The notes: generated from the letters alone by a model not told the origin. A DNA stretch of 64,000 bases from Sulfurovum indicum (GCF_014931715.1 NZ_CP063164.1:1116001-1180000); one strand, 5' to 3'; positions 1 to 64,000 are shown, counted from the first letter of the stretch. Made by a program: numbers and translations.

Positions 1-1
1 A

Positions 2-784
2 AATGATAAGGTTTGGGCAAAAGAATTATATTTACAAGCTATTAATCAAACTGATGATATTGATGATCTATTGGCGATTGCTGACAATGTAGCAGATGAA
101 GATGATATTAATGATAAAAATATATCTAAAATGGCAATAGAAAAAGCATTATCTATATCTTCTAATACTTCTAATATTATTGAAGTAATAAAACTTATTG
201 CACATACTCATGTGTTAAATGATAAAAAATGGGCAATTAAGCTACTTGATAATATTAAAAATAACTTAGACTATGGAAGTGATTATATAGAGATTGCAAC
301 CATATATTCTCATAAAGATTTACTAAACGATAAATCAAATGGGAGAATTTGGTTTGAAAAAAGTATAAAGATAGAAGATAGTTATGATGATGGCGATTAT
401 CTGCTAATTGCACAAAGAGTTTTTGATGAAAATTTTCTTGATGATAAGGAGTGGGCTGCAAAAATATGTATTGATAATTATAAAAATACATATGATATAC
501 AATCGCTCATAAAGATGTCAAAAATTACATATCAAACCAACCAAAAAGAGGCTAAAAAAATCTTAATTTATACAATCAATATGATAGAAAAAGATGATGA
601 CTATTCAAGTGATGATTTATTTAATATTGCAGCACATATATCAGATAAAACATTATCAAATATACCTTTTTTTAATGATAAATCTTGGGGAAGAGAAGTT
701 TTTAATAAAGCAAAAAACAAAGCTTTGACTAATGAAGATAAAATTTTAATAGAAGAAAGTATGGAGCAATATTTGAAAAACTAA
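2..784 (+). CDS. Repeat protein (NDK-x-W-A repeats), 5'-partial, integron cassette cargo
   Basis: The frame is already open at base 2, so the gene starts left of the window. The visible part is about 260 residues of an acidic, Asn/Lys-rich helical protein with a degenerate repeat of about 34 residues. The repeat is marked by (N/D)DKxWA and runs NDKVWA, NDKKWA, NDKSNG, DDKEWA, NDKSWG, each followed by an I/L...A helix. The spacing resembles TPR/Sel1-like solenoids, which often mediate protein contacts, but I cannot name a family. The stop is followed five bases later by an attC site, so it reads as the cargo of a gene cassette. It is strongly AT-rich compared with the housekeeping genes after 16 kb. 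Confidence 0.75.
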   Translation, partial: NDKVWAKELYLQAINQTDDIDDLLAIADNVADEDDINDKNISKMAIEKALSISSNTSNIIEVIKLIAHTHVLNDKKWAIKLLDNIKNNLDYGSDYIEIATIYSHKDLLNDKSNGRIWFEKSIKIEDSYDDGDYLLIAQRVFDENFLDDKEWAAKICIDNYKNTYDIQSLIKMSKITYQTNQKEAKKILIYTINMIEKDDDYSSDDLFNIAAHISDKTLSNIPFFNDKSWGREVFNKAKNKALTNEDKILIEESMEQYLKN

Positions 785-788
785 AGTA

Positions 789-919
789 TAACAAAACCTT
801 GGAGAGAAATAAATGCCCTCGACAATTTTTAAAGACAAATAAAACTTATCTAGCAAAAAAATTTACAAGACTTGAAAAACTGATTGAAAGGCATTTATTT
901 CTCAAGTCAACCGTTAGGT
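789..919 (+). other. attC recombination site (131 bp)
   Basis: The site begins with TAACAAAACC directly after the repeat-protein gene and ends with CCGTTAGGT, the usual outer boxes of an integron attC. The inner arms are inverted repeats: GAGAAATAAATGCC near 811-825 and GGCATTTATTTCTC near 890-904. The central loop is long and AT-rich. The recombination point would be the G|TT at 913-914. The orientation (cargo upstream on the plus strand) is the same as for the attC sites to the right of the integrase. Confidence 0.8.
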
Positions 920-929
920 AAACAAATAT

Positions 930-996
930 ATGAAGAAATTGAAAAACAAATATGAACCAATGATTATTGTTCTTTACTTTGCAATAATGGGGTATA
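930..996 (+). pseudogene. 5' fragment of a small membrane-protein gene, cut by RAYT insertion
   Basis: This is a cassette gene fragment starting at ATG 930, just after the attC end. It encodes about 22 residues with a hydrophobic stretch (MIIVLYFAIMG), then runs into the left terminus of the RAYT element at 997. The frame continues 12 codons into mobile DNA and stops at 1034. The rest of the gene is not found at the far side of the element, where the integrase remnant begins. That indicates a deletion or rearrangement rather than a simple insertion. Confidence 0.5.
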
Positions 997-1077
997 GGAT
1001 CAAGGGGGTCAGTTACCACCTTAAAAATCCCTAAAAAAACATAACAATTCTACCAGTTTTTACCAAAAGAATGTATT

Positions 1078-2079
1078 CTATGCTTTTAGCTGTACTCCTG
1101 TGCTTATTTTGTAGCGGTTTTTATTATACACTTCGCCACTTTTATATAAAGAGTGTGCCACGACAATAAGTTTTCTTATCACTGCAATTTGTGCTTGTGT
1201 TGTGTGTTTACCATTGGCTTTAAGTCGCTCATAAAATGCTTTCATTTTTTCATTGTGCTTGGTTGAAGCCATCGCAGCCATAAAGAGTGTCCCACGATAG
1301 AGCCTGTTGCCTGCTTTTGAGATACGCGTTTGTCCTTTGATTGAAGTACCTGATTCTCTCATCACTGGGTCAAGTCCTGCAAGGGAGACAATTTGTCTTT
1401 GGTTGGCATGAGGATATTTGATAAACAGATGAAGCATCACAATACCTCCTATTTTACCTATACCGTCTATGGAGGTAATGGCATTATATTTTTCTTTGAG
1501 GTTTTTGCTTTTTTCTATGATGGCATAGACTTGTTCTATTATTTTGTCTTCACTTTTCTTTAGTGCTTTTATCTCTGCTTTGATAGTACGACAGAGTGTC
1601 TTACTTCCTTCTTTGGTACTAAGCGATTCCAAATGATTTGAAAGCTGTGTGCGCTGTTTGACCTTAAGTCTGTAATAAACCATAAACTCTTTTATCTCTT
1701 CAACCAAGGGATCTATGGTCGGTACTTTTATCTCATTTTCTTTTGCAACTACAATGGCTTCTGAAAGCACCCTTGCATCTATCTTGTCACTTTTGTTTCT
1801 CTGTGCAATAGCTTTGGCAAAGTTTCTGGCTTGTTTTGGGTTTGGCATATAAGCCATAATGCCTTTTTGGGCACAGAAACGGTACAGTAAAGCAGAGTAG
1901 CTTCCAGTGGATTCGAAGACAAACACCACCTTCTCTATCTCTTTTTTATAAAGTTTTTTAAGTTTGGAGTAGAGTGATTTGAATGCTTTGTCTGTATTTG
2001 CTATTTCTAAATCCAACTTTCCCAGCGGTACATACACATTGACGCTTGACTTGGAGATATCTAATCCGATAGAATACAT
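1078..2079 (-). CDS. IS110-family DEDD recombinase/transposase
   Basis: A 333-residue recombinase. The chosen start gives MYSIGLDISKSSVNVYV. An upstream in-frame extension to 2157 is less likely because it overlaps the predicted guide RNA. The N-terminal RuvC-like domain shows the first Asp in GLDIS, Glu in FVFESTGSYS, and the DxxD pair in KSDKIDARVLSEA. The C-terminal Tnp domain has the helix-hairpin-helix-like SIDGIGKIGG and the conserved ESGTS...RISKAGN segment, which carries the predicted catalytic serine. Family knowledge: IS110 recombinases act through an element-encoded bridge RNA. All catalytic landmarks appear intact, so the element may be active. Confidence 0.93.
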   Translation of the reverse strand: MYSIGLDISKSSVNVYVPLGKLDLEIANTDKAFKSLYSKLKKLYKKEIEKVVFVFESTGSYSALLYRFCAQKGIMAYMPNPKQARNFAKAIAQRNKSDKIDARVLSEAIVVAKENEIKVPTIDPLVEEIKEFMVYYRLKVKQRTQLSNHLESLSTKEGSKTLCRTIKAEIKALKKSEDKIIEQVYAIIEKSKNLKEKYNAITSIDGIGKIGGIVMLHLFIKYPHANQRQIVSLAGLDPVMRESGTSIKGQTRISKAGNRLYRGTLFMAAMASTKHNEKMKAFYERLKANGKHTTQAQIAVIRKLIVVAHSLYKSGEVYNKNRYKISTGVQLKA

Positions 2080-2164
2080 TTGAGAGCCTTTAAAGTAATT
2101 TAGAGAGCTCGTTAGCACAGAGGACAACCTCTGTGTGAAAACTGTAGCATCAGCCACACATAAC

Positions 2165-2380
2165 TTGACCTCGTAAAATACAATCTAGCATTTGCCAATT
2201 TTCTAAAGAAATGTTTAACTTTATAAAACTGCATTTACTGATTTTGTTACCACTCAAGCTTATAGTGCAACTATCTAACTGACCCTCAAGCTAGTTATGA
2301 TTTATACGCATAACCGCTTCGGTGACATCCGATGTATTACACCCAACAAACTCTCATTTGTATGGTAGCTAAAATGCTAC
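2165..2380 (-). ncRNA. Predicted bridge RNA of the IS110 element
   Basis: The leader upstream of the recombinase contains four matches in minus-strand order. The left target guide (2321-2327) is TGTCACC, identical to the left half of the insertion site. The right target guide (2279-2285) is complementary to CTGACCC of the right half. The left donor guide (2246-2253) is GTGGTAAC, identical to the element's own right end at 1012-1019. The right donor guide (2170-2180) is complementary to CTCGTATAATA of the element's left end at 10 of 11 bases. Target guides flank a stem made of GTTATG/CATAAC (2309-2314 with 2294-2299) and AAGC/GCTT (2316-2319 with 2288-2291). Donor guides flank a hairpin with 12 of 13 bases paired (2196-2231). 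The order and loops match the IS621-type bridge RNA. The 5' and 3' ends are estimates. Confidence 0.85.
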
Positions 2381-2386
2381 ATTTTT

Positions 2387-2392
2387 ATTATA
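2387..2392 (-). promoter_or_regulatory. -10 box for the bridge RNA at the IS110 left terminus
   Basis: TATAAT lies four bases inside the left end of the element, pointing inward to the guide RNA. No good -35 is visible in the integrated flank. In a circularised element the T-rich right end would be joined upstream, so a junction promoter, as known for IS110 circles, is plausible. A small hairpin GTAGC/GCTAC follows (about 2365-2380). Confidence 0.6.
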
Positions 2393-2460
2393 CGAGGTGA
2401 CAATGACAATCCAATAAAACCTCTGCTATACTTTTCTTCTAATACACAAGGAGGGATAGT

Positions 2461-3228
2461 ATGCCACGTAAACCTCGTATTGAGTTAGCAGGGAAATACC
2501 ATATCATTAACAGAGGTGTAGAACAAAGAAAGGTCTTTGAGGAACCTGCTGACTATGAACAGTTCGAAGAGTTGATGTGTTTTTATGCTAAAAGCTTCGG
2601 TATTACTATTCATAACTATTGTCTTATGTCCAACCACTATCATCTACTTATAGAGATCTCCAGAGAGAATCTCTCAAAGTTCATGCGACAATTGAATATG
2701 AACTACTCTATCTACTTCAATAAAAAGAACAGAAGAACCGGACACTTATGGCAAGGAAGATACAAATCATGGTATGTGACTGATGAAGCTTACCTTTATA
2801 CTCTCATGTGCTACATAGAACAAAATCCCCTTAAAGCCAATATTGTTAAAACGTTAGAAGCATATCCTTACAGTAGCTATCATTACTTTTTAGAAAAAGA
2901 GATACCGGAATGTCTGAAAGATTCATGGGTAGTAGAGCAGTATCAGGATGACAAAGAAGCCATAGAAGCTTTTTTAACCAATCCAGTAGATACCTCACAA
3001 CTCCAAGAGCTTAAGAGAGCATCATCATTGATAGAGGCTCCCAATGTAGATAAAAGACCAAAAGAAGAGGATTTGAGAGAACTTTTTCAAAATATCACCG
3101 ATATAAAACAGCGAAACAAAGTAATTCTCCAAGCCATAGAACAAGGCTATTCTCAGCATATGATTGCTAAAGTATTGGGTATATCACAACAGGCTGTGTA
3201 TGGTGTAGTGAAGAGGAGTAGGCGATGA
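2461..3228 (+). CDS. REP-associated tyrosine transposase (Y1_Tnp), copy 1
   Basis: A 255-residue HUH single-strand transposase of the RAYT group. It starts MPRKPRIELAGKYHIINRG, shows the metal-binding HUH motif in SNHYHLLIE (about residue 60), and continues with the typical RRTGHLWQGRYKS and YIEQNPLKA blocks. The predicted catalytic tyrosine is in the CYIEQNP region. The C-terminal 60 residues form a helix-turn-helix-like segment (SQHMIAKVLGISQQAVYGVV). A good ribosome-binding site (AAGGAGGG) lies upstream. It is identical in protein sequence to copy 2 and remains intact, although its element's left end is split by IS110. Confidence 0.9.
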   Translation: MPRKPRIELAGKYHIINRGVEQRKVFEEPADYEQFEELMCFYAKSFGITIHNYCLMSNHYHLLIEISRENLSKFMRQLNMNYSIYFNKKNRRTGHLWQGRYKSWYVTDEAYLYTLMCYIEQNPLKANIVKTLEAYPYSSYHYFLEKEIPECLKDSWVVEQYQDDKEAIEAFLTNPVDTSQLQELKRASSLIEAPNVDKRPKEEDLRELFQNITDIKQRNKVILQAIEQGYSQHMIAKVLGISQQAVYGVVKRSRR

Positions 3229-3256
3229 GTTGTTATTGTCACCTGACCTCTCCCCC

Positions 3257-4117
3257 CAGGTCGATACCGTTTTGCAAGAGATGCGTTGCATACGAATGTC
3301 TGAATATATGTGAAGTCACCCGCTTGTGCACGCTTGCTTTTATTGCTGCCTGCTTAATATTCCGCCCCAATGTTTTTTCATGGATATGATGTCTGCGTAT
3401 CACTCCACTGCGAGGATCTTTAGCTACATTTCGCATAGGAAAGAGAAATTGCCATTTTGTTTCAAACTTTGCATTGGGATATTTACGCTCCAAAGAATAC
3501 GGCAGATACACAGAACCGAAACCGTCTGATACATCTTTAGCATGAAGCTGTTCTACATACTCCACTTGTGCCTTAAGCCTTTGCTTTAACACTTGCGGTA
3601 GCGGTACTGTTCTGTCTTTAAGGCTTTTACTATCCCAAATATAGACTTTGTCAAACCCGAAATCTACATCTTTTATGCGAAGGTTAAGGGCCTCTTGCAT
3701 ACGAAGTCCACAGCCATACATCACTTGAACAATAAGCTGATAAATTCCTGTAAGTTCTGCTATGACCTTTTGCACTTCATCTTTCGTCAATACCTGTGGA
3801 ATATGTTTTCTCTCTTGAGCTCTGAGAGCTTGTATATTCCAAGTGCTCATGTCTACACCCAGAACTTCTTTATAAAGAAACAAGATAGCGGCAAAGGCTT
3901 GGTTTTGCGTAGTAGGCGAAACTTTTTTCTGCACAGCAAGAAAAGTAAGAAACTGTTCTATCTCCTCTTTGCCCATTTCAATGGGATGCTTCTTATTATG
4001 AAAAAAGATGTAGTGTTTGATCCAATGAATATAGGTTCTCTCAGTTGAAAGACTATAATGCTTCAAACGGATCTTATCTCTTACCATATCAAGTAGTTTT
4101 CTCTTTGGTTTCTGCAT
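3257..4117 (-). pseudogene. intI: Integron integrase, C-terminally truncated
   Basis: A tyrosine recombinase with the features of IntI. The SAM-like N-terminal domain carries HYSLSTERTYIHWIKHYI. The first catalytic Arg lies in GCGLRMQEALNLR. The IntI-specific extra segment is present between motifs II and III (KYPNAKFETKWQFLFP, then DPRSGVIRRHHIHE), and the HxxR block is HIFRHSYATHLL. The reading frame then enters the RAYT right terminus after QNGIDL and stops at 3239, so about 50 residues are missing, including the last catalytic His and the nucleophilic Tyr. I start at ATG 4117, which has GGAGAG five bases upstream; an in-frame TTG lies at 4129. The protein should be catalytically dead, so the array can move only with another integrase. 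Confidence 0.92.
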
Positions 4118-4372
4118 TGTTCTCTCCAAAAATTAAAAAGACATAATGTCCGTTAATGCCCTATATCTCCATTTAACAGACAAAATGTCCTGTTAATGGC
4201 TTATTTCGGTCAAAAAGGACATAAACCATTTTTATAATTGTAAGATATTTTCAGAAAACAGGGCAAAAATATGACAATATGACATATTTTTGATTTTTAA
4301 CGGACATTTTTGGTGCGCTGTTAATCATGTGTTTTAAGGGTAAAATGCCTATAATGTTCCTTGAATAAATAG
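4118..4372. promoter_or_regulatory. intI/attI intergenic region with repeated GGACAT motifs and a cassette promoter
   Basis: This 255-bp region separates the leftward integrase from the rightward cassettes. AATGTCC-GTTAATG occurs at 4145-4158 and, with one extra base, at 4184-4198. The reverse-oriented GGACAT occurs at 4217-4222 and TTAACGGACATT at 4297-4308. They could be integrase-binding repeats of attI or operator sites. A TATAAT box at 4350-4355 points into the cassettes and is a candidate Pc promoter. The attI recombination point is inferred as G|TT at 4372-4373, where the first cassette begins. Confidence 0.6.
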
Positions 4373-4527
4373 TTGCCTCGGACGCTTCGCTTACCGAGGC
4401 AACGGGGGCGCGGGTTGAACACCCGCTGGTCGCCCGGCGCATCAGCGCCAGGCAACAAGCGGGAGGAACGATCTACCAAATCTGAAAACATGTTTTCATA
4501 TTCGGTAGCCGTTCACCCGCGCCCCCG
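4373..4527 (+). repeat. ORF-less structured integron cassette, copy A (155 bp)
   Basis: The cassette runs from the attI point (G|TT) to the next CCCCCG|TT and contains no credible ORF. It is GC-rich in an AT-rich island. It holds a 5' hairpin (TTGCCTCGG...CCGAGGCAA), then a long outer stem (AACGGGGGCGCGGG with CCCGCGCCCCCGTT). The outer stem encloses two further hairpins: CCCGCT...AGCGGG around a GGCGC/GCGCC core, and CTACC...GGTAG around GAAAACATGTTTTC. The outer stem with its CGTTA end is probably the attC, which would make this almost a pure attC cassette of three-way-junction shape. It is identical to copy B. Confidence 0.75.
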
Positions 4528-4551
4528 TTATGTTTACAAAGGATAAACAAA

Positions 4552-4983
4552 TTGAATTTAAAATGGATATACAATAGTGATAATATTAACTGGAATGAAT
4601 TATCAAATTTATATAAAATAGCACCACTTGGAGATAAGAAACCAAATGATTTAAAAACTGTATTTTCTAACAGTATGTTTAAATGTTTTGTCTATTCCGA
4701 TAACATACTCATTGGAGTTGGTAGAGCTTTAGCAGATGGAATTGATTGTTCATATATTTGTGATGTAGCAATACATCCCAAATATAAAGGTCAAGGTATT
4801 GGGAAAAAAATAGTTAATAAACTTATTGAGTTATCAAAAGGTCATAATAAAATTATCTTATATTCATATCCGGGAAAAGAACAGTTTTATTCTAAATTAG
4901 GATTTGATATGATGAATACTGCAATGGCTATATTTAAAAATAAAGAACAAGCAAGAGAGTGGCAACTTACAAGAAAAACATAA
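4552..4983 (+). CDS. GNAT-family N-acetyltransferase (cassette cargo)
   Basis: A 143-residue single-domain GNAT protein. The acetyl-CoA-binding motif A is clear (DVAIHPKYKGQGIGKKIV, about residues 75-92), followed by a C-terminal YSKLGFDMM motif typical of the fold's last strands. The start is TTG 4552, chosen because AAAGGA stands nine bases upstream and no ATG is in frame there. The substrate is unknown; the small-molecule acetyltransferase subgroup often carried by integrons is likely. The stop codon TAA is also the first three bases of the following attC. Confidence 0.88.
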   Translation: MNLKWIYNSDNINWNELSNLYKIAPLGDKKPNDLKTVFSNSMFKCFVYSDNILIGVGRALADGIDCSYICDVAIHPKYKGQGIGKKIVNKLIELSKGHNKIILYSYPGKEQFYSKLGFDMMNTAMAIFKNKEQAREWQLTRKT

Positions 4984-5047
4984 CAAATCATTGGAGAGAA
5001 ATATTTGACCCTAGCGGCTCAAATATTTCTCAACTCAGCCGTTGCCT
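4981..5047 (+). other. attC recombination site (67 bp)
   Basis: TAACAAATCATTGG opens the site and CAGCCGTTGCC closes it. The arms GAGAAATATTTGA and TCAAATATTTCTC are inverted repeats around a GC-rich apical loop (CCCTAGCGGC). The strongly conserved TAACAAATC entrance is shared with the attC at 11098. The closing box GTTGCCT departs from the usual GTTRRRY because the next cassette begins TTGCC. Confidence 0.85.
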
Positions 5048-5196
5048 CGGACGCTTCGCTTACCGAGGCAACGGGGGCGCGGGTTGAACACCCGCTGGTC
5101 GCCCGGCGCATCAGCGCCAGGCAACAAGCGGGAGGAACGATCTACCAAATCTGAAAACATGTTTTCATATTCGGTAGCCGTTCACCCGCGCCCCCG
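5042..5196 (+). repeat. ORF-less structured integron cassette, copy B (155 bp)
   Basis: This is base-for-base identical to copy A at 4373-4527 and has the same boundaries (preceded by G, ending CCCCCG before TT). The two copies flank the GNAT cassette. In this copy the 5' hairpin is lengthened by two flanking bases (CCGTTGCC/GGCAACGG). Exact identity of two non-coding GC-rich units suggests recent cassette duplication or repeated capture. Confidence 0.8.
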
Positions 5197-5253
5197 TTAT
5201 ATCAAGCTTGCATGATAATCAGGCTATTTATAAAATCAAAATGAAGGGAAAAA

Positions 5254-5352
5254 ATGAAAAAAATCAATTCTTTAGTGATGAGTTTAAGCTCAACGATAAT
5301 TTTAGCATTATCTGGTTGTGGAGGTGGCAGTAGTTCGACACCAACAGATACT
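5254..5352 (+). pseudogene. Lipoprotein gene fragment, cut by RAYT copy 2
   Basis: A gene start with a strong signal: about 33 residues of lysine N-region, a hydrophobic core and a lipobox (LALSGC), then a Gly/Ser-rich linker (GGGSSSTPTDTGS). RBS GAAGGGA lies just upstream of ATG 5254. At 5353 the coding sequence runs into the left terminus of the second RAYT element and is lost. No continuation is visible on the far side. Confidence 0.75.
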
Positions 5353-6227
5353 GGATCAAGGGGGTCAGGTGACAATGACAATCCAATAAAACCTCTGCTA
5401 TACTTTTCTTCTAATACACAAGGAGGGATAGTATGCCACGTAAACCTCGTATTGAGTTAGCAGGGAAATACCATATCATTAACAGAGGTGTAGAACAAAG
5501 AAAGGTCTTTGAGGAACCTGCTGACTATGAACAGTTCGAAGAGTTGATGTGTTTTTATGCTAAAAGCTTCGGTATTACTATTCATAACTATTGTCTTATG
5601 TCCAACCACTATCATCTACTTATAGAGATCTCCAGAGAGAATCTCTCAAAGTTCATGCGACAATTGAATATGAACTACTCTATCTACTTCAATAAAAAGA
5701 ACAGAAGAACCGGACACTTATGGCAAGGAAGATACAAATCATGGTATGTGACTGATGAAGCTTACCTTTATACTCTCATGTGCTACATAGAACAAAATCC
5801 CCTTAAAGCCAATATTGTTAAAACGTTAGAAGCATATCCTTACAGTAGCTATCATTACTTTTTAGAAAAAGAGATACCGGAATGTCTGAAAGATTCATGG
5901 GTAGTAGAGCAGTATCAGGATGACAAAGAAGCCATAGAAGCTTTTTTAACCAATCCAGTAGATACCTCACAACTCCAAGAGCTTAAGAGAGCATCATCAT
6001 TGATAGAGGCTCCCAATGTAGATAAAAGACCAAAAGAAGAGGATTTGAGAGAACTTTTTCAAAATATCACCGATATAAAACAGCGAAACAAAGTAATTCT
6101 CCAAGCCATAGAACAAGGCTATTCTCAGCATATGATTGCTAAAGTATTGGGTATATCACAACAGGCTGTGTATGGTGTAGTGAAGAGGAGTAGGCGATGA
6201 GTTGTTATTGTCACCTGACCTCTCCCC
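5353..6227 (+). mobile_element. RAYT (Y1 transposase) element, copy 2, intact
   Basis: An 875-bp element with left terminus GGATCAAGGGGGTCAGGTGA and right terminus TCACCTGACCTCTCCCC. It serves as the uninterrupted reference for copy 1; base 2396 corresponds to 5368. It interrupts a lipoprotein gene on the left. On the right it abuts what looks like the last bases of an attC (CCCCGTTATC, 6235-6244). Confidence 0.85.
5433..6200 (+). CDS. REP-associated tyrosine transposase (Y1_Tnp), copy 2
   Basis: Its 255-residue protein is identical to the one at 2461-3228, with the same HUH motif (SNHYHLLIE), GHLWQGRYKS block and C-terminal helix-turn-helix-like tail. The coding region is intact and preceded by the same AAGGAGGG ribosome-binding site. 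Two identical copies 2.97 kb apart in direct orientation provide a substrate for homologous deletion or duplication of the cassettes between them. Confidence 0.9.
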   Translation: MPRKPRIELAGKYHIINRGVEQRKVFEEPADYEQFEELMCFYAKSFGITIHNYCLMSNHYHLLIEISRENLSKFMRQLNMNYSIYFNKKNRRTGHLWQGRYKSWYVTDEAYLYTLMCYIEQNPLKANIVKTLEAYPYSSYHYFLEKEIPECLKDSWVVEQYQDDKEAIEAFLTNPVDTSQLQELKRASSLIEAPNVDKRPKEEDLRELFQNITDIKQRNKVILQAIEQGYSQHMIAKVLGISQQAVYGVVKRSRR

Positions 6228-6234
6228 GTTTCTC

Positions 6235-6244
6235 CCCGTTATCT
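6235..6244 (+). other. Possible attC 3' end at the left border of the large cassette
   Basis: CCCCGTTATC has the same form as the CCCCCGTTAT ends of the ORF-less cassettes and lies 15 bases before the glycosyltransferase start codon. If real, the G|TT at 6238-6239 is the start of the large cassette, and the rest of this attC was removed by the RAYT element. No pairing arm survives, so support is limited. Confidence 0.4.
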
Positions 6245-6258
6245 GTAAGAAGGACAAA

Positions 6259-7086
6259 ATGAATTTCTCTGTAATCATAGCCACCTCACAAAAAAGAACA
6301 GATTGGTTGATTAATCGAAGTTTGCTTTCTGTTTACAATCAAGATGGAATTAACAAATCGGAATGGAGTGTAATAGTAGTTGACGATAATAAAGACAAGT
6401 CTGAGTTTGTTAAAGTCCAAAAACAAGTTGACTTTCTAAGAAACAAATTAAATCTTAATCCTACTGATTTTCCAACAACTGTAATAAAGAACAGACGAAC
6501 CCAATTTATGTCTGGAACTGGTGCATGGAATACAGGCATTTTTGAAGCAAACTATATCTCCCCTAATGGTTTTATAAGTATTTTGGATGATGATGACGAG
6601 TATTTACCTAATCATTTGTCAGAATGTGTTTCAGCAATAAAGTCTGACTCTGTCGCAGTGTTTCAGCGATTGATTTGGTATAATAATGAAAAATCAACTA
6701 TGAATGTAGATTTGACAAAAGAATGTTTGACCGCTGAAAATTTCTTTATCGGTAACCCAGGTGTTCAGGGAAGTAATATGTTTTTTAAATCACAAAACTT
6801 TGTTGATATTGGTGGTTTTGATGAGGCATTACCAAATACAACTGATAGAGACTTAATGATTCGCTTCCTTTTGAAGAATGAATTGACTAAAATTGAAGTT
6901 ATCGAAAAAATCGGAGTAATTCACTATAATCATAAAAGACAAAAAGTGAACAATGACATCCCAAGAAAACAACAGGGCTTGGATTTATTCTATAAGAAAT
7001 ACAAACACTATTTTTCAGAAGAAGCCTATTTAAAATCATTATCGAGAGCAAAGAAATGTTTCAATTATACTCCACCGAACAGATAG
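6259..7086 (+). CDS. Family 2 glycosyltransferase
   Basis: A 275-residue GT-A fold glycosyltransferase. The N-terminus MNFSVIIATSQKRTDWLINR is the usual first strand. VVDDN marks the nucleotide-binding Asp, and ILDDDDEYL (about residue 110) is the metal-binding DxD. GFDEALPNTTDRDLMIRF matches the acceptor-side ED-like motif. AGAAGGA before ATG 6259 decides the start. The end overlaps the next gene by 31 bp, so the two are translated together. The sugar and acceptor cannot be deduced. GC content is low, as for the rest of the cassette. Confidence 0.88.
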   Translation: MNFSVIIATSQKRTDWLINRSLLSVYNQDGINKSEWSVIVVDDNKDKSEFVKVQKQVDFLRNKLNLNPTDFPTTVIKNRRTQFMSGTGAWNTGIFEANYISPNGFISILDDDDEYLPNHLSECVSAIKSDSVAVFQRLIWYNNEKSTMNVDLTKECLTAENFFIGNPGVQGSNMFFKSQNFVDIGGFDEALPNTTDRDLMIRFLLKNELTKIEVIEKIGVIHYNHKRQKVNNDIPRKQQGLDLFYKKYKHYFSEEAYLKSLSRAKKCFNYTPPNR

Positions 7087-10000
7087 TAATTTGTATGCCC
7101 TTAAAAAATTCAGAAAAGACTGTGAAAAAAGCGGTCATTTCTGTGTTAAAACAAACTAATACAAAACGTGAAATTATTTTATTAATAGGAAACGATAACT
7201 CAACTGACAATTCAGAAACGATACTAAAAGAAATTGCTTCTAAAAATCCTAATATTGTTTTACTTAATGTGAATTTTGGCAAAACATATTTAGTCAGAAA
7301 TTATTTGAACAAATATGCACGAATAAACTATCCTAATTGCATACTAATTGGCAGACTTGATGCTGATGATGTGATTTACAATGATAAAACAATTAGTCAG
7401 ATTGAAAAATTGTATGATGAAACAAATTTTGATGTTTTAATATGCGGTAATAAGCAGGTTAAAAACGGTGTTGTTTTAGAGTGGGAAAATAAACCAAGTA
7501 AAAAACTATTACAAGAGGAATATCTTTTACGACAACTATTAGAAATAACAGAAGGGAATCCCAAAGCAGAACTTCCTTCCTGTAATACTTTCATAAAACC
7601 ATTTATAAAGACAGAGTATCCAAAAAAATTAAGTGCAGAAGACCATTGGTTTACAGTATTGCTTCTTCTTCAAAAAGAAAATCTAAATATTCAAATTGAT
7701 CAAAGTTTGATTTATTCTATTTACTCGTTAGATGGACATACTACCACCAAAAATAAAAAAGCAAATCTCTTTAAAGAAAGCAGAAAGGAACTTTATGAGT
7801 TTTTTAAACATCATAAAAGAATAAAAAAAGCAAAAGATATCCTGTTAAAACAAGGTATTAAATCTGTTGAATATCTGGGAGTCGGGCATGAAGGAGTGGT
7901 TTTTACTGACACAAAAAGTGTATATAAGGTTCTTCTGCCAATAAACAACAATACATTTGATTTTGAAATTGCTTACAGAAGAAAATCCTTTTTTGTAAAT
8001 CTATCTAAGGACTTAAAACATTTGTATTGCATTGAGCTAATAAAAACAAAAGAAACCATCATTATAAAATATCCTTTTGAAAAAGGAGAAAAATGCAGCT
8101 TTTATACAGAATACGAAGCTATTAGCATACTAACTGAGCTTTGGCAACAAAAAATAATTATTTTAGACTCTAAACCAGAGAACTGTATTCGAGTCGGAGG
8201 AGTCATAAAAATCATTGATTTAGATGGTAAAGAGTATAATGATAATTTGTTTTTAAATATGTGTGCAAGAATGTATTTGTATGCTAATTATTATAGTAAA
8301 TATACATACGCAGAGTTTCAAAAACTAAAACGAAGTGCTATCAATAATTTTGAACTACCAGAGCTGAAAGGATTGCGTGTTTTTGTAAATCGAGTTTTTA
8401 CTAACATCATTTTTGAAGAATCAAAGCACTTTACCCTTTTTGAAAACTCTGTAAAAAATAAAATTCAGGAACAAATCAACATCAATGACAATTTGGAGAA
8501 CATATTCTTCTCTAAAATCAAAGACAATAAATATTTAACAGGAATCTATTTTGATGGTTATAAATTGAATAGTGATAATTATTTTGAGCCTATAAATTTA
8601 CGAGTAGGCTATAAAGAAATTACACCTATTGATAAAAAAGTGACACTGCTTATAAAAACCTGCCCCCAAGATACTGCAACTATCGAAGAAAATATAAAAC
8701 ATATTGTAAAGCAGTTATCCTCTCCAAATTCATTTTATGAAGTAGTGGTTTCCATTGATACAAAAGAAGAGAATTATCTTCGAGAATTTAATAGTAAAGG
8801 AACACTGAAAGCGCTACTTGATAAAGTCGAGAAGCTCAAAGAAAATAATGTTATTGACAGATATATCATTTTCGACAAATCCAAAACTAAAGAATTAAAT
8901 AAACGATGGTTTGACATAGATACAGCAGAATCTCATACAATTAGCAATGCCCCTTTAGCCCCTCAGCTATATGCTTTTGAACAATGTAAAGGAGATTATA
9001 TTCTGCAAATGGACTCTGATGTATTGATTGGTCGAAAAGACTATCAACATTCATTTCTTGCCGATATGTTATCTGAGTTTGATAAAAATGAAAATGTTAT
9101 TTCGGTAGGTTTTAATATTCCAAATAAAGAAACTAACGACTATTTTGGATTTGAAAATGGCGGATTTGTTCCAGAGGTTCGGATGGGATTATTGCATAAA
9201 GAAAGAATATATAATTTGCTTCCCTTGCCAAACTCTGTCGGAAAGAATGGAAAACTCAAATTAACGTGGCAACGATCATTATTGGAAAAACAAAAAGTAA
9301 GCAAAAAAGTTTCCATTCGAGGTGGAGACCATCGCAGTTTTTATATTCATCCACAAAATTATCGAAAACAAGAACCGTATGCATGGCTAACTATTTTAGA
9401 TGCAGTAGAACAAAATATTTTACCTAATTCTCAATATGGAAAGTTTGATGTAGAAGGTTCATTGTATGATTGGTCAATTCCCAAAAGGAATGAAAAAATC
9501 ATAGTGGTTTCGTGTTTTAGAAATGTTAGTATTGATCGATTTCTAAGAATGTGGTGTTCCTTAATGGCTCAAAATACAAGTGATTTTGGAATTATTCTTT
9601 TAGATGATAACTCTGATAACGGACTCCCTTATTTTATTGATAGTTTAATCAAACCTTATTTACATAAGGTTACTTTCATAAAAAAAAGAAACCGCTCTAC
9701 ACGCATGGAAAATGTGTACACTGCGATTCATTATTATGTGTCGAACCCTGACTCAATAATTGTAATGCTAGATGGTGATGACGCTTTGATAGGAAATAAG
9801 GTATTAACTACAATTGCTGAAAAATATGATGCCTACAATGCAGATGTTTCAGTAGGTCGCTTTCATCAAACTTACAGGATACAGCCACATTATCGTTATC
9901 CTGTGAACTTTGCAAACCCAAGAAAAGCAGGAGGTAATGTTTGGCAACATTTGAAAACATTCAAGAAATATCTTTTTGATTCAATACCACTTCCTTATTT

Positions 10001-11003
10001 CAAACACAAAAGCGAATCAGTAAAACTTTATAAAAACAAATGGCTACAAACTTGTGATGATTTTGCTTTTATGGTTCCAATTGTAGAAATGGCTCAACAA
10101 CCAATTCAGTTAGATGATATTAATTATTATTACGAAAGGGATTATGAAAAAAGAAATGATGATAGGGACATAAAAGAACAATGTATTGCGGAGATATTAA
10201 CTAACCCGCCTTTATCTAAAATGGATGTATTCAAAGAAAGGAAAACTTTTCTTCCCAATATAAATAAAGTTGAAATAGACATTACATATGAGTGCAATCT
10301 TAAGTGTTTAGGATGCAACCGTTCATGCACACAAGCACCTACAACCGAATCTGTTGAGTTTTCAGATATTAAGCAATTTGTAGAAGAATCTGTAATTACT
10401 AATAAAAAATGGGAACTAATAAATATTCTTGGTGGTGAACCAACTTTACATCCAGAATTCAAAAAGATTGTAGCATATATTCATGATGAATATATCATAA
10501 AGCAATCTCCTAAAACAATATTACAAGTTGTCTCTAACGGATATGATGAAAAATCACGAAATTTATGTGAAGATATTAGAGCAAAATACAAAAATGTTCG
10601 CATTGATTATGGTTCCTATAAAACAGATAGAGTGGTGGAGTATTTTTCACCATTTAATGATGCACCGATTGATGATGATAAATTCAAGGAGGCAGACTTT
10701 AAAAAAGGTTGTTGGGTTACTAGTTATTGTGGTATTGGCTTAAATAAAAATGGGTATTATGCCTGTGCAGTTGCAGGTGGAATTGATAGAATTTTCAATA
10801 AAAATACAGCTATCCCAAAATTGACTGAAATAACTAATGATAGATTAAAACAGCAATTAGAGGAATTTTGCAGATACTGTGGTAACTTTAAAGCATACGA
10901 AGATAATTTTGGCGATTTTATTCCAAGAGTAGAAAAAGAACCTTTTAGAAATGAGATTTCAGAATCGTGGAAAAGATTATATGAAGAATACAGAACACAA
11001 TAA
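7056..11003 (+). CDS. Giant fusion: GT2 - kinase-like - GT2 - GT2 - radical SAM
   Basis: 1315 residues with five recognisable modules. Residues 8-240 form a GT2 with DAD (102-104). Residues 272-395 resemble a protein/aminoglycoside-kinase fold: glycine loop GVGHEG (275-280), VYKV Lys (291), LDSKPEN (370-376) in place of the catalytic loop, and DLDG (388-391) in place of DFG. Residues 525-805 form a second GT2 with DSD (653-655). Residues 812-1030 form a third with DGDD (906-909). Residues 1070-1300 form a radical-SAM domain with the CxxxCxxC cluster motif (C1080, C1084, C1087), GGEPTL, and further cysteines near the C-terminus like a SPASM/auxiliary cluster. I know of no characterised enzyme with this order. 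A multi-step sugar polymer or glycopeptide modifier is a guess. It overlaps both neighbouring genes. Confidence 0.85.
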   Translation: MFQLYSTEQIVICMPLKNSEKTVKKAVISVLKQTNTKREIILLIGNDNSTDNSETILKEIASKNPNIVLLNVNFGKTYLVRNYLNKYARINYPNCILIGRLDADDVIYNDKTISQIEKLYDETNFDVLICGNKQVKNGVVLEWENKPSKKLLQEEYLLRQLLEITEGNPKAELPSCNTFIKPFIKTEYPKKLSAEDHWFTVLLLLQKENLNIQIDQSLIYSIYSLDGHTTTKNKKANLFKESRKELYEFFKHHKRIKKAKDILLKQGIKSVEYLGVGHEGVVFTDTKSVYKVLLPINNNTFDFEIAYRRKSFFVNLSKDLKHLYCIELIKTKETIIIKYPFEKGEKCSFYTEYEAISILTELWQQKIIILDSKPENCIRVGGVIKIIDLDGKEYNDNLFLNMCARMYLYANYYSKYTYAEFQKLKRSAINNFELPELKGLRVFVNRVFTNIIFEESKHFTLFENSVKNKIQEQININDNLENIFFSKIKDNKYLTGIYFDGYKLNSDNYFEPINLRVGYKEITPIDKKVTLLIKTCPQDTATIEENIKHIVKQLSSPNSFYEVVVSIDTKEENYLREFNSKGTLKALLDKVEKLKENNVIDRYIIFDKSKTKELNKRWFDIDTAESHTISNAPLAPQLYAFEQCKGDYILQMDSDVLIGRKDYQHSFLADMLSEFDKNENVISVGFNIPNKETNDYFGFENGGFVPEVRMGLLHKERIYNLLPLPNSVGKNGKLKLTWQRSLLEKQKVSKKVSIRGGDHRSFYIHPQNYRKQEPYAWLTILDAVEQNILPNSQYGKFDVEGSLYDWSIPKRNEKIIVVSCFRNVSIDRFLRMWCSLMAQNTSDFGIILLDDNSDNGLPYFIDSLIKPYLHKVTFIKKRNRSTRMENVYTAIHYYVSNPDSIIVMLDGDDALIGNKVLTTIAEKYDAYNADVSVGRFHQTYRIQPHYRYPVNFANPRKAGGNVWQHLKTFKKYLFDSIPLPYFKHKSESVKLYKNKWLQTCDDFAFMVPIVEMAQQPIQLDDINYYYERDYEKRNDDRDIKEQCIAEILTNPPLSKMDVFKERKTFLPNINKVEIDITYECNLKCLGCNRSCTQAPTTESVEFSDIKQFVEESVITNKKWELINILGGEPTLHPEFKKIVAYIHDEYIIKQSPKTILQVVSNGYDEKSRNLCEDIRAKYKNVRIDYGSYKTDRVVEYFSPFNDAPIDDDKFKEADFKKGCWVTSYCGIGLNKNGYYACAVAGGIDRIFNKNTAIPKLTEITNDRLKQQLEEFCRYCGNFKAYEDNFGDFIPRVEKEPFRNEISESWKRLYEEYRTQ

Positions 11004-11118
11004 GACGACAATTATACTCTTGAGTGGAGGAATCGACTCTGCGACTTTACTTGCAAAACTATCAAGTGAAATTATTAACTTGTTGCAAGGAAAACAGATA
11101 ACAAATCATTGCACTTGA
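10981..11118 (+). pseudogene. Truncated PP-loop ATPase (QueC/asparagine-synthase-like) N-terminus
   Basis: A 45-residue ORF starts inside the end of the fusion gene (overlap 23 bp). It contains the PP-loop signature LLSGGIDSATLLAKL, typical of ATP-pyrophosphatases such as QueC, NadE or AsnB. Full-length members exceed 200 residues. Here the frame runs into the attC site, whose TAACAAATC provides the last codons, and stops at 11118. It is therefore a gene stump cut where the cassette's attC begins. Confidence 0.65.
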
Positions 11119-11165
11119 CATTTTTCCGCTACGCTCCAAAATGCAGGTGAACTCAACCGTTAGGC
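11098..11165 (+). other. attC recombination site (68 bp)
   Basis: A clean attC running from TAACAAATCATTGCAC to CTCAACCGTTAGGC, with both outer boxes canonical (GTTAGGC fits GTTRRRY). Inner arms TTGCACTTGACATTTT and AAAATGCAGGTGAACTCAA pair imperfectly with the expected unpaired bases. The apical loop is TCCGCTACGC. It closes the large cassette and sets its right border at 11159|11160. Confidence 0.9.
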
Positions 11166-11177
11166 GAACATTAAACT

Positions 11178-11633
11178 ATGGAGGTATATCAAGTGGAAAA
11201 TAATTTATCATTATCAGATTCAGAAATAAAAAGATTAGTCCAAGAAAAAGTTGAGAGTTATAAAAATTTTAGTAATTTAGAACAATACGCAATATTTATG
11301 GGAAAAGCTCAGATATTGGAGTTTGGATTAAAGGGTTTACTCTCTATAAAGTATGAATTTTCATTTGAGTCGATAGAAAAATGGACATTAGGACGAGTCA
11401 AAAATGAGCTTGAGAAAAAGGGGCTACGTCAGGACTTTATAACGCTCCTTAGTAGTGTAGTAACTCATCGAAATCACATTGCACATGAGTTTTTAGTTAA
11501 TAATTCAATAGTGAAAAGTTTAGGTGATTTCAGCGATAAAAAACTATATGGTGACTTATTTTGTGCGATATACGAGCTTGAACAAATAATCATAATTTAC
11601 GATTGGAATGAAGAAAACAATGGCTGGGGATAA
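11178..11633 (+). CDS. HEPN-like protein (cassette cargo)
   Basis: A 151-residue all-helical protein with RNHIAHEFL at about residue 96. This fits the Rx4-6H signature of HEPN ribonuclease domains, sitting in a VTHRNHIAH context as in HEPN proteins of toxin or defence systems. No MNT nucleotidyltransferase partner is visible beside it. The start ATG 11178 follows the attC end by 12 bases and has GGAGGT further downstream, so an internal start cannot be excluded. Function in defence or toxicity is inference from the motif and context. Confidence 0.6.
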   Translation: MEVYQVENNLSLSDSEIKRLVQEKVESYKNFSNLEQYAIFMGKAQILEFGLKGLLSIKYEFSFESIEKWTLGRVKNELEKKGLRQDFITLLSSVVTHRNHIAHEFLVNNSIVKSLGDFSDKKLYGDLFCAIYELEQIIIIYDWNEENNGWG

Positions 11634-11721
11634 TTTCAACTACATTAAACACCTATGATACAGGGTTCAGGCGATGCTAATGCTATATAGACTCCCCTTC
11701 ATGCTGCTTATACCCTCAGTC

Positions 11722-11758
11722 GTTGTCTCGAACGCTTCGCTTGCCACGACAATGGGGG
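11722..11758 (+). repeat. Diverged copy of the ORF-less cassette's 5' hairpin
   Basis: GTTGTCTCGAACGCTTCGC matches the first 37 bases of the 155-bp ORF-less cassettes at about 30 positions, including the identical loop ACGCTTCGCTT and trailing GGGGG. It lies at the expected start of a new cassette (CAGTC-G|TT) and directly precedes the start codon of the membrane protein. The GGGGG doubles as its Shine-Dalgarno. The 85 bp before it (11636-11721) must contain the previous attC, but I could not find convincing paired arms. Confidence 0.55.
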
Positions 11759-11764
11759 ATTAAA

Positions 11765-12346
11765 TTGAAAAAAGTAGCTATGACTTTGATTTTATTGTTT
11801 TTATTGTTTTTACTCATATTTATAATAGGTTTTTTTAATTCAATTTTTGTGAATCCTGGTTTGTTTATTTATCATTGGGATAAAGTATTGATTATTTTTA
11901 TAACCATACTTACCATAAAAAAAGTCTCTGATAAAGATAGTATAATTTCAAAAGGGTTTCATTACAAAAATCAAAAAAGAAATATAAAAACTTTTATGTC
12001 AATTTTAATAGGCATACCTATACTGCTATCAATTTTAATTCATATATCTATACCATCTATTATGCATAAACTAGTTGCCAAAGAATCAACTAAGAGCGTA
12101 ATAGTTAGTAAAAAAACGAATAGAGAAAAGCGTTGCTTAACTTATATATACACAACAGATAAAACAGTAAAGGGATTCTGTATAAATAAAGATATTTACG
12201 ACAATATACATATAGGAGATAGATTACTTTTAAAAGGCACTTCATCTATATTTGGTTTTTCACTTGATCGAGTGATTAAAGATAACAAAACAGAGCGGAA
12301 GGAGCAAGCAACCCCGTTAGCATCACATTTGCAAATTCAGTCTTAA
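11765..12346 (+). CDS. Membrane protein of unknown function (cassette cargo)
   Basis: 193 residues from TTG 11765, chosen for the GGGGG seven bases upstream. Three hydrophobic helices are visible (residues about 5-30, 38-52 and 75-100), then a soluble C-terminal part of about 80 residues with basic character and two short beta-rich stretches (CLTYIYTTDKTVKGFCI). I do not recognise the family. The last 20 codons overlap an attC-like sequence, so the natural C-terminus may have been replaced during cassette formation. Confidence 0.6.
   Translation: MKKVAMTLILLFLLFLLIFIIGFFNSIFVNPGLFIYHWDKVLIIFITILTIKKVSDKDSIISKGFHYKNQKRNIKTFMSILIGIPILLSILIHISIPSIMHKLVAKESTKSVIVSKKTNREKRCLTYIYTTDKTVKGFCINKDIYDNIHIGDRLLLKGTSSIFGFSLDRVIKDNKTERKEQATPLASHLQIQS
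12283..12322 (+). other. Short attC-like remnant
   Basis: TAACAAAACAGAGCGG at the left and CAACCCCGTTAGCA at the right have the two outer boxes of an attC. Only about 40 bases separate the ends and no paired arms are evident. It may be a deletion derivative of an attC marking the border between the membrane-protein and toxin-antitoxin cassettes. Confidence 0.35.
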
Positions 12347-12378
12347 TTCGGTACAATAAAAAGACTGAAGGAGAATTT

Positions 12379-12654
12379 ATGCACATTGTAAATGATATAA
12401 AACCTGTTACCTATCTCAAAAGCAAAACAGCTGATGTTCTAAAATATATCAATGAAACCCATAGACCTATGATAATCACACAAAACGGTGAGGCTAAAGC
12501 TGTAATACAAGACCCAAAAAGCTATGAAGATATGAAAAATGCTCTTGCTATCATGAAGCTTCTTTCATTTGCAGAGGAAGATACCAGGAATGGAAATTTG
12601 CATTCGGAAGAGGATGTTTTTAATGCTGTTGAAGAGCTCTTAGAAAATGAGTAA
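12379..12654 (+). CDS. Type II antitoxin, Phd/YefM family
   Basis: A 91-residue protein. The N-terminal Phd fold is recognisable by VTYLKSKTADVLKYINE, then MIITQNGEAKAVIQDPKSYE, the standard DNA-binding half. The acidic C-terminal tail is the expected toxin-neutralising region. AAGGAG precedes ATG 12379. The gene overlaps the toxin by 8 bp. The pair is expected to autoregulate. Such cassettes are common in large integron arrays, where they are thought to stabilise the array. Confidence 0.9.
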   Translation: MHIVNDIKPVTYLKSKTADVLKYINETHRPMIITQNGEAKAVIQDPKSYEDMKNALAIMKLLSFAEEDTRNGNLHSEEDVFNAVEELLENE

Positions 12655-13003
12655 AACCTACAAAATTCAGTGGACTTCAAATGCAAAAGAAGACCTTTTG
12701 AATATTGTTGATTACATTAAAAAAGATAACAAAAATGCTGCAAGAAAAGTGTATGGACAAATAAGAGAAAAAGCACAATCTAGCAATTTGTTTCCATTAC
12801 AAGGTAGAATAGTACCTGAACTTCAAAAAGAAGGTATCACTATTTACAGAGAACTCATTGTTCAACCTTGGAGAATTATGTATAAAATTGAAAATGATAC
12901 TGTTTATATTATGGCTATTTTTGACTCAAGACAAAATGTAGAAGAGCTGTTATTGCAAAAACTGTTGAAAGGGCATATACTAACAAATCAGAGCAATAGT
13001 TAA
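12647..13003 (+). CDS. Type II toxin, ParE/RelE superfamily
   Basis: A 118-residue basic protein with the ParE/RelE core: IQWTSNAKEDLLNIVDYI helix pair, PLQGRIVPEL, then YRELIVQPWRIMYKIENDTVYIMAIFDSRQN. The last strand plus DSRQN is typical. Whether it attacks gyrase (ParE) or ribosome-bound mRNA (RelE) cannot be decided. The C-terminus (ILTNQSNS) is encoded by TAACAAATC, the opening box of an attC, and may be cassette-derived. Confidence 0.9.
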   Translation: MSKTYKIQWTSNAKEDLLNIVDYIKKDNKNAARKVYGQIREKAQSSNLFPLQGRIVPELQKEGITIYRELIVQPWRIMYKIENDTVYIMAIFDSRQNVEELLLQKLLKGHILTNQSNS

Positions 13004-13026
13004 CTCTAAAATAAAAAAGGAAAAAT

Positions 13027-13272
13027 ATGAGCACAATCGAAGCAATAAGAGAATTTCTTGGCTGGTGCTCTGTGATCAATATTGGGTTACTGATACTGTC
13101 GTCAGTTTTAATCATTGCCATTCGCCGCCCAGTTTCACGTATCCACGCCAAAATGTTTGATTTGAACGAGAACGATGTACAACTTGCATACTTTCAGTAT
13201 TTGGGACAATACAAGGTTGCCATAATAATGTTTAATATCGTCCCATACCTTGCATTGAAGATCATGAGTTAA
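13027..13272 (+). CDS. Small membrane protein (DUF6868-like)
   Basis: An 81-residue protein with two hydrophobic helices (NIGLLILSSVLIIAI at about 19-33 and VAIIMFNIVPYLAL at about 63-77), separated by a polar loop RIHAKMFDLNENDVQLAYF. Similar small two-helix proteins of marine bacteria fall into DUF6868, but I assign it from memory of pattern only. AAAAGG lies before ATG 13027. It is the last cassette-like gene before the array ends. Confidence 0.6.
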   Translation: MSTIEAIREFLGWCSVINIGLLILSSVLIIAIRRPVSRIHAKMFDLNENDVQLAYFQYLGQYKVAIIMFNIVPYLALKIMS

Positions 13273-13283
13273 TTCAAAGGAAC

Positions 13284-13330
13284 TAACAAATCCCCTGCCC
13301 CGTTTCTCCCGGATTTAAATCTGGGTGAGA
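13284..13330 (+). other. attC remnant at the right end of the array
   Basis: ACTAACAAATCCCCTGCC has the TAACAAATC opening box seen in other attC sites here. It is followed by an imperfect hairpin (TCTCCCGGATTTAAATCTGG) but no closing CGTTA box. Directly after it begins a dispersed repeat. I take this as the broken right border of the integron array. Confidence 0.4.
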
Positions 13331-13412
13331 CTGCGGATGTCTTGAAATTTTGTTTGCATCTGTAGGGGCGATCCCTTGTGGTTGCTCCATAATGTGGAGG
13401 ATAATTATGGTG
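13330..13412 (+). repeat. Dispersed repeat, copy 1
   Basis: The core AGGGGCGATCCCTTGTGGTT is shared with 15030-15115 and 15786-15892. This copy includes ATTTTGTTTGCATCTGTAGG upstream and a GGAGGATAATTATGGT-type tail downstream. The left end is less complete than in the others. It lies at the junction between the integron array and the chromosomal genes. Confidence 0.7.
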
Positions 13413-13500
13413 TGCGCCAATGCCAGGGATCAAATATGAGATGGCGACTGCCCCTCTATTCTCCTATATTTTATTTTGTTTCCTTTTTTTGAATTACTTT

Positions 13501-14157
13501 TTATAGAAGTTTTGAACCATAAATAGCTGTGATTCCTAAAGTATAAGCCCCAAGTAAATAGACATTTCTGGGGTTTCCTGAAAGTTTTGGTGTTTTAATT
13601 TCAGATATATTTAAAACAGCCAGACCAACTCCAGTAATATATAAAACTACAGAAAAAGCCCCATGAGTAAAAAAGCCTTCAAATAAAAATACAAAAACCA
13701 AAATTAAACTATTATTGTCAAGAGCAAGTCCTGTATATTTTGTACCGCCTGCTAATCCATAAGTGCTAAAATAACTGAGACGAACAGCTGCGGCTGCCAA
13801 CATTACAAATGCTCCTATTAAATATATAGGCTCAAACTTTCCATAACTTAAAAGCAAAATAGCAGGAGTTACCCCATAACTTACTATATCTATCACAACA
13901 TCAAGTTGTCCGCCAAATTTAGCATCAGTAGCTGTTCTGCCTTTTAGTTTTCTAGCAACCAATCCATCAGCCCAATCAAAAGCAACAGCCCAAACCATAC
14001 CAATCATAGCGGCTCCGTAAAGACCCTTAATACTAAAATAGATAGCTAATACAGTACAGGCCAATCCTGAAAGTGATAAAAGATTTGGAAGATCATTGAG
14101 ATAAGATAAAATCGTTGGTTGCAGTGTTTCTCTGGTCGTAGAGTTTTTTTTTGGCAT
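13501..14157 (-). CDS. CDP-alcohol phosphatidyltransferase (phosphatidylserine synthase-like)
   Basis: A 218-residue integral membrane enzyme with about six to seven hydrophobic helices. The CDP-alcohol phosphotransferase motif is present as DGLVAR, then GGQLDVVID. The spacing between Arg and Gly is 12 residues instead of the usual 8, so it belongs to a divergent subtype. The reaction would be transfer of a phosphatidyl or phospho-alcohol group from a CDP-activated donor. A cytidylyltransferase gene lies divergently 308 bp away, and the two may act in one head-group pathway. Confidence 0.8.
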   Translation of the reverse strand: MPKKNSTTRETLQPTILSYLNDLPNLLSLSGLACTVLAIYFSIKGLYGAAMIGMVWAVAFDWADGLVARKLKGRTATDAKFGGQLDVVIDIVSYGVTPAILLLSYGKFEPIYLIGAFVMLAAAAVRLSYFSTYGLAGGTKYTGLALDNNSLILVFVFLFEGFFTHGAFSVVLYITGVGLAVLNISEIKTPKLSGNPRNVYLLGAYTLGITAIYGSKLL

Positions 14158-14465
14158 AAATTGAGGTCCTTTAATTTAAGTACGTATAGTAAACTTTTTT
14201 AATAATGCCAAATATTTGGAATAAAAATGGTATTATATCGTAAATTATATTATAAATTGAACTTATATACTATATTGCACTCATAGTAAATGCTCTCTCG
14301 TTTTCTCCAAGGGATGACCTTAATAATATTTTGATGACATCGTTACACTTTAATTGTCATAGTTTAAAGCCATGACTCAAAAAATGCCTCGTAATTAAAT
14401 ATTATTAAAGCCACTATCTATGTGATATTGTACAAAGTCAGTTATTTACCAAAGGAGATTAGATT
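14158..14465. promoter_or_regulatory. Divergent promoter region with a 12-bp perfect palindrome
   Basis: A 308-bp AT-rich gap between two divergent lipid-related genes. CCAAATATTTGG at 14208-14219 is a perfect palindrome about 60 bp from the leftward start and could be an operator. Several AT-rich -10-like hexamers occur, none convincing alone. The rightward gene has AAAGGAGA immediately upstream of its ATG. Confidence 0.4.
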
Positions 14466-14954
14466 ATGGTTGTATATACTGTTGGTACATTTGATTTGTT
14501 ACATGTAGGTCATTTGGCTTTGTTGGAATATTGTAAAACATTGGGTGATACTTTTATTGTGGGGGTCGCTTCTGATAAAGTGGTAAACTCTTACAAACCC
14601 AATGTTCCAGTTATCTCTTTAGAGCAAAGAATGCAGATGCTTAAAGCTCTAAAGTGCGTAGATGATGTACGTGCATATCATGAACTTGAATATGTATCAG
14701 CCTGTAAAGAGTTAGATATTGATATTTTTGTTATTGGAGAGGATTGGGGAGACAACCCACATAATAAAGCCGTGGAAAAATATCTTAAATCAAAAGGAAA
14801 GAAAATAGTTCAGGTTAATTATAATCCACAAACTTCATCCACAAAAATAAAACAAAATGTTATAGCTCAATCTTATAAGAGTGAGTATATACCACATACT
14901 TTTGCGCACAAGAGAAGCTTGACTGATAAGGCGAACATCCAACAAAAAGCATAA
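14466..14954 (+). CDS. Cytidylyltransferase, TagD/glycerol-3-phosphate type
   Basis: A 162-residue nucleotidyltransferase. VGTFDLLHVGHLALLEYC carries the HxGH signature. SYKPNVPVISLEQRMQML is the second conserved block, and QTSSTKIKQ near residue 138 corresponds to the RTxxISTT motif, though degenerate. The enzyme would form a CDP-alcohol from CTP and an alcohol phosphate. The 25-residue basic C-terminal tail is extra compared with TagD. Its proximity to the CDP-alcohol transferase suggests supply of its donor. Confidence 0.85.
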   Translation: MVVYTVGTFDLLHVGHLALLEYCKTLGDTFIVGVASDKVVNSYKPNVPVISLEQRMQMLKALKCVDDVRAYHELEYVSACKELDIDIFVIGEDWGDNPHNKAVEKYLKSKGKKIVQVNYNPQTSSTKIKQNVIAQSYKSEYIPHTFAHKRSLTDKANIQQKA

Positions 14955-15029
14955 TAGCCAATAAATTACTTAGCGATAATTTACTGGGCTCAAACGTCAG
15001 TGGGATGTCTCTTCAAGTATTTTAACAAT

Positions 15030-15115
15030 GAAGGGTAACCCTACGGTCTGTCTTGGAATCTGCAGGGGCGATCCCTTTATGGTTACCCGTGAATGTAGAG
15101 GATGTTATGGTTTCT
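15030..15115 (+). repeat. Dispersed repeat, copy 2
   Basis: GGGTAACCCTACGGTCTGTC begins the unit, the core CAGGGGCGATCCCTTTATGG is in the middle, and GGTTACCC mirrors the start. The opening GGGTAACC and GGTTACCC are inverted, giving a MITE-like hairpin outline. It lies 3' of the cytidylyltransferase gene. Confidence 0.7.
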
Positions 15116-15196
15116 TTGTTCTATATCGGGAGATATGGAACAAGCCAAGTGTTTTAAAAACCTTTAATGAAGCGTATCTTAAACTCAACAGTGGCA

Positions 15197-15649
15197 CTAC
15201 TGTGCCAAAGCAATAAGAAGGCTGTTAAAGTTTTCCTGTGCTTTTAGGATGTTTGCCTGTGTAAGCGCTATATTTTCATTTTGCAGCTTTTGGGTCTCGA
15301 GAATTCTATCTGCCATTATCCCTATTTGCAACTCTGTAGCTACAATTCTGTCTGCCATCTCACCAATACGGTCAGCCATCTTACCAATATCATCTGAGAG
15401 TCTCAGCATCGCATTGATATATTCAGTATTTGCGGTTGATGAATTATTCACCAACTGATTTGAAATACTTAAAAGGTTCTGAGATGATGTCAGCAAAAGT
15501 TTGCTCTGTTCATAGTTACTTACCATTGTACTGTAGTCAGTATCACTTACAATGCTGTAGTCGCAAGTGTCTGTCAAGGTAAGTGACCATGCTGAAGACA
15601 AAATCAGAGGACTGATAAAAAGAGCCAATAAAAACTTTTTTATTTTCAT
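15197..15649 (-). CDS. Exported coiled-coil protein with MADRI repeats
   Basis: 150 residues. A signal peptide covers about residues 1-22 (KKFLLALFISPLILSSAWS). A Ser/Thr/Asn-rich stretch follows, then repeated heptads KMADRIGEMADRI and GIMADRILETQ, predicting a surface-exposed or periplasmic coiled coil of about 60 residues. I do not know a function. A small hairpin (TGGCAC...GTGCCA, about 15190-15206) overlaps the stop codon and may mark the transcript end. It is flanked on both sides by copies of the dispersed repeat. Confidence 0.75.
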   Translation of the reverse strand: MKIKKFLLALFISPLILSSAWSLTLTDTCDYSIVSDTDYSTMVSNYEQSKLLLTSSQNLLSISNQLVNNSSTANTEYINAMLRLSDDIGKMADRIGEMADRIVATELQIGIMADRILETQKLQNENIALTQANILKAQENFNSLLIALAQ

Positions 15650-15988
15650 GTGTACAACTCCAAGTATAAAATTTTTATAATATTAACAAATAAATATTAA
15701 AACAAAACTTTATTTAATAGAGTTTTGGAGAGAATATCTTATATAATATGATAAAAATATAAATATAAGAGTATAAAGTATAAAATGAAGGGGTAACCCT
15801 ACGGTCTGTGTTGGAATTTTGTCTGCATCTACAGGGGCGATCCCTTTATGGTTGCTCGTGAGAATACGGAGAATATTATGGTTTCAAAGGGTAACCACAA
15901 AAAAATCACCCCCAAAAAAAACTCTCATTAAGAATACTGCAATCCATTTTATGTATACTCAGCCTTATGATTTAGATAAGGAAATATC
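15650..15988. other. Intergenic region with AT-rich tract and repeat copy 3
   Basis: 339 bp without a credible gene. The first 130 bp are extremely AT-rich (TTTTATAATATTAAC), probably the promoter of the leftward coiled-coil gene. The middle carries dispersed-repeat copy 3. AAGGAAA at 15979-15985 is the ribosome-binding site of the next gene. Confidence 0.6.
15786..15892 (+). repeat. Dispersed repeat, copy 3
   Basis: GGGGTAACCCTACGGTCTGT, then TTTTGTCTGCATCTACAGGG and CGATCCCTTTATGGTTGCTC. It combines features of copies 1 and 2 (the longer spacer of copy 1, the opening of copy 2) and so defines the full unit of about 100 bp. It lies between the coiled-coil gene and gph. Confidence 0.7.
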
Positions 15989-16666
15989 TTGAAATTTAGA
16001 AACAAAAAAGCGATCTTCTTCGACCTTGACGGTACGCTCATAGACAGTGTGCCTGATCTGGCACTGGCAGTAAATGAGATGCTGACCATTCTGGGAAAAG
16101 AGACATTCAGTGAAGATACCATCCGTTACTGGGTAGGCAACGGCGCACAGACCCTGGTCAAACGTGCACTGCTTGGCAGAAGAGAGGTAGAGAATGAGCG
16201 TATTGACGAAACATATTTTAAAAAGGCTCATACCATCTTTTTGGAAGCCTACGGCAAACATCTCTGCAAGGCAACCCGTCCCTACCCCCATGTCGTTGAG
16301 ACACTGGAAGCGCTCAAAAGCAGAGGGTACAGACTGACCATCATCACCAACAAACCCGAACAGTTTGTAGAACCTATACTCAAAGGGCTTGGGTTTGATG
16401 ACCTGTTCGAAACATACCTGGGCGGAGATTCACTGCCAAAGAAAAAACCCGACCCGATGCCGCTGCTGCATATGTGTGATCTGCTGGGCCTTACAGTAGA
16501 ATCGTGCGTTATGGTGGGCGACTCCAAAAATGACATTTTGGCCGCCAATGCATGCGGGATGCAGAGCATAGGTGTCACTTACGGCTATAATTACGGAGAA
16601 GAGATCAGCATCTATGAACCTGATGCTGTTGTCAATGATTTTTCAAATATTTCAGAACTGTTTTAG
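15989..16666 (+). CDS. gph: Phosphoglycolate phosphatase (HAD superfamily)
   Basis: 225 residues. HAD motif I is FFDLDGTLIDS (about residues 9-19), motif II IITNKP, and motif III/IV KKKPDPMPL and MVGDSKNDI. The cap domain and YWVGNGAQTLVKRAL segment are typical of Gph, which removes 2-phosphoglycolate. Related HAD phosphatases for other substrates cannot be excluded. The start is TTG with AAGGA seven bases before it. The gene lies 39 bp ahead of the FAD oxidoreductase gene and probably shares its transcript. Confidence 0.85.
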   Translation: MKFRNKKAIFFDLDGTLIDSVPDLALAVNEMLTILGKETFSEDTIRYWVGNGAQTLVKRALLGRREVENERIDETYFKKAHTIFLEAYGKHLCKATRPYPHVVETLEALKSRGYRLTIITNKPEQFVEPILKGLGFDDLFETYLGGDSLPKKKPDPMPLLHMCDLLGLTVESCVMVGDSKNDILAANACGMQSIGVTYGYNYGEEISIYEPDAVVNDFSNISELF

Positions 16667-16705
16667 CTAAACCTGAAAACAGCAACGATCTTTTCAAGGA
16701 AGACA

Positions 16706-18142
16706 ATGAAAGAAAACAAAACCAACATTGCCATTGTAGGCGGAGGAATCGCAGGAAGTACAGCTGCCCTTTTTCTGGCAAATGCAGGCCTCAGTGTCAC
16801 TCTCTTTGAAAAGGCACCCAGCCTTGTCAGCGGTCCGCCTTTCTGCCACCTGCATGCCGGAGGCAATCTCTATCCGGAGATATCCGATGAGCAGTGCCTG
16901 ACACTTTTAAAACAGTCTATTGACTTTGCCAGACTCTACCCGCACGGGGTCGATCACCGTCCTACCGTTATTGCACTGCCTACATATTGCAGCAGAAGCA
17001 CAGAACACCTGCTGCCGCGCCTGCAAAAGCTTCAGGCATACTATGAAGCACTCATCAAGGAGGATGCAGAGAACCGCGTACTGAACGATCCGTCCGTCTA
17101 TTTCAAACTCTATGAGAAGTCTGAGATAGAAGCACTCAGAGAAAAAAAGAGTCTCAGGCACCCTGAAACACTTGATGAATGGATGATCCCTTTTGCAAAA
17201 GAGACCGACCTGGAGAAGATACAGTTCCCGGTCATTCTGGTCCAGGAGTACGGGCTCAACCTCTTTCGTATCGGTGCAAGGCTGCTGCTCTCTTTGGAAG
17301 CCGACACTCATGTCGATCTGCGTCTTTCTACTTCAGTCACAAAAATAGAAAAAGAGAATGGGCTCTGGCGTATCCACTCCATAGACCAGAAGGGAAAAAA
17401 AGAAGAGAGATTTGACTACCTGATCAATGCAGCAGGCTACCAGACAGGCAAGATAGATGATATGATAGGTGTACCCTGTGAGCGTATGGTAGAATTCAAA
17501 GCTGCCTATGTCAGTCAATGGGAGTGTGAAGAGGATCATCTCTGGCCGGAGATCATCTTCCAGGGAGAGCGTGGAACACCAAGGGGTATGGGACAGTTCA
17601 CTCCCTATCCCCAGGGCTATTTCCAGCTCCACGGTATGACCAAGGATATCACACTCTATGAGGGAGGACTGGTTGCAAGCACACCGCTGAGCTGTCAGCC
17701 TCAGCTTCCGCAGAAGTTTATAGAGAAAATAGAATATGCATGGAAAGAGGAAGAGACGATAGAACGTACACGAAAAGCCATTAGGCATCTCTCTCAATTC
17801 ATCCCCTCTTTCGCTTCGGCAAAAGTAGGCTCCAAGCCGCTATTTGGTGCACAACAGATCCCCGGAAACGACCCCACACTGCGTGTTGCAGAGGTGGCAT
17901 TTCCTGCACCACACTATGCACGATGTGAGATCGTCAAGGTCTCTTCGACTATCGATATGTCCTATGCCATTCTCGATGATCTTGTAAAATCAGGACTGCT
18001 TGAACCTTCCTCTTGCAAGCCCGTTGTACCAGAAAAGATGAAACAGATCAAAGAAGATGCGGTAAGCAAACAAGCTGAAATACTCTGTGAAATGAGAGAA
18101 TACCCCACAGCACTCGCACACCTCTGCGTACCAAAGTGCTGA
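16706..18142 (+). CDS. FAD-dependent oxidoreductase (DAO-like)
   Basis: A 478-residue flavoprotein. The N-terminal dinucleotide-binding site is IAIVGGGIAGSTAALFLA, followed by LFEK for the ribose-binding acid. The second FAD segment YLINAAGYQTGKID lies near residue 245. The middle part (SGPPFCHLHAGGNLYPE) has a lineage-specific look. No signal peptide or membrane helix is seen, so it is cytoplasmic. The substrate is unknown; amine oxidation in the D-amino-acid-oxidase fold is the family guess. It lies 39 bp after gph. Confidence 0.75.
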   Translation: MKENKTNIAIVGGGIAGSTAALFLANAGLSVTLFEKAPSLVSGPPFCHLHAGGNLYPEISDEQCLTLLKQSIDFARLYPHGVDHRPTVIALPTYCSRSTEHLLPRLQKLQAYYEALIKEDAENRVLNDPSVYFKLYEKSEIEALREKKSLRHPETLDEWMIPFAKETDLEKIQFPVILVQEYGLNLFRIGARLLLSLEADTHVDLRLSTSVTKIEKENGLWRIHSIDQKGKKEERFDYLINAAGYQTGKIDDMIGVPCERMVEFKAAYVSQWECEEDHLWPEIIFQGERGTPRGMGQFTPYPQGYFQLHGMTKDITLYEGGLVASTPLSCQPQLPQKFIEKIEYAWKEEETIERTRKAIRHLSQFIPSFASAKVGSKPLFGAQQIPGNDPTLRVAEVAFPAPHYARCEIVKVSSTIDMSYAILDDLVKSGLLEPSSCKPVVPEKMKQIKEDAVSKQAEILCEMREYPTALAHLCVPKC

Positions 18143-18214
18143 TCTCATAGAAAATAGATAACACACAGGCTATACTTATATATCTGTAAACTATTTTAAG
18201 GACATATTCATATA

Positions 18215-18820
18215 ATGAAAGCTTTCTTGATACTGTTTCTTTTTATCACACAGCTCTTTTCAGAAGCGAAACTCGAACACGTCACCATCAACAACCATGA
18301 CTTCACCATTGTCACAGAGGATTACGATATTTATGACAGCAAAGGTACGGTCCTGAAGTTCTACAGGGAAGAACGGAATAATGATCTTAAACACCTCTTT
18401 AGTCTGACCCTTTATGACAAAACGGGCTCATGCAGTGCCAAAAGTATTGAAAACGGGCACTACGAGATCAACGGTACCACCATCACACTTTACAGTTTCT
18501 GGGATCGTCAGGGACGTATTTACGACGTACCTTACGGTGCACGTATCATGAAGTATGAAGTGCAGCCATCGGGTACACTAAAATTGATTTCAAGCGAAAT
18601 ATACATAGAGACTGCCGAAAAAAGCTTTGATAAAGAGAGCGGCATGCGCTTTTTATGGCAAACACCTGAAACAGAAAAAGAGAGAATGGCTTTTAGCCGC
18701 TACATACAAAACACAGAGCGTCAGTTCAAAGGGACCTTTCTCGTCGGAGAAGAAGCCGAGCAACTGATGAAAAAGGTAAAGTCGGCACTTGAAAGAAAGA
18801 TGTCAAAGCGCTGGAAGTAG
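18215..18820 (+). CDS. Exported protein of unknown function
   Basis: 201 residues with a signal peptide (residues 1-19, AFLILFLFITQLFSEA). The mature part is beta-rich, with short repeated strands (TIVTEDYDIYDSKGTVLKFY, TTITLYSFWDRQGRIYD), resembling small periplasmic lipocalin- or MORN-like sheets, but no family is recognised. The last 60 residues are helical and charged. It ends at the same base where the convergent thiL gene stops. Confidence 0.7.
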   Translation: MKAFLILFLFITQLFSEAKLEHVTINNHDFTIVTEDYDIYDSKGTVLKFYREERNNDLKHLFSLTLYDKTGSCSAKSIENGHYEINGTTITLYSFWDRQGRIYDVPYGARIMKYEVQPSGTLKLISSEIYIETAEKSFDKESGMRFLWQTPETEKERMAFSRYIQNTERQFKGTFLVGEEAEQLMKKVKSALERKMSKRWK

Positions 18821-19642
18821 CTACAGGAAATGGTGGCTTTTACAGGGAAAACGTTCATCATTCCTGACAACTTCGGCAAATACATTTAAAGGTGTATCTG
18901 TCTCTCTGGCAATAGCTTCCAACGTACTCAAATGCTCTTTTTTAAAGCCGACAAGCATCTCGTACTCTTCTCCGCTAAAGCCGACATCATCGCTAATATT
19001 ATCTAATATATCAAACCCATATTCATTCATATCAAGAAGCTTGTTCGTGTCACAGTAGAGTCCGTCTGAAATATCCATCCCTACACGCAGGAACGGTCGT
19101 GCCTTATAGACAAAGTCGGCTCTGAGCACCGGTTCGTAAAATCGTGAACCGGGATCTACTCTCCCGCCTTCCAAAAGTATATCCAGATCCCTTTTGCTTT
19201 CACCCAGCGTACCGGTAAATGCAAGCAGATCACCCTCTTTCAGCCCTTTGCGCAAAAGAGGATTTTTACTCTCGGAAACTATAGTAATACTCAGGTGCAG
19301 TTTCTCTCCGCCTATCGTATCGCCTCCGATGATCTCACAGCCGTACTCACCTGCTGTCTGCTCCATACTCTGCATCAGTTCATCGATCTCAGTGATACTC
19401 AGCTCTTTGGGAAGGGAAACCGTTACAAGTGCGTATTTCGGATAGGCATTCATGGCAACTGCATCAGAAAGATTGATCAGCATCGCCTTGCGGCCTATCT
19501 GCGACATACTCATCCACTCTCTTTTAAAGTGTGTATCCTCAAAGAAAGCATCCATGCTGTAGAGAGTATTCCCTATGATCGCAGCATCATCCCCCACATA
19601 TTTTGAATTAAGTCTACTAATAAGGTAAGCTTCTTTATCCAT
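18821..19642 (-). CDS. thiL: Thiamine-monophosphate kinase
   Basis: 273 residues of the AIR-synthase/ThiL fold. Landmarks are YVGDDAAIIG (Mg/ATP-binding Asp pair), SMDAFFEDTHF, LINLSDAVAMNAYPKYALV, GCEIIGGDTIGG and VGMDISDGL. ThiL phosphorylates thiamine monophosphate to the diphosphate cofactor. The length is a little short of the usual 300+, mainly in the C-terminal part, as I would expect for Campylobacterota. It is convergent with the exported-protein gene. Confidence 0.9.
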   Translation of the reverse strand: MDKEAYLISRLNSKYVGDDAAIIGNTLYSMDAFFEDTHFKREWMSMSQIGRKAMLINLSDAVAMNAYPKYALVTVSLPKELSITEIDELMQSMEQTAGEYGCEIIGGDTIGGEKLHLSITIVSESKNPLLRKGLKEGDLLAFTGTLGESKRDLDILLEGGRVDPGSRFYEPVLRADFVYKARPFLRVGMDISDGLYCDTNKLLDMNEYGFDILDNISDDVGFSGEEYEMLVGFKKEHLSTLEAIARETDTPLNVFAEVVRNDERFPCKSHHFL

Positions 19643-19789
19643 TATTTTGTCTTCTTTATATTTTTGATTCTCTCTGAACAGCGTTTTGCTGTAGAGTTTG
19701 TATGTACCAAAGTTGGCAAAATTGTAACATACTTACCTCTATATTGGGTTTTAAAAACAGAATTGCTCTCTTTTGGAAGTATATATAGT

Positions 19790-19795
19790 TATAAT
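19790..19795 (+). promoter_or_regulatory. -10 box upstream of the DUF5644-type gene
   Basis: TATAAT with an AT-rich stretch (TATATATAG) before it and no -35, 38 bp before the start codon. AAGGA follows at about 19820. Confidence 0.5.
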
Positions 19796-19832
19796 CATCA
19801 TAATTTAAGTTTGATTTTTAAGGACAAACACG

Positions 19833-20879
19833 ATGCAGTATACATTACAGACAAGAGCATTCTTTTTTAATGCACAGACAGATTACCTCCCCTACTATAA
19901 AAACTTCACTGTGAAGCTCGATGGCGATGCACAGGCTGTTGAGATACTCAAAGAGATCAAAGCACAGAATGAAAACTTTGCCTACCCTGAAGAGAGACTC
20001 ATTTTCAGGATAAATGACCTGGTTGTGACAGGAGAAGAGAGCGTTGCTCAGATCGTTGAAAAGCTGGGTACAGAACTGCAGATAGACCCTGTGCTCTCCT
20101 ACCGTTCAAACCACTGCCTCGTCATCAACGATGATGACTTCATGGAGCGCTTCGAACTGCTTGCTCCCTATGCAACAGAGGAAGACAAAGCATACTACGA
20201 GTCTCTTTATTCCCTGCACTATGCTTCAGAGAGCTCTAGATTCAACCATGACTATATCGGCGATGCCGTTTTGCTTCTCGCACACAGAATGATAGAGAAT
20301 GGCTCGGAATACAAAAAAGAGATCCTGGACGCTATCAATGATGAATATGACGGTCTCAATGCCTGCGAATACGAGAATAACCTCTTTGAAGCACAGGACC
20401 ACACTGCAACATTCGAAGCGCTTCACAGTATGTATGAGCATCCTGTACCGAACAAATTCCTTGAAAAGGTCAGCCAGAAGCTTTCCAGAGAGGCGAGAGC
20501 AGCCCATCAGACCAAGAACATACATGGACGCAATGTTGCATTCTATGCGGCACAGGAAGAGACACCTGCAGCCGAAGAGGTCTATGCTGCCATAGAGGCG
20601 GCCGGAGGCAGAGTAATACGTTTCTCAAGAGAGAAAAAGCTTTGCGGCCGTTCACTTATCGGCAGAGAGAACAATCTTGCCTACCTCAAAGCCGCCACGA
20701 CACTGCTTGATGCGCTTGACAATGGTGCAGAGATCCTCATCGTTGCAAACAAAGAGGACCTTGATATGTTCAACAAGCACTTCGCCGCGATACAAAAGCG
20801 TATTGGAAGAGAGATACCGCTTGCCCTTCTCTCTTTTGATGCATTCAAAGCATTGGCCGAAAAAGATAAGGTGGCGTAA
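19833..20879 (+). CDS. DUF5644-type protein beside the type-E Sdh genes
   Basis: 348 residues, cytoplasmic. The N-terminus (FFFNAQTDYLPYYKNF) copies the first strands of the SdhB encoded downstream (FRFNAETDYLPYYKHY), but the cluster-binding cysteines are absent. The last 120 residues (NVAFYAAQEETPAAEEVYAA, then LCGRSL, then ILIVANKEDLDMF) run parallel to the first CCG domain of SdhE, again nearly cysteine-free. It therefore looks like a metal-free chimera of the SdhB and SdhE folds. A role in assembly or regulation of the complex is inference. DUF5644 is assigned from memory of Campylobacterota gene order. Confidence 0.7.
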   Translation: MQYTLQTRAFFFNAQTDYLPYYKNFTVKLDGDAQAVEILKEIKAQNENFAYPEERLIFRINDLVVTGEESVAQIVEKLGTELQIDPVLSYRSNHCLVINDDDFMERFELLAPYATEEDKAYYESLYSLHYASESSRFNHDYIGDAVLLLAHRMIENGSEYKKEILDAINDEYDGLNACEYENNLFEAQDHTATFEALHSMYEHPVPNKFLEKVSQKLSREARAAHQTKNIHGRNVAFYAAQEETPAAEEVYAAIEAAGGRVIRFSREKKLCGRSLIGRENNLAYLKAATTLLDALDNGAEILIVANKEDLDMFNKHFAAIQKRIGREIPLALLSFDAFKALAEKDKVA

Positions 20880-21032
20880 AAAAGCTGCTTTTTTTGATCA
20901 CATCAACATGACTTATGCGTTAGATAATCTGATATTCTGATTCTCCCTTCCCCGGGAGAAAATGTGTAACAATCCCCTCTTAAAAACCCTAATTCCCCCT
21001 TCCTATTAATCAATTTGATACCTTCGAAACGA

Positions 21033-21038
21033 TATAAT
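21033..21038 (+). promoter_or_regulatory. -10 box for the sdhABE operon
   Basis: TATAAT 36 bp before the sdhA start, in a gap of 194 bp after the preceding gene. AAAAGGA at about 21057-21063 is the ribosome-binding site. No -35 is visible. Confidence 0.55.
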
Positions 21039-21073
21039 GGACGCAAATTTGACATGAAAAGGACGTAAGCGTA

Positions 21074-22789
21074 ATGAACGTTAAAATCTACGAATACGAT
21101 GCTGTGATCGTCGGTGCAGGTCTGGCTGGTTTGGCGGCAGCCAAAGAGTTAACCGAAGCAGGAAAGAAAACAGCAGTGATCACCAAACTTCACCCTCTCA
21201 GAAGCCACTCCGGTGCAGCTCAGGGTGGTATCAATGCCGCACTGGGAAAAGAGGACTCTGTAGAGCTTCATATGTTTGACACGATAAAAGGTTCTGACTA
21301 TCTTGCAGACCAGGATGCTGTTGAACTGATGTGTACCAAAGCGCCGGAGACCATTCGCTGGGCAGAGAGAATGGGTGCGGTCTTCTCAAGAGACGAGGAA
21401 GGCAACATCGCAATCCGTCCTTTTGGTGGACAGAGCAAACCAAGAGCATGTTATGCGAAGGACAGAACCGGACTGGCTGTACTTCAAGCGATCTATGAAC
21501 AGGCTTTCCGTGCGGGAATCGAAGTATTTGACGAGTGGTACTGTGCAGACCTTCTTTATGAAGACGGCAAAGCCTACGGTGTCTCTGCCTACAATATCCG
21601 CAACTCCGAGCCTGCGATCTTCAATGCAAAAGTAGTTATGTTCGCAACAGGCGGACATGCACGTGCATACCGTTTTAACTCTAATGCGCATGCCAATACG
21701 GGAGATGCTCTCTCAATTGTTGCACGTCACGGACTTCCTTTGGAAGATATGGAGTTCGTACAGTTCCACCCAAGCGGACTTGGCGGTTCAGGTGTTCTCA
21801 TCTCTGAAGCGGCACGCGGTGAAGGCGGACGTCTTTACAACGCACTCGGTGAGCGTTTCATGGAGAAGTATGCACCTAATGCTCTCGAACTTGCTTCACG
21901 TGATGTGGTCAGCCGTGCGATCATGGAGGAGGTACGTCAGGGACGCGGTGTAGGAAAAGACGGACAGTCAGTCAATATTGATCTGACCCACCTTGATCCT
22001 GAGATCATCCTTACACGTCTTCCGGAGCTTCGTGAACTCGCTATCGCTTTCCAGGGACAGGATATGCTTAAAGAGCCTATCCATATCTCTGCAACAGCGC
22101 ACTACTCCATGGGCGGTATCCCGACAACGATCAACTGTGAAGTGAAGAAGAACCCCAAAGAAACGGTAGAAGGCTTCTATGCAGCCGGTGAGTGTTCATG
22201 TGTGTCGGTACACGGAGCAAACCGTCTTGGTGCGAACTCTGTACTTGAAGCACTTCTCTTTGGACGTCATGCGGGAGAGAACATGGTCAAAGCACTCGAT
22301 GAAGGGGTAGAACTCAAAAAAGCAGTCCCTGAAGATGCCAAAAGAATGCTTGATGAGCTCCACAGACTCAAAACATCCAACGGTACAGAGACTGTTCCGG
22401 GACTTCGTGAAGAGCTTCAAAACGGTATGACCGCCAATGCAGGTGTCTTTAGAACCAGAGAATCTCTTGAGAAGCAGCTCAAACTCATCGATGAACTTCT
22501 GGTACGTTTCAACAATATCCGTATCGATGACAAATCCAACACCTTCAACACAGACCTTCAGGAAGCACTGGAGCTTGGGCACATGCTGGAGTTCAGCAAG
22601 TTCATCGTTGTCGGTGCGCTTGAACGTGAAGAGAGCCGTGGCGGACACTACAGAGAGGATTTCCCGGAGCGTGATGATGAAAAGTTCCTGAAACACACTT
22701 ACGCTTATATGGATGAGAATTACAACATTACAACCGAATGGGGTGATGTCGTTCTTGGTAAGTTCGAACCAAAAGAAAGATCATATTAA
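21074..22789 (+). CDS. sdhA: Succinate dehydrogenase/fumarate reductase flavoprotein subunit (type E)
   Basis: 571 residues. FAD-binding [20 protein letters not shown] is at residues 10-29. The covalent FAD site is in [20 protein letters not shown]. Active-site segments are [35 protein letters not shown] and [18 protein letters not shown]. It interconverts succinate and fumarate at the cytoplasmic FAD site. No Tat signal precedes the fold, unlike the periplasmic methylmenaquinol:fumarate reductase MfrA, so this enzyme should face the cytoplasm, consistent with a respiratory or reductive TCA role. First gene of a tight sdhA-sdhB-sdhE operon. Confidence 0.95.
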
Positions 22790-22799
22790 GGAGGTTGTG

Positions 22800-23789
22800 A
22801 TGAGTGATACAAGAAAAGTGACATTAAAAACATTTAGATTCAACGCTGAAACCGACTATCTGCCCTACTATAAACACTATGAGCTGGAAGTAGGGAAAGA
22901 TGAGTTGATGCTTGACCTCCTTAACCGTATCAAGTGGGAACATGACGGTTCTTTCTCATACCGTCGTTCATGCCGGCACGGTATCTGTGGTGCCTGCGGT
23001 ATCAAGGTTAACGGCAAAGCGACACTCGCATGTAAACAGAATGCGCTTGAACTGGTCGAACTTTTTGGCGATGAACTTCTTATCGAGCCTCAAAGCAAAA
23101 AGCGTGTGGTTAAAGATATGATCATCGACAAAAAAGATTTCTGGGACAAACATGCAGAGGTCAAGCCGTATGTGGTAGCAGAAATCGATCCTCACCCCGA
23201 ACACGAAACAAAGCAGAGCATCGAAGAGTTCAACAAATTCCTCGATGCCGACCTCTGTATCCAGTGCGGAAGCTGTCACTATGCCTGTCCTGCGGTAGAA
23301 GTGAATGAAGACTTCCTTGGGCCTGCTGCATTCACCGCAGCATACAGGTTTACCGTCGATACCAGAGATGAGGCCGGGAAAGAGAGACTTGAACTCACTT
23401 CCCAGATGGGTCCTGGAGTCTGGGACTGTGTAAAGTGTTATGAGTGTGCAGAGGCCTGTCCGAAAGAGATCAACCCTATCGAGAAGATCACCAAACTCCA
23501 CAACATGCAGTTTGAGCAGGGTGTGGCAGTACCAAACGTTGCTACACGCCATGCGGAAGGTTTCCTCAGAGGGATGAAAAAATACGGACTGCTGGATGAA
23601 GCAGATATCGTCTCCTACTCAGAAGGCTACCTTGGTATGTACAAGCATCTCAAGACAGCACTCAAAATGCTTAAAGCAGGGAAGATCCACTGGCATTCAG
23701 GCGTACCGTTCATCAACAGTGTACCTAAGATCAAACATCTGGATGAAGTTCAGAAACTTATTAAAATATCACAAACCAACAAACTGTAA
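22800..23789 (+). CDS. sdhB: Succinate dehydrogenase/fumarate reductase iron-sulfur subunit
   Basis: 329 residues from ATG 22800, chosen for the AAGGAGG eight bases upstream. The N-terminal plant-type ferredoxin domain binds [2Fe-2S] through SCRHGICGACG and the later TLAC. The C-terminal domain has two Cys motifs, CIQCGSCHYACP and CVKCYECAEACP, for further clusters. It passes electrons from SdhA to the SdhE membrane-associated module. The last 60 residues (GMYKHLKTALKMLKAGKI) form a tail that is longer than in classical SdhB. It is followed by sdhE after 6 bp. Confidence 0.95.
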   Translation: MSDTRKVTLKTFRFNAETDYLPYYKHYELEVGKDELMLDLLNRIKWEHDGSFSYRRSCRHGICGACGIKVNGKATLACKQNALELVELFGDELLIEPQSKKRVVKDMIIDKKDFWDKHAEVKPYVVAEIDPHPEHETKQSIEEFNKFLDADLCIQCGSCHYACPAVEVNEDFLGPAAFTAAYRFTVDTRDEAGKERLELTSQMGPGVWDCVKCYECAEACPKEINPIEKITKLHNMQFEQGVAVPNVATRHAEGFLRGMKKYGLLDEADIVSYSEGYLGMYKHLKTALKMLKAGKIHWHSGVPFINSVPKIKHLDEVQKLIKISQTNKL

Positions 23790-23795
23790 GGAGAT

Positions 23796-24692
23796 ATGAT
23801 GAGCAAACTAAAATATGCACTATTTACCGGATGTACCGCAAAACAATCCACACCGGAGCTACTCTCATCTACCCTTGCAGTAGCCCAGAAGCTCGGTATT
23901 GAGATCACGATCCTCGAAGAGGCAAGCTGTTGTGGTGCCAGCCACCTTCAGGACTTCGATGAGTTCCTGGCACATGTACTCAATGCACGTAACATCTGTT
24001 ATGCGGAAAAGCTGGGACTTACGATGATCACTATCTGTAACACCTGTCAGCTTAACTCTGCCATGACCAAACATGCACTTGACACTGACCCTGAACTGAA
24101 AGCCAGAGTCAATGAGAAACTGGCTGAAGTCGGTCTTGAGTACAAAGGAACTTCAGAGATCAAACACTTCCTCTACTGTCTGATCGATGAGTATGGGCTT
24201 GAGAACATCAAAGAGAAGGTCAAAGTTCCGCTTAGCCACTTCAACATTGCACCGTTCTATGGTTGTCACAATATCCGTCCTTCCGAACTGCACCATAATG
24301 CAAACGGCGGGGAGAACCCTTACAACCCTACTTCTCTTGACCAGCTCATTGAAGCACTTGAGGGGAATCCTGTCAATTATGACCATAAGAACAAGTGCTG
24401 CGGTTTCCATGTTGAACTCCAGGCAAACCATACCTCAGAGGTCCTTGCAGGGAATGCCATGGTCGATGCCATTGACAACAACGCCGACCTTATGGTCACA
24501 CCATGTCCTCTCTGCCACCTCAAAATGGATACCTACCAGGATGACATCGGTCATGTTATCGGCCGTGATGTAGAACTTCCGGTACTTCATATGCCTCAAA
24601 TGGTCGCACTGGCACTTGGATGTACAGAAAAAGAGATCGGTCTGAACTTCCACGTTCAAAAAGCAACACACCTCTACTCCGAAACAGCGTAA
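23796..24692 (+). CDS. sdhE: Succinate dehydrogenase SdhE-type subunit (HdrB-like, two CCG domains)
   Basis: 298 residues with two CCG cysteine domains. The first is FTGCTAKQST...ASCCGASH...CNTCQ, the second FYGCHNIRPSE...NKCCGFH...TPCPLCHLKMD. These bind a non-cubane Fe-S cluster in heterodisulfide-reductase B and in the type-E quinone-reactive module, which attaches to the membrane through amphipathic helices instead of a haem b anchor. AAGGAGA precedes ATG 23796 (a second ATG follows immediately). It ends the operon. The name here is the anchor-type SdhE, not the flavinylation factor. Confidence 0.92.
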   Translation: MMSKLKYALFTGCTAKQSTPELLSSTLAVAQKLGIEITILEEASCCGASHLQDFDEFLAHVLNARNICYAEKLGLTMITICNTCQLNSAMTKHALDTDPELKARVNEKLAEVGLEYKGTSEIKHFLYCLIDEYGLENIKEKVKVPLSHFNIAPFYGCHNIRPSELHHNANGGENPYNPTSLDQLIEALEGNPVNYDHKNKCCGFHVELQANHTSEVLAGNAMVDAIDNNADLMVTPCPLCHLKMDTYQDDIGHVIGRDVELPVLHMPQMVALALGCTEKEIGLNFHVQKATHLYSETA

Positions 24693-24763
24693 ACAAACGC
24701 TTCCCCCTCGTTCTCACACTCAGCATGGAAGTGAGGGACGGGGAATCCACACTCATCTTACGC

Positions 24764-24769
24764 TATAAT
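24764..24769 (+). promoter_or_regulatory. -10 box immediately upstream of the patatin gene
   Basis: TATAAT is separated from ATG 24776 by only six bases (ATCTTC) and there is no Shine-Dalgarno sequence. A transcript starting six to eight bases after the box would begin at or next to the start codon, i.e. a leaderless mRNA. Confidence 0.5.
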
Positions 24770-24775
24770 ATCTTC

Positions 24776-25558
24776 ATGAACACAGACACACTCCAACAAA
24801 ACCCTTTCTCGCTAGTTCTCTCCGGAGGCGGTGCCCTGGGCATTGCCCATCTTGGTGTCCTGCACGATATGGAACACAAAGGGCTTTCCCCTTCTGAGGT
24901 CGTAGGGACCAGTATGGGCGGCATCATCGGTGCGTGTCTGAGCATCGGAATGGATGAAGCAATGATCTATGAACAGATACGCTCCTTTGTCAAGGTCTCC
25001 AACTGGATCAAGTTCTCCTTTTCGGGCAATGCGATCGTTGACAATGACAAGGTCGCCAGTATATTTACGACTCTTTTCGGTGAGAGAAAAATGGCAGATA
25101 CGCAAATACCGCTTAAACTTATTACAACCAATCTCAAAAGCGGCAAAAAACGTGTTTTTAGCGCTAAAGACAACGTCTACATCAAAGATGCGCTCTTGGC
25201 GAGCATGGCAATTCCGGGAGTATATGAAGAACATACCATTGAAGGCGAGGTCTACGGTGACGGTTTTTTATGTGAAAACCTTGGTATCAGTGAAACTTCA
25301 TACAAGGATGTTCTGGCTGTAGATGTACTCGGAGAGCACTCCTTTGAAAAAGAACTGCCCGACAATTTTTTTAAGACACACAATGTTCTGGAGATGTTCG
25401 AACGTTCTGTCAGACTGCTTATCTATAACCAGAGCAGGACGATATTGTCCTATACAGATAAAAATATAGTGCTTATAGAACCCCAAACCAAAGATTTCAG
25501 TACCTACCAGTTTCATAAACATGAAGCCATACGTACCTTGGGATTAGGACTCCTGTGA
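24776..25558 (+). CDS. Patatin-like phospholipase
   Basis: 260 residues. The oxyanion loop SGGGALGIAHLGVL, the nucleophile elbow GTSMGG (GxSxG) and the DG of the catalytic dyad in YGDGFL are all present. It is a serine lipid acyl hydrolase without signal peptide, of the RssA-like cytoplasmic group. The start is ATG 24776. Longer in-frame starts exist upstream, but they lie before the promoter and show no family similarity. Two upstream arginine-rich extensions are therefore ignored. Confidence 0.88.
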   Translation: MNTDTLQQNPFSLVLSGGGALGIAHLGVLHDMEHKGLSPSEVVGTSMGGIIGACLSIGMDEAMIYEQIRSFVKVSNWIKFSFSGNAIVDNDKVASIFTTLFGERKMADTQIPLKLITTNLKSGKKRVFSAKDNVYIKDALLASMAIPGVYEEHTIEGEVYGDGFLCENLGISETSYKDVLAVDVLGEHSFEKELPDNFFKTHNVLEMFERSVRLLIYNQSRTILSYTDKNIVLIEPQTKDFSTYQFHKHEAIRTLGLGLL

Positions 25559-25592
25559 ATAAGATATTTTATAATATTAAGGATGGCTCTTT

Positions 25593-26762
25593 ATGATCAC
25601 TGACGGATTCAGCTACCTGGCACTGCTGATGATGATCGCAGCAAGCATCGTCTACACCGAGAAAAAAACCCGTTACAACAAACTCTTTGAGTATCTCCCC
25701 TCAATCGTAATCATCTATTTTGTCATCATGTTATTATCTACATTTGGCATCTGGGAAAAAACTGAAGAGATCACAGCTGCATATAAAGCTCTCAAATCCA
25801 ATCTGCTCCCTGCCATGATCTTTCTTATGCTTCTTTCTGCCGATATGCGTGAGATACGAAAACTCGGTAAAAAGATGATACTCACATTTTTACTGGCGGC
25901 TGTAAGTATTTCACTCGGATTTATCGGTATGTATGCCCTTTTTCATACAGCCTTTGGCCCGGAGTCATGGAAACCCTTTGCCGCACTCTCCGGTTCCTGG
26001 ATGGGAGGAACAGGAAATATGGTCGCCATACAGGGCGCCTTGCACCTGCCTGACAGCGATATGGGTTATGCACTCCTTATTGACTCCATAGACTATGCCG
26101 TCTGGGTCATGGTACTCCTGGCACTGGTGCCTTTTGCAAAACGTTTCAATCGCTGGAGCGGAGCCGATACCTCCATCATTGATGAGGTAGGCAGAAAACT
26201 TGCACAGAAGGAAGAGCGCAGAGAGACGATGGATTTTGTTTCACTCTTTTTGCTTCTGGCTGCTGCCCTCTTTCTCTCTGCACTCTCCCAATTCCTGGCA
26301 GACTTCATGCCGACCACTGATTTTCTGACACATACCACCTGGGTCGTGATCATTGCGACTGTTGCAGGTATTCTCCTTGCCATGACCCCTCTGGCATCTC
26401 TTGGCGGAGCATCTGCTCTTGGGAATATGATGCTCTACCTTATCGTTGCACTGATCGCTTCACGGGCAAATTTTGCAGAACTTGCCCAGGCACCGCTCTA
26501 TATTGCAGCCGGTTTTGTGATCATCGCCATTCATGCACTCATCATGGTGATCTTTGCCAAACTTTTCAAACTTGACCTCTTCTCCCTGGGAGTTGCATCC
26601 CTGGCAAATATTGGAGGGGTTGCATCAGCCCCCATACTGGCTTCGGCATACTCCAGAGCACTCATCCCTATTGGTGTGCTTATGGCGATGATGGGATATA
26701 TTCTGGGAACGTTTGGCGGACTGGCGGTCGGGAAAGTATTGAAGATGATCGTACAGCAGTAG
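25593..26762 (+). CDS. DUF819 family membrane protein (YjcL-like)
   Basis: A 389-residue integral membrane protein with about ten helices and the GSWMGGTGNMVAI and GGASALGNMMLYLIV signatures repeated in the two halves, which indicate an inverted-repeat transporter fold. The central LANIGGVASAPILA loop is conserved in DUF819. Function is not established. Its position just upstream of a dipeptide epimerase gene suggests uptake or export connected with cell-wall peptides (inference). AAGGA precedes the ATG. Confidence 0.85.
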   Translation: MITDGFSYLALLMMIAASIVYTEKKTRYNKLFEYLPSIVIIYFVIMLLSTFGIWEKTEEITAAYKALKSNLLPAMIFLMLLSADMREIRKLGKKMILTFLLAAVSISLGFIGMYALFHTAFGPESWKPFAALSGSWMGGTGNMVAIQGALHLPDSDMGYALLIDSIDYAVWVMVLLALVPFAKRFNRWSGADTSIIDEVGRKLAQKEERRETMDFVSLFLLLAAALFLSALSQFLADFMPTTDFLTHTTWVVIIATVAGILLAMTPLASLGGASALGNMMLYLIVALIASRANFAELAQAPLYIAAGFVIIAIHALIMVIFAKLFKLDLFSLGVASLANIGGVASAPILASAYSRALIPIGVLMAMMGYILGTFGGLAVGKVLKMIVQQ

Positions 26763-26950
26763 CACTCCTTCAACCCGAAATATGCCGGAACAGAAATATA
26801 TCCATTCTTCTGCATAGTTGCTGTTGCGACCCCTGCTGTATCACCGCTCTTTCTCTATTTGCTGTGAAACGACCTTGACAAGAGTGCTCCGGGATAATCT
26901 CATGTTAATGCACTTTGGATAAAATTGCTTCAATACAGCGTAAAGGATCT

Positions 26951-27181
26951 ATGATGAATCTAACAGAAGAACAGTTAGCCAAGATCGCAAAAAAAGATGA
27001 GTATGAAGCGTTAAAAAAGAGACTTGTCCAAAAGCGCAAGGAGATGCTTGAAGATATCGAATTTGCAGAAAATGATTTCGATGAGTACCTCATAGAGCAG
27101 GAACGTGAAAAGCTCGCAAAAGAGATCAAAACACTTGCTGCGAATCTCAGAGAGATCGAAGAGTGGGAAGCGCTGGCATAG
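26951..27181 (+). CDS. Small charged coiled-coil protein
   Basis: A 76-residue highly charged helical protein (EEQLAKIAKKDEYEALKKRL and EREKLAKEIKTLAANLREIE) with no membrane helix, probably one long coiled coil. ATG 26951 has AAAGGA just upstream; a second ATG follows at 26954. The stop is one base before the start of the epimerase gene, so the two are coupled. Function unknown. Confidence 0.75.
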   Translation: MMNLTEEQLAKIAKKDEYEALKKRLVQKRKEMLEDIEFAENDFDEYLIEQEREKLAKEIKTLAANLREIEEWEALA

Positions 27182-27182
27182 A

Positions 27183-28250
27183 ATGAAAATAGCCTCCATC
27201 CGAACCATCCTCTTCAAAGCTCCACTGGAGACCCCTTTTGTCACTGCTCTCAGACGGGTGGATTCCCTTGAAGACCTTGTTGTCATTATTGAGGGTGATG
27301 ACGGCAGTATCGGTTACGGAGAAGGAGCCCCCACACCGCAGATCACCGGTGAGACCATCGGTTCCATGCAGGCAGCCATCGACTTCATCTCTCCACAACT
27401 GATCGGTAAGGAGATAGATGACTTTTCCTCCCTCATTTCTCTGGTACATACCACCATTGTCGGGAACACCACAGCAAAATCCGCACTTGAGATCGCCCTC
27501 TATGACCTCAAAGCCAAAGCTCAAAAACTGCCTCTTTACAAAATGCTTGGCGGCACAAGGAGAAGTTTCAGAACTGATATTACCATCAGTATGGGGGAGA
27601 CCGGGAAAATGGTCTCAGAGAGTCTGTCCGCGGTATCTCTGGGGTACGATACACTCAAAATAAAGATCGGTGACAACCCCCAAAAAGATGCAGAACGCAT
27701 CAAGGCTATCCATAAGGTACTGGAGGGAAAGGTCTCCCTCAGGCTTGATGCCAATCAGGGCTGGAGTGCCCAGGAGAGCGTGGCCCTTTTAGAGTCGCTC
27801 GAAAAAGAAGAGATTATGGCAGAATTTATTGAGCAGCCGGTGGCCGCAGATGACATAGAGGGCCTTAAGTACATCAAAGAGCGTGTACAGACTCCTCTAC
27901 TGGCTGACGAATCTGTCTTTTCACTCAAAGATGCCCGCAGGCTGCTTGAAATGGAGGCAGTAGATTACATCAATATCAAACTGGCCAAAACAGGCGGGAT
28001 CTCTCAGGCACTTGCGCTTGCAGATCTCTGTGCCTCTTACCAAGTCAAATGTATGGTAGGATGCATGCTTGAAGGTCCCATCTCCGTTGCTGCCGGTGTA
28101 CACCTTGCCTCTAGCAGAGCCGACACCGTTACGATGCTTGATCTCGATGCCGTTGCCCTGCTCGCTTCCCATTCGCTGAAAACCGATACACTCTTCAATG
28201 AGAGTGAGATCGTTTTAAGCGATACCGCCGGTATTGGTATATCACTTTAG
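27183..28250 (+). CDS. Dipeptide epimerase (L-Ala-D/L-Glu epimerase-like, enolase superfamily)
   Basis: 355 residues. The enolase-superfamily capping domain is followed by the barrel with the KxK base (LKIKIGDNP), metal ligands Asp in RLDANQGW, Glu in FIEQPV and Asp in LADES, and the second catalytic Lys in NIKLAKTGG. The last strand motif DLDAVALL replaces DMD and fits dipeptide epimerases. It would isomerise dipeptides such as L-Ala-D-Glu from murein recycling. The start ATG 27183 is one base after the previous stop. Confidence 0.9.
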   Translation: MKIASIRTILFKAPLETPFVTALRRVDSLEDLVVIIEGDDGSIGYGEGAPTPQITGETIGSMQAAIDFISPQLIGKEIDDFSSLISLVHTTIVGNTTAKSALEIALYDLKAKAQKLPLYKMLGGTRRSFRTDITISMGETGKMVSESLSAVSLGYDTLKIKIGDNPQKDAERIKAIHKVLEGKVSLRLDANQGWSAQESVALLESLEKEEIMAEFIEQPVAADDIEGLKYIKERVQTPLLADESVFSLKDARRLLEMEAVDYINIKLAKTGGISQALALADLCASYQVKCMVGCMLEGPISVAAGVHLASSRADTVTMLDLDAVALLASHSLKTDTLFNESEIVLSDTAGIGISL

Positions 28251-28325
28251 CATAGATCCGCTCTAATCTCTCCCATAAACAATTATGGTAAAATTCCACA
28301 ACTTTTTACCCCAAAGGATATTGAC

Positions 28326-29909
28326 TTGGTCGACATTCAACGATACTCGAAACAGAACATCAAAAATGACATTCTCTCAGGTGCACTGGTTGCCGTAGCA
28401 CTGGTCCCAGAAGCGATCGCCTTCTCCTTTATTGCCGGGGTTTCACCGGTTGTGGGGCTCTATGCAGCGTTTATCATCGGATTGATCACCTCCTTGCTGG
28501 GCGGTAAGCCGGGGATGATCTCAGGAGCAACCGGTTCGGTGGCAGTCGTCTTCGTCTCTCTCGGACTTTGGGTCAAACAGCACTATCCTGATCTTGACAC
28601 CGAAGCACTCTCCATCATGGTACTGCACTATATTCTCGTCACTTCAATCATTGCAGGACTCATACAGATCGCCATTGGTCTGATGAAGATGGGTAAATTC
28701 ATCCGTCTGGTTCCCCAGCCTGCCCTTTTCGGCTTTGTCAACGGTCTGGCCATCGTGATCGCTCTCGCACAGCTTCCTTTCCTTGCCCCGGCACACATCG
28801 AACAGTATCACTCATGGTTTGAGATCATCAAAGCCAGTCTGCAGGAAAATTATGTCATGTATATTATTATTGCTGTCACGATGCTGACCATGCAGTACCT
28901 TCCAAAAATAAGCAAAGCGGTCCCTGCCGGACTTGTAGCGATCGTTGTGATCACACTGGCCGTTTACTATAGCGGTATCGATACAAAGACCGTAGGGGAT
29001 ATGGCTGATCTCTCCCATGTCTCTTTTCCGCATTTTGTCATGCCTGATCTCTCTATTCTTTTGAGTTGGGAATCGCTGAAGGTTATTTTGCCTACTGCGG
29101 TCATCGTAGCACTTGTCGGACTTATCGAGTCTCTGCTTACACTCTCTGTACTTGATGAAATGGGTGGGAAACGCGGTTCGGGAAACAAGGAGTGTGTAGC
29201 GCTTGGTATCGGGAATACTACCTCCGGTCTCTTTGGCGGTATGGCAGGATGTGCGATGATCGGACAGTCTGTCATCAACTTCACCTCCGGCGGTCTCGGC
29301 AGACTCTCTTCCTTTACAGCTGCTCTCCTGCTTATCATCCTTGTGGTCAGTTTCTCTGATGTCATCTCGGCCATTCCTATTGCCGTACTGGTGGGGATCA
29401 TGTTCATGGTAAGCATCGGGACCTTCGAATTCTCCTCTCTCAAGCGTATCAAACACATGCCAAAATCCGATGCCTTTGTTCTGGTCGTTGTAACGATCAT
29501 CACTATTTTCGAAGACCTGGCAGTGGCGGTTATCGCCGGTATTATTATCTCTGCCCTCGTCTTTGCATGGGAGCATGCAAAGATCTTTTCCCGTACCCGG
29601 CAGGAAGGGAACAAAAAGATCTATGAACTGGATGGTCCTCTCTTCTTTGGCTCTGTAACCTCTTTTAATGAACAGTTCGATGTGGAAAATGACCCTGACG
29701 AAGTGGTTATAGACTTCAAAAAAGCCAGGGTCATGGACTCTTCGGGAGCCGAAGCGATCGATGCATTGACAGAAAAATACAGAAAAGCAGGGAAGAAACT
29801 GACACTCAGACACCTTTCAGAAGACTGTAAAAAGACACTGAAGATCGCCGGACCGTTCTGTACCTACGAAGAGGATGATCCGACCTATAAAGTTGCACAT
29901 AACGTATAA
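28326..29909 (+). CDS. SulP-family anion transporter with STAS domain
   Basis: 527 residues. About 12 membrane helices include the SulP signature region (GALVAVALVPEAIAFSFIAG, then SPVVGLYAAFI). The cytoplasmic C-terminal STAS domain (residues about 430-520) carries VMDSSGAEAID. SulP proteins move sulfate, bicarbonate or other anions; the substrate cannot be told. The start is TTG 28326 with AAAGGA seven bases upstream. Convergent with the histidine kinase gene, separated by 10 bp. Confidence 0.9.
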   Translation: MVDIQRYSKQNIKNDILSGALVAVALVPEAIAFSFIAGVSPVVGLYAAFIIGLITSLLGGKPGMISGATGSVAVVFVSLGLWVKQHYPDLDTEALSIMVLHYILVTSIIAGLIQIAIGLMKMGKFIRLVPQPALFGFVNGLAIVIALAQLPFLAPAHIEQYHSWFEIIKASLQENYVMYIIIAVTMLTMQYLPKISKAVPAGLVAIVVITLAVYYSGIDTKTVGDMADLSHVSFPHFVMPDLSILLSWESLKVILPTAVIVALVGLIESLLTLSVLDEMGGKRGSGNKECVALGIGNTTSGLFGGMAGCAMIGQSVINFTSGGLGRLSSFTAALLLIILVVSFSDVISAIPIAVLVGIMFMVSIGTFEFSSLKRIKHMPKSDAFVLVVVTIITIFEDLAVAVIAGIIISALVFAWEHAKIFSRTRQEGNKKIYELDGPLFFGSVTSFNEQFDVENDPDEVVIDFKKARVMDSSGAEAIDALTEKYRKAGKKLTLRHLSEDCKKTLKIAGPFCTYEEDDPTYKVAHNV

Positions 29910-29911
29910 AA

Positions 29912-29938
29912 AGAGGCTATTATTCTGAAATAACCTCT
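29912..29938 (-). terminator. Rho-independent terminator of the histidine kinase gene
   Basis: The hairpin AGAGG(C)TATT...AATA(A)CCTCT overlaps the kinase stop codon. On the minus strand it is followed by TTTTTAT, a U-tract. Read on the plus strand the T-tract is missing, so it should act mainly on the leftward transcript. Confidence 0.65.
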
Positions 29939-32574
29939 GATTCTACTATGATCTTCTCCTCAAAGTAAGTGCTGAAGATCTCTCTTAACGCCTCCAACTC
30001 TATCGGTTTGGAGAGGTAGCCCTCCATACCGGCCCCCATATATTTTGCCTTGTCTCCGCTGAGGGTGTTTGCCGTCAAAGCAATGATCGGAATATGTTCT
30101 TTACCGCTACTGTGTTCATAGCTCAATATCTTTGCTGTCGCTTCCATCCCGCCCATTACCGGCATCTCAATATCCATGAATATCATATCGAACGCTTCTC
30201 TCATGCGATATTCCAGTGCCTCCTGACCGTTTTTTGCAATACACACCTCTATACCGGCCTTGTTCAATACATTGGTGATCAGTTTTTGGTTAATTGGATT
30301 GTCTTCTGCGACAAGAACACGAATATCTTTAAAATATATCTGTTTTTTCTGCTCAGTACTCTCTTCTTTATCACGCAGCGCCTTCAGAGTTTTAGTAAAT
30401 GTAACCGGCTTATAGAGGATCTTGTCTATACGTGAACCGTACCGTCTGAGATTTTTTTTCTGCTCACCTGTTGAGATAATAACGATTTTGCTCTCTAAGT
30501 CCAAAAATTTATCGATCTCACCTTCTCTTTGATGGAACTTGTGATCGATAAAAAGAATATCGGGAAGCTCCCCTCTCTCTTTTGCAGCAAAAAGTGTTTT
30601 GGCAGTATAATGCTTGACCTTCGCACCGGTATGTGCAATATATCTCTCAAGATTCCTGTTGGTATCATACTCTATACCAATTTTGAAATCGAAAATCCCT
30701 GCTGTATACGTATGCATATCCTCAACAACTCTTCGTTCTGCACCTTCAGCATTTTGCAGTATAAGTGTAAAGTAAAAAGTCGAACCTTCTCCTTTTGTAC
30801 TGGTAAGACTGAGCTTGCCGCCCATCAGGTCGACAAGTTTACCGGAAATGGTAAGCCCAAGTCCTGTTCCACCATACTTTCTGCTTGTACTGACATCAGC
30901 CTGGGAAAATGCTGCAAAGATCTTCTTTTGCTGCTCTTTTGCAATACCGATCCCGGTATCAGAAACTGAGAATTTCACTTCTGTTTTGTCATTGCTTTCC
31001 GATACTTTCTCTATGGAAACACTCACTTTCCCATTCTTCGGAGTAAACTTTATCGCATTGCTTACAAGGTTGACGATCACTTGTGAGATCTTTGTAGGAT
31101 CGCCTTTCATACGTGTCGGCAGCTCCGGATCAATAAAAATGTTGAAGTCGATATTCTCTTTTAGCGCCTTACCGGCATAGGATTCCACAGAAGACTCAAA
31201 ATGCTCGATCGGATCAAATACCATATACTCCAGATCGATTTTCTGCGCCTTTATCTTGGCAAGATCAAGAATATCATTGACAATACTCAAGAGGTGTTCG
31301 GAACTTTTTTCAACCACAGAGAGAAACTCTCTTTGTTCTTCTGTCATCTCCGTTTCTTTAAGCAGCTGAGTAAACCCCACTATACCGTTAAGCGGAGTAC
31401 GTATCTCATGAGACATACTTGCCAGGAACATATCTTTGGTCTGATTTGCATCCTGTATCGCCTGTATCAGAAATCTATAGATCAAATTGAGATTGCCGTT
31501 CTCAATAAGATGTTTAAGCTTTTTTTGCTGATTTTGATCAAAGACCAGTTCAATATCCCGCAGTGTATCCTTATAGAGCTTTTTATTTTTGCTCTGGTCC
31601 ATATGCAGCGTGACAAGTTTGTATAAGAGCAGCAGGAACAGTATAGTACCGATGCCATAGCTGATAAGATCTATTTTTGCATTGGAGACACTCTCCAGGG
31701 CACTCTTTTCAATCTGCTCAAGAAGTATCGCCTCTACCTTACCGAAATACTCCATCTTTCTACTGATCTTATCCAGCCATGATACGACTGAAACCCTGTA
31801 TATCCCGCTCTTGGCATCCTCAAGTATCTGTCCACGTTCTTTTTTGAGAAGATCGGCATACGCTTCATGTGAAAGAAGTGCACGGAGATCTACCGCTGCA
31901 ACCGGATCAGGAACCATCTCAAAGTTTGGCTCTCTGTCATTTACCGTCACCTGCTCCCAGATCACTCTTTCCTTCTCTGTCATTGGATCTTTTTTCAGCA
32001 ATAGAGGGTAGATCAGTGTATTTTCAAGAACTGTATTTTCTCTCAATTCAATATGATTCTCATATAATAGCAGATAGTATGTCAAGACTTCAGAGTTCTG
32101 AGCCAGAGCCAACTCACTGAGCATGTAGGTAAACGGCATAAAGACTTCTCCGTGATACCCGTGAAAGAGAATATCCACCTTGTCACTTCTGAGACTCTCT
32201 ACCGATTCCCTAACATGACGCAATGCTCTATAGACACCTCTGAAATGGATCCTATAGGGGTGAAAAGCACTCTTTCCCTCTACCAGGCTTCTGAGTTCCA
32301 ATAATCTTCTATCTGTATCTTCCCTTGCACGCTTTATTCTTTCAAAACTGCTTTTTGAATGTATTGCCAGATAAGAAGCCGTATTGAGCCTCTCTTCATC
32401 TATCTTCTCAACTGCTTCAGCAACCTTCTTTAAAAAAACAGGAATATCTATACTTTTTTGTGACGCGGAATATTGTAGATAAGAAAGATACGTATGGTAA
32501 AAAAGAAGAGAAGTGAGCAGCGATACAAAAAGGATCAGCAGTTTGAGGAGAAATGTATGCTTTAATATTTTCAT
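29920..32574 (-). CDS. Hybrid sensor histidine kinase with NIT-like periplasmic domain
   Basis: 884 residues: membrane helix 7-27; all-helical periplasmic region 40-295, whose first part (KIDEERLNTASYLAIHSKSS) resembles nitrate/nitrite-sensing NIT domains; second helix 303-322; HisKA with phospho-acceptor in SMSHEIRTPLNG (H389); HATPase with NAIKF, DTGIGI and GTGLGL; a degenerate receiver-like segment (about 640-745); then an intact receiver with DIEMPVMGG carrying the phospho-Asp. No response regulator or HPt gene is adjacent. Signal identity is inference. Confidence 0.9.
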   Translation of the reverse strand: MKILKHTFLLKLLILFVSLLTSLLFYHTYLSYLQYSASQKSIDIPVFLKKVAEAVEKIDEERLNTASYLAIHSKSSFERIKRAREDTDRRLLELRSLVEGKSAFHPYRIHFRGVYRALRHVRESVESLRSDKVDILFHGYHGEVFMPFTYMLSELALAQNSEVLTYYLLLYENHIELRENTVLENTLIYPLLLKKDPMTEKERVIWEQVTVNDREPNFEMVPDPVAAVDLRALLSHEAYADLLKKERGQILEDAKSGIYRVSVVSWLDKISRKMEYFGKVEAILLEQIEKSALESVSNAKIDLISYGIGTILFLLLLYKLVTLHMDQSKNKKLYKDTLRDIELVFDQNQQKKLKHLIENGNLNLIYRFLIQAIQDANQTKDMFLASMSHEIRTPLNGIVGFTQLLKETEMTEEQREFLSVVEKSSEHLLSIVNDILDLAKIKAQKIDLEYMVFDPIEHFESSVESYAGKALKENIDFNIFIDPELPTRMKGDPTKISQVIVNLVSNAIKFTPKNGKVSVSIEKVSESNDKTEVKFSVSDTGIGIAKEQQKKIFAAFSQADVSTSRKYGGTGLGLTISGKLVDLMGGKLSLTSTKGEGSTFYFTLILQNAEGAERRVVEDMHTYTAGIFDFKIGIEYDTNRNLERYIAHTGAKVKHYTAKTLFAAKERGELPDILFIDHKFHQREGEIDKFLDLESKIVIISTGEQKKNLRRYGSRIDKILYKPVTFTKTLKALRDKEESTEQKKQIYFKDIRVLVAEDNPINQKLITNVLNKAGIEVCIAKNGQEALEYRMREAFDMIFMDIEMPVMGGMEATAKILSYEHSSGKEHIPIIALTANTLSGDKAKYMGAGMEGYLSKPIELEALREIFSTYFEEKIIVESEVISE

Positions 32575-32815
32575 ATTGACTCTTTCATTTGCTTATATGG
32601 ATTCCAAAGAAGAGATAGGAAAACAACAAAATGGTCTTTATCTTCCTCCATAGCAAAAAAGAGATCTTTTCTCTCTATAGGTCTGGCCGATCTTTATCGA
32701 ACAGTAAAGAAGAATATTTTTCTGTCACTCCTTCACACAAAGTTTAAATTTCAATATTGGGACACTTCATTATACTCCGATAAATATTAAATTATTTAAT
32801 ATTTGATGTTACACA

Positions 32816-32821
32816 TATAAT
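32816..32821 (+). promoter_or_regulatory. -10 box upstream of the rhodanese gene
   Basis: TATAAT 40 bp before ATG 32862, in a 287-bp divergent gap that contains further AT-rich sequence (AATATTAAATTATTTAAT). No -35 is seen. AAAGGA is the ribosome-binding site. Confidence 0.5.
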
Positions 32822-32861
32822 ACACATACCTCATGGTAGTATCAAAACAAAAAGGATTTTC

Positions 32862-33524
32862 ATGCGGACCCTGTTTTTGTTACTTCTCCCTGCTCTGCTC
32901 TCTGCCGGCTCCAACAGCCTGGAACATCAAGGTATCAAGGTCACAGCCAATGGCAAAACCTACAGTGTCAAACGTATTATCCCCAAAGAGTGTAAAAGTG
33001 TTCCCATAAACAACGAAATGCTCTGGACAGGCAACTATGCCAACCCAAAAGTGCCCGAAGCCTGCAAATCAACCTATGTACATACCAAAGGGAAGCTCCT
33101 TCCCATGCATCTGGATGAAGAGCTTGAAACATACGGTGAACTGGAAGTGCTGGCAACGATTAAAGAGATGCAGACCGATAAAAATCTTCTGCTTATAGAC
33201 AGTCGCAAAGAGAGTTGGTTTGAATACCGTACGATACCCGGCGCGGTCAATGTACCGTTTCACTATTTTAAAGAACGTGAAAGTTATGAGTTTCATTTTG
33301 AATCTGCACTCAAATCTTTGGGGGTTACGATAACTAAAGATGAAGAGTATGATTTCAGCCATGCCAAAACACTGGTACTTTTCTGTAACGGTCCATGGTG
33401 CAGCCAGTCACCCAGTATGATCTTTGCACTGCTTGAGATCGGATATCCGGCTGAAAAGATCAAATGGTACCGGGGAGGAATGCAGGACTGGCTCGGTGCA
33501 GGAATGACGTCTACAAGAGATTAG
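32862..33524 (+). CDS. Exported rhodanese-domain protein
   Basis: 220 residues with signal peptide (1-16, LFLLLLPALLSAG). A small Cys-containing N-terminal part precedes a rhodanese domain: LLLIDSRKESWFEYRTIPGAVNVPF, then the active-site loop LFCNGPWCSQSPSM (nucleophile Cys about 175) and YRGGMQDWLGAG. It is expected to bind or transfer sulfane sulfur in the periplasm, which fits a sulfur-oxidising lifestyle. Periplasmic sulfurtransferase role is inference. Confidence 0.88.
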   Translation: MRTLFLLLLPALLSAGSNSLEHQGIKVTANGKTYSVKRIIPKECKSVPINNEMLWTGNYANPKVPEACKSTYVHTKGKLLPMHLDEELETYGELEVLATIKEMQTDKNLLLIDSRKESWFEYRTIPGAVNVPFHYFKERESYEFHFESALKSLGVTITKDEEYDFSHAKTLVLFCNGPWCSQSPSMIFALLEIGYPAEKIKWYRGGMQDWLGAGMTSTRD

Positions 33525-33552
33525 TACTCACAGAAAGAAGCGGTAAATCCTT

Positions 33553-33702
33553 CTATAGAAAGAATATCCCTATCATCAGGCCAAAGAAAGGAATCATTGC
33601 CAGCATATAGACCTTTCTTTGGCTTTTCAGGGTTTTCCAGACACCCCAGAAAAAAAGAACAAGTGTCACAAGAAAGATCAAAATGACCATTAAGTTGTTC
33701 AT
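33553..33702 (-). CDS. Small membrane protein (49 aa)
   Basis: A short gene: MNNLMVILIFLVTLVLFFWG, a basic turn (KTLKSQRK) and a second hydrophobic helix ending GLMIGIFFL. GGAGAAG lies eight bases before the start. The ATG overlaps the stop of the upstream gene as ATGA, which implies translational coupling and supports it as real. Two-helix hairpin topology. Function unknown. Confidence 0.65.
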   Translation of the reverse strand: MNNLMVILIFLVTLVLFFWGVWKTLKSQRKVYMLAMIPFFGLMIGIFFL

Positions 33703-33914
33703 GAGAGCTTCTCCAGGTCCTCTTTGTAGAGCCTGTCGACCATTTTAATGCTCTCAAGTGCATTAAGCAGTATCTTCTTGGTCGATGCGAGCGGCTTCAT
33801 ATGCGTGTTGGTGTACTGCTTGTCTATCGTCTCATCGGTTACAAGCTCCATCACCTCTTTCTCCAGTTCTGCAATGATCTCATTGATCTTCTCTTCTATA
33901 AATATCACATCCAT
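33699..33914 (-). CDS. Small helical protein of unknown function
   Basis: 71 residues (MDVIFIEEKINEIIAELEKE and further amphipathic helix). Start ATG 33914 is chosen because GAGGG stands eight bases upstream; a GTG nine bases earlier is possible. Highly charged, no membrane segment. Coupled by a 4-bp overlap to the small membrane protein gene and 42 bp from mogA, so probably one transcript. Confidence 0.65.
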   Translation of the reverse strand: MDVIFIEEKINEIIAELEKEVMELVTDETIDKQYTNTHMKPLASTKKILLNALESIKMVDRLYKEDLEKLS

Positions 33915-33956
33915 CTCATACACCCTCTTTTAAACTATTATTTTCACTATCGGCGA

Positions 33957-34487
33957 TCACTTTTTTGGTCTGAAGACTTTGATCACCTCTTCATTGGCTT
34001 CCATATAGTTCCCGCCGATCAGGTCGATACAGTAAGGTACTGCGGGGAATACCGCATCGAGACACTCACGGATCGATTTTGGTTTTCCCGGAAGATTGAT
34101 AATGAGAGAGCCGTTGCAGATACCTGCTGTCTGGCGGGAAAGAATGGCTGTGGGTACATACTGGAGACTCACCGCCCTCATCTGTTCTCCAAACCCGGGA
34201 AGCAGTTTCTGACAGACATTTTCTGTCGCTTCTGTCGTTACATCTCTTGGTGCAGGACCTGTACCCCCTGTAGTCACGATAAGGTCACAGTTCATATCGC
34301 GTGACAGCTCTATAAGTGTCGTCTCAATGATACTCTGTTCATCCGGTATACAGCGGTACTCATACTCACATTCATTCAACAAATACTCTTTCATTGTATC
34401 CATTATCGCCACACCGGAGATATCTTCATATATACCTTGTGATGCCCTGTCGCTTGTGGTTACCACACCGATCTTTATCTTATCCAT
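33957..34487 (-). CDS. mogA: Molybdopterin adenylyltransferase
   Basis: 176 residues of the MogA/MoaB fold. VVTTSDRASQGIYEDISG is the N-terminal signature, VTTGGTGPAPRDVTTEA the substrate-binding loop and LPGKPKSIRECL the C-terminal block. It adenylates molybdopterin before molybdenum insertion. The RDVTTEA form is closer to MogA than to MoaB. The gene is 3 bp from the SDR gene upstream, suggesting co-transcription. Confidence 0.92.
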   Translation of the reverse strand: MDKIKIGVVTTSDRASQGIYEDISGVAIMDTMKEYLLNECEYEYRCIPDEQSIIETTLIELSRDMNCDLIVTTGGTGPAPRDVTTEATENVCQKLLPGFGEQMRAVSLQYVPTAILSRQTAGICNGSLIINLPGKPKSIRECLDAVFPAVPYCIDLIGGNYMEANEEVIKVFRPKK

Positions 34488-34490
34488 ATT

Positions 34491-35306
34491 TCATCCTATT
34501 TTCAGTAAAAGTTTATCCATTAAAGTTGTACTCAAAACTCTCTTTAAGTATCCTAAAAGATAGGTCGCTTTGGTAATGTAGTAGCGTGGTTTCGGATGTT
34601 GTGCCAGTATGATCGTGTACACAGTTTTGGCAACGGCATCCGCCTCAAGATTGAAAGGAACCGTACTTTTGTCCGCATTGAGGTTCTTTTCGTACTTCTC
34701 TTTGAATATAGAATGTTCAATATCGATATTCTCTCTAAGTTTCTTCATGGCCGTTTCCCTGAAATGGCTGGTAACCGGTCCGGTATTAAGCAGTACAGGA
34801 TAGATATTTGTGCCGTGAAGTTCCAGTCTCAGCGTATCGGTCAGCCCCTCTACTGCATATTTTGCGGCATTGTACGCCCCTCTTCCGAAAAGTGATATGA
34901 GTCCCAGTACCGAACTGTGCTGTATGATCTTGCCATATCCCTGTCTGCGCATCACCGGTATGATCTGCCTGGTACACTCATGCAGACCAAAGACATTTGT
35001 CTCAAACTGTTCTCTGAGCAGATCAGTACCGATATCTTCTATGGCACCTGGTTGTCCATATCCGGCATTGTTGAACCAGACATCGATCTTCCCTTCAAGT
35101 TCAAGCACACATGCTATCACCCTGCTGATAAGCAGAGGATCGGTCACATCCAGCTGCATGGCATTCTCAAACCCCCGTTCCCTAAGCATCCTGACATCTT
35201 CCGGATCCCTGGCAGTCGGGTAAACGGTGATGCCTCTCTCTTTCAGATAGATAGCTGTTTCAAGCCCAATACCCGTACTGCATCCTGTAATGACGATATT
35301 GCCCAC
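34491..35306 (-). CDS. Short-chain dehydrogenase/reductase
   Basis: 271 residues, classical SDR. Cofactor motif is TGCSTGIGLETA (TGxxxGIG). NNAG occurs at about residue 84, catalytic Ser in QHSSVLG, and YNAAK carries the Tyr and Lys. An Arg after the second strand (TARDPEDV) suggests NADP(H). The C-terminal 40 residues include a hydrophobic helix (RYYITKATYLLGYLKRVL). Substrate unknown. Confidence 0.85.
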   Translation of the reverse strand: MGNIVITGCSTGIGLETAIYLKERGITVYPTARDPEDVRMLRERGFENAMQLDVTDPLLISRVIACVLELEGKIDVWFNNAGYGQPGAIEDIGTDLLREQFETNVFGLHECTRQIIPVMRRQGYGKIIQHSSVLGLISLFGRGAYNAAKYAVEGLTDTLRLELHGTNIYPVLLNTGPVTSHFRETAMKKLRENIDIEHSIFKEKYEKNLNADKSTVPFNLEADAVAKTVYTIILAQHPKPRYYITKATYLLGYLKRVLSTTLMDKLLLKIG

Positions 35307-35491
35307 TTTTTTCCTTTACACTGAGACTACTGCCTGATATATCTCGTGAATTATAGCATGAATGAAGCCCTTTTATTATCTCAGGCAGGTATAATGCAGT
35401 ATAATATTGATAAGATTATTTTCCAACCATGCATCCAGGATCGCCACACATCTTGCTGATGCCTGTTTCGGGATCATACAAAAGAGGGTTT

Positions 35492-36499
35492 ATGTCACTG
35501 TCAAAACATACTGTCGGATATGGTGTTATGGTAATGGCTGCAGTGGTCATTGTTCTTGCAGGCATAAAAGCGGCTTCTGTCATCATTGTCCCTTTCCTGC
35601 TTGCATTCTTTCTTGCAATCATCCTCGCTCCGCTTTTTTTATGGCTGAAAAAGAAAAAAGTTCCACAGGGTATCGCCCTGCTGCTGATCGTTATACTTCT
35701 GTTCGCTTCCATAAGTACACTGGTAATACTTATAGGAACATCCGTACAGGACTTTACACAGAATGTCCCCACCTATGAAGCAAAGCTGCGAACGGATTTT
35801 CAAAACCTTCTTGCCCTGCTCGACAATTACAACATCAAAGTTCCCAAAGAGGATATCCTGTCCATATTTGCCACAAACAGTGTGATGGAATATATTGCCA
35901 AAACACTCAAGTCACTAGGCGGGTTGATGACCAACTCTTTTATGATCATCATTACGGTGCTCTTCATGCTTATGGAGATCTCCCAGTTCTCCAGAAAGCT
36001 TGAACGCACGAACTCCAACAGCCTGCACTCTTTTATCAAGGTCAGCGATAACATCAAACACTTCATTCTGCTCAAATCAATGACCTCTGCCGCAACAGGT
36101 ATTTTTGTTACAGTCGCGCTGAAAGTTCTGGGAGTGGACTATGCTATTCTCTGGGGAGTAGTCGCTTTTTTACTGAACTTTATTCCCAATATAGGCTCTA
36201 TCATCGCCGCTGTACCTGCTGTACTCATGGCGCTGGTACAGTTTGATCCGGGAACAGCACTTGCGGTAACAGGTATCTATGTTGCCATCAACATCACTAT
36301 CGGGTCTATCATAGAACCCAGGATCATGGGTGAGGGACTGGGGATCTCTACTTTGGTCGTATTTCTCTCATTGATCTTCTGGGGCTGGCTGCTTGGGCCG
36401 GTCGGTATGCTGCTTTCCGTACCCCTTACCATTATGCTCAAGATCGCACTGGATGCGAAAGAGGATACAAAGTGGATCGCCACACTATTGGGAAATTAA
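35492..36499 (+). CDS. AI-2E family transporter (PerM/TqsA-like)
   Basis: 335 residues from ATG 35492, which has AAAGAGGG six bases upstream; upstream in-frame starts lack one. About eight membrane helices occur in the AI-2E pattern. The C-terminal signature GVVAFLLNFIPNIGSIIAAVPA is very characteristic, followed by IIEPRIMGEGLGIS. Proposed roles in the family are export of small signals or ions. It is convergent with the glycosylase gene, with a 4-bp overlap of the ends. Confidence 0.88.
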   Translation: MSLSKHTVGYGVMVMAAVVIVLAGIKAASVIIVPFLLAFFLAIILAPLFLWLKKKKVPQGIALLLIVILLFASISTLVILIGTSVQDFTQNVPTYEAKLRTDFQNLLALLDNYNIKVPKEDILSIFATNSVMEYIAKTLKSLGGLMTNSFMIIITVLFMLMEISQFSRKLERTNSNSLHSFIKVSDNIKHFILLKSMTSAATGIFVTVALKVLGVDYAILWGVVAFLLNFIPNIGSIIAAVPAVLMALVQFDPGTALAVTGIYVAINITIGSIIEPRIMGEGLGISTLVVFLSLIFWGWLLGPVGMLLSVPLTIMLKIALDAKEDTKWIATLLGN

Positions 36500-37170
36500 A
36501 GGGCTGATTCCAAGAGAGAGATATCTACTTTCCGACCCTTGATATATGTTTTCGCAAACTCTACGATCTTTCCATGAAAGCGCGCATAGAGTGTAGAAAG
36601 AGGAAGGTCGTAACCGTACAGCAGAGTGACCTTTTCTCTATTCTCCTCTATCCCCTCCTGCAACCACTCCTGCATCTGCATATAGTGATCGAACCTGTAC
36701 CCAAAGGCACTCAGAAGCCTGCCGGTATAGCTGTCTACTACCATTACCGGCCGGTGACAGGCATAGCAGAGTATGGAGTCTGCACTCTCCATACCGATCC
36801 CTTTCTGCGCCAGCAGCCACTCTCTGTCCACCTCTTTTTGAAATAGTGCAAAACAGCCATATCTCTGAATGATACTGCTGCAAAGCAGTTTGAGTCTCAG
36901 GGCTTTGGTATTGTAAAAACCGCTGGGTTTAATAAGGTATGCTATCTCCTTCTCAGAAGTACAGCTCAGCGCTTCCAAAGAGAGCAGTCCATGTGCTTTC
37001 AGATTATCAAGGGACTCTTCTACTTTCTCCCATTTTGTCTGCTGTGTCAGCAGTGCACCGACCACCACTTCAAAAGTTCCACTGTGTGGCCACCAAAGTG
37101 GATCTCTGCTGCTCTTTAGATAGCCCATATTTTTGAGCCCACGTAGTAGATCATAACTGCTGTGCAACAT
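36496..37170 (-). CDS. HhH-GPD DNA glycosylase, MagIII-like (3-methyladenine glycosylase)
   Basis: 224 residues of the endonuclease III superfamily. The N-terminal block (WWPHSGTFEVVVGALLTQQT), helix-hairpin-helix LLAQKGIGMESADSILCY and the catalytic Asp in VVDSYTGRLL are present. The C-terminal [4Fe-4S] cysteine loop of Nth/MutY is absent, as in Helicobacter MagIII. It would excise alkylated adenine. Start ATG 37170 follows AGGGA; an upstream GTG at 37188 is weaker. Confidence 0.82.
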   Translation of the reverse strand: MLHSSYDLLRGLKNMGYLKSSRDPLWWPHSGTFEVVVGALLTQQTKWEKVEESLDNLKAHGLLSLEALSCTSEKEIAYLIKPSGFYNTKALRLKLLCSSIIQRYGCFALFQKEVDREWLLAQKGIGMESADSILCYACHRPVMVVDSYTGRLLSAFGYRFDHYMQMQEWLQEGIEENREKVTLLYGYDLPLSTLYARFHGKIVEFAKTYIKGRKVDISLLESAL

Positions 37171-37177
37171 TGTTTCC

Positions 37178-37600
37178 CTAACCTTCACGTGCAGAGAGGT
37201 AGTCGGTCACGATCCTTGCATGGTCAAAAAGCAGTCTCTTAAGAGGAATAGCATCCAGTGCATAAACTGCTGCCTCTTTGGCATCGTCTCCGCCCTTTGG
37301 CGTTCCCTCCGCTCTTGCAACATAGACCACACTCACTGTATGAAACCGAGGATCTCGCAAAGGGTCAGAATAGATGCCAAGCAGTCTGCTGACAGTAACA
37401 TCCAGACCCGTTTCCTCTTTCATTTCGCGTATAAGGGCATTTTCCACACTCTCGCCTACATCAACAAAACCGCCAGGCAGTGCCAGCCCCCTTGGTTCGT
37501 TCATGCGCTCAATGAGTACGATGCCTTGAAATCTCTCTTTTTCATATATTTCAATGATACCGTCCGTAGCAAGATAGGGTGTTTTAGGTGTGAATGCCAT
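37178..37600 (-). CDS. Nudix hydrolase
   Basis: 140 residues. The Nudix box is complete: GGFVDVGESVENALIREMKE followed by ETG. YLATDGIIEI at the N-terminus and FHTVSVVYVARA resemble ADP-ribose or nucleotide-sugar pyrophosphatases. Start ATG 37600 has GAGG eight bases upstream; a TTG at 37645 would extend it by 15 residues with no family resemblance. It is 7 bp ahead of the glycosylase gene, suggesting a shared transcript for damaged-nucleotide handling (inference). Confidence 0.88.
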   Translation of the reverse strand: MAFTPKTPYLATDGIIEIYEKERFQGIVLIERMNEPRGLALPGGFVDVGESVENALIREMKEETGLDVTVSRLLGIYSDPLRDPRFHTVSVVYVARAEGTPKGGDDAKEAAVYALDAIPLKRLLFDHARIVTDYLSAREG

Positions 37601-37648
37601 AGTGTGCCTCGCTGTTTCTCTTTTTACCCTCTTAAAAATCTTCAAAAC

Positions 37649-38164
37649 TCAGGGCAGTTTTAACAGGTGTCCTGCATCTTTGATAAAATAGGTTGTACCC
37701 AACGGTGCAAAGAAATCCAATGCCGACAGGGCATCAATGATCTTGTCTTTTCCTCCCAGAAACACTTCAATGACCGTACCGCGTTCTTTTATCTGCCGCA
37801 GTTTCTCTTCTTCCCAGACATATCCCAGAAGTGTTTCAAGCTCTTCTTCGGTTCCAATATTCAGACAGGATGACAGATCCTCTTCTGCCGGGTAGGTGAC
37901 ATTTTTCAGAAACTGCTCTACATAGGCATCTTTGCCTGCTTTGAAGTAACGGAGCTGTGCACGGATAAAACTTGCTTTCTGATTCTGGAAAAAAGCTGGA
38001 GAGAGCAAAATAAGACGGTCTACACGTTCACTGCTTTGGAGTACATGCTCCAGTGCCTGCTGCGCCCCATAACTGAAACCTGCTACACAAAGCTCACTCT
38101 GGACAAGATACTCACTGAAAAGTATCTCCTCTCCCTTTAATGAGAAACCGTTAAAATATTTCAA
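37649..38164 (-). CDS. bioV: BioV-like pimeloyl-ACP methyl ester esterase
   Basis: 171 residues of a minimal alpha/beta-hydrolase. From TTG 38164 the protein begins LKYFNGFSLKGEEILF, which matches the start of Helicobacter BioV as I recall it. AGGA stands nine bases upstream. The nucleophile elbow is GFSYGAQQALEHV, and the C-terminal His is in DAGHLL. BioV removes the methyl ester from pimeloyl-ACP to supply biotin synthesis. The gene overlaps the dead-ftsH gene by 14 bp. Longer ATG starts (38188, 38203) add residues not seen in the family. Confidence 0.75.
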   Translation of the reverse strand: MKYFNGFSLKGEEILFSEYLVQSELCVAGFSYGAQQALEHVLQSSERVDRLILLSPAFFQNQKASFIRAQLRYFKAGKDAYVEQFLKNVTYPAEEDLSSCLNIGTEEELETLLGYVWEEEKLRQIKERGTVIEVFLGGKDKIIDALSALDFFAPLGTTYFIKDAGHLLKLP

Positions 38165-39821
38165 GCAGTATTTTCCTACACGCTTCATGAGTAATATTCT
38201 CATGTTCCAGAAGGTAAGCAGAAACTTCTTTCAGTGCCCTGTCAAGCGTTTTAAGCAGTGCTTTCAGCTCCGAGACAGACTCTCTCATCAGTGCTTCCTC
38301 CTCTGCGGGTGTGACAATGAAGTTCTCGCTCATAGAGTATTCATAGATAACTTTTCGTACCAGTTCTTTTGCCTGCATAATATCATGACTTGCATTGGTA
38401 AACTGTTCATTGTAGTGTATCTGCGTTGCAATACTTCCGGCAAGATAGACTTTGATACGGTTGAGCAGCACTGAACGGGAAAGTATCTCATGCTCCTGCA
38501 TGAGCAGACGTGTCGTAACGATACCTATCTTCTCAAACTCCACATCCAGCCAGGTAGCGACAACTGCCTTGGCCCCCTGATAGAGTGCCTGTATCTTTCG
38601 TTCCTCTTCGGTAAAGCTCAGGATCTTGCGTTTTCCAAGCAGTACTTTCTCCTTAACCGCCTCAAAGTCAGATGTTTCCACCACATTTCGTCCTTCACGC
38701 ATTGCATGGATCGCTGCTTCGTTTGTAAGCGTATCAAGTGCTGCTGAATTGAACCCGACGGTCATACGTGCTACATATTCAATGTCAACCTTGTTGGGTT
38801 TATGTGCCAGATAGAGTTCCAGTGTTTTTGCCCTGTCTTCAAGATCGGGCAGTGAGATATGAATGCGTCTGTCAAAACGCCCGGCACGAAGAAGGGCTTC
38901 ATCGAGTACATCTATCTTGTTGGTTGCTCCAATAACAATGACCCCGGAACTATCTTCAAAACCGTCCATCTCGGTAAGGAGCTGGTTAAGTGTTGCTTCC
39001 CGTTCATCGTTTCTGAACTCTCCCCGGCTCTTTCCGACTGCATCGATCTCATCGATAAAGATAATGCTTGGTGCATACTGCTTCGCCTTTGTGAAGAGTT
39101 CGCTTACACGTTTGGCCCCCATCCCCACATAGATATGTACGAACGACGCACCGCTCTGATAGAAGAAGGGAACGCCTGCCTCTCCTGCCACCGCCTTGGA
39201 GATAAGTGTCTTTCCGACACCCGGAGGTCCTACAAGAAGGACACCTTTAGGCAAGCGGATATCAAGTTCACGGTACTTCTGCGGTTCACGCAGGAAATCT
39301 ATGATCTCCTCAAGCTCCTCTTTGACATCCTTAATCCCCGCTACATCGTCAAATGTGACATTCGATCTCATAGGCCGGATGGGAGAATCTTTGGCTTCAC
39401 TTCCCTGTTGTACCGCTTCGATCTGTCTGATCTGCTGCATACGGCTCTCTTTCATGAAACGGAAAAGAAAGATAAAAGCACCGACAAGAACAAGCAGTGA
39501 AAAGAGATCATACAAATGGGAAGGCTCCTCTTTGACCTCTACGGGATATTTACTGAAAAAAGCATTTTTATTGATAGCATCTTTATAGACTTTGTACTGC
39601 CCCTCATCCGTCTTGATACGGATGTATTCTCCATCCACAATGAGCTTTTTGATCTTCTCTTTGTTGTAGAGTGCGTTGGCCTGCTTGTGTGTGATCAGTT
39701 TATCCGTATCCCTCAGCATGGCAAATACAATCAGTACGATAAAGAGACTCAAAAGTCCAATGATGATCTTCAGATTCTTGCTATCGAAACCTTTAAACCT
39801 AAATTTTCGCACTGTTTCCAT
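38151..39821 (-). CDS. FtsH-like AAA+ protein lacking the protease zinc motif
   Basis: 556 residues from ATG 39821 (GGAGG nine bases upstream). Two N-terminal membrane helices flank a small periplasmic domain, as in FtsH. The AAA+ module is intact: GPPGVGKT (about 198-205), FIDEIDAVG, and the second region of homology ATNKIDVLDEALLRAGRFDRR. In the C-terminal half, where FtsH has HEAGH, this protein has YQGAKA (about 414-419), so both zinc histidines and the catalytic Glu are missing. The third ligand Asp (NASHD) remains. It should unfold or remodel membrane proteins without cutting them, alone or in mixed hexamers with true FtsH. Confidence 0.88.
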   Translation of the reverse strand: METVRKFRFKGFDSKNLKIIIGLLSLFIVLIVFAMLRDTDKLITHKQANALYNKEKIKKLIVDGEYIRIKTDEGQYKVYKDAINKNAFFSKYPVEVKEEPSHLYDLFSLLVLVGAFIFLFRFMKESRMQQIRQIEAVQQGSEAKDSPIRPMRSNVTFDDVAGIKDVKEELEEIIDFLREPQKYRELDIRLPKGVLLVGPPGVGKTLISKAVAGEAGVPFFYQSGASFVHIYVGMGAKRVSELFTKAKQYAPSIIFIDEIDAVGKSRGEFRNDEREATLNQLLTEMDGFEDSSGVIVIGATNKIDVLDEALLRAGRFDRRIHISLPDLEDRAKTLELYLAHKPNKVDIEYVARMTVGFNSAALDTLTNEAAIHAMREGRNVVETSDFEAVKEKVLLGKRKILSFTEEERKIQALYQGAKAVVATWLDVEFEKIGIVTTRLLMQEHEILSRSVLLNRIKVYLAGSIATQIHYNEQFTNASHDIMQAKELVRKVIYEYSMSENFIVTPAEEEALMRESVSELKALLKTLDRALKEVSAYLLEHENITHEACRKILLEIF

Positions 39822-41046
39822 CAGGCTGGACCTCCACACGGTTTAAGAGTACCCAGTTGCTGCCAAGATCCTCTTCACTTCTGACCTCTACCTTGTTAAA
39901 GTACTGGTCAAAACCGTAAAATATCCCCTCTTTTCCATTTTCCAGAAGGACTTCCAGATTATCGGTATGTGCACGTCTGAAAGCATAATTCTTGGCCTTG
40001 ACCAGTTCAGTCAGTTCTCTATGCCGCTCTTTGGCGATATTCCCTCTGATCTCAGGCTTCATTGTTGCAGAGACTGTATTGTCACGTTTAGAGTAGGAAA
40101 AGGCATGAATATGGGTCAAAGGAAGTTCTTTTACACGTTCTATCGCCTCTTTCCACTCTTTCTCACCTTCTCCCGGATGCCCCACAATAAAATCCGTTCC
40201 CAAAGCATAGCCCAGGGAAGCAATTTTATTGAAAAGTCTGATATCTTCTTCAAAACGATTACGACGGTTCATCAGCTCCAGCATTTTGTCCGAAGTGTGC
40301 TGCAGTGCAATATGCAGATGCTTCGCCATCCACGGCTCATTCAGCAGCTCCATGAACTCATCATCGATCTGGATAGGTTCGAGACTTCCGATACGTATAC
40401 GTCTTACTCCGCGGATCATGCTCATCTTCTTGAGGAGTTTCGCCATGGAAGTTCCATGATCCTGCCCATAACTTCCCACATTGGTACCCGTCAGGATGAA
40501 CTCACCAAAACCATTGGCCGCAAGGCGTTGTATCTGTTCGAGTATCGTCTCTTCTTTATGTGATCGTGCCTTCCCCCGTACAGAAGGGATAATACAGTAA
40601 GAACAGCTGAAGTCACACCCCTCCTGAATCTTGATGAATGCCCTGCTCTTGCCTACGAACTCTTCGACTATCGTCGAGTCAATATGTTCAAGGTCACCGA
40701 TCTCGTAAAAACGGGTCTCTTTTTTCAGTATCTCGTTGATCTTCTCTTTTTCAGAGTGTCCCATGACTCCGAATACTTTCTTATCCTCAAACAGAGATTC
40801 TCCTTTGGAGTGGGAACCGCAACCGGCAAGGATCACTTTTGCATTGGGGTTTTTGCGCTTCATCGATGAGATATAGTTACGCACCGATGAGTCCGCACCG
40901 TTGGTCACAGTACAGGAGTTGACCACAATAATATCAGAACTGTTCTCATCAGTCGTCAGTTCAAACTCTTTGAGTCTGGAGATCATCACTTGTGTATCAA
41001 ACTGGTTGGTTCTGCACCCGAAGGTTTTAAAAAAGACTTTTTTCAT
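39799..41046 (-). CDS. mtaB: tRNA threonylcarbamoyladenosine methylthiotransferase MtaB
   Basis: 415 residues. The UPF0004 domain has cysteines in TFGCRTNQFD, VNSCTVTN and LAGCGSHS. The radical-SAM cluster motif is GCDFSCSYCIIPSVRG. A C-terminal TRAM-like part follows. TNQFD plus SVRGKARS distinguish MtaB from MiaB and RimO. It methylthiolates t6A37 in ANN-decoding tRNAs. Start overlaps the mscS-like stop as ATGA, and its end overlaps the ftsH-like start by 23 bp. Confidence 0.9.
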   Translation of the reverse strand: MKKVFFKTFGCRTNQFDTQVMISRLKEFELTTDENSSDIIVVNSCTVTNGADSSVRNYISSMKRKNPNAKVILAGCGSHSKGESLFEDKKVFGVMGHSEKEKINEILKKETRFYEIGDLEHIDSTIVEEFVGKSRAFIKIQEGCDFSCSYCIIPSVRGKARSHKEETILEQIQRLAANGFGEFILTGTNVGSYGQDHGTSMAKLLKKMSMIRGVRRIRIGSLEPIQIDDEFMELLNEPWMAKHLHIALQHTSDKMLELMNRRNRFEEDIRLFNKIASLGYALGTDFIVGHPGEGEKEWKEAIERVKELPLTHIHAFSYSKRDNTVSATMKPEIRGNIAKERHRELTELVKAKNYAFRRAHTDNLEVLLENGKEGIFYGFDQYFNKVEVRSEEDLGSNWVLLNRVEVQPDGNSAKI

Positions 41047-42713
41047 GATTCCTCGCTCTCAGATTCCGTAGACTGCGGCATAGCAGGCTTACGTACATCT
41101 TTATCCATATAAATGGACTGTGTCGGAAATGCGAGGTGGATATCCTCTTCCTTTTGAATACGCTCGATGATCTCCATGGAGATCGTACTTCTCAGTGTCA
41201 GTGTTGCATAGGCATTTGTATGGTACCAGGCAGAGATCTTAATCCCGTAAGGTTCTATAAAACTGTAGATACGCGGTTCAACATTGGTATTTTTCATACT
41301 ATACTGACTTCTAAGTTTGTTAAGCTGCTTTCTTGTAATGTCTGTATACCCCTTGGAGTATTTTTTAGTGACCTCTTTGGCAATGCTGTTTGCTTTACTG
41401 ACATTGGAATCAAATGTAATGACAAAATCGATCCCGTCCCATACGGTTTTAAGCCCGGCATGTGAATAGTTGGCGATCATATCGGTAAAGACATAATTGT
41501 TCGGCACAAAGATGATACGTCCTGCTCTGCGGTTGCGCATATAGGTGGTCAGTGTAATATCTTCCTGAATCGTCATACGCAACAGAGAGATATCTACCAC
41601 ATCCCCTACATACTCCATACCGTTTCTGACGAACTTCACTCTGTCTCCTACATGAATGGCACCCCCGACCATGATCACAAACCAGCCCATTAAAGACATA
41701 AACCAGTCTTTAAGTGCAATGGCAATACCCGCAGAAGCAAATCCGAGAATCGTCACCAGATAACTGACATTCTCGATGTAGGCAAAAAGAAGTGTCAGCA
41801 GCAAAAGAGTGAAAAAGGTGAAGTTCAGAAACTTGTTGATCGTATAAAAACGCTCATTGTCCGACATATAACGGCGTACCAGATATTTGATCAGGAAAAT
41901 AAAGACCAAAATGATCAATATGATGATCCCTATGGTGGTTGCCTTCTCTATCTCTTTTTTCACTTCTGTTTGAAGATTAAGTTTGATCTCGTCTATCTTT
42001 TTGGTATAGACATTCTGTGTTGTTTTAAAGATCTCTACGACCGGTGTAAAGGTCTTGATCTGCTCCCTGGTATCCTCCAGCTCTTTTTTGTAATCTTCAT
42101 TACCCGGATCATTTTGGAGAAGGGAGTGAAGTATTTTCTCTTTCTTCTTCAGTTCCTCCATGACCAGGCTGATCGATTCATAACGGCTGTTATACTCATT
42201 TTGGTCATTTTTCAGTTTTTCCTGAAAAGAGAGTGCGGAGATAATAGCAAGCGGATTTTCTACATGAGGAACCTCTCCGATAGGAGGTGGCGTAAGAAAT
42301 TTTTTGAAAGGGTTGTCTTCATACTCTTTAAGCAGCTGGAGTTTCCCCACCAGTATCTTTTTTTTGTTCTTTAACTCTTCAAACACCTCTCTCTGCTTCT
42401 CATTCAGTCTGCGTCTGGTAGAAAGTTTTTCCAACTCGGCTATCTTTTTGTCCAGCACAGCTTGCTGTTGTTTAAGCTCTTTGTAAATATGGTAGTTGCT
42501 ATAGATCTTTGACCAGATATTGTTCTCTTTGAGCTCTATATCAAGCTGCTGCTTCTCCTCCAGCAGATGTCCTATCATACTGGCTGACTGCTTTTTAGCA
42601 GTACCGTTCCCTTCTGATTTCATATCCGGAGAAGAGATGGTGCTGCCTGTTACAGTCGGTTGGGCAAGAAGGATACCAAGAGCAAGAAGAAAGAGGAGGA
42701 AAATTTTCTGCAT
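41043..42713 (-). CDS. MscS-family mechanosensitive channel with exported coiled-coil domain
   Basis: 556 residues. A signal peptide (1-18, IFLLFLLALGILLAQ) is followed by a periplasmic coiled coil of about 220 residues. Then come membrane helices (about 255-275, 295-312, 315-335) and the MscS pore-lining helix (LGFASAGIAIALKDWFMSLMG) and beta domain (GDRVKFVRNGMEYVGDVVDI). It should gate upon membrane tension and release osmolytes. ATG 42713 overlaps the aroB stop (TGATG). An in-frame GTG precedes it. Confidence 0.88.
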   Translation of the reverse strand: MQKIFLLFLLALGILLAQPTVTGSTISSPDMKSEGNGTAKKQSASMIGHLLEEKQQLDIELKENNIWSKIYSNYHIYKELKQQQAVLDKKIAELEKLSTRRRLNEKQREVFEELKNKKKILVGKLQLLKEYEDNPFKKFLTPPPIGEVPHVENPLAIISALSFQEKLKNDQNEYNSRYESISLVMEELKKKEKILHSLLQNDPGNEDYKKELEDTREQIKTFTPVVEIFKTTQNVYTKKIDEIKLNLQTEVKKEIEKATTIGIIILIILVFIFLIKYLVRRYMSDNERFYTINKFLNFTFFTLLLLTLLFAYIENVSYLVTILGFASAGIAIALKDWFMSLMGWFVIMVGGAIHVGDRVKFVRNGMEYVGDVVDISLLRMTIQEDITLTTYMRNRRAGRIIFVPNNYVFTDMIANYSHAGLKTVWDGIDFVITFDSNVSKANSIAKEVTKKYSKGYTDITRKQLNKLRSQYSMKNTNVEPRIYSFIEPYGIKISAWYHTNAYATLTLRSTISMEIIERIQKEEDIHLAFPTQSIYMDKDVRKPAMPQSTESESEES

Positions 42714-43762
42714 CACTCCTCTCCAAATCGGCGCAGCACTTTTTTGACGACAGCTTCATCAATATCCTGTACGATCTTATGTGAACCGATCTTTTTGGGA
42801 AGAATGAACTTAATAGAGTTGTTCGCACTTTTCTTGTCAAGGAAGAAGTGTTCATAGAATGCATCCACATCGTCAATACAATAGGTTGTCGGCAGCTCCT
42901 GCGTCTTAAGCAGTGCTTTCACTTCATCCGCTTCTTCTTCACTCATTAATCCAAGTTCGACCGCCAGAGCATTAGCCATGACCATACCGATCGCTACAGC
43001 TTCTCCATGCAGGTAGGTCGTATAGTCGGTCTCATTCTCCACGACATGACCAAAGGTGTGGCCATAGTTGAGTACAGCACGTATACCGGCTTCCTTCTCA
43101 TCCTGGTTGACCACCCATGCTTTGAGTTCAACACTGCGTCGGATCGTCTCCTTAAGCTGTGCTTCATCTGCAAGATCAGCATTTTTTAAAAAATCAAAAT
43201 ACTCTCTGTCGAACATAACCGCCATTTTGACGATCTCTGCAAAACCAGCCGCAAATTCCCGCTTGGGAAGTGTCTTCAGGAATTCAGGGTTGATGTAGAC
43301 CGCTTTTGGCTGATAGAAAGCACCGATGAGATTTTTCCCGTATTTGTTGTTAACCCCTGTCTTTCCTCCTACACTGGCATCGACCTGGGAGAGCAGTGTC
43401 GTAGGGATCTGGATAAAATCGATCCCGCGCTGATAAAGACTGGCAGTAAAACCTGTCATATCTCCTATAACCCCTCCGCCAAAAGCGATCAGAAGTGATT
43501 TTCTGTCAAGCTTATGCTCAAAACACTCGTTAAGGATACTCTCTACTGTCTGCAGGGTTTTATACTGCTCACCGTCAGGTATTGTTACCACATGAAGTTC
43601 GGGAGACTGAATATGACTTAAAAGTGTCTCAAGATGGAAACCTGCAACCGTTGGATTTGTGACTACGACCACTTTGGTATTGAATGTAAGTTTGGGAAGC
43701 TTGTCTATAGTAATATCGTACTTTACAGGTTGTGGAGGAATAAGTTCAATAGGAACGATCAT
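42713..43762 (-). CDS. aroB: 3-dehydroquinate synthase
   Basis: 349 residues. NAD-binding and metal sites are recognisable: IPDGEQYKTLQTVE, FGGGVIGDMTGFTASLYQRG, PTTLLSQVDASVGGKTGVN and LNYGHTFGHVVE. It makes 3-dehydroquinate from DAHP in the shikimate pathway. It heads a run of minus-strand genes (aroB, mscS-like, mtaB, ftsH-like, bioV-like) in which each start touches or overlaps the previous end, so translation is probably coupled along the whole run. Confidence 0.96.
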   Translation of the reverse strand: MIVPIELIPPQPVKYDITIDKLPKLTFNTKVVVVTNPTVAGFHLETLLSHIQSPELHVVTIPDGEQYKTLQTVESILNECFEHKLDRKSLLIAFGGGVIGDMTGFTASLYQRGIDFIQIPTTLLSQVDASVGGKTGVNNKYGKNLIGAFYQPKAVYINPEFLKTLPKREFAAGFAEIVKMAVMFDREYFDFLKNADLADEAQLKETIRRSVELKAWVVNQDEKEAGIRAVLNYGHTFGHVVENETDYTTYLHGEAVAIGMVMANALAVELGLMSEEEADEVKALLKTQELPTTYCIDDVDAFYEHFFLDKKSANNSIKFILPKKIGSHKIVQDIDEAVVKKVLRRFGEE

Positions 43763-43834
43763 TGGAAAAAGCCTTGAGATAATAATTTGCTTTATTTTAT
43801 CTTATATGCCCTTAAAAATAGCTCTTGTCGAGTC

Positions 43835-45268
43835 CTACTGCTCCTCCCCGATAGCAAAAGGCACAAGAAGTTTCGGATGTTTTTTCGACGTAAGAAGAAA
43901 GTCCTGTACTTTGGTCGATATCAGCCTCCATATACCGCCTGAATGCAGATCTTTTTCAAACGGCGCGATCTGCAGCACATTCTCCTTGCTGTTCATCTCC
44001 CGGATAGGGTTGGAGACCTTCTGTTCTATCTTGATCTCCATATTGAAGATATGTGCCAGCGTTTCATAATGTTCAATCACGATCTTCTTGCTCTCAAAAT
44101 CCCCTTCCGGATCAAAATCACACAGTGTCAACTCCAATCCGAGAGATTCGGAAACATCAAAAGCCGTTGAAGAGATAGATTCCATTTTACGGTCATTATC
44201 CATCAAAATAACACTCTCTTTGATATTGTAAAGCAGCTGATCACCAAAAAGATAGACCACTTTTCTTAGACTGTAAAGTGTCTCCATGATCTCCTCGTGG
44301 GAAAAAGTATCAATGCTGTTCAGTATCAGACCTATATCATACTCCTGAATATCATACTCGATCAGTTGGGCGATATTGCTGTCATCATAACAGATGGAGA
44401 TGGTCACCCTATCCGATTCATACTGCTTTATTTCATCTATCAACTCAAAATTATTGGGATAGAGAAGACGGATAAAGAGTGATTTCTCCTCCAGCTTTTC
44501 AAGCATGTAGAGACTCTCTTTGAGATACAGTATCGCATTCTCTTTGTCGGTACGGAAATCGATGATCAGATAAAGATCTTTTCCAAAAGGCTCAGGGAAG
44601 AGCCCTATACGTTTGTTGATCGTACGGTAGACTCCGTCAAGCACCATAGGTTTGCCCAGCACCAGAAGCGTATCGTTTGGAAGAATCGTCGTTGCATTGG
44701 TAGGAAGTATCTGCTTCTCCTCACGATAGATCGCTGCGATCTTCCATTTTCTCTGCAGTATCGATCCTACATGTCTGAAAGCGAAAGTACTTCCAAACGG
44801 AACATGGATCTCCATGATCTCACCTTTTCCAAGACCGACATTCTGTGCTACAACAGGAACGTTGGGCAGATGATCGTACAGATGTGCTGCGATCAGCTCA
44901 TCGACATTGAGCAGTGTCACATTCTTTTCATCACGCCCTACTTCGGGATCATCCCACTGATTGACCAGTACAATACGTATCTTGTCTTCGACCAGACGTA
45001 TATTTTTCAAGGTATAAACAGCATCTTCTTTGTTCTCCATGACGATGAATACATGAGAGAACTTTATATCATCCATAATATGTCTGATACGGGCATAACT
45101 GGTAGGGTCCGCTTTAATAAGCGTAATATTCTTACCCATCTTCTCCGGTGTTGCACCTTCATTGAAACAAGTCACATAATATTTGTTTTCTGCAACTCTT
45201 TTACGCCCGACCCACTCTACAAAATGTTTTGCAATGCTGCCGTCGGCAAGTATCAGTATGTTCTTCAT
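43835..45268 (-). CDS. TrkA-type potassium-transport regulator (COG3400-like)
   Basis: 477 residues, cytoplasmic. The N-terminal Rossmann-like RCK part (ILILADGSIAKHFVEWVG, HVFIVMENKEDAVYTL) is followed by an RCK_C-like segment (GEIMEIHVPFGSTFAFRHVG, NDTLLVLGKP). The second half is a degenerate NAD-binding-like domain. The classic glycine motif GxGxxG is replaced by ADGSIA. It probably binds a K+ channel or Trk transporter encoded elsewhere. Divergent from tgt. Confidence 0.75.
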   Translation of the reverse strand: MKNILILADGSIAKHFVEWVGRKRVAENKYYVTCFNEGATPEKMGKNITLIKADPTSYARIRHIMDDIKFSHVFIVMENKEDAVYTLKNIRLVEDKIRIVLVNQWDDPEVGRDEKNVTLLNVDELIAAHLYDHLPNVPVVAQNVGLGKGEIMEIHVPFGSTFAFRHVGSILQRKWKIAAIYREEKQILPTNATTILPNDTLLVLGKPMVLDGVYRTINKRIGLFPEPFGKDLYLIIDFRTDKENAILYLKESLYMLEKLEEKSLFIRLLYPNNFELIDEIKQYESDRVTISICYDDSNIAQLIEYDIQEYDIGLILNSIDTFSHEEIMETLYSLRKVVYLFGDQLLYNIKESVILMDNDRKMESISSTAFDVSESLGLELTLCDFDPEGDFESKKIVIEHYETLAHIFNMEIKIEQKVSNPIREMNSKENVLQIAPFEKDLHSGGIWRLISTKVQDFLLTSKKHPKLLVPFAIGEEQ

Positions 45269-45279
45269 TTATGCCCTAA

Positions 45280-46485
<1,206 letters not shown>

Positions 46486-46551
46486 AGTACACACAGAGCC
46501 AACAGCACTGTGTTACAATAATGAAAGTCATACATTACCAGAAGGATATAA

Positions 46552-47124
46552 ATGATCCCTTTCAATAGACTCGGCTGGATCTTTAAAGCATTCGCTCCAA
46601 TGATCTATCCCACCTATATACGTCAGTCACTTTGTGATTTTCTTCAACCGCTGAAGAAAGGGGCAAAAGTACTTGACATAGGAAGCGGTACAGGTATTTT
46701 ATGTGAGTTTTCTGCACGATGCCGTGAAGATCTTCAGCTTGAAGCCCTTGATCCTGCCAGAGGCATGTTGAAATATGCACCTTCGTATGTTAAGACCCAT
46801 GAAGCATATGCTGAAGCTCTCCCGTTTGAAAGCACTCTTTTTGATGCCATACTGCTTGGTGAGACACTGCATCATCTAAATGATGTCGAAAAGGCCATAC
46901 AGGAAATACGCCGTGTTCTTCGTCCTGACGGGCGGCTTTACATTTATGACTTTGATCCGACAGAATGGATAGGGAACATCATACGAAAAGGCGAGCTCTT
47001 TCTTGGGGAACCCGGCAACTTTTTTAAACCCGAAGAGATCAAAGTAGTTTTGGAAAAATACGGTTTCAGTGTAGAAATAAAGCAGTACGGGTATCGATAT
47101 ACTGTGTCAGCCAGAGCCGTTTAG
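46552..47124 (+). CDS. Class I SAM-dependent methyltransferase
   Basis: 190 residues. Motif I is VLDIGSGTGILCEFSA, the acidic end of strand 2 is EALDPARGM, and post-motif DAILLGETLHHLNDVEKAI plus RRVLRPDGRLYIYDFDP follow the UbiE/Methyltransf_11 pattern. N-terminal FKAFAPMIYPTYIRQSL may contact a membrane or lipid substrate. Substrate unknown. AAGGA precedes ATG 46552. Confidence 0.85.
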   Translation: MIPFNRLGWIFKAFAPMIYPTYIRQSLCDFLQPLKKGAKVLDIGSGTGILCEFSARCREDLQLEALDPARGMLKYAPSYVKTHEAYAEALPFESTLFDAILLGETLHHLNDVEKAIQEIRRVLRPDGRLYIYDFDPTEWIGNIIRKGELFLGEPGNFFKPEEIKVVLEKYGFSVEIKQYGYRYTVSARAV

Positions 47125-47153
47125 CACATCCGAAGACTACCTGATAATAAAAC

Positions 47154-47531
47154 TCAGGTATGTTTTCTTCTTTGAAGTATCCACTCTCTTGCCTCTTTTC
47201 GCTTTTCAAAAGGAAAATGCCTGACCTCCGCATTGATAAAATGTGAGATGATGTTTTCAGCGAACTCCTCTGTGTCAGAGTCTGTTACAACTGCCAGACG
47301 TTTGAGCTTCTTATGATATTTTTTAATAAAAACAAGATGTTTGACCAGTGCAGAAAATGCCTTTTGTACGGAAAAAGATTCCGATGCGATGATCAAACCG
47401 GTCAATTTGCCATGTTCTGCGATAAAAGGGTCAATGACCTTCACTGCAATATCAAAATCCTCTTTGCTTAATATATCTTCGGGTTCCAGTGTAACGATCG
47501 CTTTCTCTCTATCCAAAGTGATATTTAACAT
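47154..47531 (-). CDS. STAS/SpoIIAA-like protein
   Basis: 125 residues from ATG 47531, with AAAGG nine bases upstream. The fold pattern (MLNITLDREKAIVTLEPED, FIAEHGKLTGLIIASES, KRLAVVTDSDTEEFAENIIS) matches SpoIIAA-like/DUF3478 proteins with a CRAL-TRIO/STAS fold. No conserved phospho-serine is evident. Role unknown, possibly lipid or anti-anti-sigma-like binding. Confidence 0.7.
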   Translation of the reverse strand: MLNITLDREKAIVTLEPEDILSKEDFDIAVKVIDPFIAEHGKLTGLIIASESFSVQKAFSALVKHLVFIKKYHKKLKRLAVVTDSDTEEFAENIISHFINAEVRHFPFEKRKEAREWILQRRKHT

Positions 47532-47607
47532 AATACTGCCTTTCATGAATGATTATTCAATAATAGCAGATAAATATTAATGATATATTATAAATAACAA
47601 TTATTAT

Positions 47608-48498
47608 TTAAGATTTGTATGGAACTTTCGCAGAAGGAGTCTTCTTGCTTGTCTTGTCAAGATGCACATCCTGGTCATCAAAAAAGATATCGGCTTTGAA
47701 TGATTTTACCACACGGCGTTTTTCTATGCCTCCAAGAAAAAAAGCTTCATCTATACGAACACCCCAGGCATCGAAAGTACGTATGACCCTCTCGAACGTA
47801 GAAAAGTTCCTTGCTGTGATCAGTGATGTCTTAATAGGAGCCTGTTCCATAGGAAATTCTGTCTGAATACGGGAGATCACCTTCAGCAACTTTGCAAAAG
47901 GACCTTTTGGCAGAGGTTTTTTGGCATTTTCTTTTTCATGTTTTAAAAAGGCTTCAAGTCCATGCTTCTTATATATCTTCTCAGACTCATCCGAAAAGAG
48001 CACTGCATCTCCGTCAAAAGCGATACGGACATCTTTGCGTTTTCCCTTCTTCTTGTACTTATTGGGGATGATACGTGCCGCAGCGATACCGACATTGATG
48101 GCCTCCTGTACATCCTCTTCATGTGCAGAAAGAAAAAGATCCACATCAAAAGCTTTTAGATAATTGGAGATCAATGTCCCTGCAGTCCAACCTGCTCTGT
48201 CAATATCAAGTCCATACTTGTCAATGGAGTTTTTTATACGCAGTCCTGTGGCTGCATTGTTTCTGGAAAGCACGATCACTTCAATTAGCTTGTCATCAAA
48301 GTGTTTGTTGATACGCAGAATATTTTTTACAAAATCAAAAGCAGCACCGCGCTTAAGCAGTTTGTTCTCATTCTTGATCTGATACCTGTAGTATTTCTCC
48401 AGACCTTTTTTCTCAAAAAGCCGATTCTCCTCTTCAAGGTCAAAAAGTGCTCTGGAGGAGATCGCAATGACCAGCTTCTTTTTTAGATCGTATGCCAT
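47608..48498 (-). CDS. Cytosolic 5'-nucleotidase family protein
   Basis: 296 residues fitting the 5'-nucleotidase family of cytosolic 5'-nucleotidase I type. LVIAISSRALFDLEEENRLF is at the N-terminus. HAD-like acidic motifs are VRIAFDGDAVLFSDESE and KADIFFDDQDVHLD, with substrate region EVIVLSRNNAATGLRI and LITARNFSTFERVIRTFDAWG. It would dephosphorylate nucleoside monophosphates. It stands alone, divergent from lemA. Confidence 0.82.
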   Translation of the reverse strand: MAYDLKKKLVIAISSRALFDLEEENRLFEKKGLEKYYRYQIKNENKLLKRGAAFDFVKNILRINKHFDDKLIEVIVLSRNNAATGLRIKNSIDKYGLDIDRAGWTAGTLISNYLKAFDVDLFLSAHEEDVQEAINVGIAAARIIPNKYKKKGKRKDVRIAFDGDAVLFSDESEKIYKKHGLEAFLKHEKENAKKPLPKGPFAKLLKVISRIQTEFPMEQAPIKTSLITARNFSTFERVIRTFDAWGVRIDEAFFLGGIEKRRVVKSFKADIFFDDQDVHLDKTSKKTPSAKVPYKS

Positions 48499-48530
48499 AT
48501 TAACTCTTTTTTTAGGAAAGTATAACGTGC

Positions 48531-48536
48531 TATAAT
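48531..48536 (+). promoter_or_regulatory. -10 box upstream of lemA
   Basis: TATAAT 28 bp before ATG 48565; TATAAC lies ten bases further up. GGAGGAG is the ribosome-binding site. Typical Campylobacterota promoter without -35. Confidence 0.55.
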
Positions 48537-48564
48537 AAAAAAATCCAACTGGAGGAGAAATATT

Positions 48565-49128
48565 ATGAGTTTTGGGAATATCATACTTTTGGTCATTGCA
48601 GGTGCCGGGGTATATCTTATCGCTATCTATAACAAACTTGTCTCACTGCGTGCAGGAATGGATGCTGCATGGTCTGACATCGATGTGCAGCTTAAACGGC
48701 GCTACAATCTTATACCCGCACTGGTAGATACAGTCAAGGGATACAAAGCGTATGAGGGAGAGACCCTTGAAAAAGTGATCGCGGCACGGCAGCAGGGGTT
48801 GACTGCCGGCAGTGTTGAAGAGAAAGCACAAGCGGCCAATATGCTTTCAGGCGCACTGGGAAAGCTTTTTGCACTTTCAGAAGCCTATCCTGACCTCAAG
48901 GCAAATACCAACTTTCTTAAACTGCAGGATGAACTGGGCAGTATTGAACATGCCATTCAGAATGCCAGACGCTACTATAATGCGATCGTACGGGACTACA
49001 ATGCAAAGATCGAATCCTTTCCTGACCTCTTTGTAGCACAGAAGTTCGATTTTACCAGGCGCGACTACTTTGAACTTGACGAGAGCGAAGCAGAAAGAGT
49101 CAGGCAGATGCCCAAAATAGATCTTTGA
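48565..49128 (+). CDS. lemA: LemA family protein
   Basis: 187 residues with an N-terminal membrane anchor (IILLVIAGAGVYLIAIYN). The LemA signature is AWSDIDVQLKRRYNLIPALV, followed by helical ARRYYNAIVRDYN and the C-terminal FPDLFVAQKFDFTRRDYFEL. It lies 9 bp before a DUF2207 protein gene, the usual LemA partner. Function is not established; envelope-associated stress roles are suspected for the pair. Confidence 0.92.
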   Translation: MSFGNIILLVIAGAGVYLIAIYNKLVSLRAGMDAAWSDIDVQLKRRYNLIPALVDTVKGYKAYEGETLEKVIAARQQGLTAGSVEEKAQAANMLSGALGKLFALSEAYPDLKANTNFLKLQDELGSIEHAIQNARRYYNAIVRDYNAKIESFPDLFVAQKFDFTRRDYFELDESEAERVRQMPKIDL

Positions 49129-49137
49129 TACCAGTAG

Positions 49138-51003
49138 ATGAAAAAGTTTTTTTTCACTCTGTTGTTGGCAGGTATTGTCACACATCTTTTTGCAGAGAAG
49201 ATCGACCGTTTCGACATTGATATCACAGTGATGCAGAGTGGTGAACTCTCCGTTATTGAACGTATTGACTACAATTTCGGCAATATACGCAGACATGGTA
49301 TCTTCAGAGATATCCCTTACCAGATCAGATATCAGGGTATTGTCAAAGATATCGGTCTTTACGACTTCACCGTAAGTATGGATGGCGATCCGGTTAGTTG
49401 GGAAAAGAACACCGTAAAATCCAACTATGCAGGAGATACCGTACGACTGAAGATCGGAAGTGCTTCCAACTATGTCACAGGCAAACATCTTTACGAGATC
49501 CGTTACCGGGTCAAAAAAGGGGTTCTTCCTGCCGCACAGAATGAATACAGTGATGCAATACGCTGGAATATTATAGGAAGTGGCTGGAATATACCTGTTT
49601 ACAATATCAAAGCAGATTTTCATCTTCCTCACTCACTTTCACAGGCAAATATTGCACTCTCTGTCTATACGGGGAAATATGGTGCAACTGCTTCATCTGC
49701 AATCACCAAATGGATCACACCAACGCACTTGCAGGTCAACATTAAAGCACTCTCGCCGTATGAAGGTGCCACTGTTGAACTGGCCTACCCTCCTGATAGT
49801 CTCGATCAGAACGGTTTGGATAATGTTACACCTACACTATGGGAGCGGTTTCTTGCACGTTGGCATTGGATGGCCCTTGCAGGCTTTCTTCTCTACTTTT
49901 TTAATATATATAAGAAATATGCCGGGTATGAAGACAAACGCTCCATTGCTGTACAGTATGAACCGCCAAAAGGGTTGAGTCTTCTGCAGTCGGCTCTTCT
50001 GCTCGACAGATATGCGGACAACAGGGATTTTGCCGCTGCTGTCCTTGAACTTGCATATTTAGGCTACCTGAAGATAGAACAGAGAAGTCAAAAAACAGAC
50101 CCGGTTCTTATACGTTTAAAAAAAACAGGCTCTCTGACTTTAAACCAGAAATATCTTCTCAATGAAGTGCTTTTCAAGGAGAAAAACTATTTTGTTATGA
50201 AAAAAGGGACAAAAGAGAATGCGGAAAAACTAAAAAGAGGTTTCAACTACATCAACAATAATCTCTATACCTGGTCTGTTGCGGAAGGCTATATGGAGGA
50301 GAATCCGAAACATACACGTAACAGGTTCCTTGCAAAAAGTCTTATAATGCTCCTGCCTGTTGTTCTACTGACTCTTTTCTCTCTTTATCAAGCGTTGGGA
50401 GCAGACGCACTTTTTGTACTTCTTTTTCCTCTGGCATTCGGTGCTGCAGGTATCTATTTGTTTATTTCACAGCAGAATATATTGGCTAAAATACAAGGAC
50501 TCCTCTTTGCCGGAACAGGAGTGATACCGCTTGTTTTTATCCCCCAAGGAGATGGACTGGACTTTATTTCCCTGGTTTTCGGACCGTTGGGTGTATTGCT
50601 GGCCATTATAGCTGCAATGCTTTATACCTATAAACATATAGGCAGGTTCACTCCAAAAGGTGCTTATGTACAAAAGCACCTTCTTGGGCTTAAAGAGTTT
50701 GTCAAACGTGTCAAACAGGATGAGATCAAACGCCGCCTTGCCGAAGATCCTCTCTACCTTGAGAAGATGCTTCCCTATGCAATGCTGTTCGGGCAGACAA
50801 AACACTGGCTCGACTTTTTTGAGCTGTTTCATCTCTCAACCCCTGCCTGGTACCATGGTAACCTTGAAAATATGAGAAGTTTTGATGCAGCTGTGCAGCA
50901 GGCAGCTACACCTCCGGCTCAAAACAGTGGTGGCAGCGGTTTCTCCGGCAGCGGCGGTTTTTCAGGTGGTGGCGGTGGCGGAGGTGGCGGTGGTTCATGG
51001 TAA
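49138..51003 (+). CDS. DUF2207 membrane protein with Gly-rich tail
   Basis: 621 residues. Signal peptide 1-19; the periplasmic DUF2207 domain begins DRFDIDITVMQSGELSVIER and includes GIFRDIPYQI. A membrane helix lies near 240-258, a cytoplasmic domain (LLLDRYADNRDFAAAVLELAYLGYL) follows, then several hydrophobic helices (about 400-500). The C-terminal tail is almost all Gly/Ser (SGSGGFSGGG and similar), common in this family and possibly flexible or surface-exposed. Pair with LemA. Confidence 0.9.
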   Translation: MKKFFFTLLLAGIVTHLFAEKIDRFDIDITVMQSGELSVIERIDYNFGNIRRHGIFRDIPYQIRYQGIVKDIGLYDFTVSMDGDPVSWEKNTVKSNYAGDTVRLKIGSASNYVTGKHLYEIRYRVKKGVLPAAQNEYSDAIRWNIIGSGWNIPVYNIKADFHLPHSLSQANIALSVYTGKYGATASSAITKWITPTHLQVNIKALSPYEGATVELAYPPDSLDQNGLDNVTPTLWERFLARWHWMALAGFLLYFFNIYKKYAGYEDKRSIAVQYEPPKGLSLLQSALLLDRYADNRDFAAAVLELAYLGYLKIEQRSQKTDPVLIRLKKTGSLTLNQKYLLNEVLFKEKNYFVMKKGTKENAEKLKRGFNYINNNLYTWSVAEGYMEENPKHTRNRFLAKSLIMLLPVVLLTLFSLYQALGADALFVLLFPLAFGAAGIYLFISQQNILAKIQGLLFAGTGVIPLVFIPQGDGLDFISLVFGPLGVLLAIIAAMLYTYKHIGRFTPKGAYVQKHLLGLKEFVKRVKQDEIKRRLAEDPLYLEKMLPYAMLFGQTKHWLDFFELFHLSTPAWYHGNLENMRSFDAAVQQAATPPAQNSGGSGFSGSGGFSGGGGGGGGGGSW

Positions 51004-51091
51004 TCATGAATTTTTTTGTTTAATTCAACTTATTATTATCTTTTAAAAATTATAATTATATTATGATAATAAAAGGGGTTGGGGGATTGTT

Positions 51092-51343
51092 ATGAAAGAA
51101 AGAAGGAGCTGTTCAAAGGTCAAACCTTGGATCTATTTTATGCTGGAACTGTCGATCTTTATGATCATAGGCATGGATATTATTGCATATTTCGGAAGTA
51201 AGACCGGTATTCCTACCGCTTTTCTTTTTGTTCTTTTTGCACTCCATAAAACAAAATCCATACAGCGTTTGGAACGTGTACTGGAAAGAGCTGGAGAAGT
51301 CAGAAAGGTAAAAGTACGGGAAAGGTATAGAAACCATATCTGA
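51092..51343 (+). CDS. Small membrane protein of unknown function
   Basis: 83 residues: basic N-terminus (KERRSCSKVKPW), two hydrophobic stretches (IYFMLELSIFMIIGMDIIAYF and TAFLFVLFALHK) and a basic amphipathic C-terminus (RLERVLERAGEVRKVKVRER). The upstream GGGGTTGGGG is an unusual ribosome-binding region. No family recognised. Confidence 0.6.
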   Translation: MKERRSCSKVKPWIYFMLELSIFMIIGMDIIAYFGSKTGIPTAFLFVLFALHKTKSIQRLERVLERAGEVRKVKVRERYRNHI

Positions 51344-51475
51344 CTTATCATTTCAGAGCGTAGAAGCTGCAGCAAAAGAGTGCTTCAAACTGTAATAAAT
51401 AATATGTCAATTTGACATATTATCTTCCATTCTTCTCTTTTTTTTCTATACTTTCACAAAACGAAAGATAGAACA

Positions 51476-51817
51476 ATGTACAAAAAGAAAAAAGAGAAAC
51501 TCTTCACTACAGAAATTTTAAAAGATCCTGCCCTAACCTATCCCTCATACTATGTTCTCTCACCTGCAATGATACAAAATGAGATGCTGCATAGTGCATT
51601 ATATGCTCTGCATAGCCTGGATTTCTCCTTCTATGAGATACCTAAAAGCTTTGAAGAGATCTTTAATATGTTCAGTTCGGGGACTTTTCCCATTTATAAA
51701 GAGAAGTATATTATAGGATATTTTGGAAATAAAATGATGTATCTGGAAGCGTATGGATGGAAAGGATTGCCTGCTACAGCAGAAGTGTTCAAGCTTGAGA
51801 ACTGGCTTGTTTGCTGA
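51476..51817 (+). CDS. Hypothetical protein (113 aa)
   Basis: 113 residues, mixed alpha/beta, no signal or membrane helix: KKKEKLFTTEILKDPALTYP, LHSALYALHSLDFSFYEIP, FPIYKEKYIIGYFGNKMMYL. A TATAC-type box near 51450 and AGATAGAACA upstream give only weak translation signals. I do not recognise a family. It is preceded by an AT-rich inverted repeat (ATATGTCAATTTGACATAT, 51402-51420) that may be an operator. Confidence 0.55.
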   Translation: MYKKKKEKLFTTEILKDPALTYPSYYVLSPAMIQNEMLHSALYALHSLDFSFYEIPKSFEEIFNMFSSGTFPIYKEKYIIGYFGNKMMYLEAYGWKGLPATAEVFKLENWLVC

Positions 51818-51905
51818 TTTTATAAAGAGCGGTTTTCTAAAAGATAAAAATTCTTTTTTTAATTAAGAGTAATTTTATCTTATTTAAGATATACTTCTCT
51901 CATAT

Positions 51906-52007
51906 CTTAGGTATCGACATAAACTTTTTTCATTCTTCCTCCTTTTAAAAGTTTTTGTTGTATCGACTACCCTCGTACACTCCTATTTATAGCCGTCGGT
52001 ACCTAAG
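51906..52007 (-). ncRNA. Structured element with embedded 8-codon ORF
   Basis: A 13-bp inverted repeat (CTTAGGTACCGAC and GTCGATACCTAAG on the minus strand, one mismatch) encloses about 76 bases. Inside, AAACTTTT and AAAAGTTT can pair around a strong Shine-Dalgarno (AAAAGGAGG) and ATG. The ORF is MKKVYVDT (51907-51933), and its last codons form the 3' arm of the outer stem. It lies between two convergent genes, 11 bases after the stop of the cyclic-di-GMP protein. It could be an attenuator-like leader, a decayed gene start, or a mobile palindrome. Confidence 0.4.
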
Positions 52008-52018
52008 ATTAATATGCT

Positions 52019-54457
52019 CTACTTTTTCAAAAACAATTTTTCTATTTCATCTGCGACAACCGGTTTACAATAATAATACCCCTGCATATAATAATACCCG
52101 TATTCCATAAGAGATATTTTCTGCTTCTCCTCTTCAACTCCCTCGGCTACCACACTGATACCAAGACTCTCGGTAAGCGCAATAATTGCTTTGACTATAG
52201 CTACACTATCCGTGTTTTCCGGGATATGCTCTATAATAGAATGATCTATCTTGAGCATGGAAACCGGCAGACGCCTCAGATATGCCAAAGAGGAATACCC
52301 TGTACCAAAATCATCAATTGCAATTGTAATCCCCATATCATGAAGTATCTGAAGTTTCTTAATATACTCATCAGGTTTTGACATGACCTGCTCTTCACTG
52401 ATCTCAAGTATTAACCATGACGGAAGAAAACCGGTCTGGGCAATACACTCTTCCAGAGTACGTATAAAATCACTGCTGTTTAACTGACGTATTACAAGAT
52501 TCAGTCCAAGGCGTCCGGGATTCAACCCCTCTTCATACCATTGTACAAACTGTTCCATTGCCGTTCTCATCACCCATCTGTCTATTTTCAGAATAAGTTC
52601 ATTCTCTTCGGCAAGCGGGATGAACTGATCAGGCAAAAGCAGACCGAGCTTTGGATGTTCCCACCGGATCAGTGCTTCCAAACCGCTGATCTCTCCTGTG
52701 CGTGTATCAAATTGCGGCTGATAATAGAGTCTGAACTCTTTATTCTCCAATGCCTGCTGTAAATTCTCCTCCATAACAAGACGCTCGAAGGCAAGTGTAG
52801 TCATCTCTTTGGAGTAGAACCGGTAGCTGTTACGGCCTTCCTCTTTTGCCTGATACATTGCAGTATCGGCATACTTGACCAGTTCATTCGGGTCATCTGT
52901 ATCCTGCGGACAGATACTGATCCCCATACTTCCTGTAAGACGGAGCGTATGCCCATCAAGATCCATCGGCTGACTGAGTACCTTCTGTATCTTGTCCGCA
53001 AGAAAATAGATATCCTGCATTCTTTGGATATCTTCCATAATAATGGTAAATTCATCACCCCCGAGTCTTGTAAGTGTATCTTCATGCCGTAAACTGGCCT
53101 TAAGCCTTTGTGCAACAATCTTGAGTACTTTGTCACCGACCTGATGCCCCAATGAGTCATTGATGTTTTTAAAATGGTCCAAATCTATAAAGAAAAGCGC
53201 AAGTATAGTGTTATTTCGTTTGGTACGTTCGATACCGTGTGCAAGCCTGTCATTAAAGAGTGTACGGTTTGGAAGTCCCGTCAATGCATCATGGTGTGCC
53301 TGATAATAAAGCATATTTTTCTGTTCTATCAGTTTCTCCTGTGCTTTTTTCTTTTCCGAAATATCCCTTATAACCATATGCAGTACCTCTGAATCATTCA
53401 ATATGATCGGGGTAAGTATGATTTCCGAGAAAAAAGTATCACCATTTTTTTTAAGACTTTCCCACTCAAACTGATACCCCTGATGCTGTTTTGCCAGGGT
53501 GATCATCTCTTTCATTTTTTCAGATGATGGGATATTGTCTGACTGGAACCTTGGAGAAAAATCTTTCAATGTATGGTTCACAAGTTCTTTTTTGGAGGCA
53601 TAACCGAACATTTGAACCGCTTTCTCATTACACTCGAGCACTCTTTCCCCGCTTATGATCAATGTACCGTCAGCAGACTTCTCAAAGAGCGTTTCGAAGG
53701 TATCTTTTTGTTTCTGTATCACCGATGTTTTTGTCTTGATCTCATCTTTAAGGTGCTGTGTATAACGCTTCTCTTTCTTGCGCATACTCTGTAAAAGAAA
53801 ATAGATCAAAACCAGAAAGAGTATATAGATCACGCATGTAGTGATCACTGTATTACGAAAATCCGCATACAGAACATCAAAAAATTCATGCCTCTTGACT
53901 GTAATATTCATTATCCCACGCAACTCTCCAAGCTTATAGTCATAGGCACTGTCATACCTTTTTCGTATACTGGGAATTGTCTCTGTCCGTTTGCCATGAC
54001 ATTTCAAACAGGACGTTTTGGTATACAGCGGTTTTACATAATGGTACTTTCCATCCACCTGAACAAATTGTTCTTTCATGTCCGGATCAGTTTTGAAAAG
54101 ATCAATCATCTTCATTTCAAAAGCATTGGCTTTGTTCTCCGGGTTTCTTGGTCTGTCTGAGACTGTCCTGATAACGATATCCCCTTTAACACTCTTGGAA
54201 AAGTGCTTACTGATCTCCCTGATCGTTTTTACAGGTAGAAGATGGAGCGTTTGATCTGTTATATTGATATCATGTTTAAGGAATACATCCTGATATGTCT
54301 GTCTGAATGCCTCAATGAAATTTGCCAGGGATCTGCTCTCATTTTGAAGTATAAGATGCTTTGTATGTGAGATACGCTGGTACTGTTCATAGGTTTTATA
54401 CCCTATTGCAGCAAAAAGCAATAACGCAAAGATAGTGAAAAATTGCACTTTTCGCAT
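52019..54457 (-). CDS. Haem-domain (DUF3365) PAS-GGDEF-EAL cyclic-di-GMP protein
   Basis: 812 residues from ATG 54457, chosen for the AAGGAGG upstream. N-terminal membrane helix; periplasmic DUF3365/Tll0287-like domain with one haem c motif in TSCLKCHGKR; second helix (ITTCVIYILFLVLIYFLL); coiled coil; PAS (SADGTLIISGERVLECNEKA); GGDEF with intact RLGGDEF; and EAL with LEALIRWEHP and later DDFGTGYSSL. Both synthase and phosphodiesterase motifs look complete. The haem could sense redox state or NO, which is inference. Confidence 0.92.
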   Translation of the reverse strand: MRKVQFFTIFALLLFAAIGYKTYEQYQRISHTKHLILQNESRSLANFIEAFRQTYQDVFLKHDINITDQTLHLLPVKTIREISKHFSKSVKGDIVIRTVSDRPRNPENKANAFEMKMIDLFKTDPDMKEQFVQVDGKYHYVKPLYTKTSCLKCHGKRTETIPSIRKRYDSAYDYKLGELRGIMNITVKRHEFFDVLYADFRNTVITTCVIYILFLVLIYFLLQSMRKKEKRYTQHLKDEIKTKTSVIQKQKDTFETLFEKSADGTLIISGERVLECNEKAVQMFGYASKKELVNHTLKDFSPRFQSDNIPSSEKMKEMITLAKQHQGYQFEWESLKKNGDTFFSEIILTPIILNDSEVLHMVIRDISEKKKAQEKLIEQKNMLYYQAHHDALTGLPNRTLFNDRLAHGIERTKRNNTILALFFIDLDHFKNINDSLGHQVGDKVLKIVAQRLKASLRHEDTLTRLGGDEFTIIMEDIQRMQDIYFLADKIQKVLSQPMDLDGHTLRLTGSMGISICPQDTDDPNELVKYADTAMYQAKEEGRNSYRFYSKEMTTLAFERLVMEENLQQALENKEFRLYYQPQFDTRTGEISGLEALIRWEHPKLGLLLPDQFIPLAEENELILKIDRWVMRTAMEQFVQWYEEGLNPGRLGLNLVIRQLNSSDFIRTLEECIAQTGFLPSWLILEISEEQVMSKPDEYIKKLQILHDMGITIAIDDFGTGYSSLAYLRRLPVSMLKIDHSIIEHIPENTDSVAIVKAIIALTESLGISVVAEGVEEEKQKISLMEYGYYYMQGYYYCKPVVADEIEKLFLKK

Positions 54458-54786
54458 TACTGCCCTCCTTCTTGTTTTCATTATTAACAGGTTATTTATA
54501 ATTGTATCATAATTTAAAAGTCATCAGTATAATTTATTTTTTATTGAAAAACTATCTTTTCATAAAAAAACCTGCTATAATGCCGAACTTTTCTGCAAGA
54601 GTGTACTGAACACCTTTATTTGAGATAAAACTTATCTCCTCTATATTTCCACGAACAAAAACGTGTGACAAGTTTGGTATCGGTTGCATAAAAGAGGGTT
54701 TTAGACCTCGGGTACCATATGAAACAAAACTTCCTATGAATCGCAAGTCACCTACAACACCGACCATTTTAACATAAAGAAAACAT
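54458..54786. other. Intergenic region between divergent genes
   Basis: 329 bp between the cyclic-di-GMP gene and the helicase gene. A minus-strand frame of 71 codons (start ATG 54767, MVGVVGDLRFIGSFVSYGTR) is open across most of it, but it has no clear Shine-Dalgarno and no recognised similarity, so I do not call it. The -10-like TATAAT at 54574-54579 points right, about 210 bp before the helicase start, and could give a long leader, as is common for cold-shock-type DEAD-box genes. Confidence 0.4.
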
Positions 54787-56244
54787 ATGAAATTTACAGA
54801 TTTTAACCTCAAAGAGACCATTCAGGCAGCCGTAACAGAAGCTGGCTTTAAAGAACCAAGTCCGGTACAGAAAGAGGCCATTCCTCTCGTACTTGAAGGA
54901 CACGATATGATCGCACAGGCACAAACAGGAACAGGAAAGACCGCAGCATTCGGTCTGCCGATCATGAGTATGATGAAAGCCGATGGCAGCGTTGAAGGGC
55001 TTGTCATCGTTCCTACACGTGAACTTGCTATGCAGGTCAGTGATGAACTTTACCGTTTCGGGAAACTTTCCGGGCTGAAAACCGCTACTGTTTACGGTGG
55101 TACCGCCTATGGCAAACAGATCGAGCGTATCAGACAGGCTTCCATCATCGTAGCGACTCCCGGACGTCTTCAGGATCTTCTTATGAGCGGGAAAATAAAA
55201 CTCAATCCAAAATTCGTAGTACTCGATGAAGCTGATGAAATGCTTGATATGGGATTCCTTGACGAGATCAAGAATATCTTCACCTTCCTGCCAAAAGAGC
55301 GTCAGACATTGATGTTCTCTGCAACCATGCCCAAAGCCATCAGAAAACTGGCCGAAGAGATCCTTGAAAATCCCAAGACCGTCTCTATCACAAAAAGCGA
55401 AAGTACCAACTCCAAGATCACCCAGTACTACTATGTAGTTCAGGAGAGAGAAAGAGACGATGCCCTGGTCAGACTTATTGACTACAAGAACCCTGACAAG
55501 TGTATTATCTTCTGCCGTATGAAAAAAGAGGTCGACAGACTTGTCGCACACCTTACCGCCCAGGGATTCAAGGTAAGCGGTCTGCACGGAGATATGGAAC
55601 AGAAACAGAGAGAAGTAACCATCAGAGCATTCAAACAGGGAGGTGTAGACATCTTTGTGGCAACTGATGTTGCTGCACGTGGTCTCGATGTCAATGATGT
55701 AACCCATGTCTTCAACTACCATATTCCATTTGATTCCGAAAGTTATGTACACCGTATCGGACGTACAGGACGCGGCGGTAAGAGCGGTGAAGCGATCACA
55801 CTGGTAAGTCCTAACGAACTGCGTACCATCAAACGTATCGAAAAAGATGTCGGAGCAAAGCTGGTCACACAAGTCATTCCTACCCGTATCGAGGTACAGA
55901 ACAACCGTCAGGATGAGCTCATAGCGAAGATCGCAGAGACACAGATCACCGATAAAGCCATTGAACTGGTAAAAACCCTGCAGCATGATCTTGACATTGT
56001 TACCATCGCCCACCTGCTCGCATCAATGATACAGAATGAAAATACAGTCAAAGGCAAAGACATTATCGGTCTTGGACTCGAAGAGATCGAACTGCTCATT
56101 GAAAGAGCAATGCAGAACCGGGGCAATGACAGAGGCCGTAACCGCAGTGGTTACCGTGGAAACAGAAGAAGATCCGGAGGTGGTGACCGAAACAGACACG
56201 GAAAAAACGGACGCAACAGCAGAAATGGGGGCCATCGCTCTTAA
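54787..56244 (+). CDS. DEAD-box ATP-dependent RNA helicase
   Basis: 485 residues. Q motif PSPVQKEAIPLVLEGHD, motif I AQTGTGKTAAFG, Ia PTRELAMQV, motif II VLDEADEMLD, III SATMP, V ATDVAARGLDV, VI HRIGRTGRGG. The region after residue 390 and the Arg/Gly/Asn-rich tail (RNRSGYRGNRRRSGGG) resemble the DeaD/CsdA C-terminus, which anchors RNA. Probable role in ribosome assembly or mRNA decay. Confidence 0.93.
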   Translation: MKFTDFNLKETIQAAVTEAGFKEPSPVQKEAIPLVLEGHDMIAQAQTGTGKTAAFGLPIMSMMKADGSVEGLVIVPTRELAMQVSDELYRFGKLSGLKTATVYGGTAYGKQIERIRQASIIVATPGRLQDLLMSGKIKLNPKFVVLDEADEMLDMGFLDEIKNIFTFLPKERQTLMFSATMPKAIRKLAEEILENPKTVSITKSESTNSKITQYYYVVQERERDDALVRLIDYKNPDKCIIFCRMKKEVDRLVAHLTAQGFKVSGLHGDMEQKQREVTIRAFKQGGVDIFVATDVAARGLDVNDVTHVFNYHIPFDSESYVHRIGRTGRGGKSGEAITLVSPNELRTIKRIEKDVGAKLVTQVIPTRIEVQNNRQDELIAKIAETQITDKAIELVKTLQHDLDIVTIAHLLASMIQNENTVKGKDIIGLGLEEIELLIERAMQNRGNDRGRNRSGYRGNRRRSGGGDRNRHGKNGRNSRNGGHRS

Positions 56245-56393
56245 CAAACAGGCATAGGATATTCTCCTGTGCTCTCCTCTCTACACTCCTCCTACTATCT
56301 CCTACACATCACTGTCATGAATTTCTATTAGCTTCTCCTGGAAGAGTAATATTTTTAAAAATAATATTAATTATCCTTTAATACTTTTTATCA

Positions 56394-56399
56394 TATAAT
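56394..56399 (+). promoter_or_regulatory. -10 box upstream of the di-haem peroxidase gene
   Basis: TATAAT 31 bp before ATG 56430, with TAGGAGAAA as the ribosome-binding site. Upstream sequence is T/A-rich (TTTTTAAAAATAATATTAAT), without -35. Confidence 0.55.
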
Positions 56400-56429
56400 T
56401 ACAACATATTAAAATTATTAGGAGAAACG

Positions 56430-57452
56430 ATGAAACTACTACCGATGATAAGTGTGTCCATTTTGGCATCTTCATTACTGATTGGCTCAACAGATATTGC
56501 AGAAAAAGCATTAAAGGCCGGTCTCAGAGCGATACCTTCAGACCAGGCATCACTTTCCAAACTGATCGATCCAAACAGGACCATTACTCCCAAAAGAGTA
56601 GAACTTGGCAAAAAACTCTACTTTGAACCAAGACTTTCCAAAAGCGGGATCATCTCCTGTAATACCTGTCACAACCTCGGACTTGGCGGTACGGATGGTG
56701 TGCCTGCTGCAGTCGGACACCAATGGACGGCAAACCCGCACCATTTGAATTCACCGACAGTTTACAATGCCGTCTTCTTTAAAGCTCAGTTCTGGGACGG
56801 GAGAAGCCCACACCTTGAGGATCAGGCAAAAGGTCCGATGCAGGCAAGCCCTGAAATGGCTTCACCAAAGTCACTGGTAGAGGAGAGAATCAACTCCATA
56901 CCTGAGTATGTCGAAGCATTTAGAGACGCTTATGGGAAAGATGTAAAGATAGATTTTGAAAAAATCACATCCACAATCGGTATTTTTGAGAGAACACTTG
57001 TCACACCGTCACGATTTGATGACTTTCTAAACGGTCAGAAAGATGCATTGACCGACGCTGAAAAGGAGGGGCTCAATCTCTTTATAGACAAAGGTTGTGC
57101 AAGCTGTCATACAGGCGTGGCACTCGGTGGAACTATGCAGCCGTTTGAAATTGCTGCCAAATACAGGTTCGGGAATATAGGAGACTTCAAAGGTGATGAA
57201 AAGGGTATGGTGAAAACACCGACTCTTAGAAACATTACTGAAACTGCCCCCTACTTCCACAATGGTGCTATTTGGAATTTGGCAGATGCAGTCAAAGAGA
57301 TGGGAAGCACACAGCTTGGTATCACTATTTCAGATGAAGAAGCAGCGAAGATCGTTACCTTCTTTGGTGCATTGGAGGGCAGAAAACCTGAGATCGTATA
57401 TCCACAGCTTCCAAAAAGTACGCTCAAAACACCTAAACCGGATTTCAAATAG
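56430..57452 (+). CDS. Di-haem cytochrome c peroxidase
   Basis: 340 residues with signal peptide (1-18). Two haem c sites, SCNTCHNLG (about residue 74) and GCASCHTG (about 222), are followed by VKTPTLRNITETAPYFHNGA with the conserved ligand region. LGKKLYFEPRLS opens the peroxidase fold. It reduces periplasmic hydrogen peroxide with electrons from a c-type cytochrome. Its end overlaps the convergent cyclase gene by 8 bp. Confidence 0.93.
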   Translation: MKLLPMISVSILASSLLIGSTDIAEKALKAGLRAIPSDQASLSKLIDPNRTITPKRVELGKKLYFEPRLSKSGIISCNTCHNLGLGGTDGVPAAVGHQWTANPHHLNSPTVYNAVFFKAQFWDGRSPHLEDQAKGPMQASPEMASPKSLVEERINSIPEYVEAFRDAYGKDVKIDFEKITSTIGIFERTLVTPSRFDDFLNGQKDALTDAEKEGLNLFIDKGCASCHTGVALGGTMQPFEIAAKYRFGNIGDFKGDEKGMVKTPTLRNITETAPYFHNGAIWNLADAVKEMGSTQLGITISDEEAAKIVTFFGALEGRKPEIVYPQLPKSTLKTPKPDFK

Positions 57453-59160
57453 ACAGTCTAAGAGAAGGGTTTCCTTCTCTTATATCATATTTACTTACTC
57501 TGTTCCTTCCCTCTTTTTTCGCACGATAGAGTGCATCATCTGCATAAAGATATATCTGTTTCGCATTTTTAAGAATAAGCTCATCGGTACAATACATACC
57601 GATAGATACCGTTAAGTATTTACTGATTTTACTTCTTTTGTGCTCTATCTTCAAAGATTCGATGCTTTTCAGTATCTTCTCAGCATATACAGAAAGCTTT
57701 TGGGGACTGGTATTCGTACAAATAACAGCAAACTCCTCTCCTCCTATCCTAAAGGCCATATCATCCGGATGTTCCAGTACATTCTTGAGTACATTGGCAA
57801 CTGCTCTCAACGCAACATCTCCGGAAATATGACCATAGGTATCATTATACTGTTTGAAGTAGTCGATATCTATCACAAACAAGCCGAGTGTTTTCTTTGT
57901 ATCACGGTGCACTTTAAGTTGTTTTTGCAACATCTGTTCAAAATAGCTTTTATTGTAAAGTGTGGTCATAGTATCGGTCAGAAGTATTGCATCTTTTCTC
58001 TGATTGGCCTCCTCAAGGATCTTGATACGGTGAGAGACCAGGATTGCCAGAAGGAGTGCTTCTATCATCGTACCGATTGCAATAGCATGAGATGTCAGGA
58101 AGTTGAATGCTATAATATTATTGTAATGCATCAGTGCGATCGAACTGAATATGATATAAAAAATATGGGCAACCAAAAAGTATTTTACCAGTGGTACTTT
58201 TTTAATAAGCAGCGACAACGCCACACCCAGCATAACGACCAGCATATAGATATAAATAAAGGATGTCACCTCAATCGCACGATAATAATCAAAAAAGCTA
58301 TAAATATAGGTTACACCAAAAACAGTGATGAGACTATTGAGCATAAAATTCTCTTTGGTATGTTTCGCAGAGGTGTTAAAAACAGACTTGACGAACAGTG
58401 CCAGAAATATAGGAGCAACTATGACAGTGGCATTCAGATAGAGTGTTATCTTGCCATAAAGATGAAAATAGTGTGAAACCATACCATAGCTATATGCAAT
58501 AAAAACAGAAGAGCTGATCAGGTAGAGACTGTAGTAGAGGTACTCTCTGTGTCTTGAAAAGAGAAAAAGTATAAGATAATATCCTGCAAGTGTAATAAGT
58601 ACGCTGGTGAGTGCAATAACCCACATAAATGTATGTACCAGATTCTCTTTTGCATGTTTATCGTCCAAAATCCTCAGATCAATGATCTGATAGGCCAGAA
58701 ATTTGGATCGTATATATACAGTCTGCTTTTCATGCGCCTCCAGTTTCACTTTGAATGAGGCGACAGCACCCTCCAAAAGATCTGTATTGACACAGTTTCG
58801 CGGTTGAAAACTGATCGTATCAAGAAGTCTCTCCTCTTCATCAAAGGCATAAAATGTTGTATTTGATGAATGAAAGACATAAATATCCTGTATAAAAAGT
58901 GTTTTTGGCTCTTCTGTTTTATTTTCCAGAATAATCTTAACCCATGTTGTATGGGCATTAATTCCCAAACTCAGCCGGTTCGGTCCCTCTATGAATGTTT
59001 CTTTTTTTATACTCTCAAGAGACATTTTCTCTGAGTGGTCAATAAAATAGTTGAGGGTAAATGTATTAAGATTAACACTCTCCCCCGTAATACGCACGAC
59101 TGCTTCAGCATAGAGCATAACTGTAGAGAGGAAAAGGAACAAACATACTTTTTTAATCAA
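57445..59160 (-). CDS. 7TMR-DISM diguanylate cyclase
   Basis: 571 residues from TTG 59160 (GAGGGA five bases upstream), which gives a clean signal peptide (IKKVCLFLFLSTVMLYAEA). A periplasmic 7TMR-DISMED2 beta domain of about 150 residues is followed by seven membrane helices (about 175-385) and a cytoplasmic GGDEF domain: LTDTMTTLYNKSYFEQML, IDIDYFKQYNDTYGHISGD, and RIGGEEF at the active site. It should make cyclic di-GMP in response to a bound extracellular ligand. An RxxD-type inhibitory site is not obvious. Confidence 0.9.
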   Translation of the reverse strand: MIKKVCLFLFLSTVMLYAEAVVRITGESVNLNTFTLNYFIDHSEKMSLESIKKETFIEGPNRLSLGINAHTTWVKIILENKTEEPKTLFIQDIYVFHSSNTTFYAFDEEERLLDTISFQPRNCVNTDLLEGAVASFKVKLEAHEKQTVYIRSKFLAYQIIDLRILDDKHAKENLVHTFMWVIALTSVLITLAGYYLILFLFSRHREYLYYSLYLISSSVFIAYSYGMVSHYFHLYGKITLYLNATVIVAPIFLALFVKSVFNTSAKHTKENFMLNSLITVFGVTYIYSFFDYYRAIEVTSFIYIYMLVVMLGVALSLLIKKVPLVKYFLVAHIFYIIFSSIALMHYNNIIAFNFLTSHAIAIGTMIEALLLAILVSHRIKILEEANQRKDAILLTDTMTTLYNKSYFEQMLQKQLKVHRDTKKTLGLFVIDIDYFKQYNDTYGHISGDVALRAVANVLKNVLEHPDDMAFRIGGEEFAVICTNTSPQKLSVYAEKILKSIESLKIEHKRSKISKYLTVSIGMYCTDELILKNAKQIYLYADDALYRAKKEGRNRVSKYDIREGNPSLRLSI

Positions 59161-59318
59161 AACTTCCCTCTCTTTTTCCAGGTTTGTAGTTCTTAGCATA
59201 GCATAAAATCTTTTGCTGGTACAACATTCATTGAATTTTTGATATGATTATCTCCAGCATCACTGTATGAGTGAGAAAAGTGCTCAGCTGATGCAGCAAT
59301 CATCGACAAGGTTCTGAC

Positions 59319-60506
59319 ATGCACATGAAATTCAATGAGAAAGCAGAGGAGAATTACTTCTTTTCACAACCCCATCAACCTTTTTTCGTTTTAGCTTTTA
59401 TCAACGCTATTGCTACTATGCTTCTTTTTATGCTCTCATTTAAAAGTGTTGTACATTTAGAAGTTTCAGCCGCTGCTTTTCACAGTTACAGCATGCTATA
59501 CCTGCTGTTTACACCTGCATTCACGGCATTCTTGTTTACAACTTTTCCGAAATTTACTTCCACTCCGCCCATATCTAAAAAAAACTATATGCAGGTATTT
59601 GCTCTTTTCTGCCTCGGTACGGTACTGTTCGTAGCAGGCAGCATCACTTCTCCTCTCTTCTTGCATATAGGTATGGTCACCCTTTTGCTTGGGCATACTA
59701 TGATATTCCGTATGCTTTACAATATCTACAAAACAACAACCATCTCTGATACACATGATATATTCTGGATACTCTCTGCCATGGGATGGGGACTTTTATC
59801 CCATTTCCTATTCATCGCAGCTTCACTTTTCTATACACCGCTGATGGGAGTTGCAATAGAGATCGGTACCTATCTCTACCTCTTTCTGCTTACCTTCTCT
59901 GTCGCACAACGCATGGTTCCTTTCTTCTCCCACTGTATGCATGAGAAGAACATAAACTTGCTAAAGACAGTATTTGTGCTGCTTGCAGTACGTCTATTTC
60001 TTGAAACCGTCTATACCGGCAGTGCATTTGCAGTTGACCTGGCACTTGCCTATATCATAGGAAAGGAGATACTCTCATGGAAGCTCCCTTTTCCAAACCC
60101 CAATCCCCTCCTCTGGATATTACATCTTTCACTCTACTGGATACCTGTGGCTTTCATCTTCGGCGCTATGTCAAACCTGACAGCACTCATCGGCAACAGA
60201 AGCTTCCTTTTCCTTGATACACACGTCCTTATGCTTGGTTTCGTCTTTACAATACTGATCGGGTTCGGAACCCGTGTAACCATAGGACACTCGGGTAATC
60301 TAATGCAGGCAGGAGTGTGGGAAAAGGTACTGTTTAACTGGACACAGGTTGTCGTAGTCATGCGCCTGTTTGTCTCTATGGCTGCTGCTTTCGGATGGGA
60401 TTTTATGATACTTTTTGATATCTCCGCAACAGTATGGATGATCATGTTCATCCTCTGGGGAATACGTTTCTTCCCTCTACTTATCAAGGGAAAAAAGCTC
60501 AATTAA
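59319..60506 (+). CDS. NnrS family membrane protein
   Basis: 395 residues with about 12 membrane helices. The family signature HVLMLGFVFTILIGFGTRVTIGHSG occurs in the last third, and FTTFPKFTSTPPISK in the first loop. NnrS is a haem- and copper-containing membrane protein linked to tolerance of nitric oxide and to denitrification. AAGG is seven bases before ATG 59319. It is divergent from the DISM diguanylate cyclase. Confidence 0.9.
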   Translation: MHMKFNEKAEENYFFSQPHQPFFVLAFINAIATMLLFMLSFKSVVHLEVSAAAFHSYSMLYLLFTPAFTAFLFTTFPKFTSTPPISKKNYMQVFALFCLGTVLFVAGSITSPLFLHIGMVTLLLGHTMIFRMLYNIYKTTTISDTHDIFWILSAMGWGLLSHFLFIAASLFYTPLMGVAIEIGTYLYLFLLTFSVAQRMVPFFSHCMHEKNINLLKTVFVLLAVRLFLETVYTGSAFAVDLALAYIIGKEILSWKLPFPNPNPLLWILHLSLYWIPVAFIFGAMSNLTALIGNRSFLFLDTHVLMLGFVFTILIGFGTRVTIGHSGNLMQAGVWEKVLFNWTQVVVVMRLFVSMAAAFGWDFMILFDISATVWMIMFILWGIRFFPLLIKGKKLN

Positions 60507-60581
60507 GAAAGGGGGGATCAAAATAGACCCTGTATTATTCAGAATTAACCGCAAAGATCCAAAATAAGCTCTCACCTATGG

Positions 60582-60587
60582 TATAAT
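60582..60587 (+). promoter_or_regulatory. -10 box immediately upstream of the 250-aa exported protein
   Basis: TATAAT is followed by seven bases (CCCACTT) and then ATG 60595, with no Shine-Dalgarno between. Transcription from this box would begin at or near the start codon, a leaderless mRNA. Confidence 0.5.
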
Positions 60588-60594
60588 CCCACTT

Positions 60595-61347
60595 ATGAAA
60601 AAGATATTGCTATCCATCCTTTTATCGACCCTTCTCTTTGCAGCAACCCCTGAACAGGTAGACCGCTATCTAAGCATCTCCAATGCCGATGAACAGCTTG
60701 TGGAGCTTGAGACACAGTTTAGCCGTATGCAGACCAACCTGAACAGTATCAGCAAAGAGGAGGATACCCAAAGCTACGATATGCAGCTTCTTTCCATCCG
60801 CTTCAAAGAGTATCTGCAGAAACACCTCAGTGAAGATGAGATGGATGAGATACTTAATCTCTATAAAAATGTCATACTCCTACAGTTCGTCTCTGCCACT
60901 GCTGAAGAGGTATCCGATCCCAAAGAGGCAGAAGCCTATGTAAAAAAGCTAGAAACAGACCCTGAGTCACATATGCGCATTGAGCTTGTTAAAAAGATCT
61001 CTCATGAAATGTATGACAAAGAGTCAATGGTACTGATGTTCGATAATCTTATGAAGCCCCTGCTGGAAAATGCACAGGGAGGTGACAAGCTTGACCCTGA
61101 AATGCTCAAAAAGAGCCGTGAAGCGTACGTCAAACGTATGATCGAAGAGACAGAGAACGAAACACTCTATGCAACCAGAGACTTTACCTTCGAAGAACTC
61201 GAAGCACTTGAAAAGATCGCCAGAGAGCCGGTCATTGATAAAGAGAGCAAAGCTGTATTTGGTGCAACTGCCTACGCTCTTGAAGAGTTCTTTCTCTCTC
61301 TTGCCAAGCGCTATGATATAAAAAAACATCAACCGGGCAACCACTAA
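60595..61347 (+). CDS. Exported helical protein (DUF2059-like)
   Basis: 250 residues with signal peptide (KKILLSILLSTLLFAAT). The mature protein is almost wholly helical and acidic: QVDRYLSISNADEQLVELET, then FTFEELEALEKIAREPVIDK near the C-terminus, which resembles DUF2059 proteins (ending with a helix around TYTFEELKALIAFYESP). Periplasmic. Function unknown. It is 9 bp before the HAD gene. Confidence 0.65.
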   Translation: MKKILLSILLSTLLFAATPEQVDRYLSISNADEQLVELETQFSRMQTNLNSISKEEDTQSYDMQLLSIRFKEYLQKHLSEDEMDEILNLYKNVILLQFVSATAEEVSDPKEAEAYVKKLETDPESHMRIELVKKISHEMYDKESMVLMFDNLMKPLLENAQGGDKLDPEMLKKSREAYVKRMIEETENETLYATRDFTFEELEALEKIAREPVIDKESKAVFGATAYALEEFFLSLAKRYDIKKHQPGNH

Positions 61348-61356
61348 AGAGCATTT

Positions 61357-62175
61357 ATGAAACCTATCTATATTACCGACCTCGACCATACCTTTTTGCG
61401 CTCAGATCTGAGTCTCAGTCCTTTCAGTATAGAGACATGGAACCAAAAAGCCCGAGACGCCCTCATGGGTGTAGCCACTGCACGCAGTTTCAGCAAGTCT
61501 AAAGAGCTGCTTGAGAAGCTTCACATCAATGCTCCCATGATACTGCTGGACGGTTCCATCATTGTTACACCCCAAAGAGAGCTAATTGATATGAAAACAC
61601 TGGGCAAAGAGATGGGCGACGCCATTGTCGAAGTAGGCTTGCAGTATGATATCGATCCGTTCATCATAGGGGTAAAAGACAACGATCTTAATGAAGCTTT
61701 TCTCTACCCACGCAAGCTCAATGACTACCAGAAAGAGGTACTCAAAGGCTACAAAGATGACCCGCGTATGCAGTTTAACCCGGACAATAGAACGATGGAA
61801 AAGAATCTCAAGATCGTCTACTTTGGCTACGAAGATCAGCTAAGCCCTCTCTATGAGGCAATTAAACATACATTCGGTAAAGAGATAGAAGCAAAGCTCT
61901 CTCCTGAAAAATACGGCGGCGGATGGTTTTTGACCCTGCTTCATCCTGAAGGTGACAAGTCACACGCTCTTTCCAAAGTCATCGACTATCTTGGACAAGA
62001 CCCCTCCGATGTTACGGTTTTTGGTGACTCAGTCAATGATGTGGGTATGTTCAAGCTCGCCGGTACCTCTGTAGCTGTCTCCAATGCGCTTGATGAAGTG
62101 AAAGCTCTGGCCGATGTAGTACTGCCTCACAGCAACGATGAGGACGGGGTAGCCAAATATCTGAACAGTCTGTGA
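61357..62175 (+). CDS. HAD-superfamily phosphatase, Cof-like
   Basis: 272 residues. Motif I YITDLDHTFLRSD, motif II VATARSFSK, motif III Lys in KYGGGWFLTLLHPEGDKSHAL, motif IV VFGDSVNDVGMFKLAG, then AVSNALDEVKALADVV. The large C2 cap is typical of the Cof/YidA group, which acts on sugar phosphates or flavin phosphates. Substrate unknown. Probably co-transcribed with the preceding gene. Confidence 0.87.
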   Translation: MKPIYITDLDHTFLRSDLSLSPFSIETWNQKARDALMGVATARSFSKSKELLEKLHINAPMILLDGSIIVTPQRELIDMKTLGKEMGDAIVEVGLQYDIDPFIIGVKDNDLNEAFLYPRKLNDYQKEVLKGYKDDPRMQFNPDNRTMEKNLKIVYFGYEDQLSPLYEAIKHTFGKEIEAKLSPEKYGGGWFLTLLHPEGDKSHALSKVIDYLGQDPSDVTVFGDSVNDVGMFKLAGTSVAVSNALDEVKALADVVLPHSNDEDGVAKYLNSL

Positions 62176-62186
62176 AACGGAACAGG

Positions 62187-62858
62187 TCAATACCTGTTTA
62201 TCAGTCCCATATTTAAATGCTCCAGCCTCTCAGGTGTACCTATGTCATGCCACTCTCCCCTATACAGCTCTCCTGTCACCTTTCCCTCCCGCATTGCTTC
62301 ACGCAGCAGCGGTGCAAGCATACTTTTACCGTAGGGTACATCTTCAAAAAATTTGGGAGAATAGTAGCCAATGCCCGAAAAGGTATATTCAGGAGTGTTC
62401 ACCACCTTTCCATCCAGCAGTGAAAAATCTCCTTTGGGGTTATGCTCCGGGTTAGGCACCAGAATGAGATGGGCAGAAATCCCTTCAGCAAGTCTGAAAG
62501 AAGCATCAAAGTCGTAATCTGTCCAGACATCACCGTTAACGACAAGAAAAGGATCGCTCTCTTCTAACTGCTCCAGTGCCTTGACGATCCCGCCTGCACT
62601 CTCCAGACCACCCTCTTCCTGCTCATCAGAGTAGATGATCTGCAATCCCCAGTCAGAGCCGTCACCTAGTGCCTGTGGTATTTTCCAGCCAAGATGGGCA
62701 ATATTAATGACCACTTCTTTGAAACCGTAGTGTGCCAGCTTCTCCAGATGCCATACAATAAGCGGAATACCGCCCACTTCAAGCAGTGGCTTCGGTGTTC
62801 TCTCTGTCAGCGGACGCATTCGTGTACCAAGCCCGGCAGCGAGTATCATGGCTTTCAT
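62187..62858 (-). CDS. Sugar-1-phosphate nucleotidyltransferase (MurU-like)
   Basis: 223 residues. AMILAAGLGTRMRPLTERTP with KPLLEVGG is the nucleotidyltransferase signature; VVNGDVWTDYDF has the metal-binding Asp. GGIVKALE and DIGTPERLEHLN near the end match the N-acetylmuramate-1-phosphate uridylyltransferase group. It may serve cell-wall sugar recycling, but mannose- or glucose-1-phosphate transferases are alternatives. Convergent with the HAD gene. Confidence 0.83.
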   Translation of the reverse strand: MKAMILAAGLGTRMRPLTERTPKPLLEVGGIPLIVWHLEKLAHYGFKEVVINIAHLGWKIPQALGDGSDWGLQIIYSDEQEEGGLESAGGIVKALEQLEESDPFLVVNGDVWTDYDFDASFRLAEGISAHLILVPNPEHNPKGDFSLLDGKVVNTPEYTFSGIGYYSPKFFEDVPYGKSMLAPLLREAMREGKVTGELYRGEWHDIGTPERLEHLNMGLINRY

Positions 62859-63010
62859 TTGCTCTCCTCATTCTATTTTCTTAATGGTACTTTGAAAATC
62901 CTTTAAAGCCGATCTAAAACTGTCAAGAGATCATCAAGAAAACACCTCTACCCCTCTTGACAATAGTACGTCACAATAACAGAGTAAGATAGCACACAAT
63001 GGAGGCAAAC

Positions 63011-63418
63011 ATGAAACGAGAACTGATCGTACTTGCATATTTGGCAGGTACACTGGCATATGGCGGAACGGTAGATGACTACATACAGAACCTTGCTGCA
63101 CAGGCAAAAAAGCAGAATCCTTCATTTGACGGATTCAGTGCCAAGAGAGGCAAAAATATCTACTTCTCCAAACATATTGGCAAAAGAGGCAAAGAGATCT
63201 CATGTGCAAGCTGCCATACGAATGATCCCAAACAGCCTGGTGAGAATATCTTTACAGGTAAAAAGATCAAACCACTCTCCCCATCGGTCAATCCCAAACG
63301 GTTCACTGATGTAAAAAAGATAAAAAAATGGCTTAGACGCAATTTCAAAGATGTCTACAGACGTGAAGGCAGCGCCACGGAAAAAGGCGATATCCTTCTT
63401 TTTATGCGATCAAACTAA
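63011..63418 (+). CDS. DUF1924 mono-haem cytochrome c
   Basis: 135 residues from ATG 63011 (GGAGG eight bases upstream). Signal peptide 1-17. The haem c motif is SCASCHTND at about residue 62, preceded by GKNIYFSKHIGKRGKEI. KPLSPSVNPKRFTDVKKIKKWL is the DUF1924 signature, as in SHP-like cytochromes. It stands 23 bp before a di-haem cytochrome c gene; such pairs usually deliver electrons to or from a membrane cytochrome b. Confidence 0.87.
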   Translation: MKRELIVLAYLAGTLAYGGTVDDYIQNLAAQAKKQNPSFDGFSAKRGKNIYFSKHIGKRGKEISCASCHTNDPKQPGENIFTGKKIKPLSPSVNPKRFTDVKKIKKWLRRNFKDVYRREGSATEKGDILLFMRSN

Positions 63419-63441
63419 AAAATATATAACAGGAGTCAATC

Positions 63442-63978
63442 ATGAAAACAATCATTACAACCATCACAACAGCCCTTCTCATAGGAACCGTTACACTCTA
63501 TGGAGACGGTGACAGAAAGAAGAAACAACCCTATATGCCCGAGACAGGCAAAGCTGCCGAACTCTACAAAACAGAGTGCGGTGCCTGTCACATGGCTTAT
63601 CAGCCGGAATTTCTTCCCAAACGTTCATGGGAGAAGATGATGCGTACACTTTCAGAGCACTTCGATACCGATGCAACACTTGATAGAGAGGAGTACCGTA
63701 CGATACAAGCATACCTCTTGCGAAATGCATCCGATGCCAAACCGGTATATGGTGACACAGGAAAGATCGCACGCAGTATCAGAGCTGAGCAAACCCCTTT
63801 GCGTATCAGCCAAACGCGCTACTTCAGAAAAGAGCACAGAGAGATACCGAAACGGCTGATCGTACAAAAAGAGGTAAGGAGCATCGCCAACTGTACCGCC
63901 TGCCATACCAAAGCCGAAAAAGGTGACTACAGTGAACGTGCTATCTTCATACCCAACTACGGGAAATGGGATGATTAG
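63442..63978 (+). CDS. Di-haem cytochrome c (DHC family)
   Basis: 178 residues with signal peptide (1-20). Two haem sites, CGACHMAYQPEFLP (about 47) and CTACHTKAEKGDY (about 153). The motifs LPKRSWEKMMRTLSEHF and RYFRKEHREIP between them mark the DHC family. It is expected to form an electron-transfer module with the DUF1924 cytochrome and a downstream membrane cytochrome. Confidence 0.88.
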   Translation: MKTIITTITTALLIGTVTLYGDGDRKKKQPYMPETGKAAELYKTECGACHMAYQPEFLPKRSWEKMMRTLSEHFDTDATLDREEYRTIQAYLLRNASDAKPVYGDTGKIARSIRAEQTPLRISQTRYFRKEHREIPKRLIVQKEVRSIANCTACHTKAEKGDYSERAIFIPNYGKWDD

Positions 63979-63988
63979 GGGGTGAGAT

Positions 63989-64000
63989 ATGAGAACCTAT
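63989..64000 (+). CDS. Start of next gene, 3'-partial (only MRTY visible)
   Basis: AGGGGGTGAG is a good ribosome-binding site directly before ATG 63989, 11 bp after the di-haem cytochrome stop. Only four codons are inside the window. From gene order in related clusters I would expect a cytochrome b561-type membrane protein, but the sequence does not show it. Confidence 0.5.

Follow-up and report, generated by a model that had tools for sequence, protein, structure and literature searches.

An integron cassette of Sulfurovum indicum carries a conserved set of glycosyltransferase, kinase-like and radical-SAM domains that may assemble an oxidised glycan

Introduction

Can a single integron cassette hold most of a multi-enzyme carbohydrate module, and what would such a module make? 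The question is raised by a 4.9-kb cassette in Sulfurovum indicum (NZ_CP063164.1:1116001-1180000; "the window" denotes this whole 64,000-nucleotide stretch), whose neighbours in the same array measure 0.15-0.5 kb. A preliminary description saw in it a protein joining glycosyltransferase, kinase-like and radical-SAM domains, and proposed a self-contained pathway for a modified glycan or a glycosylated peptide. We find that this set of four GT2, kinase-like and radical-SAM enzymes is undescribed, real and conserved. The open-access literature held nothing relevant on a fused glycosyltransferase-kinase-radical-SAM enzyme, an absence that is weak evidence, and because all of its domains fall into known superfamilies we place the set within bacterial glycan assembly rather than in a categorically new system.

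Results

Array cassettes start directly after the G of a G|TT junction, and the R'' box towards their end repeats that start in reverse-complemented form. The first base of the cassette is the T after G6238 (G|TTATCTGT) and its last is G11159 (CAACCG|TTAGGCG), and the 9-nt start GTTATCTGT is found again, reverse-complemented, as ACAGATAAC at 11094, giving the R''/R' match; start/R'' signatures were also found at 4372, 4527 and 5041. Joined as in the excised circle, the bottom strand of attC folded into a single hairpin whose outer R''/R' stem measures 10 bp (z -2.9; 3/200 shuffles), a property of the circular form only, the integrated attC alone folding no better than shuffles (z 0.65). The array adjoins an integrase gene, albeit a truncated one, and the same unit occurs elsewhere with the same edge, in the relative L018. 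The segment 6239-11159 is an integron cassette, with limits that agree to the base with those first proposed, and its capacity for excision and integration is predicted from these sequence features. The array contains the following features:

3239-4129, minus strand: integron integrase intI, truncated (TIGR02249 positions 1-279 of 315; 362.8 bits, cut-off 265)
4373-4527, plus strand: gene-less mini-cassette, copy 1 (155 bp, nearly all hairpin; fold z -11)
4528-5041, plus strand: GNAT acetyltransferase cassette (514 bp)
5042-5196, plus strand: gene-less mini-cassette, copy 2, identical to copy 1
5367-6227, plus strand: REP-associated tyrosine transposase element, copy 2, in the cassette directly upstream of the 4.9-kb one
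6239-11159, plus strand: the whole 4,921-bp integron gene cassette, delimited by the R''/start match, the junctions, the circular attC fold and the L018 edge
11094-11165, plus strand: attC site at the 3' edge of the cassette, placed by the junction positions and the circular fold

The intI reading frame breaks off at TIGR02249 position 279, ahead of the catalytic Tyr region, and its end is replaced by another REP-associated tyrosine transposase element at 2395-3255 (861 bp), identical to the copy at 5367-6227. The 4.9-kb cassette sits behind this truncated integrase, and its expression is only putative.

Within the cassette, two genes overlap by 31 bp, and the end of the second is in turn overlapped by a gene stump, an arrangement that the preliminary description had right:

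6259-7086, plus strand: GT2a gene, 275 aa, GT2-family glycosyltransferase with a DDDD metal motif, starting at the ATG at 6259 (PF00535 43.5 bits, cut-off 23.3)
7056-11003, plus strand: 1315-aa protein GT2b-kinase-GT2c-GT2d-radical SAM, supported by the ORF, Pfam, relatives and dN/dS
7056-7781, plus strand: GT2b domain, residues 1-242, motif DADD (best PF00535 stretch 12-148)
7782-8495, plus strand: protein-kinase-like domain, about residues 243-480, with LGxGxEGVVF, VYK, LDSKPEN and DLDG (conserved residues, AlphaFold model)
8496-9464, plus strand: linker and GT2c, GT-A fold, about residues 481-803, motif DSD (model fold matches)
9465-10214, plus strand: GT2d domain, residues 804-1053, motif DGDD (one of three PF00535 stretches; alignment)
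10215-11000, plus strand: radical SAM domain, residues 1054-1315, with CxxxCxxC, GGEP and a twitch-like C-x5-C-x11-C ... C-x2-C (PF04055)
10981-11118, plus strand: PP-loop gene stump of 45 codons (TTIILLSGGIDSATLLAKL), ending inside attC

Pfam found three GT2 stretches and Radical_SAM (residues 1076-1168) in the 1315-aa protein and gave no kinase match; the kinase is clear in the predicted structure, where the radical-SAM, kinase-like and GT2c folds were all recognised. The domain list proposed for this protein is thereby confirmed, and the cassette as a whole encodes four GT2 domains, since the fourth, GT2a, sits in the separate upstream gene. GT2 assignments rest on PF00535 scores above the gathering score together with an acidic metal motif, and the GT2c part of the kinase-GT2c model (pLDDT 78, pTM 0.58; shallow alignments lie behind this model and the radical-SAM model alike) has a GT-A fold, matching BcsA (Z 13.8), PcManGT (13.0) and SpsA (11.5). 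In PF00535 score, GT-A fold and metal motifs the domains resemble the CAZy GT2 enzymes WcaA, SpsA, PgaC and BcsA, from which the cassette differs in having four GT2 domains, three of them on one chain with a kinase and a radical-SAM domain. No NCBIfam equivalog was reached, the cassette proteins scoring far under every cut-off. The PP-loop stump has QueC as its best Pfam match (PF06508; 15.5 bits, cut-off 22), with 45 residues left.

We found homologues that keep the domain order, a check that the preliminary description had proposed, although cut differently. L018 has the same two genes, with 91% protein identity and 93.3% DNA identity over 4.8 kb, whereas in L019, an Opitutales metagenome-assembled genome, a single 1902-aa protein (54%) reads GT2a-epimerase-GT2b-kinase-GT2c-GT2d-radical SAM. 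Three genomes of the same order (L099-L101) encode a GT2a-GT2b fusion, then kinase-GT2c-GT2d-radical SAM, then a sugar-nucleotide epimerase-family gene, and the radical-SAM domain is a separate gene in L003 (Salinivibrio kushneri, where its product has 293 aa), L102 and L020. A GT2a homologue, fused or separate, is present in every relative, and sugar-nucleotide epimerases recur as extra genes, fused or adjacent. The five parts are repeatedly kept together in differently fused forms, distant bacteria included, and the occurrence of the same fusion in separate assemblies rules out an assembly artefact. Nor do the modules always occur apart, the other outcome that would have undone the original proposal: the radical-SAM domain was found in 6 of 397 genomes of the phylum, and GT2c in five of those six and in no other, never apart from it; in the sixth, the contig stops directly after GT2b. 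Elsewhere the module was rare, being present in 1/150, 1/286 and 1/276 genomes, each single positive being the query's own genome; the surveyed groups are samples that do not include gammaproteobacteria, such that this range is a lower bound.

All of these parts look maintained by purifying selection, as judged from substitution patterns, the kinase-like domain included: between the window and L018, dN/dS was 0.18 for the large ORF, 0.18 for GT2a and 0.12-0.31 for individual domains, and among L099-L101 it was 0.075-0.079. No full-length PP-loop partner, which the preliminary description had proposed to look for, was found in any relative. The one PP-loop protein that came into question, near L100 (14464-15453), is ThiI/NFACT-R-like, and we took its position as chance because it is not adjacent in the sister genomes.

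The kinase part of the AlphaFold model matched PKR, Rio2, DAPK and Wee1, all at Z of about 12. The Gly-rich loop, Lys, Asn and metal (DFG-equivalent) Asp are conserved throughout the kinase members, and the catalytic Asp is kept in the fused clade and replaced by Asn in L003 and L102, such that the domain has the fold and residues of a protein-kinase-like enzyme. The preliminary description had called its catalytic motifs changed, which is not clearly the case in the fused clade, where catalytic Asp, Asn and DFG-equivalent Asp are all present. Four further genomes from the order of L099-L101 (L119-L122) carry a related kinase (24-30% identity), and in the two whose sequence extends to the next gene (L119, L120) that gene is a GT2a homologue (33-39%); they differ in having neither a radical-SAM domain nor GT2c, the kinase being joined instead to a SLOG cluster-4 domain, with a methyltransferase-like part at the C-terminus of three of the four. 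Directly upstream in L120 is a gene of the UDP-sugar dehydrogenase family. A more distant kin on a Pseudoalteromonas plasmid has the order GT2a-X-kinase-GT, and because of it and L119-L122 we regard GT2a plus kinase as a recurrent pair, of which the radical-SAM-GT2c-GT2d set is one version. WaaP, KdkA and WbdD likewise join a protein-kinase-like fold to glycan building, yet none of their Pfam models matches the cassette protein, and WbdD is a kinase-methyltransferase without a radical-SAM domain.

The kinase-like domain could instead be a pseudokinase, an acceptor-binding scaffold that places the glycosyltransferases and phosphorylates nothing. The His of HRD is absent in all members, which, with the Asp-to-Asn change in L003 and L102, would fit such a role; catalysis is favoured by the residues that the fused clade retains and by the SLOG-kinase kin, which have a D-x-K-P-x-N motif of similar form. 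We consider a pseudokinase somewhat unlikely, and it would leave the rest of our preferred explanation, set out below, in place.

The radical-SAM model (11 sequences, pLDDT 77, pTM 0.81) found its best fold matches in BtrN (4m7s; Z 10.7, rmsd 3.9, 178 aligned) and SpeY, also SpcY (7wzv; Z 10.6, rmsd 3.6, 195 aligned), in a tie with the peptide cyclase SuiB (Z 10.1). The CxxxCxxC motif of the radical cluster and the GGEP SAM motif are invariant in 12 sequences, and so are C170, C176, C188, C223 and C226 of the domain, phage relatives included. The spacings C170-x17-C188 and C223-x2-C226 agree with what we take to be the auxiliary-cluster ligands of BtrN, and BtrN and SpeY are, to our knowledge, stand-alone aminoglycoside-pathway enzymes with neither GT2 nor kinase fusion. 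As in these two enzymes, the fold combines a CxxxCxxC and GGEP core with a small C-terminal auxiliary-cluster region that has a later CxxC; in contrast, identity is 15-16%, which together with a fold match does not fix a reaction. Four Cys would be available for one auxiliary cluster, as judged from conservation and spacing, the choice of the four that bind being our inference. The auxiliary cluster of BtrN is ligated by four Cys, and the enzyme carries out a two-electron oxidation of 2-deoxy-scyllo-inosamine (PMC9012708). By its modelled fold, the domain is most likely built like the twitch radical-SAM dehydrogenases and, by analogy with BtrN, would oxidise a sugar.

Discussion

We interpret the cassette as a glycan-assembly module that moves horizontally and would build and modify a surface or secreted carbohydrate; the product would be phosphorylated and radically oxidised and would probably join a surface polysaccharide, a reading to which we give a probability of roughly one half. 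The four GT-A (GT2) domains would add sugars in sequence onto one acceptor, and the kinase-like domain would phosphorylate that glycan or one of its sugars. The radical-SAM domain would form a 5'-deoxyadenosyl radical and remove a hydrogen from a sugar carbon, the second electron passing to the auxiliary Fe-S cluster and a keto (or otherwise oxidised) sugar being left, while the fusion could retain the unfinished glycan on a single protein. Radical-SAM sugar oxidation is known from antibiotic pathways, and the fusion with glycosyltransferases and a kinase would, if this is true, bring it into the assembly of bacterial glycans. The cassette also demonstrates that 4.9 kb of integron DNA, mobilised as one unit, suffice for the greater part of a multi-enzyme carbohydrate module.

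Sugar-nucleotide enzymes are missing from the window copy, genes for a transporter, a polymerase or a ligase are missing from the cassette, and of the PP-loop gene just a stump is left, which contradicts the idea of a self-contained pathway. Lacking a transporter or ligase, the module is more likely to lengthen or modify a glycan of its host than to produce a new one unaided. It would draw on the host's sugar nucleotides and on its machinery for export and ligation, of the O-antigen-ligase type, and the host genome has O-antigen-ligase-family genes (PF04932). The modified glycan of the original proposal gains support from L019, whose neighbours include a UDP-glucose 6-dehydrogenase, a group-1 glycosyltransferase and a heptose-type nucleotidyltransferase; association with polysaccharide clusters was seen there and does not extend to L003 and L099-L102, whose neighbours are mostly not polysaccharide genes.

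In the Sulfurovum host the product would probably be displayed at the surface, by analogy with the chromosomal-integron cassettes of Vibrio rotiferianus, deletions of which alter surface polysaccharide (PMC3590141; PMC3856429). In strain DAT722, as may hold here, integron cassettes are the elements whose loss changes surface carbohydrate (PMC3590141), whereas the effect there came from large deletions of many cassettes.

A second reading takes the product to be a small-molecule natural product, an aminoglycoside- or nucleoside-like glycoside for which the glycosyltransferases build an oligosaccharide, the radical-SAM domain oxidises it and the kinase phosphorylates it, perhaps for self-protection. 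The pathways of BtrN and SpeY, the presence of BlsE and DesII in the same fold list, and the RibA-NADAR, asparagine-synthase and arylamine N-acetyltransferase genes that follow the Pseudoalteromonas plasmid kin all point this way. However, no true relative was noticed to have an aminotransferase, cyclitol synthase or exporter beside it, aminoglycoside pathways do not usually employ glycosyltransferases of the GT2 type, and the surroundings of L019 are UDP-sugar and heptose-type genes, such that we think this reading unlikely.

An anti-phage or conflict system, in which the radical-SAM domain makes a modified nucleotide in the manner of viperin or the glycosyltransferases modify phage DNA or receptors, would suit the fact that integron cassettes often bear defence genes, the SLOG fusions of the kin kinases, the radical-SAM relatives in large viral contigs and a PADLOC pVip match (E 3.9e-8). 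That match, however, covers the radical-SAM core only (74 residues), and the prokaryotic viperin model NF038283 gave 27.2 bits against a cut-off of 180, on which we reject a viperin-type enzyme; the fold ranking supports this, viperin (Z 7.3) and MoaA (Z 6.8) lying well below BtrN and SpeY. We hold a defence function to be very unlikely, while an altered surface glycan that masks receptors would fit the glycan-assembly module as well. A phage origin was rejected separately: the 1315-aa protein had no match in 50,697 phage records, and the viral contigs hold lone radical-SAM relatives, with no kinase-GT2c.

There is only a slim chance of a glycopeptide or RiPP-type system, with the radical-SAM domain acting on a peptide that the glycosyltransferases glycosylate, for although its sequence profile puts the RiPP enzymes CteB and YydG first and its fold list includes CteB, SkfB and SuiB, sugar twitch dehydrogenases rank at or above the peptide enzymes by fold, the recurrent extra genes are sugar-nucleotide epimerases, no RRE domain was seen, and the glycosylated peptide first suggested is without support because no candidate precursor peptide was noticed in the cassette.

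Returning to the glycan-assembly module, we tentatively picture a new class of mobile carbohydrate assembly line, in which a radical-SAM sugar oxidase, a carbohydrate kinase and the four glycosyltransferases, repeatedly fused and split, would work as one unit, install an oxidised, phosphorylated sugar motif in bacterial glycans and spread as one integron cassette. Natural fusions (Rosetta-stone evidence) tell which enzymes cooperate, and the product can therefore be searched for directly in cultured relatives.

The radical-SAM tree separates a fused clade (100/99) from a split group whose support is incomplete (94/93). Although L020 is of the window's genus, the two fall in different groups of this tree; this placement and the copy in Opitutales speak for horizontal transfer. 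Homology with L018 begins exactly at base 6239, indicating that the unit moved as a cassette; the L018 3' edge is lost after 11034. The L018 contig (5.2 kb) was binned as Crocinitomicaceae, and the module was found in no other genome of 150 from the order of that bin; L018 may be misbinned, and its 169 bp upstream of the module gave no more than short, weak matches in the window's genus.

Mobile elements and further cassettes of the array

The integron region and its cassette array contain the following additional features:

2395-3255 and 5367-6227, two identical copies of an 861-bp REP-associated tyrosine transposase element
4373-4527 and 5042-5196, mutually identical 155-bp cassettes without a gene
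11178-11633, gene in the cassette after the main one, for a 151-aa protein that Pfam matches weakly as HEPN-like (E 0.05)
12379-13003, farther along the array, toxin-antitoxin-like gene pair of Phd/RelE type, judged by eye

The integron integrase gene is cut off early by the transposase element copy at 2395-3255, and the other copy is hosted by a small lipoprotein-like cassette, whose attC recombination site appears damaged. Nearly the entire sequence of the gene-less cassettes forms a single long branched hairpin (fold z -11).

Relatives of the cassette domains at other loci

Loci with relatives of the radical-SAM or kinase domains showed the following:

L003:14894-15664, gene for a 256-aa protein without an assigned family, which in Salinivibrio separates the glycosyltransferase gene from the radical-SAM gene
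L028:6648-9093, large viral contig, three tandem radical-SAM genes of the same family as that of the cassette
L027:7968-9390, 330-kb viral contig, 40%-identical radical-SAM gene overlapping a short gene
L106:5744-12266, Pseudoalteromonas plasmid cluster encoding a GT2a-X-kinase-GT protein, RibA-NADAR, an asparagine synthase-like protein and an arylamine N-acetyltransferase

Searches of the 256-aa Salinivibrio protein against Pfam and NCBIfam returned nothing significant; the short gene on the 330-kb viral contig gave a weak glycosyltransferase-like match. The plasmid gene group looks like a small biosynthetic cluster.

At four loci (L119-L122), a kinase of the main-cassette type is fused to a SLOG cluster-4 domain, with a methyltransferase-like part also fused in three of the four proteins. 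To our knowledge, this SLOG cluster-4-kinase(-methyltransferase-like) architecture has not been described. Beside the fusion gene, a homologue of the GT2a glycosyltransferase is the next gene at L119 and L120.
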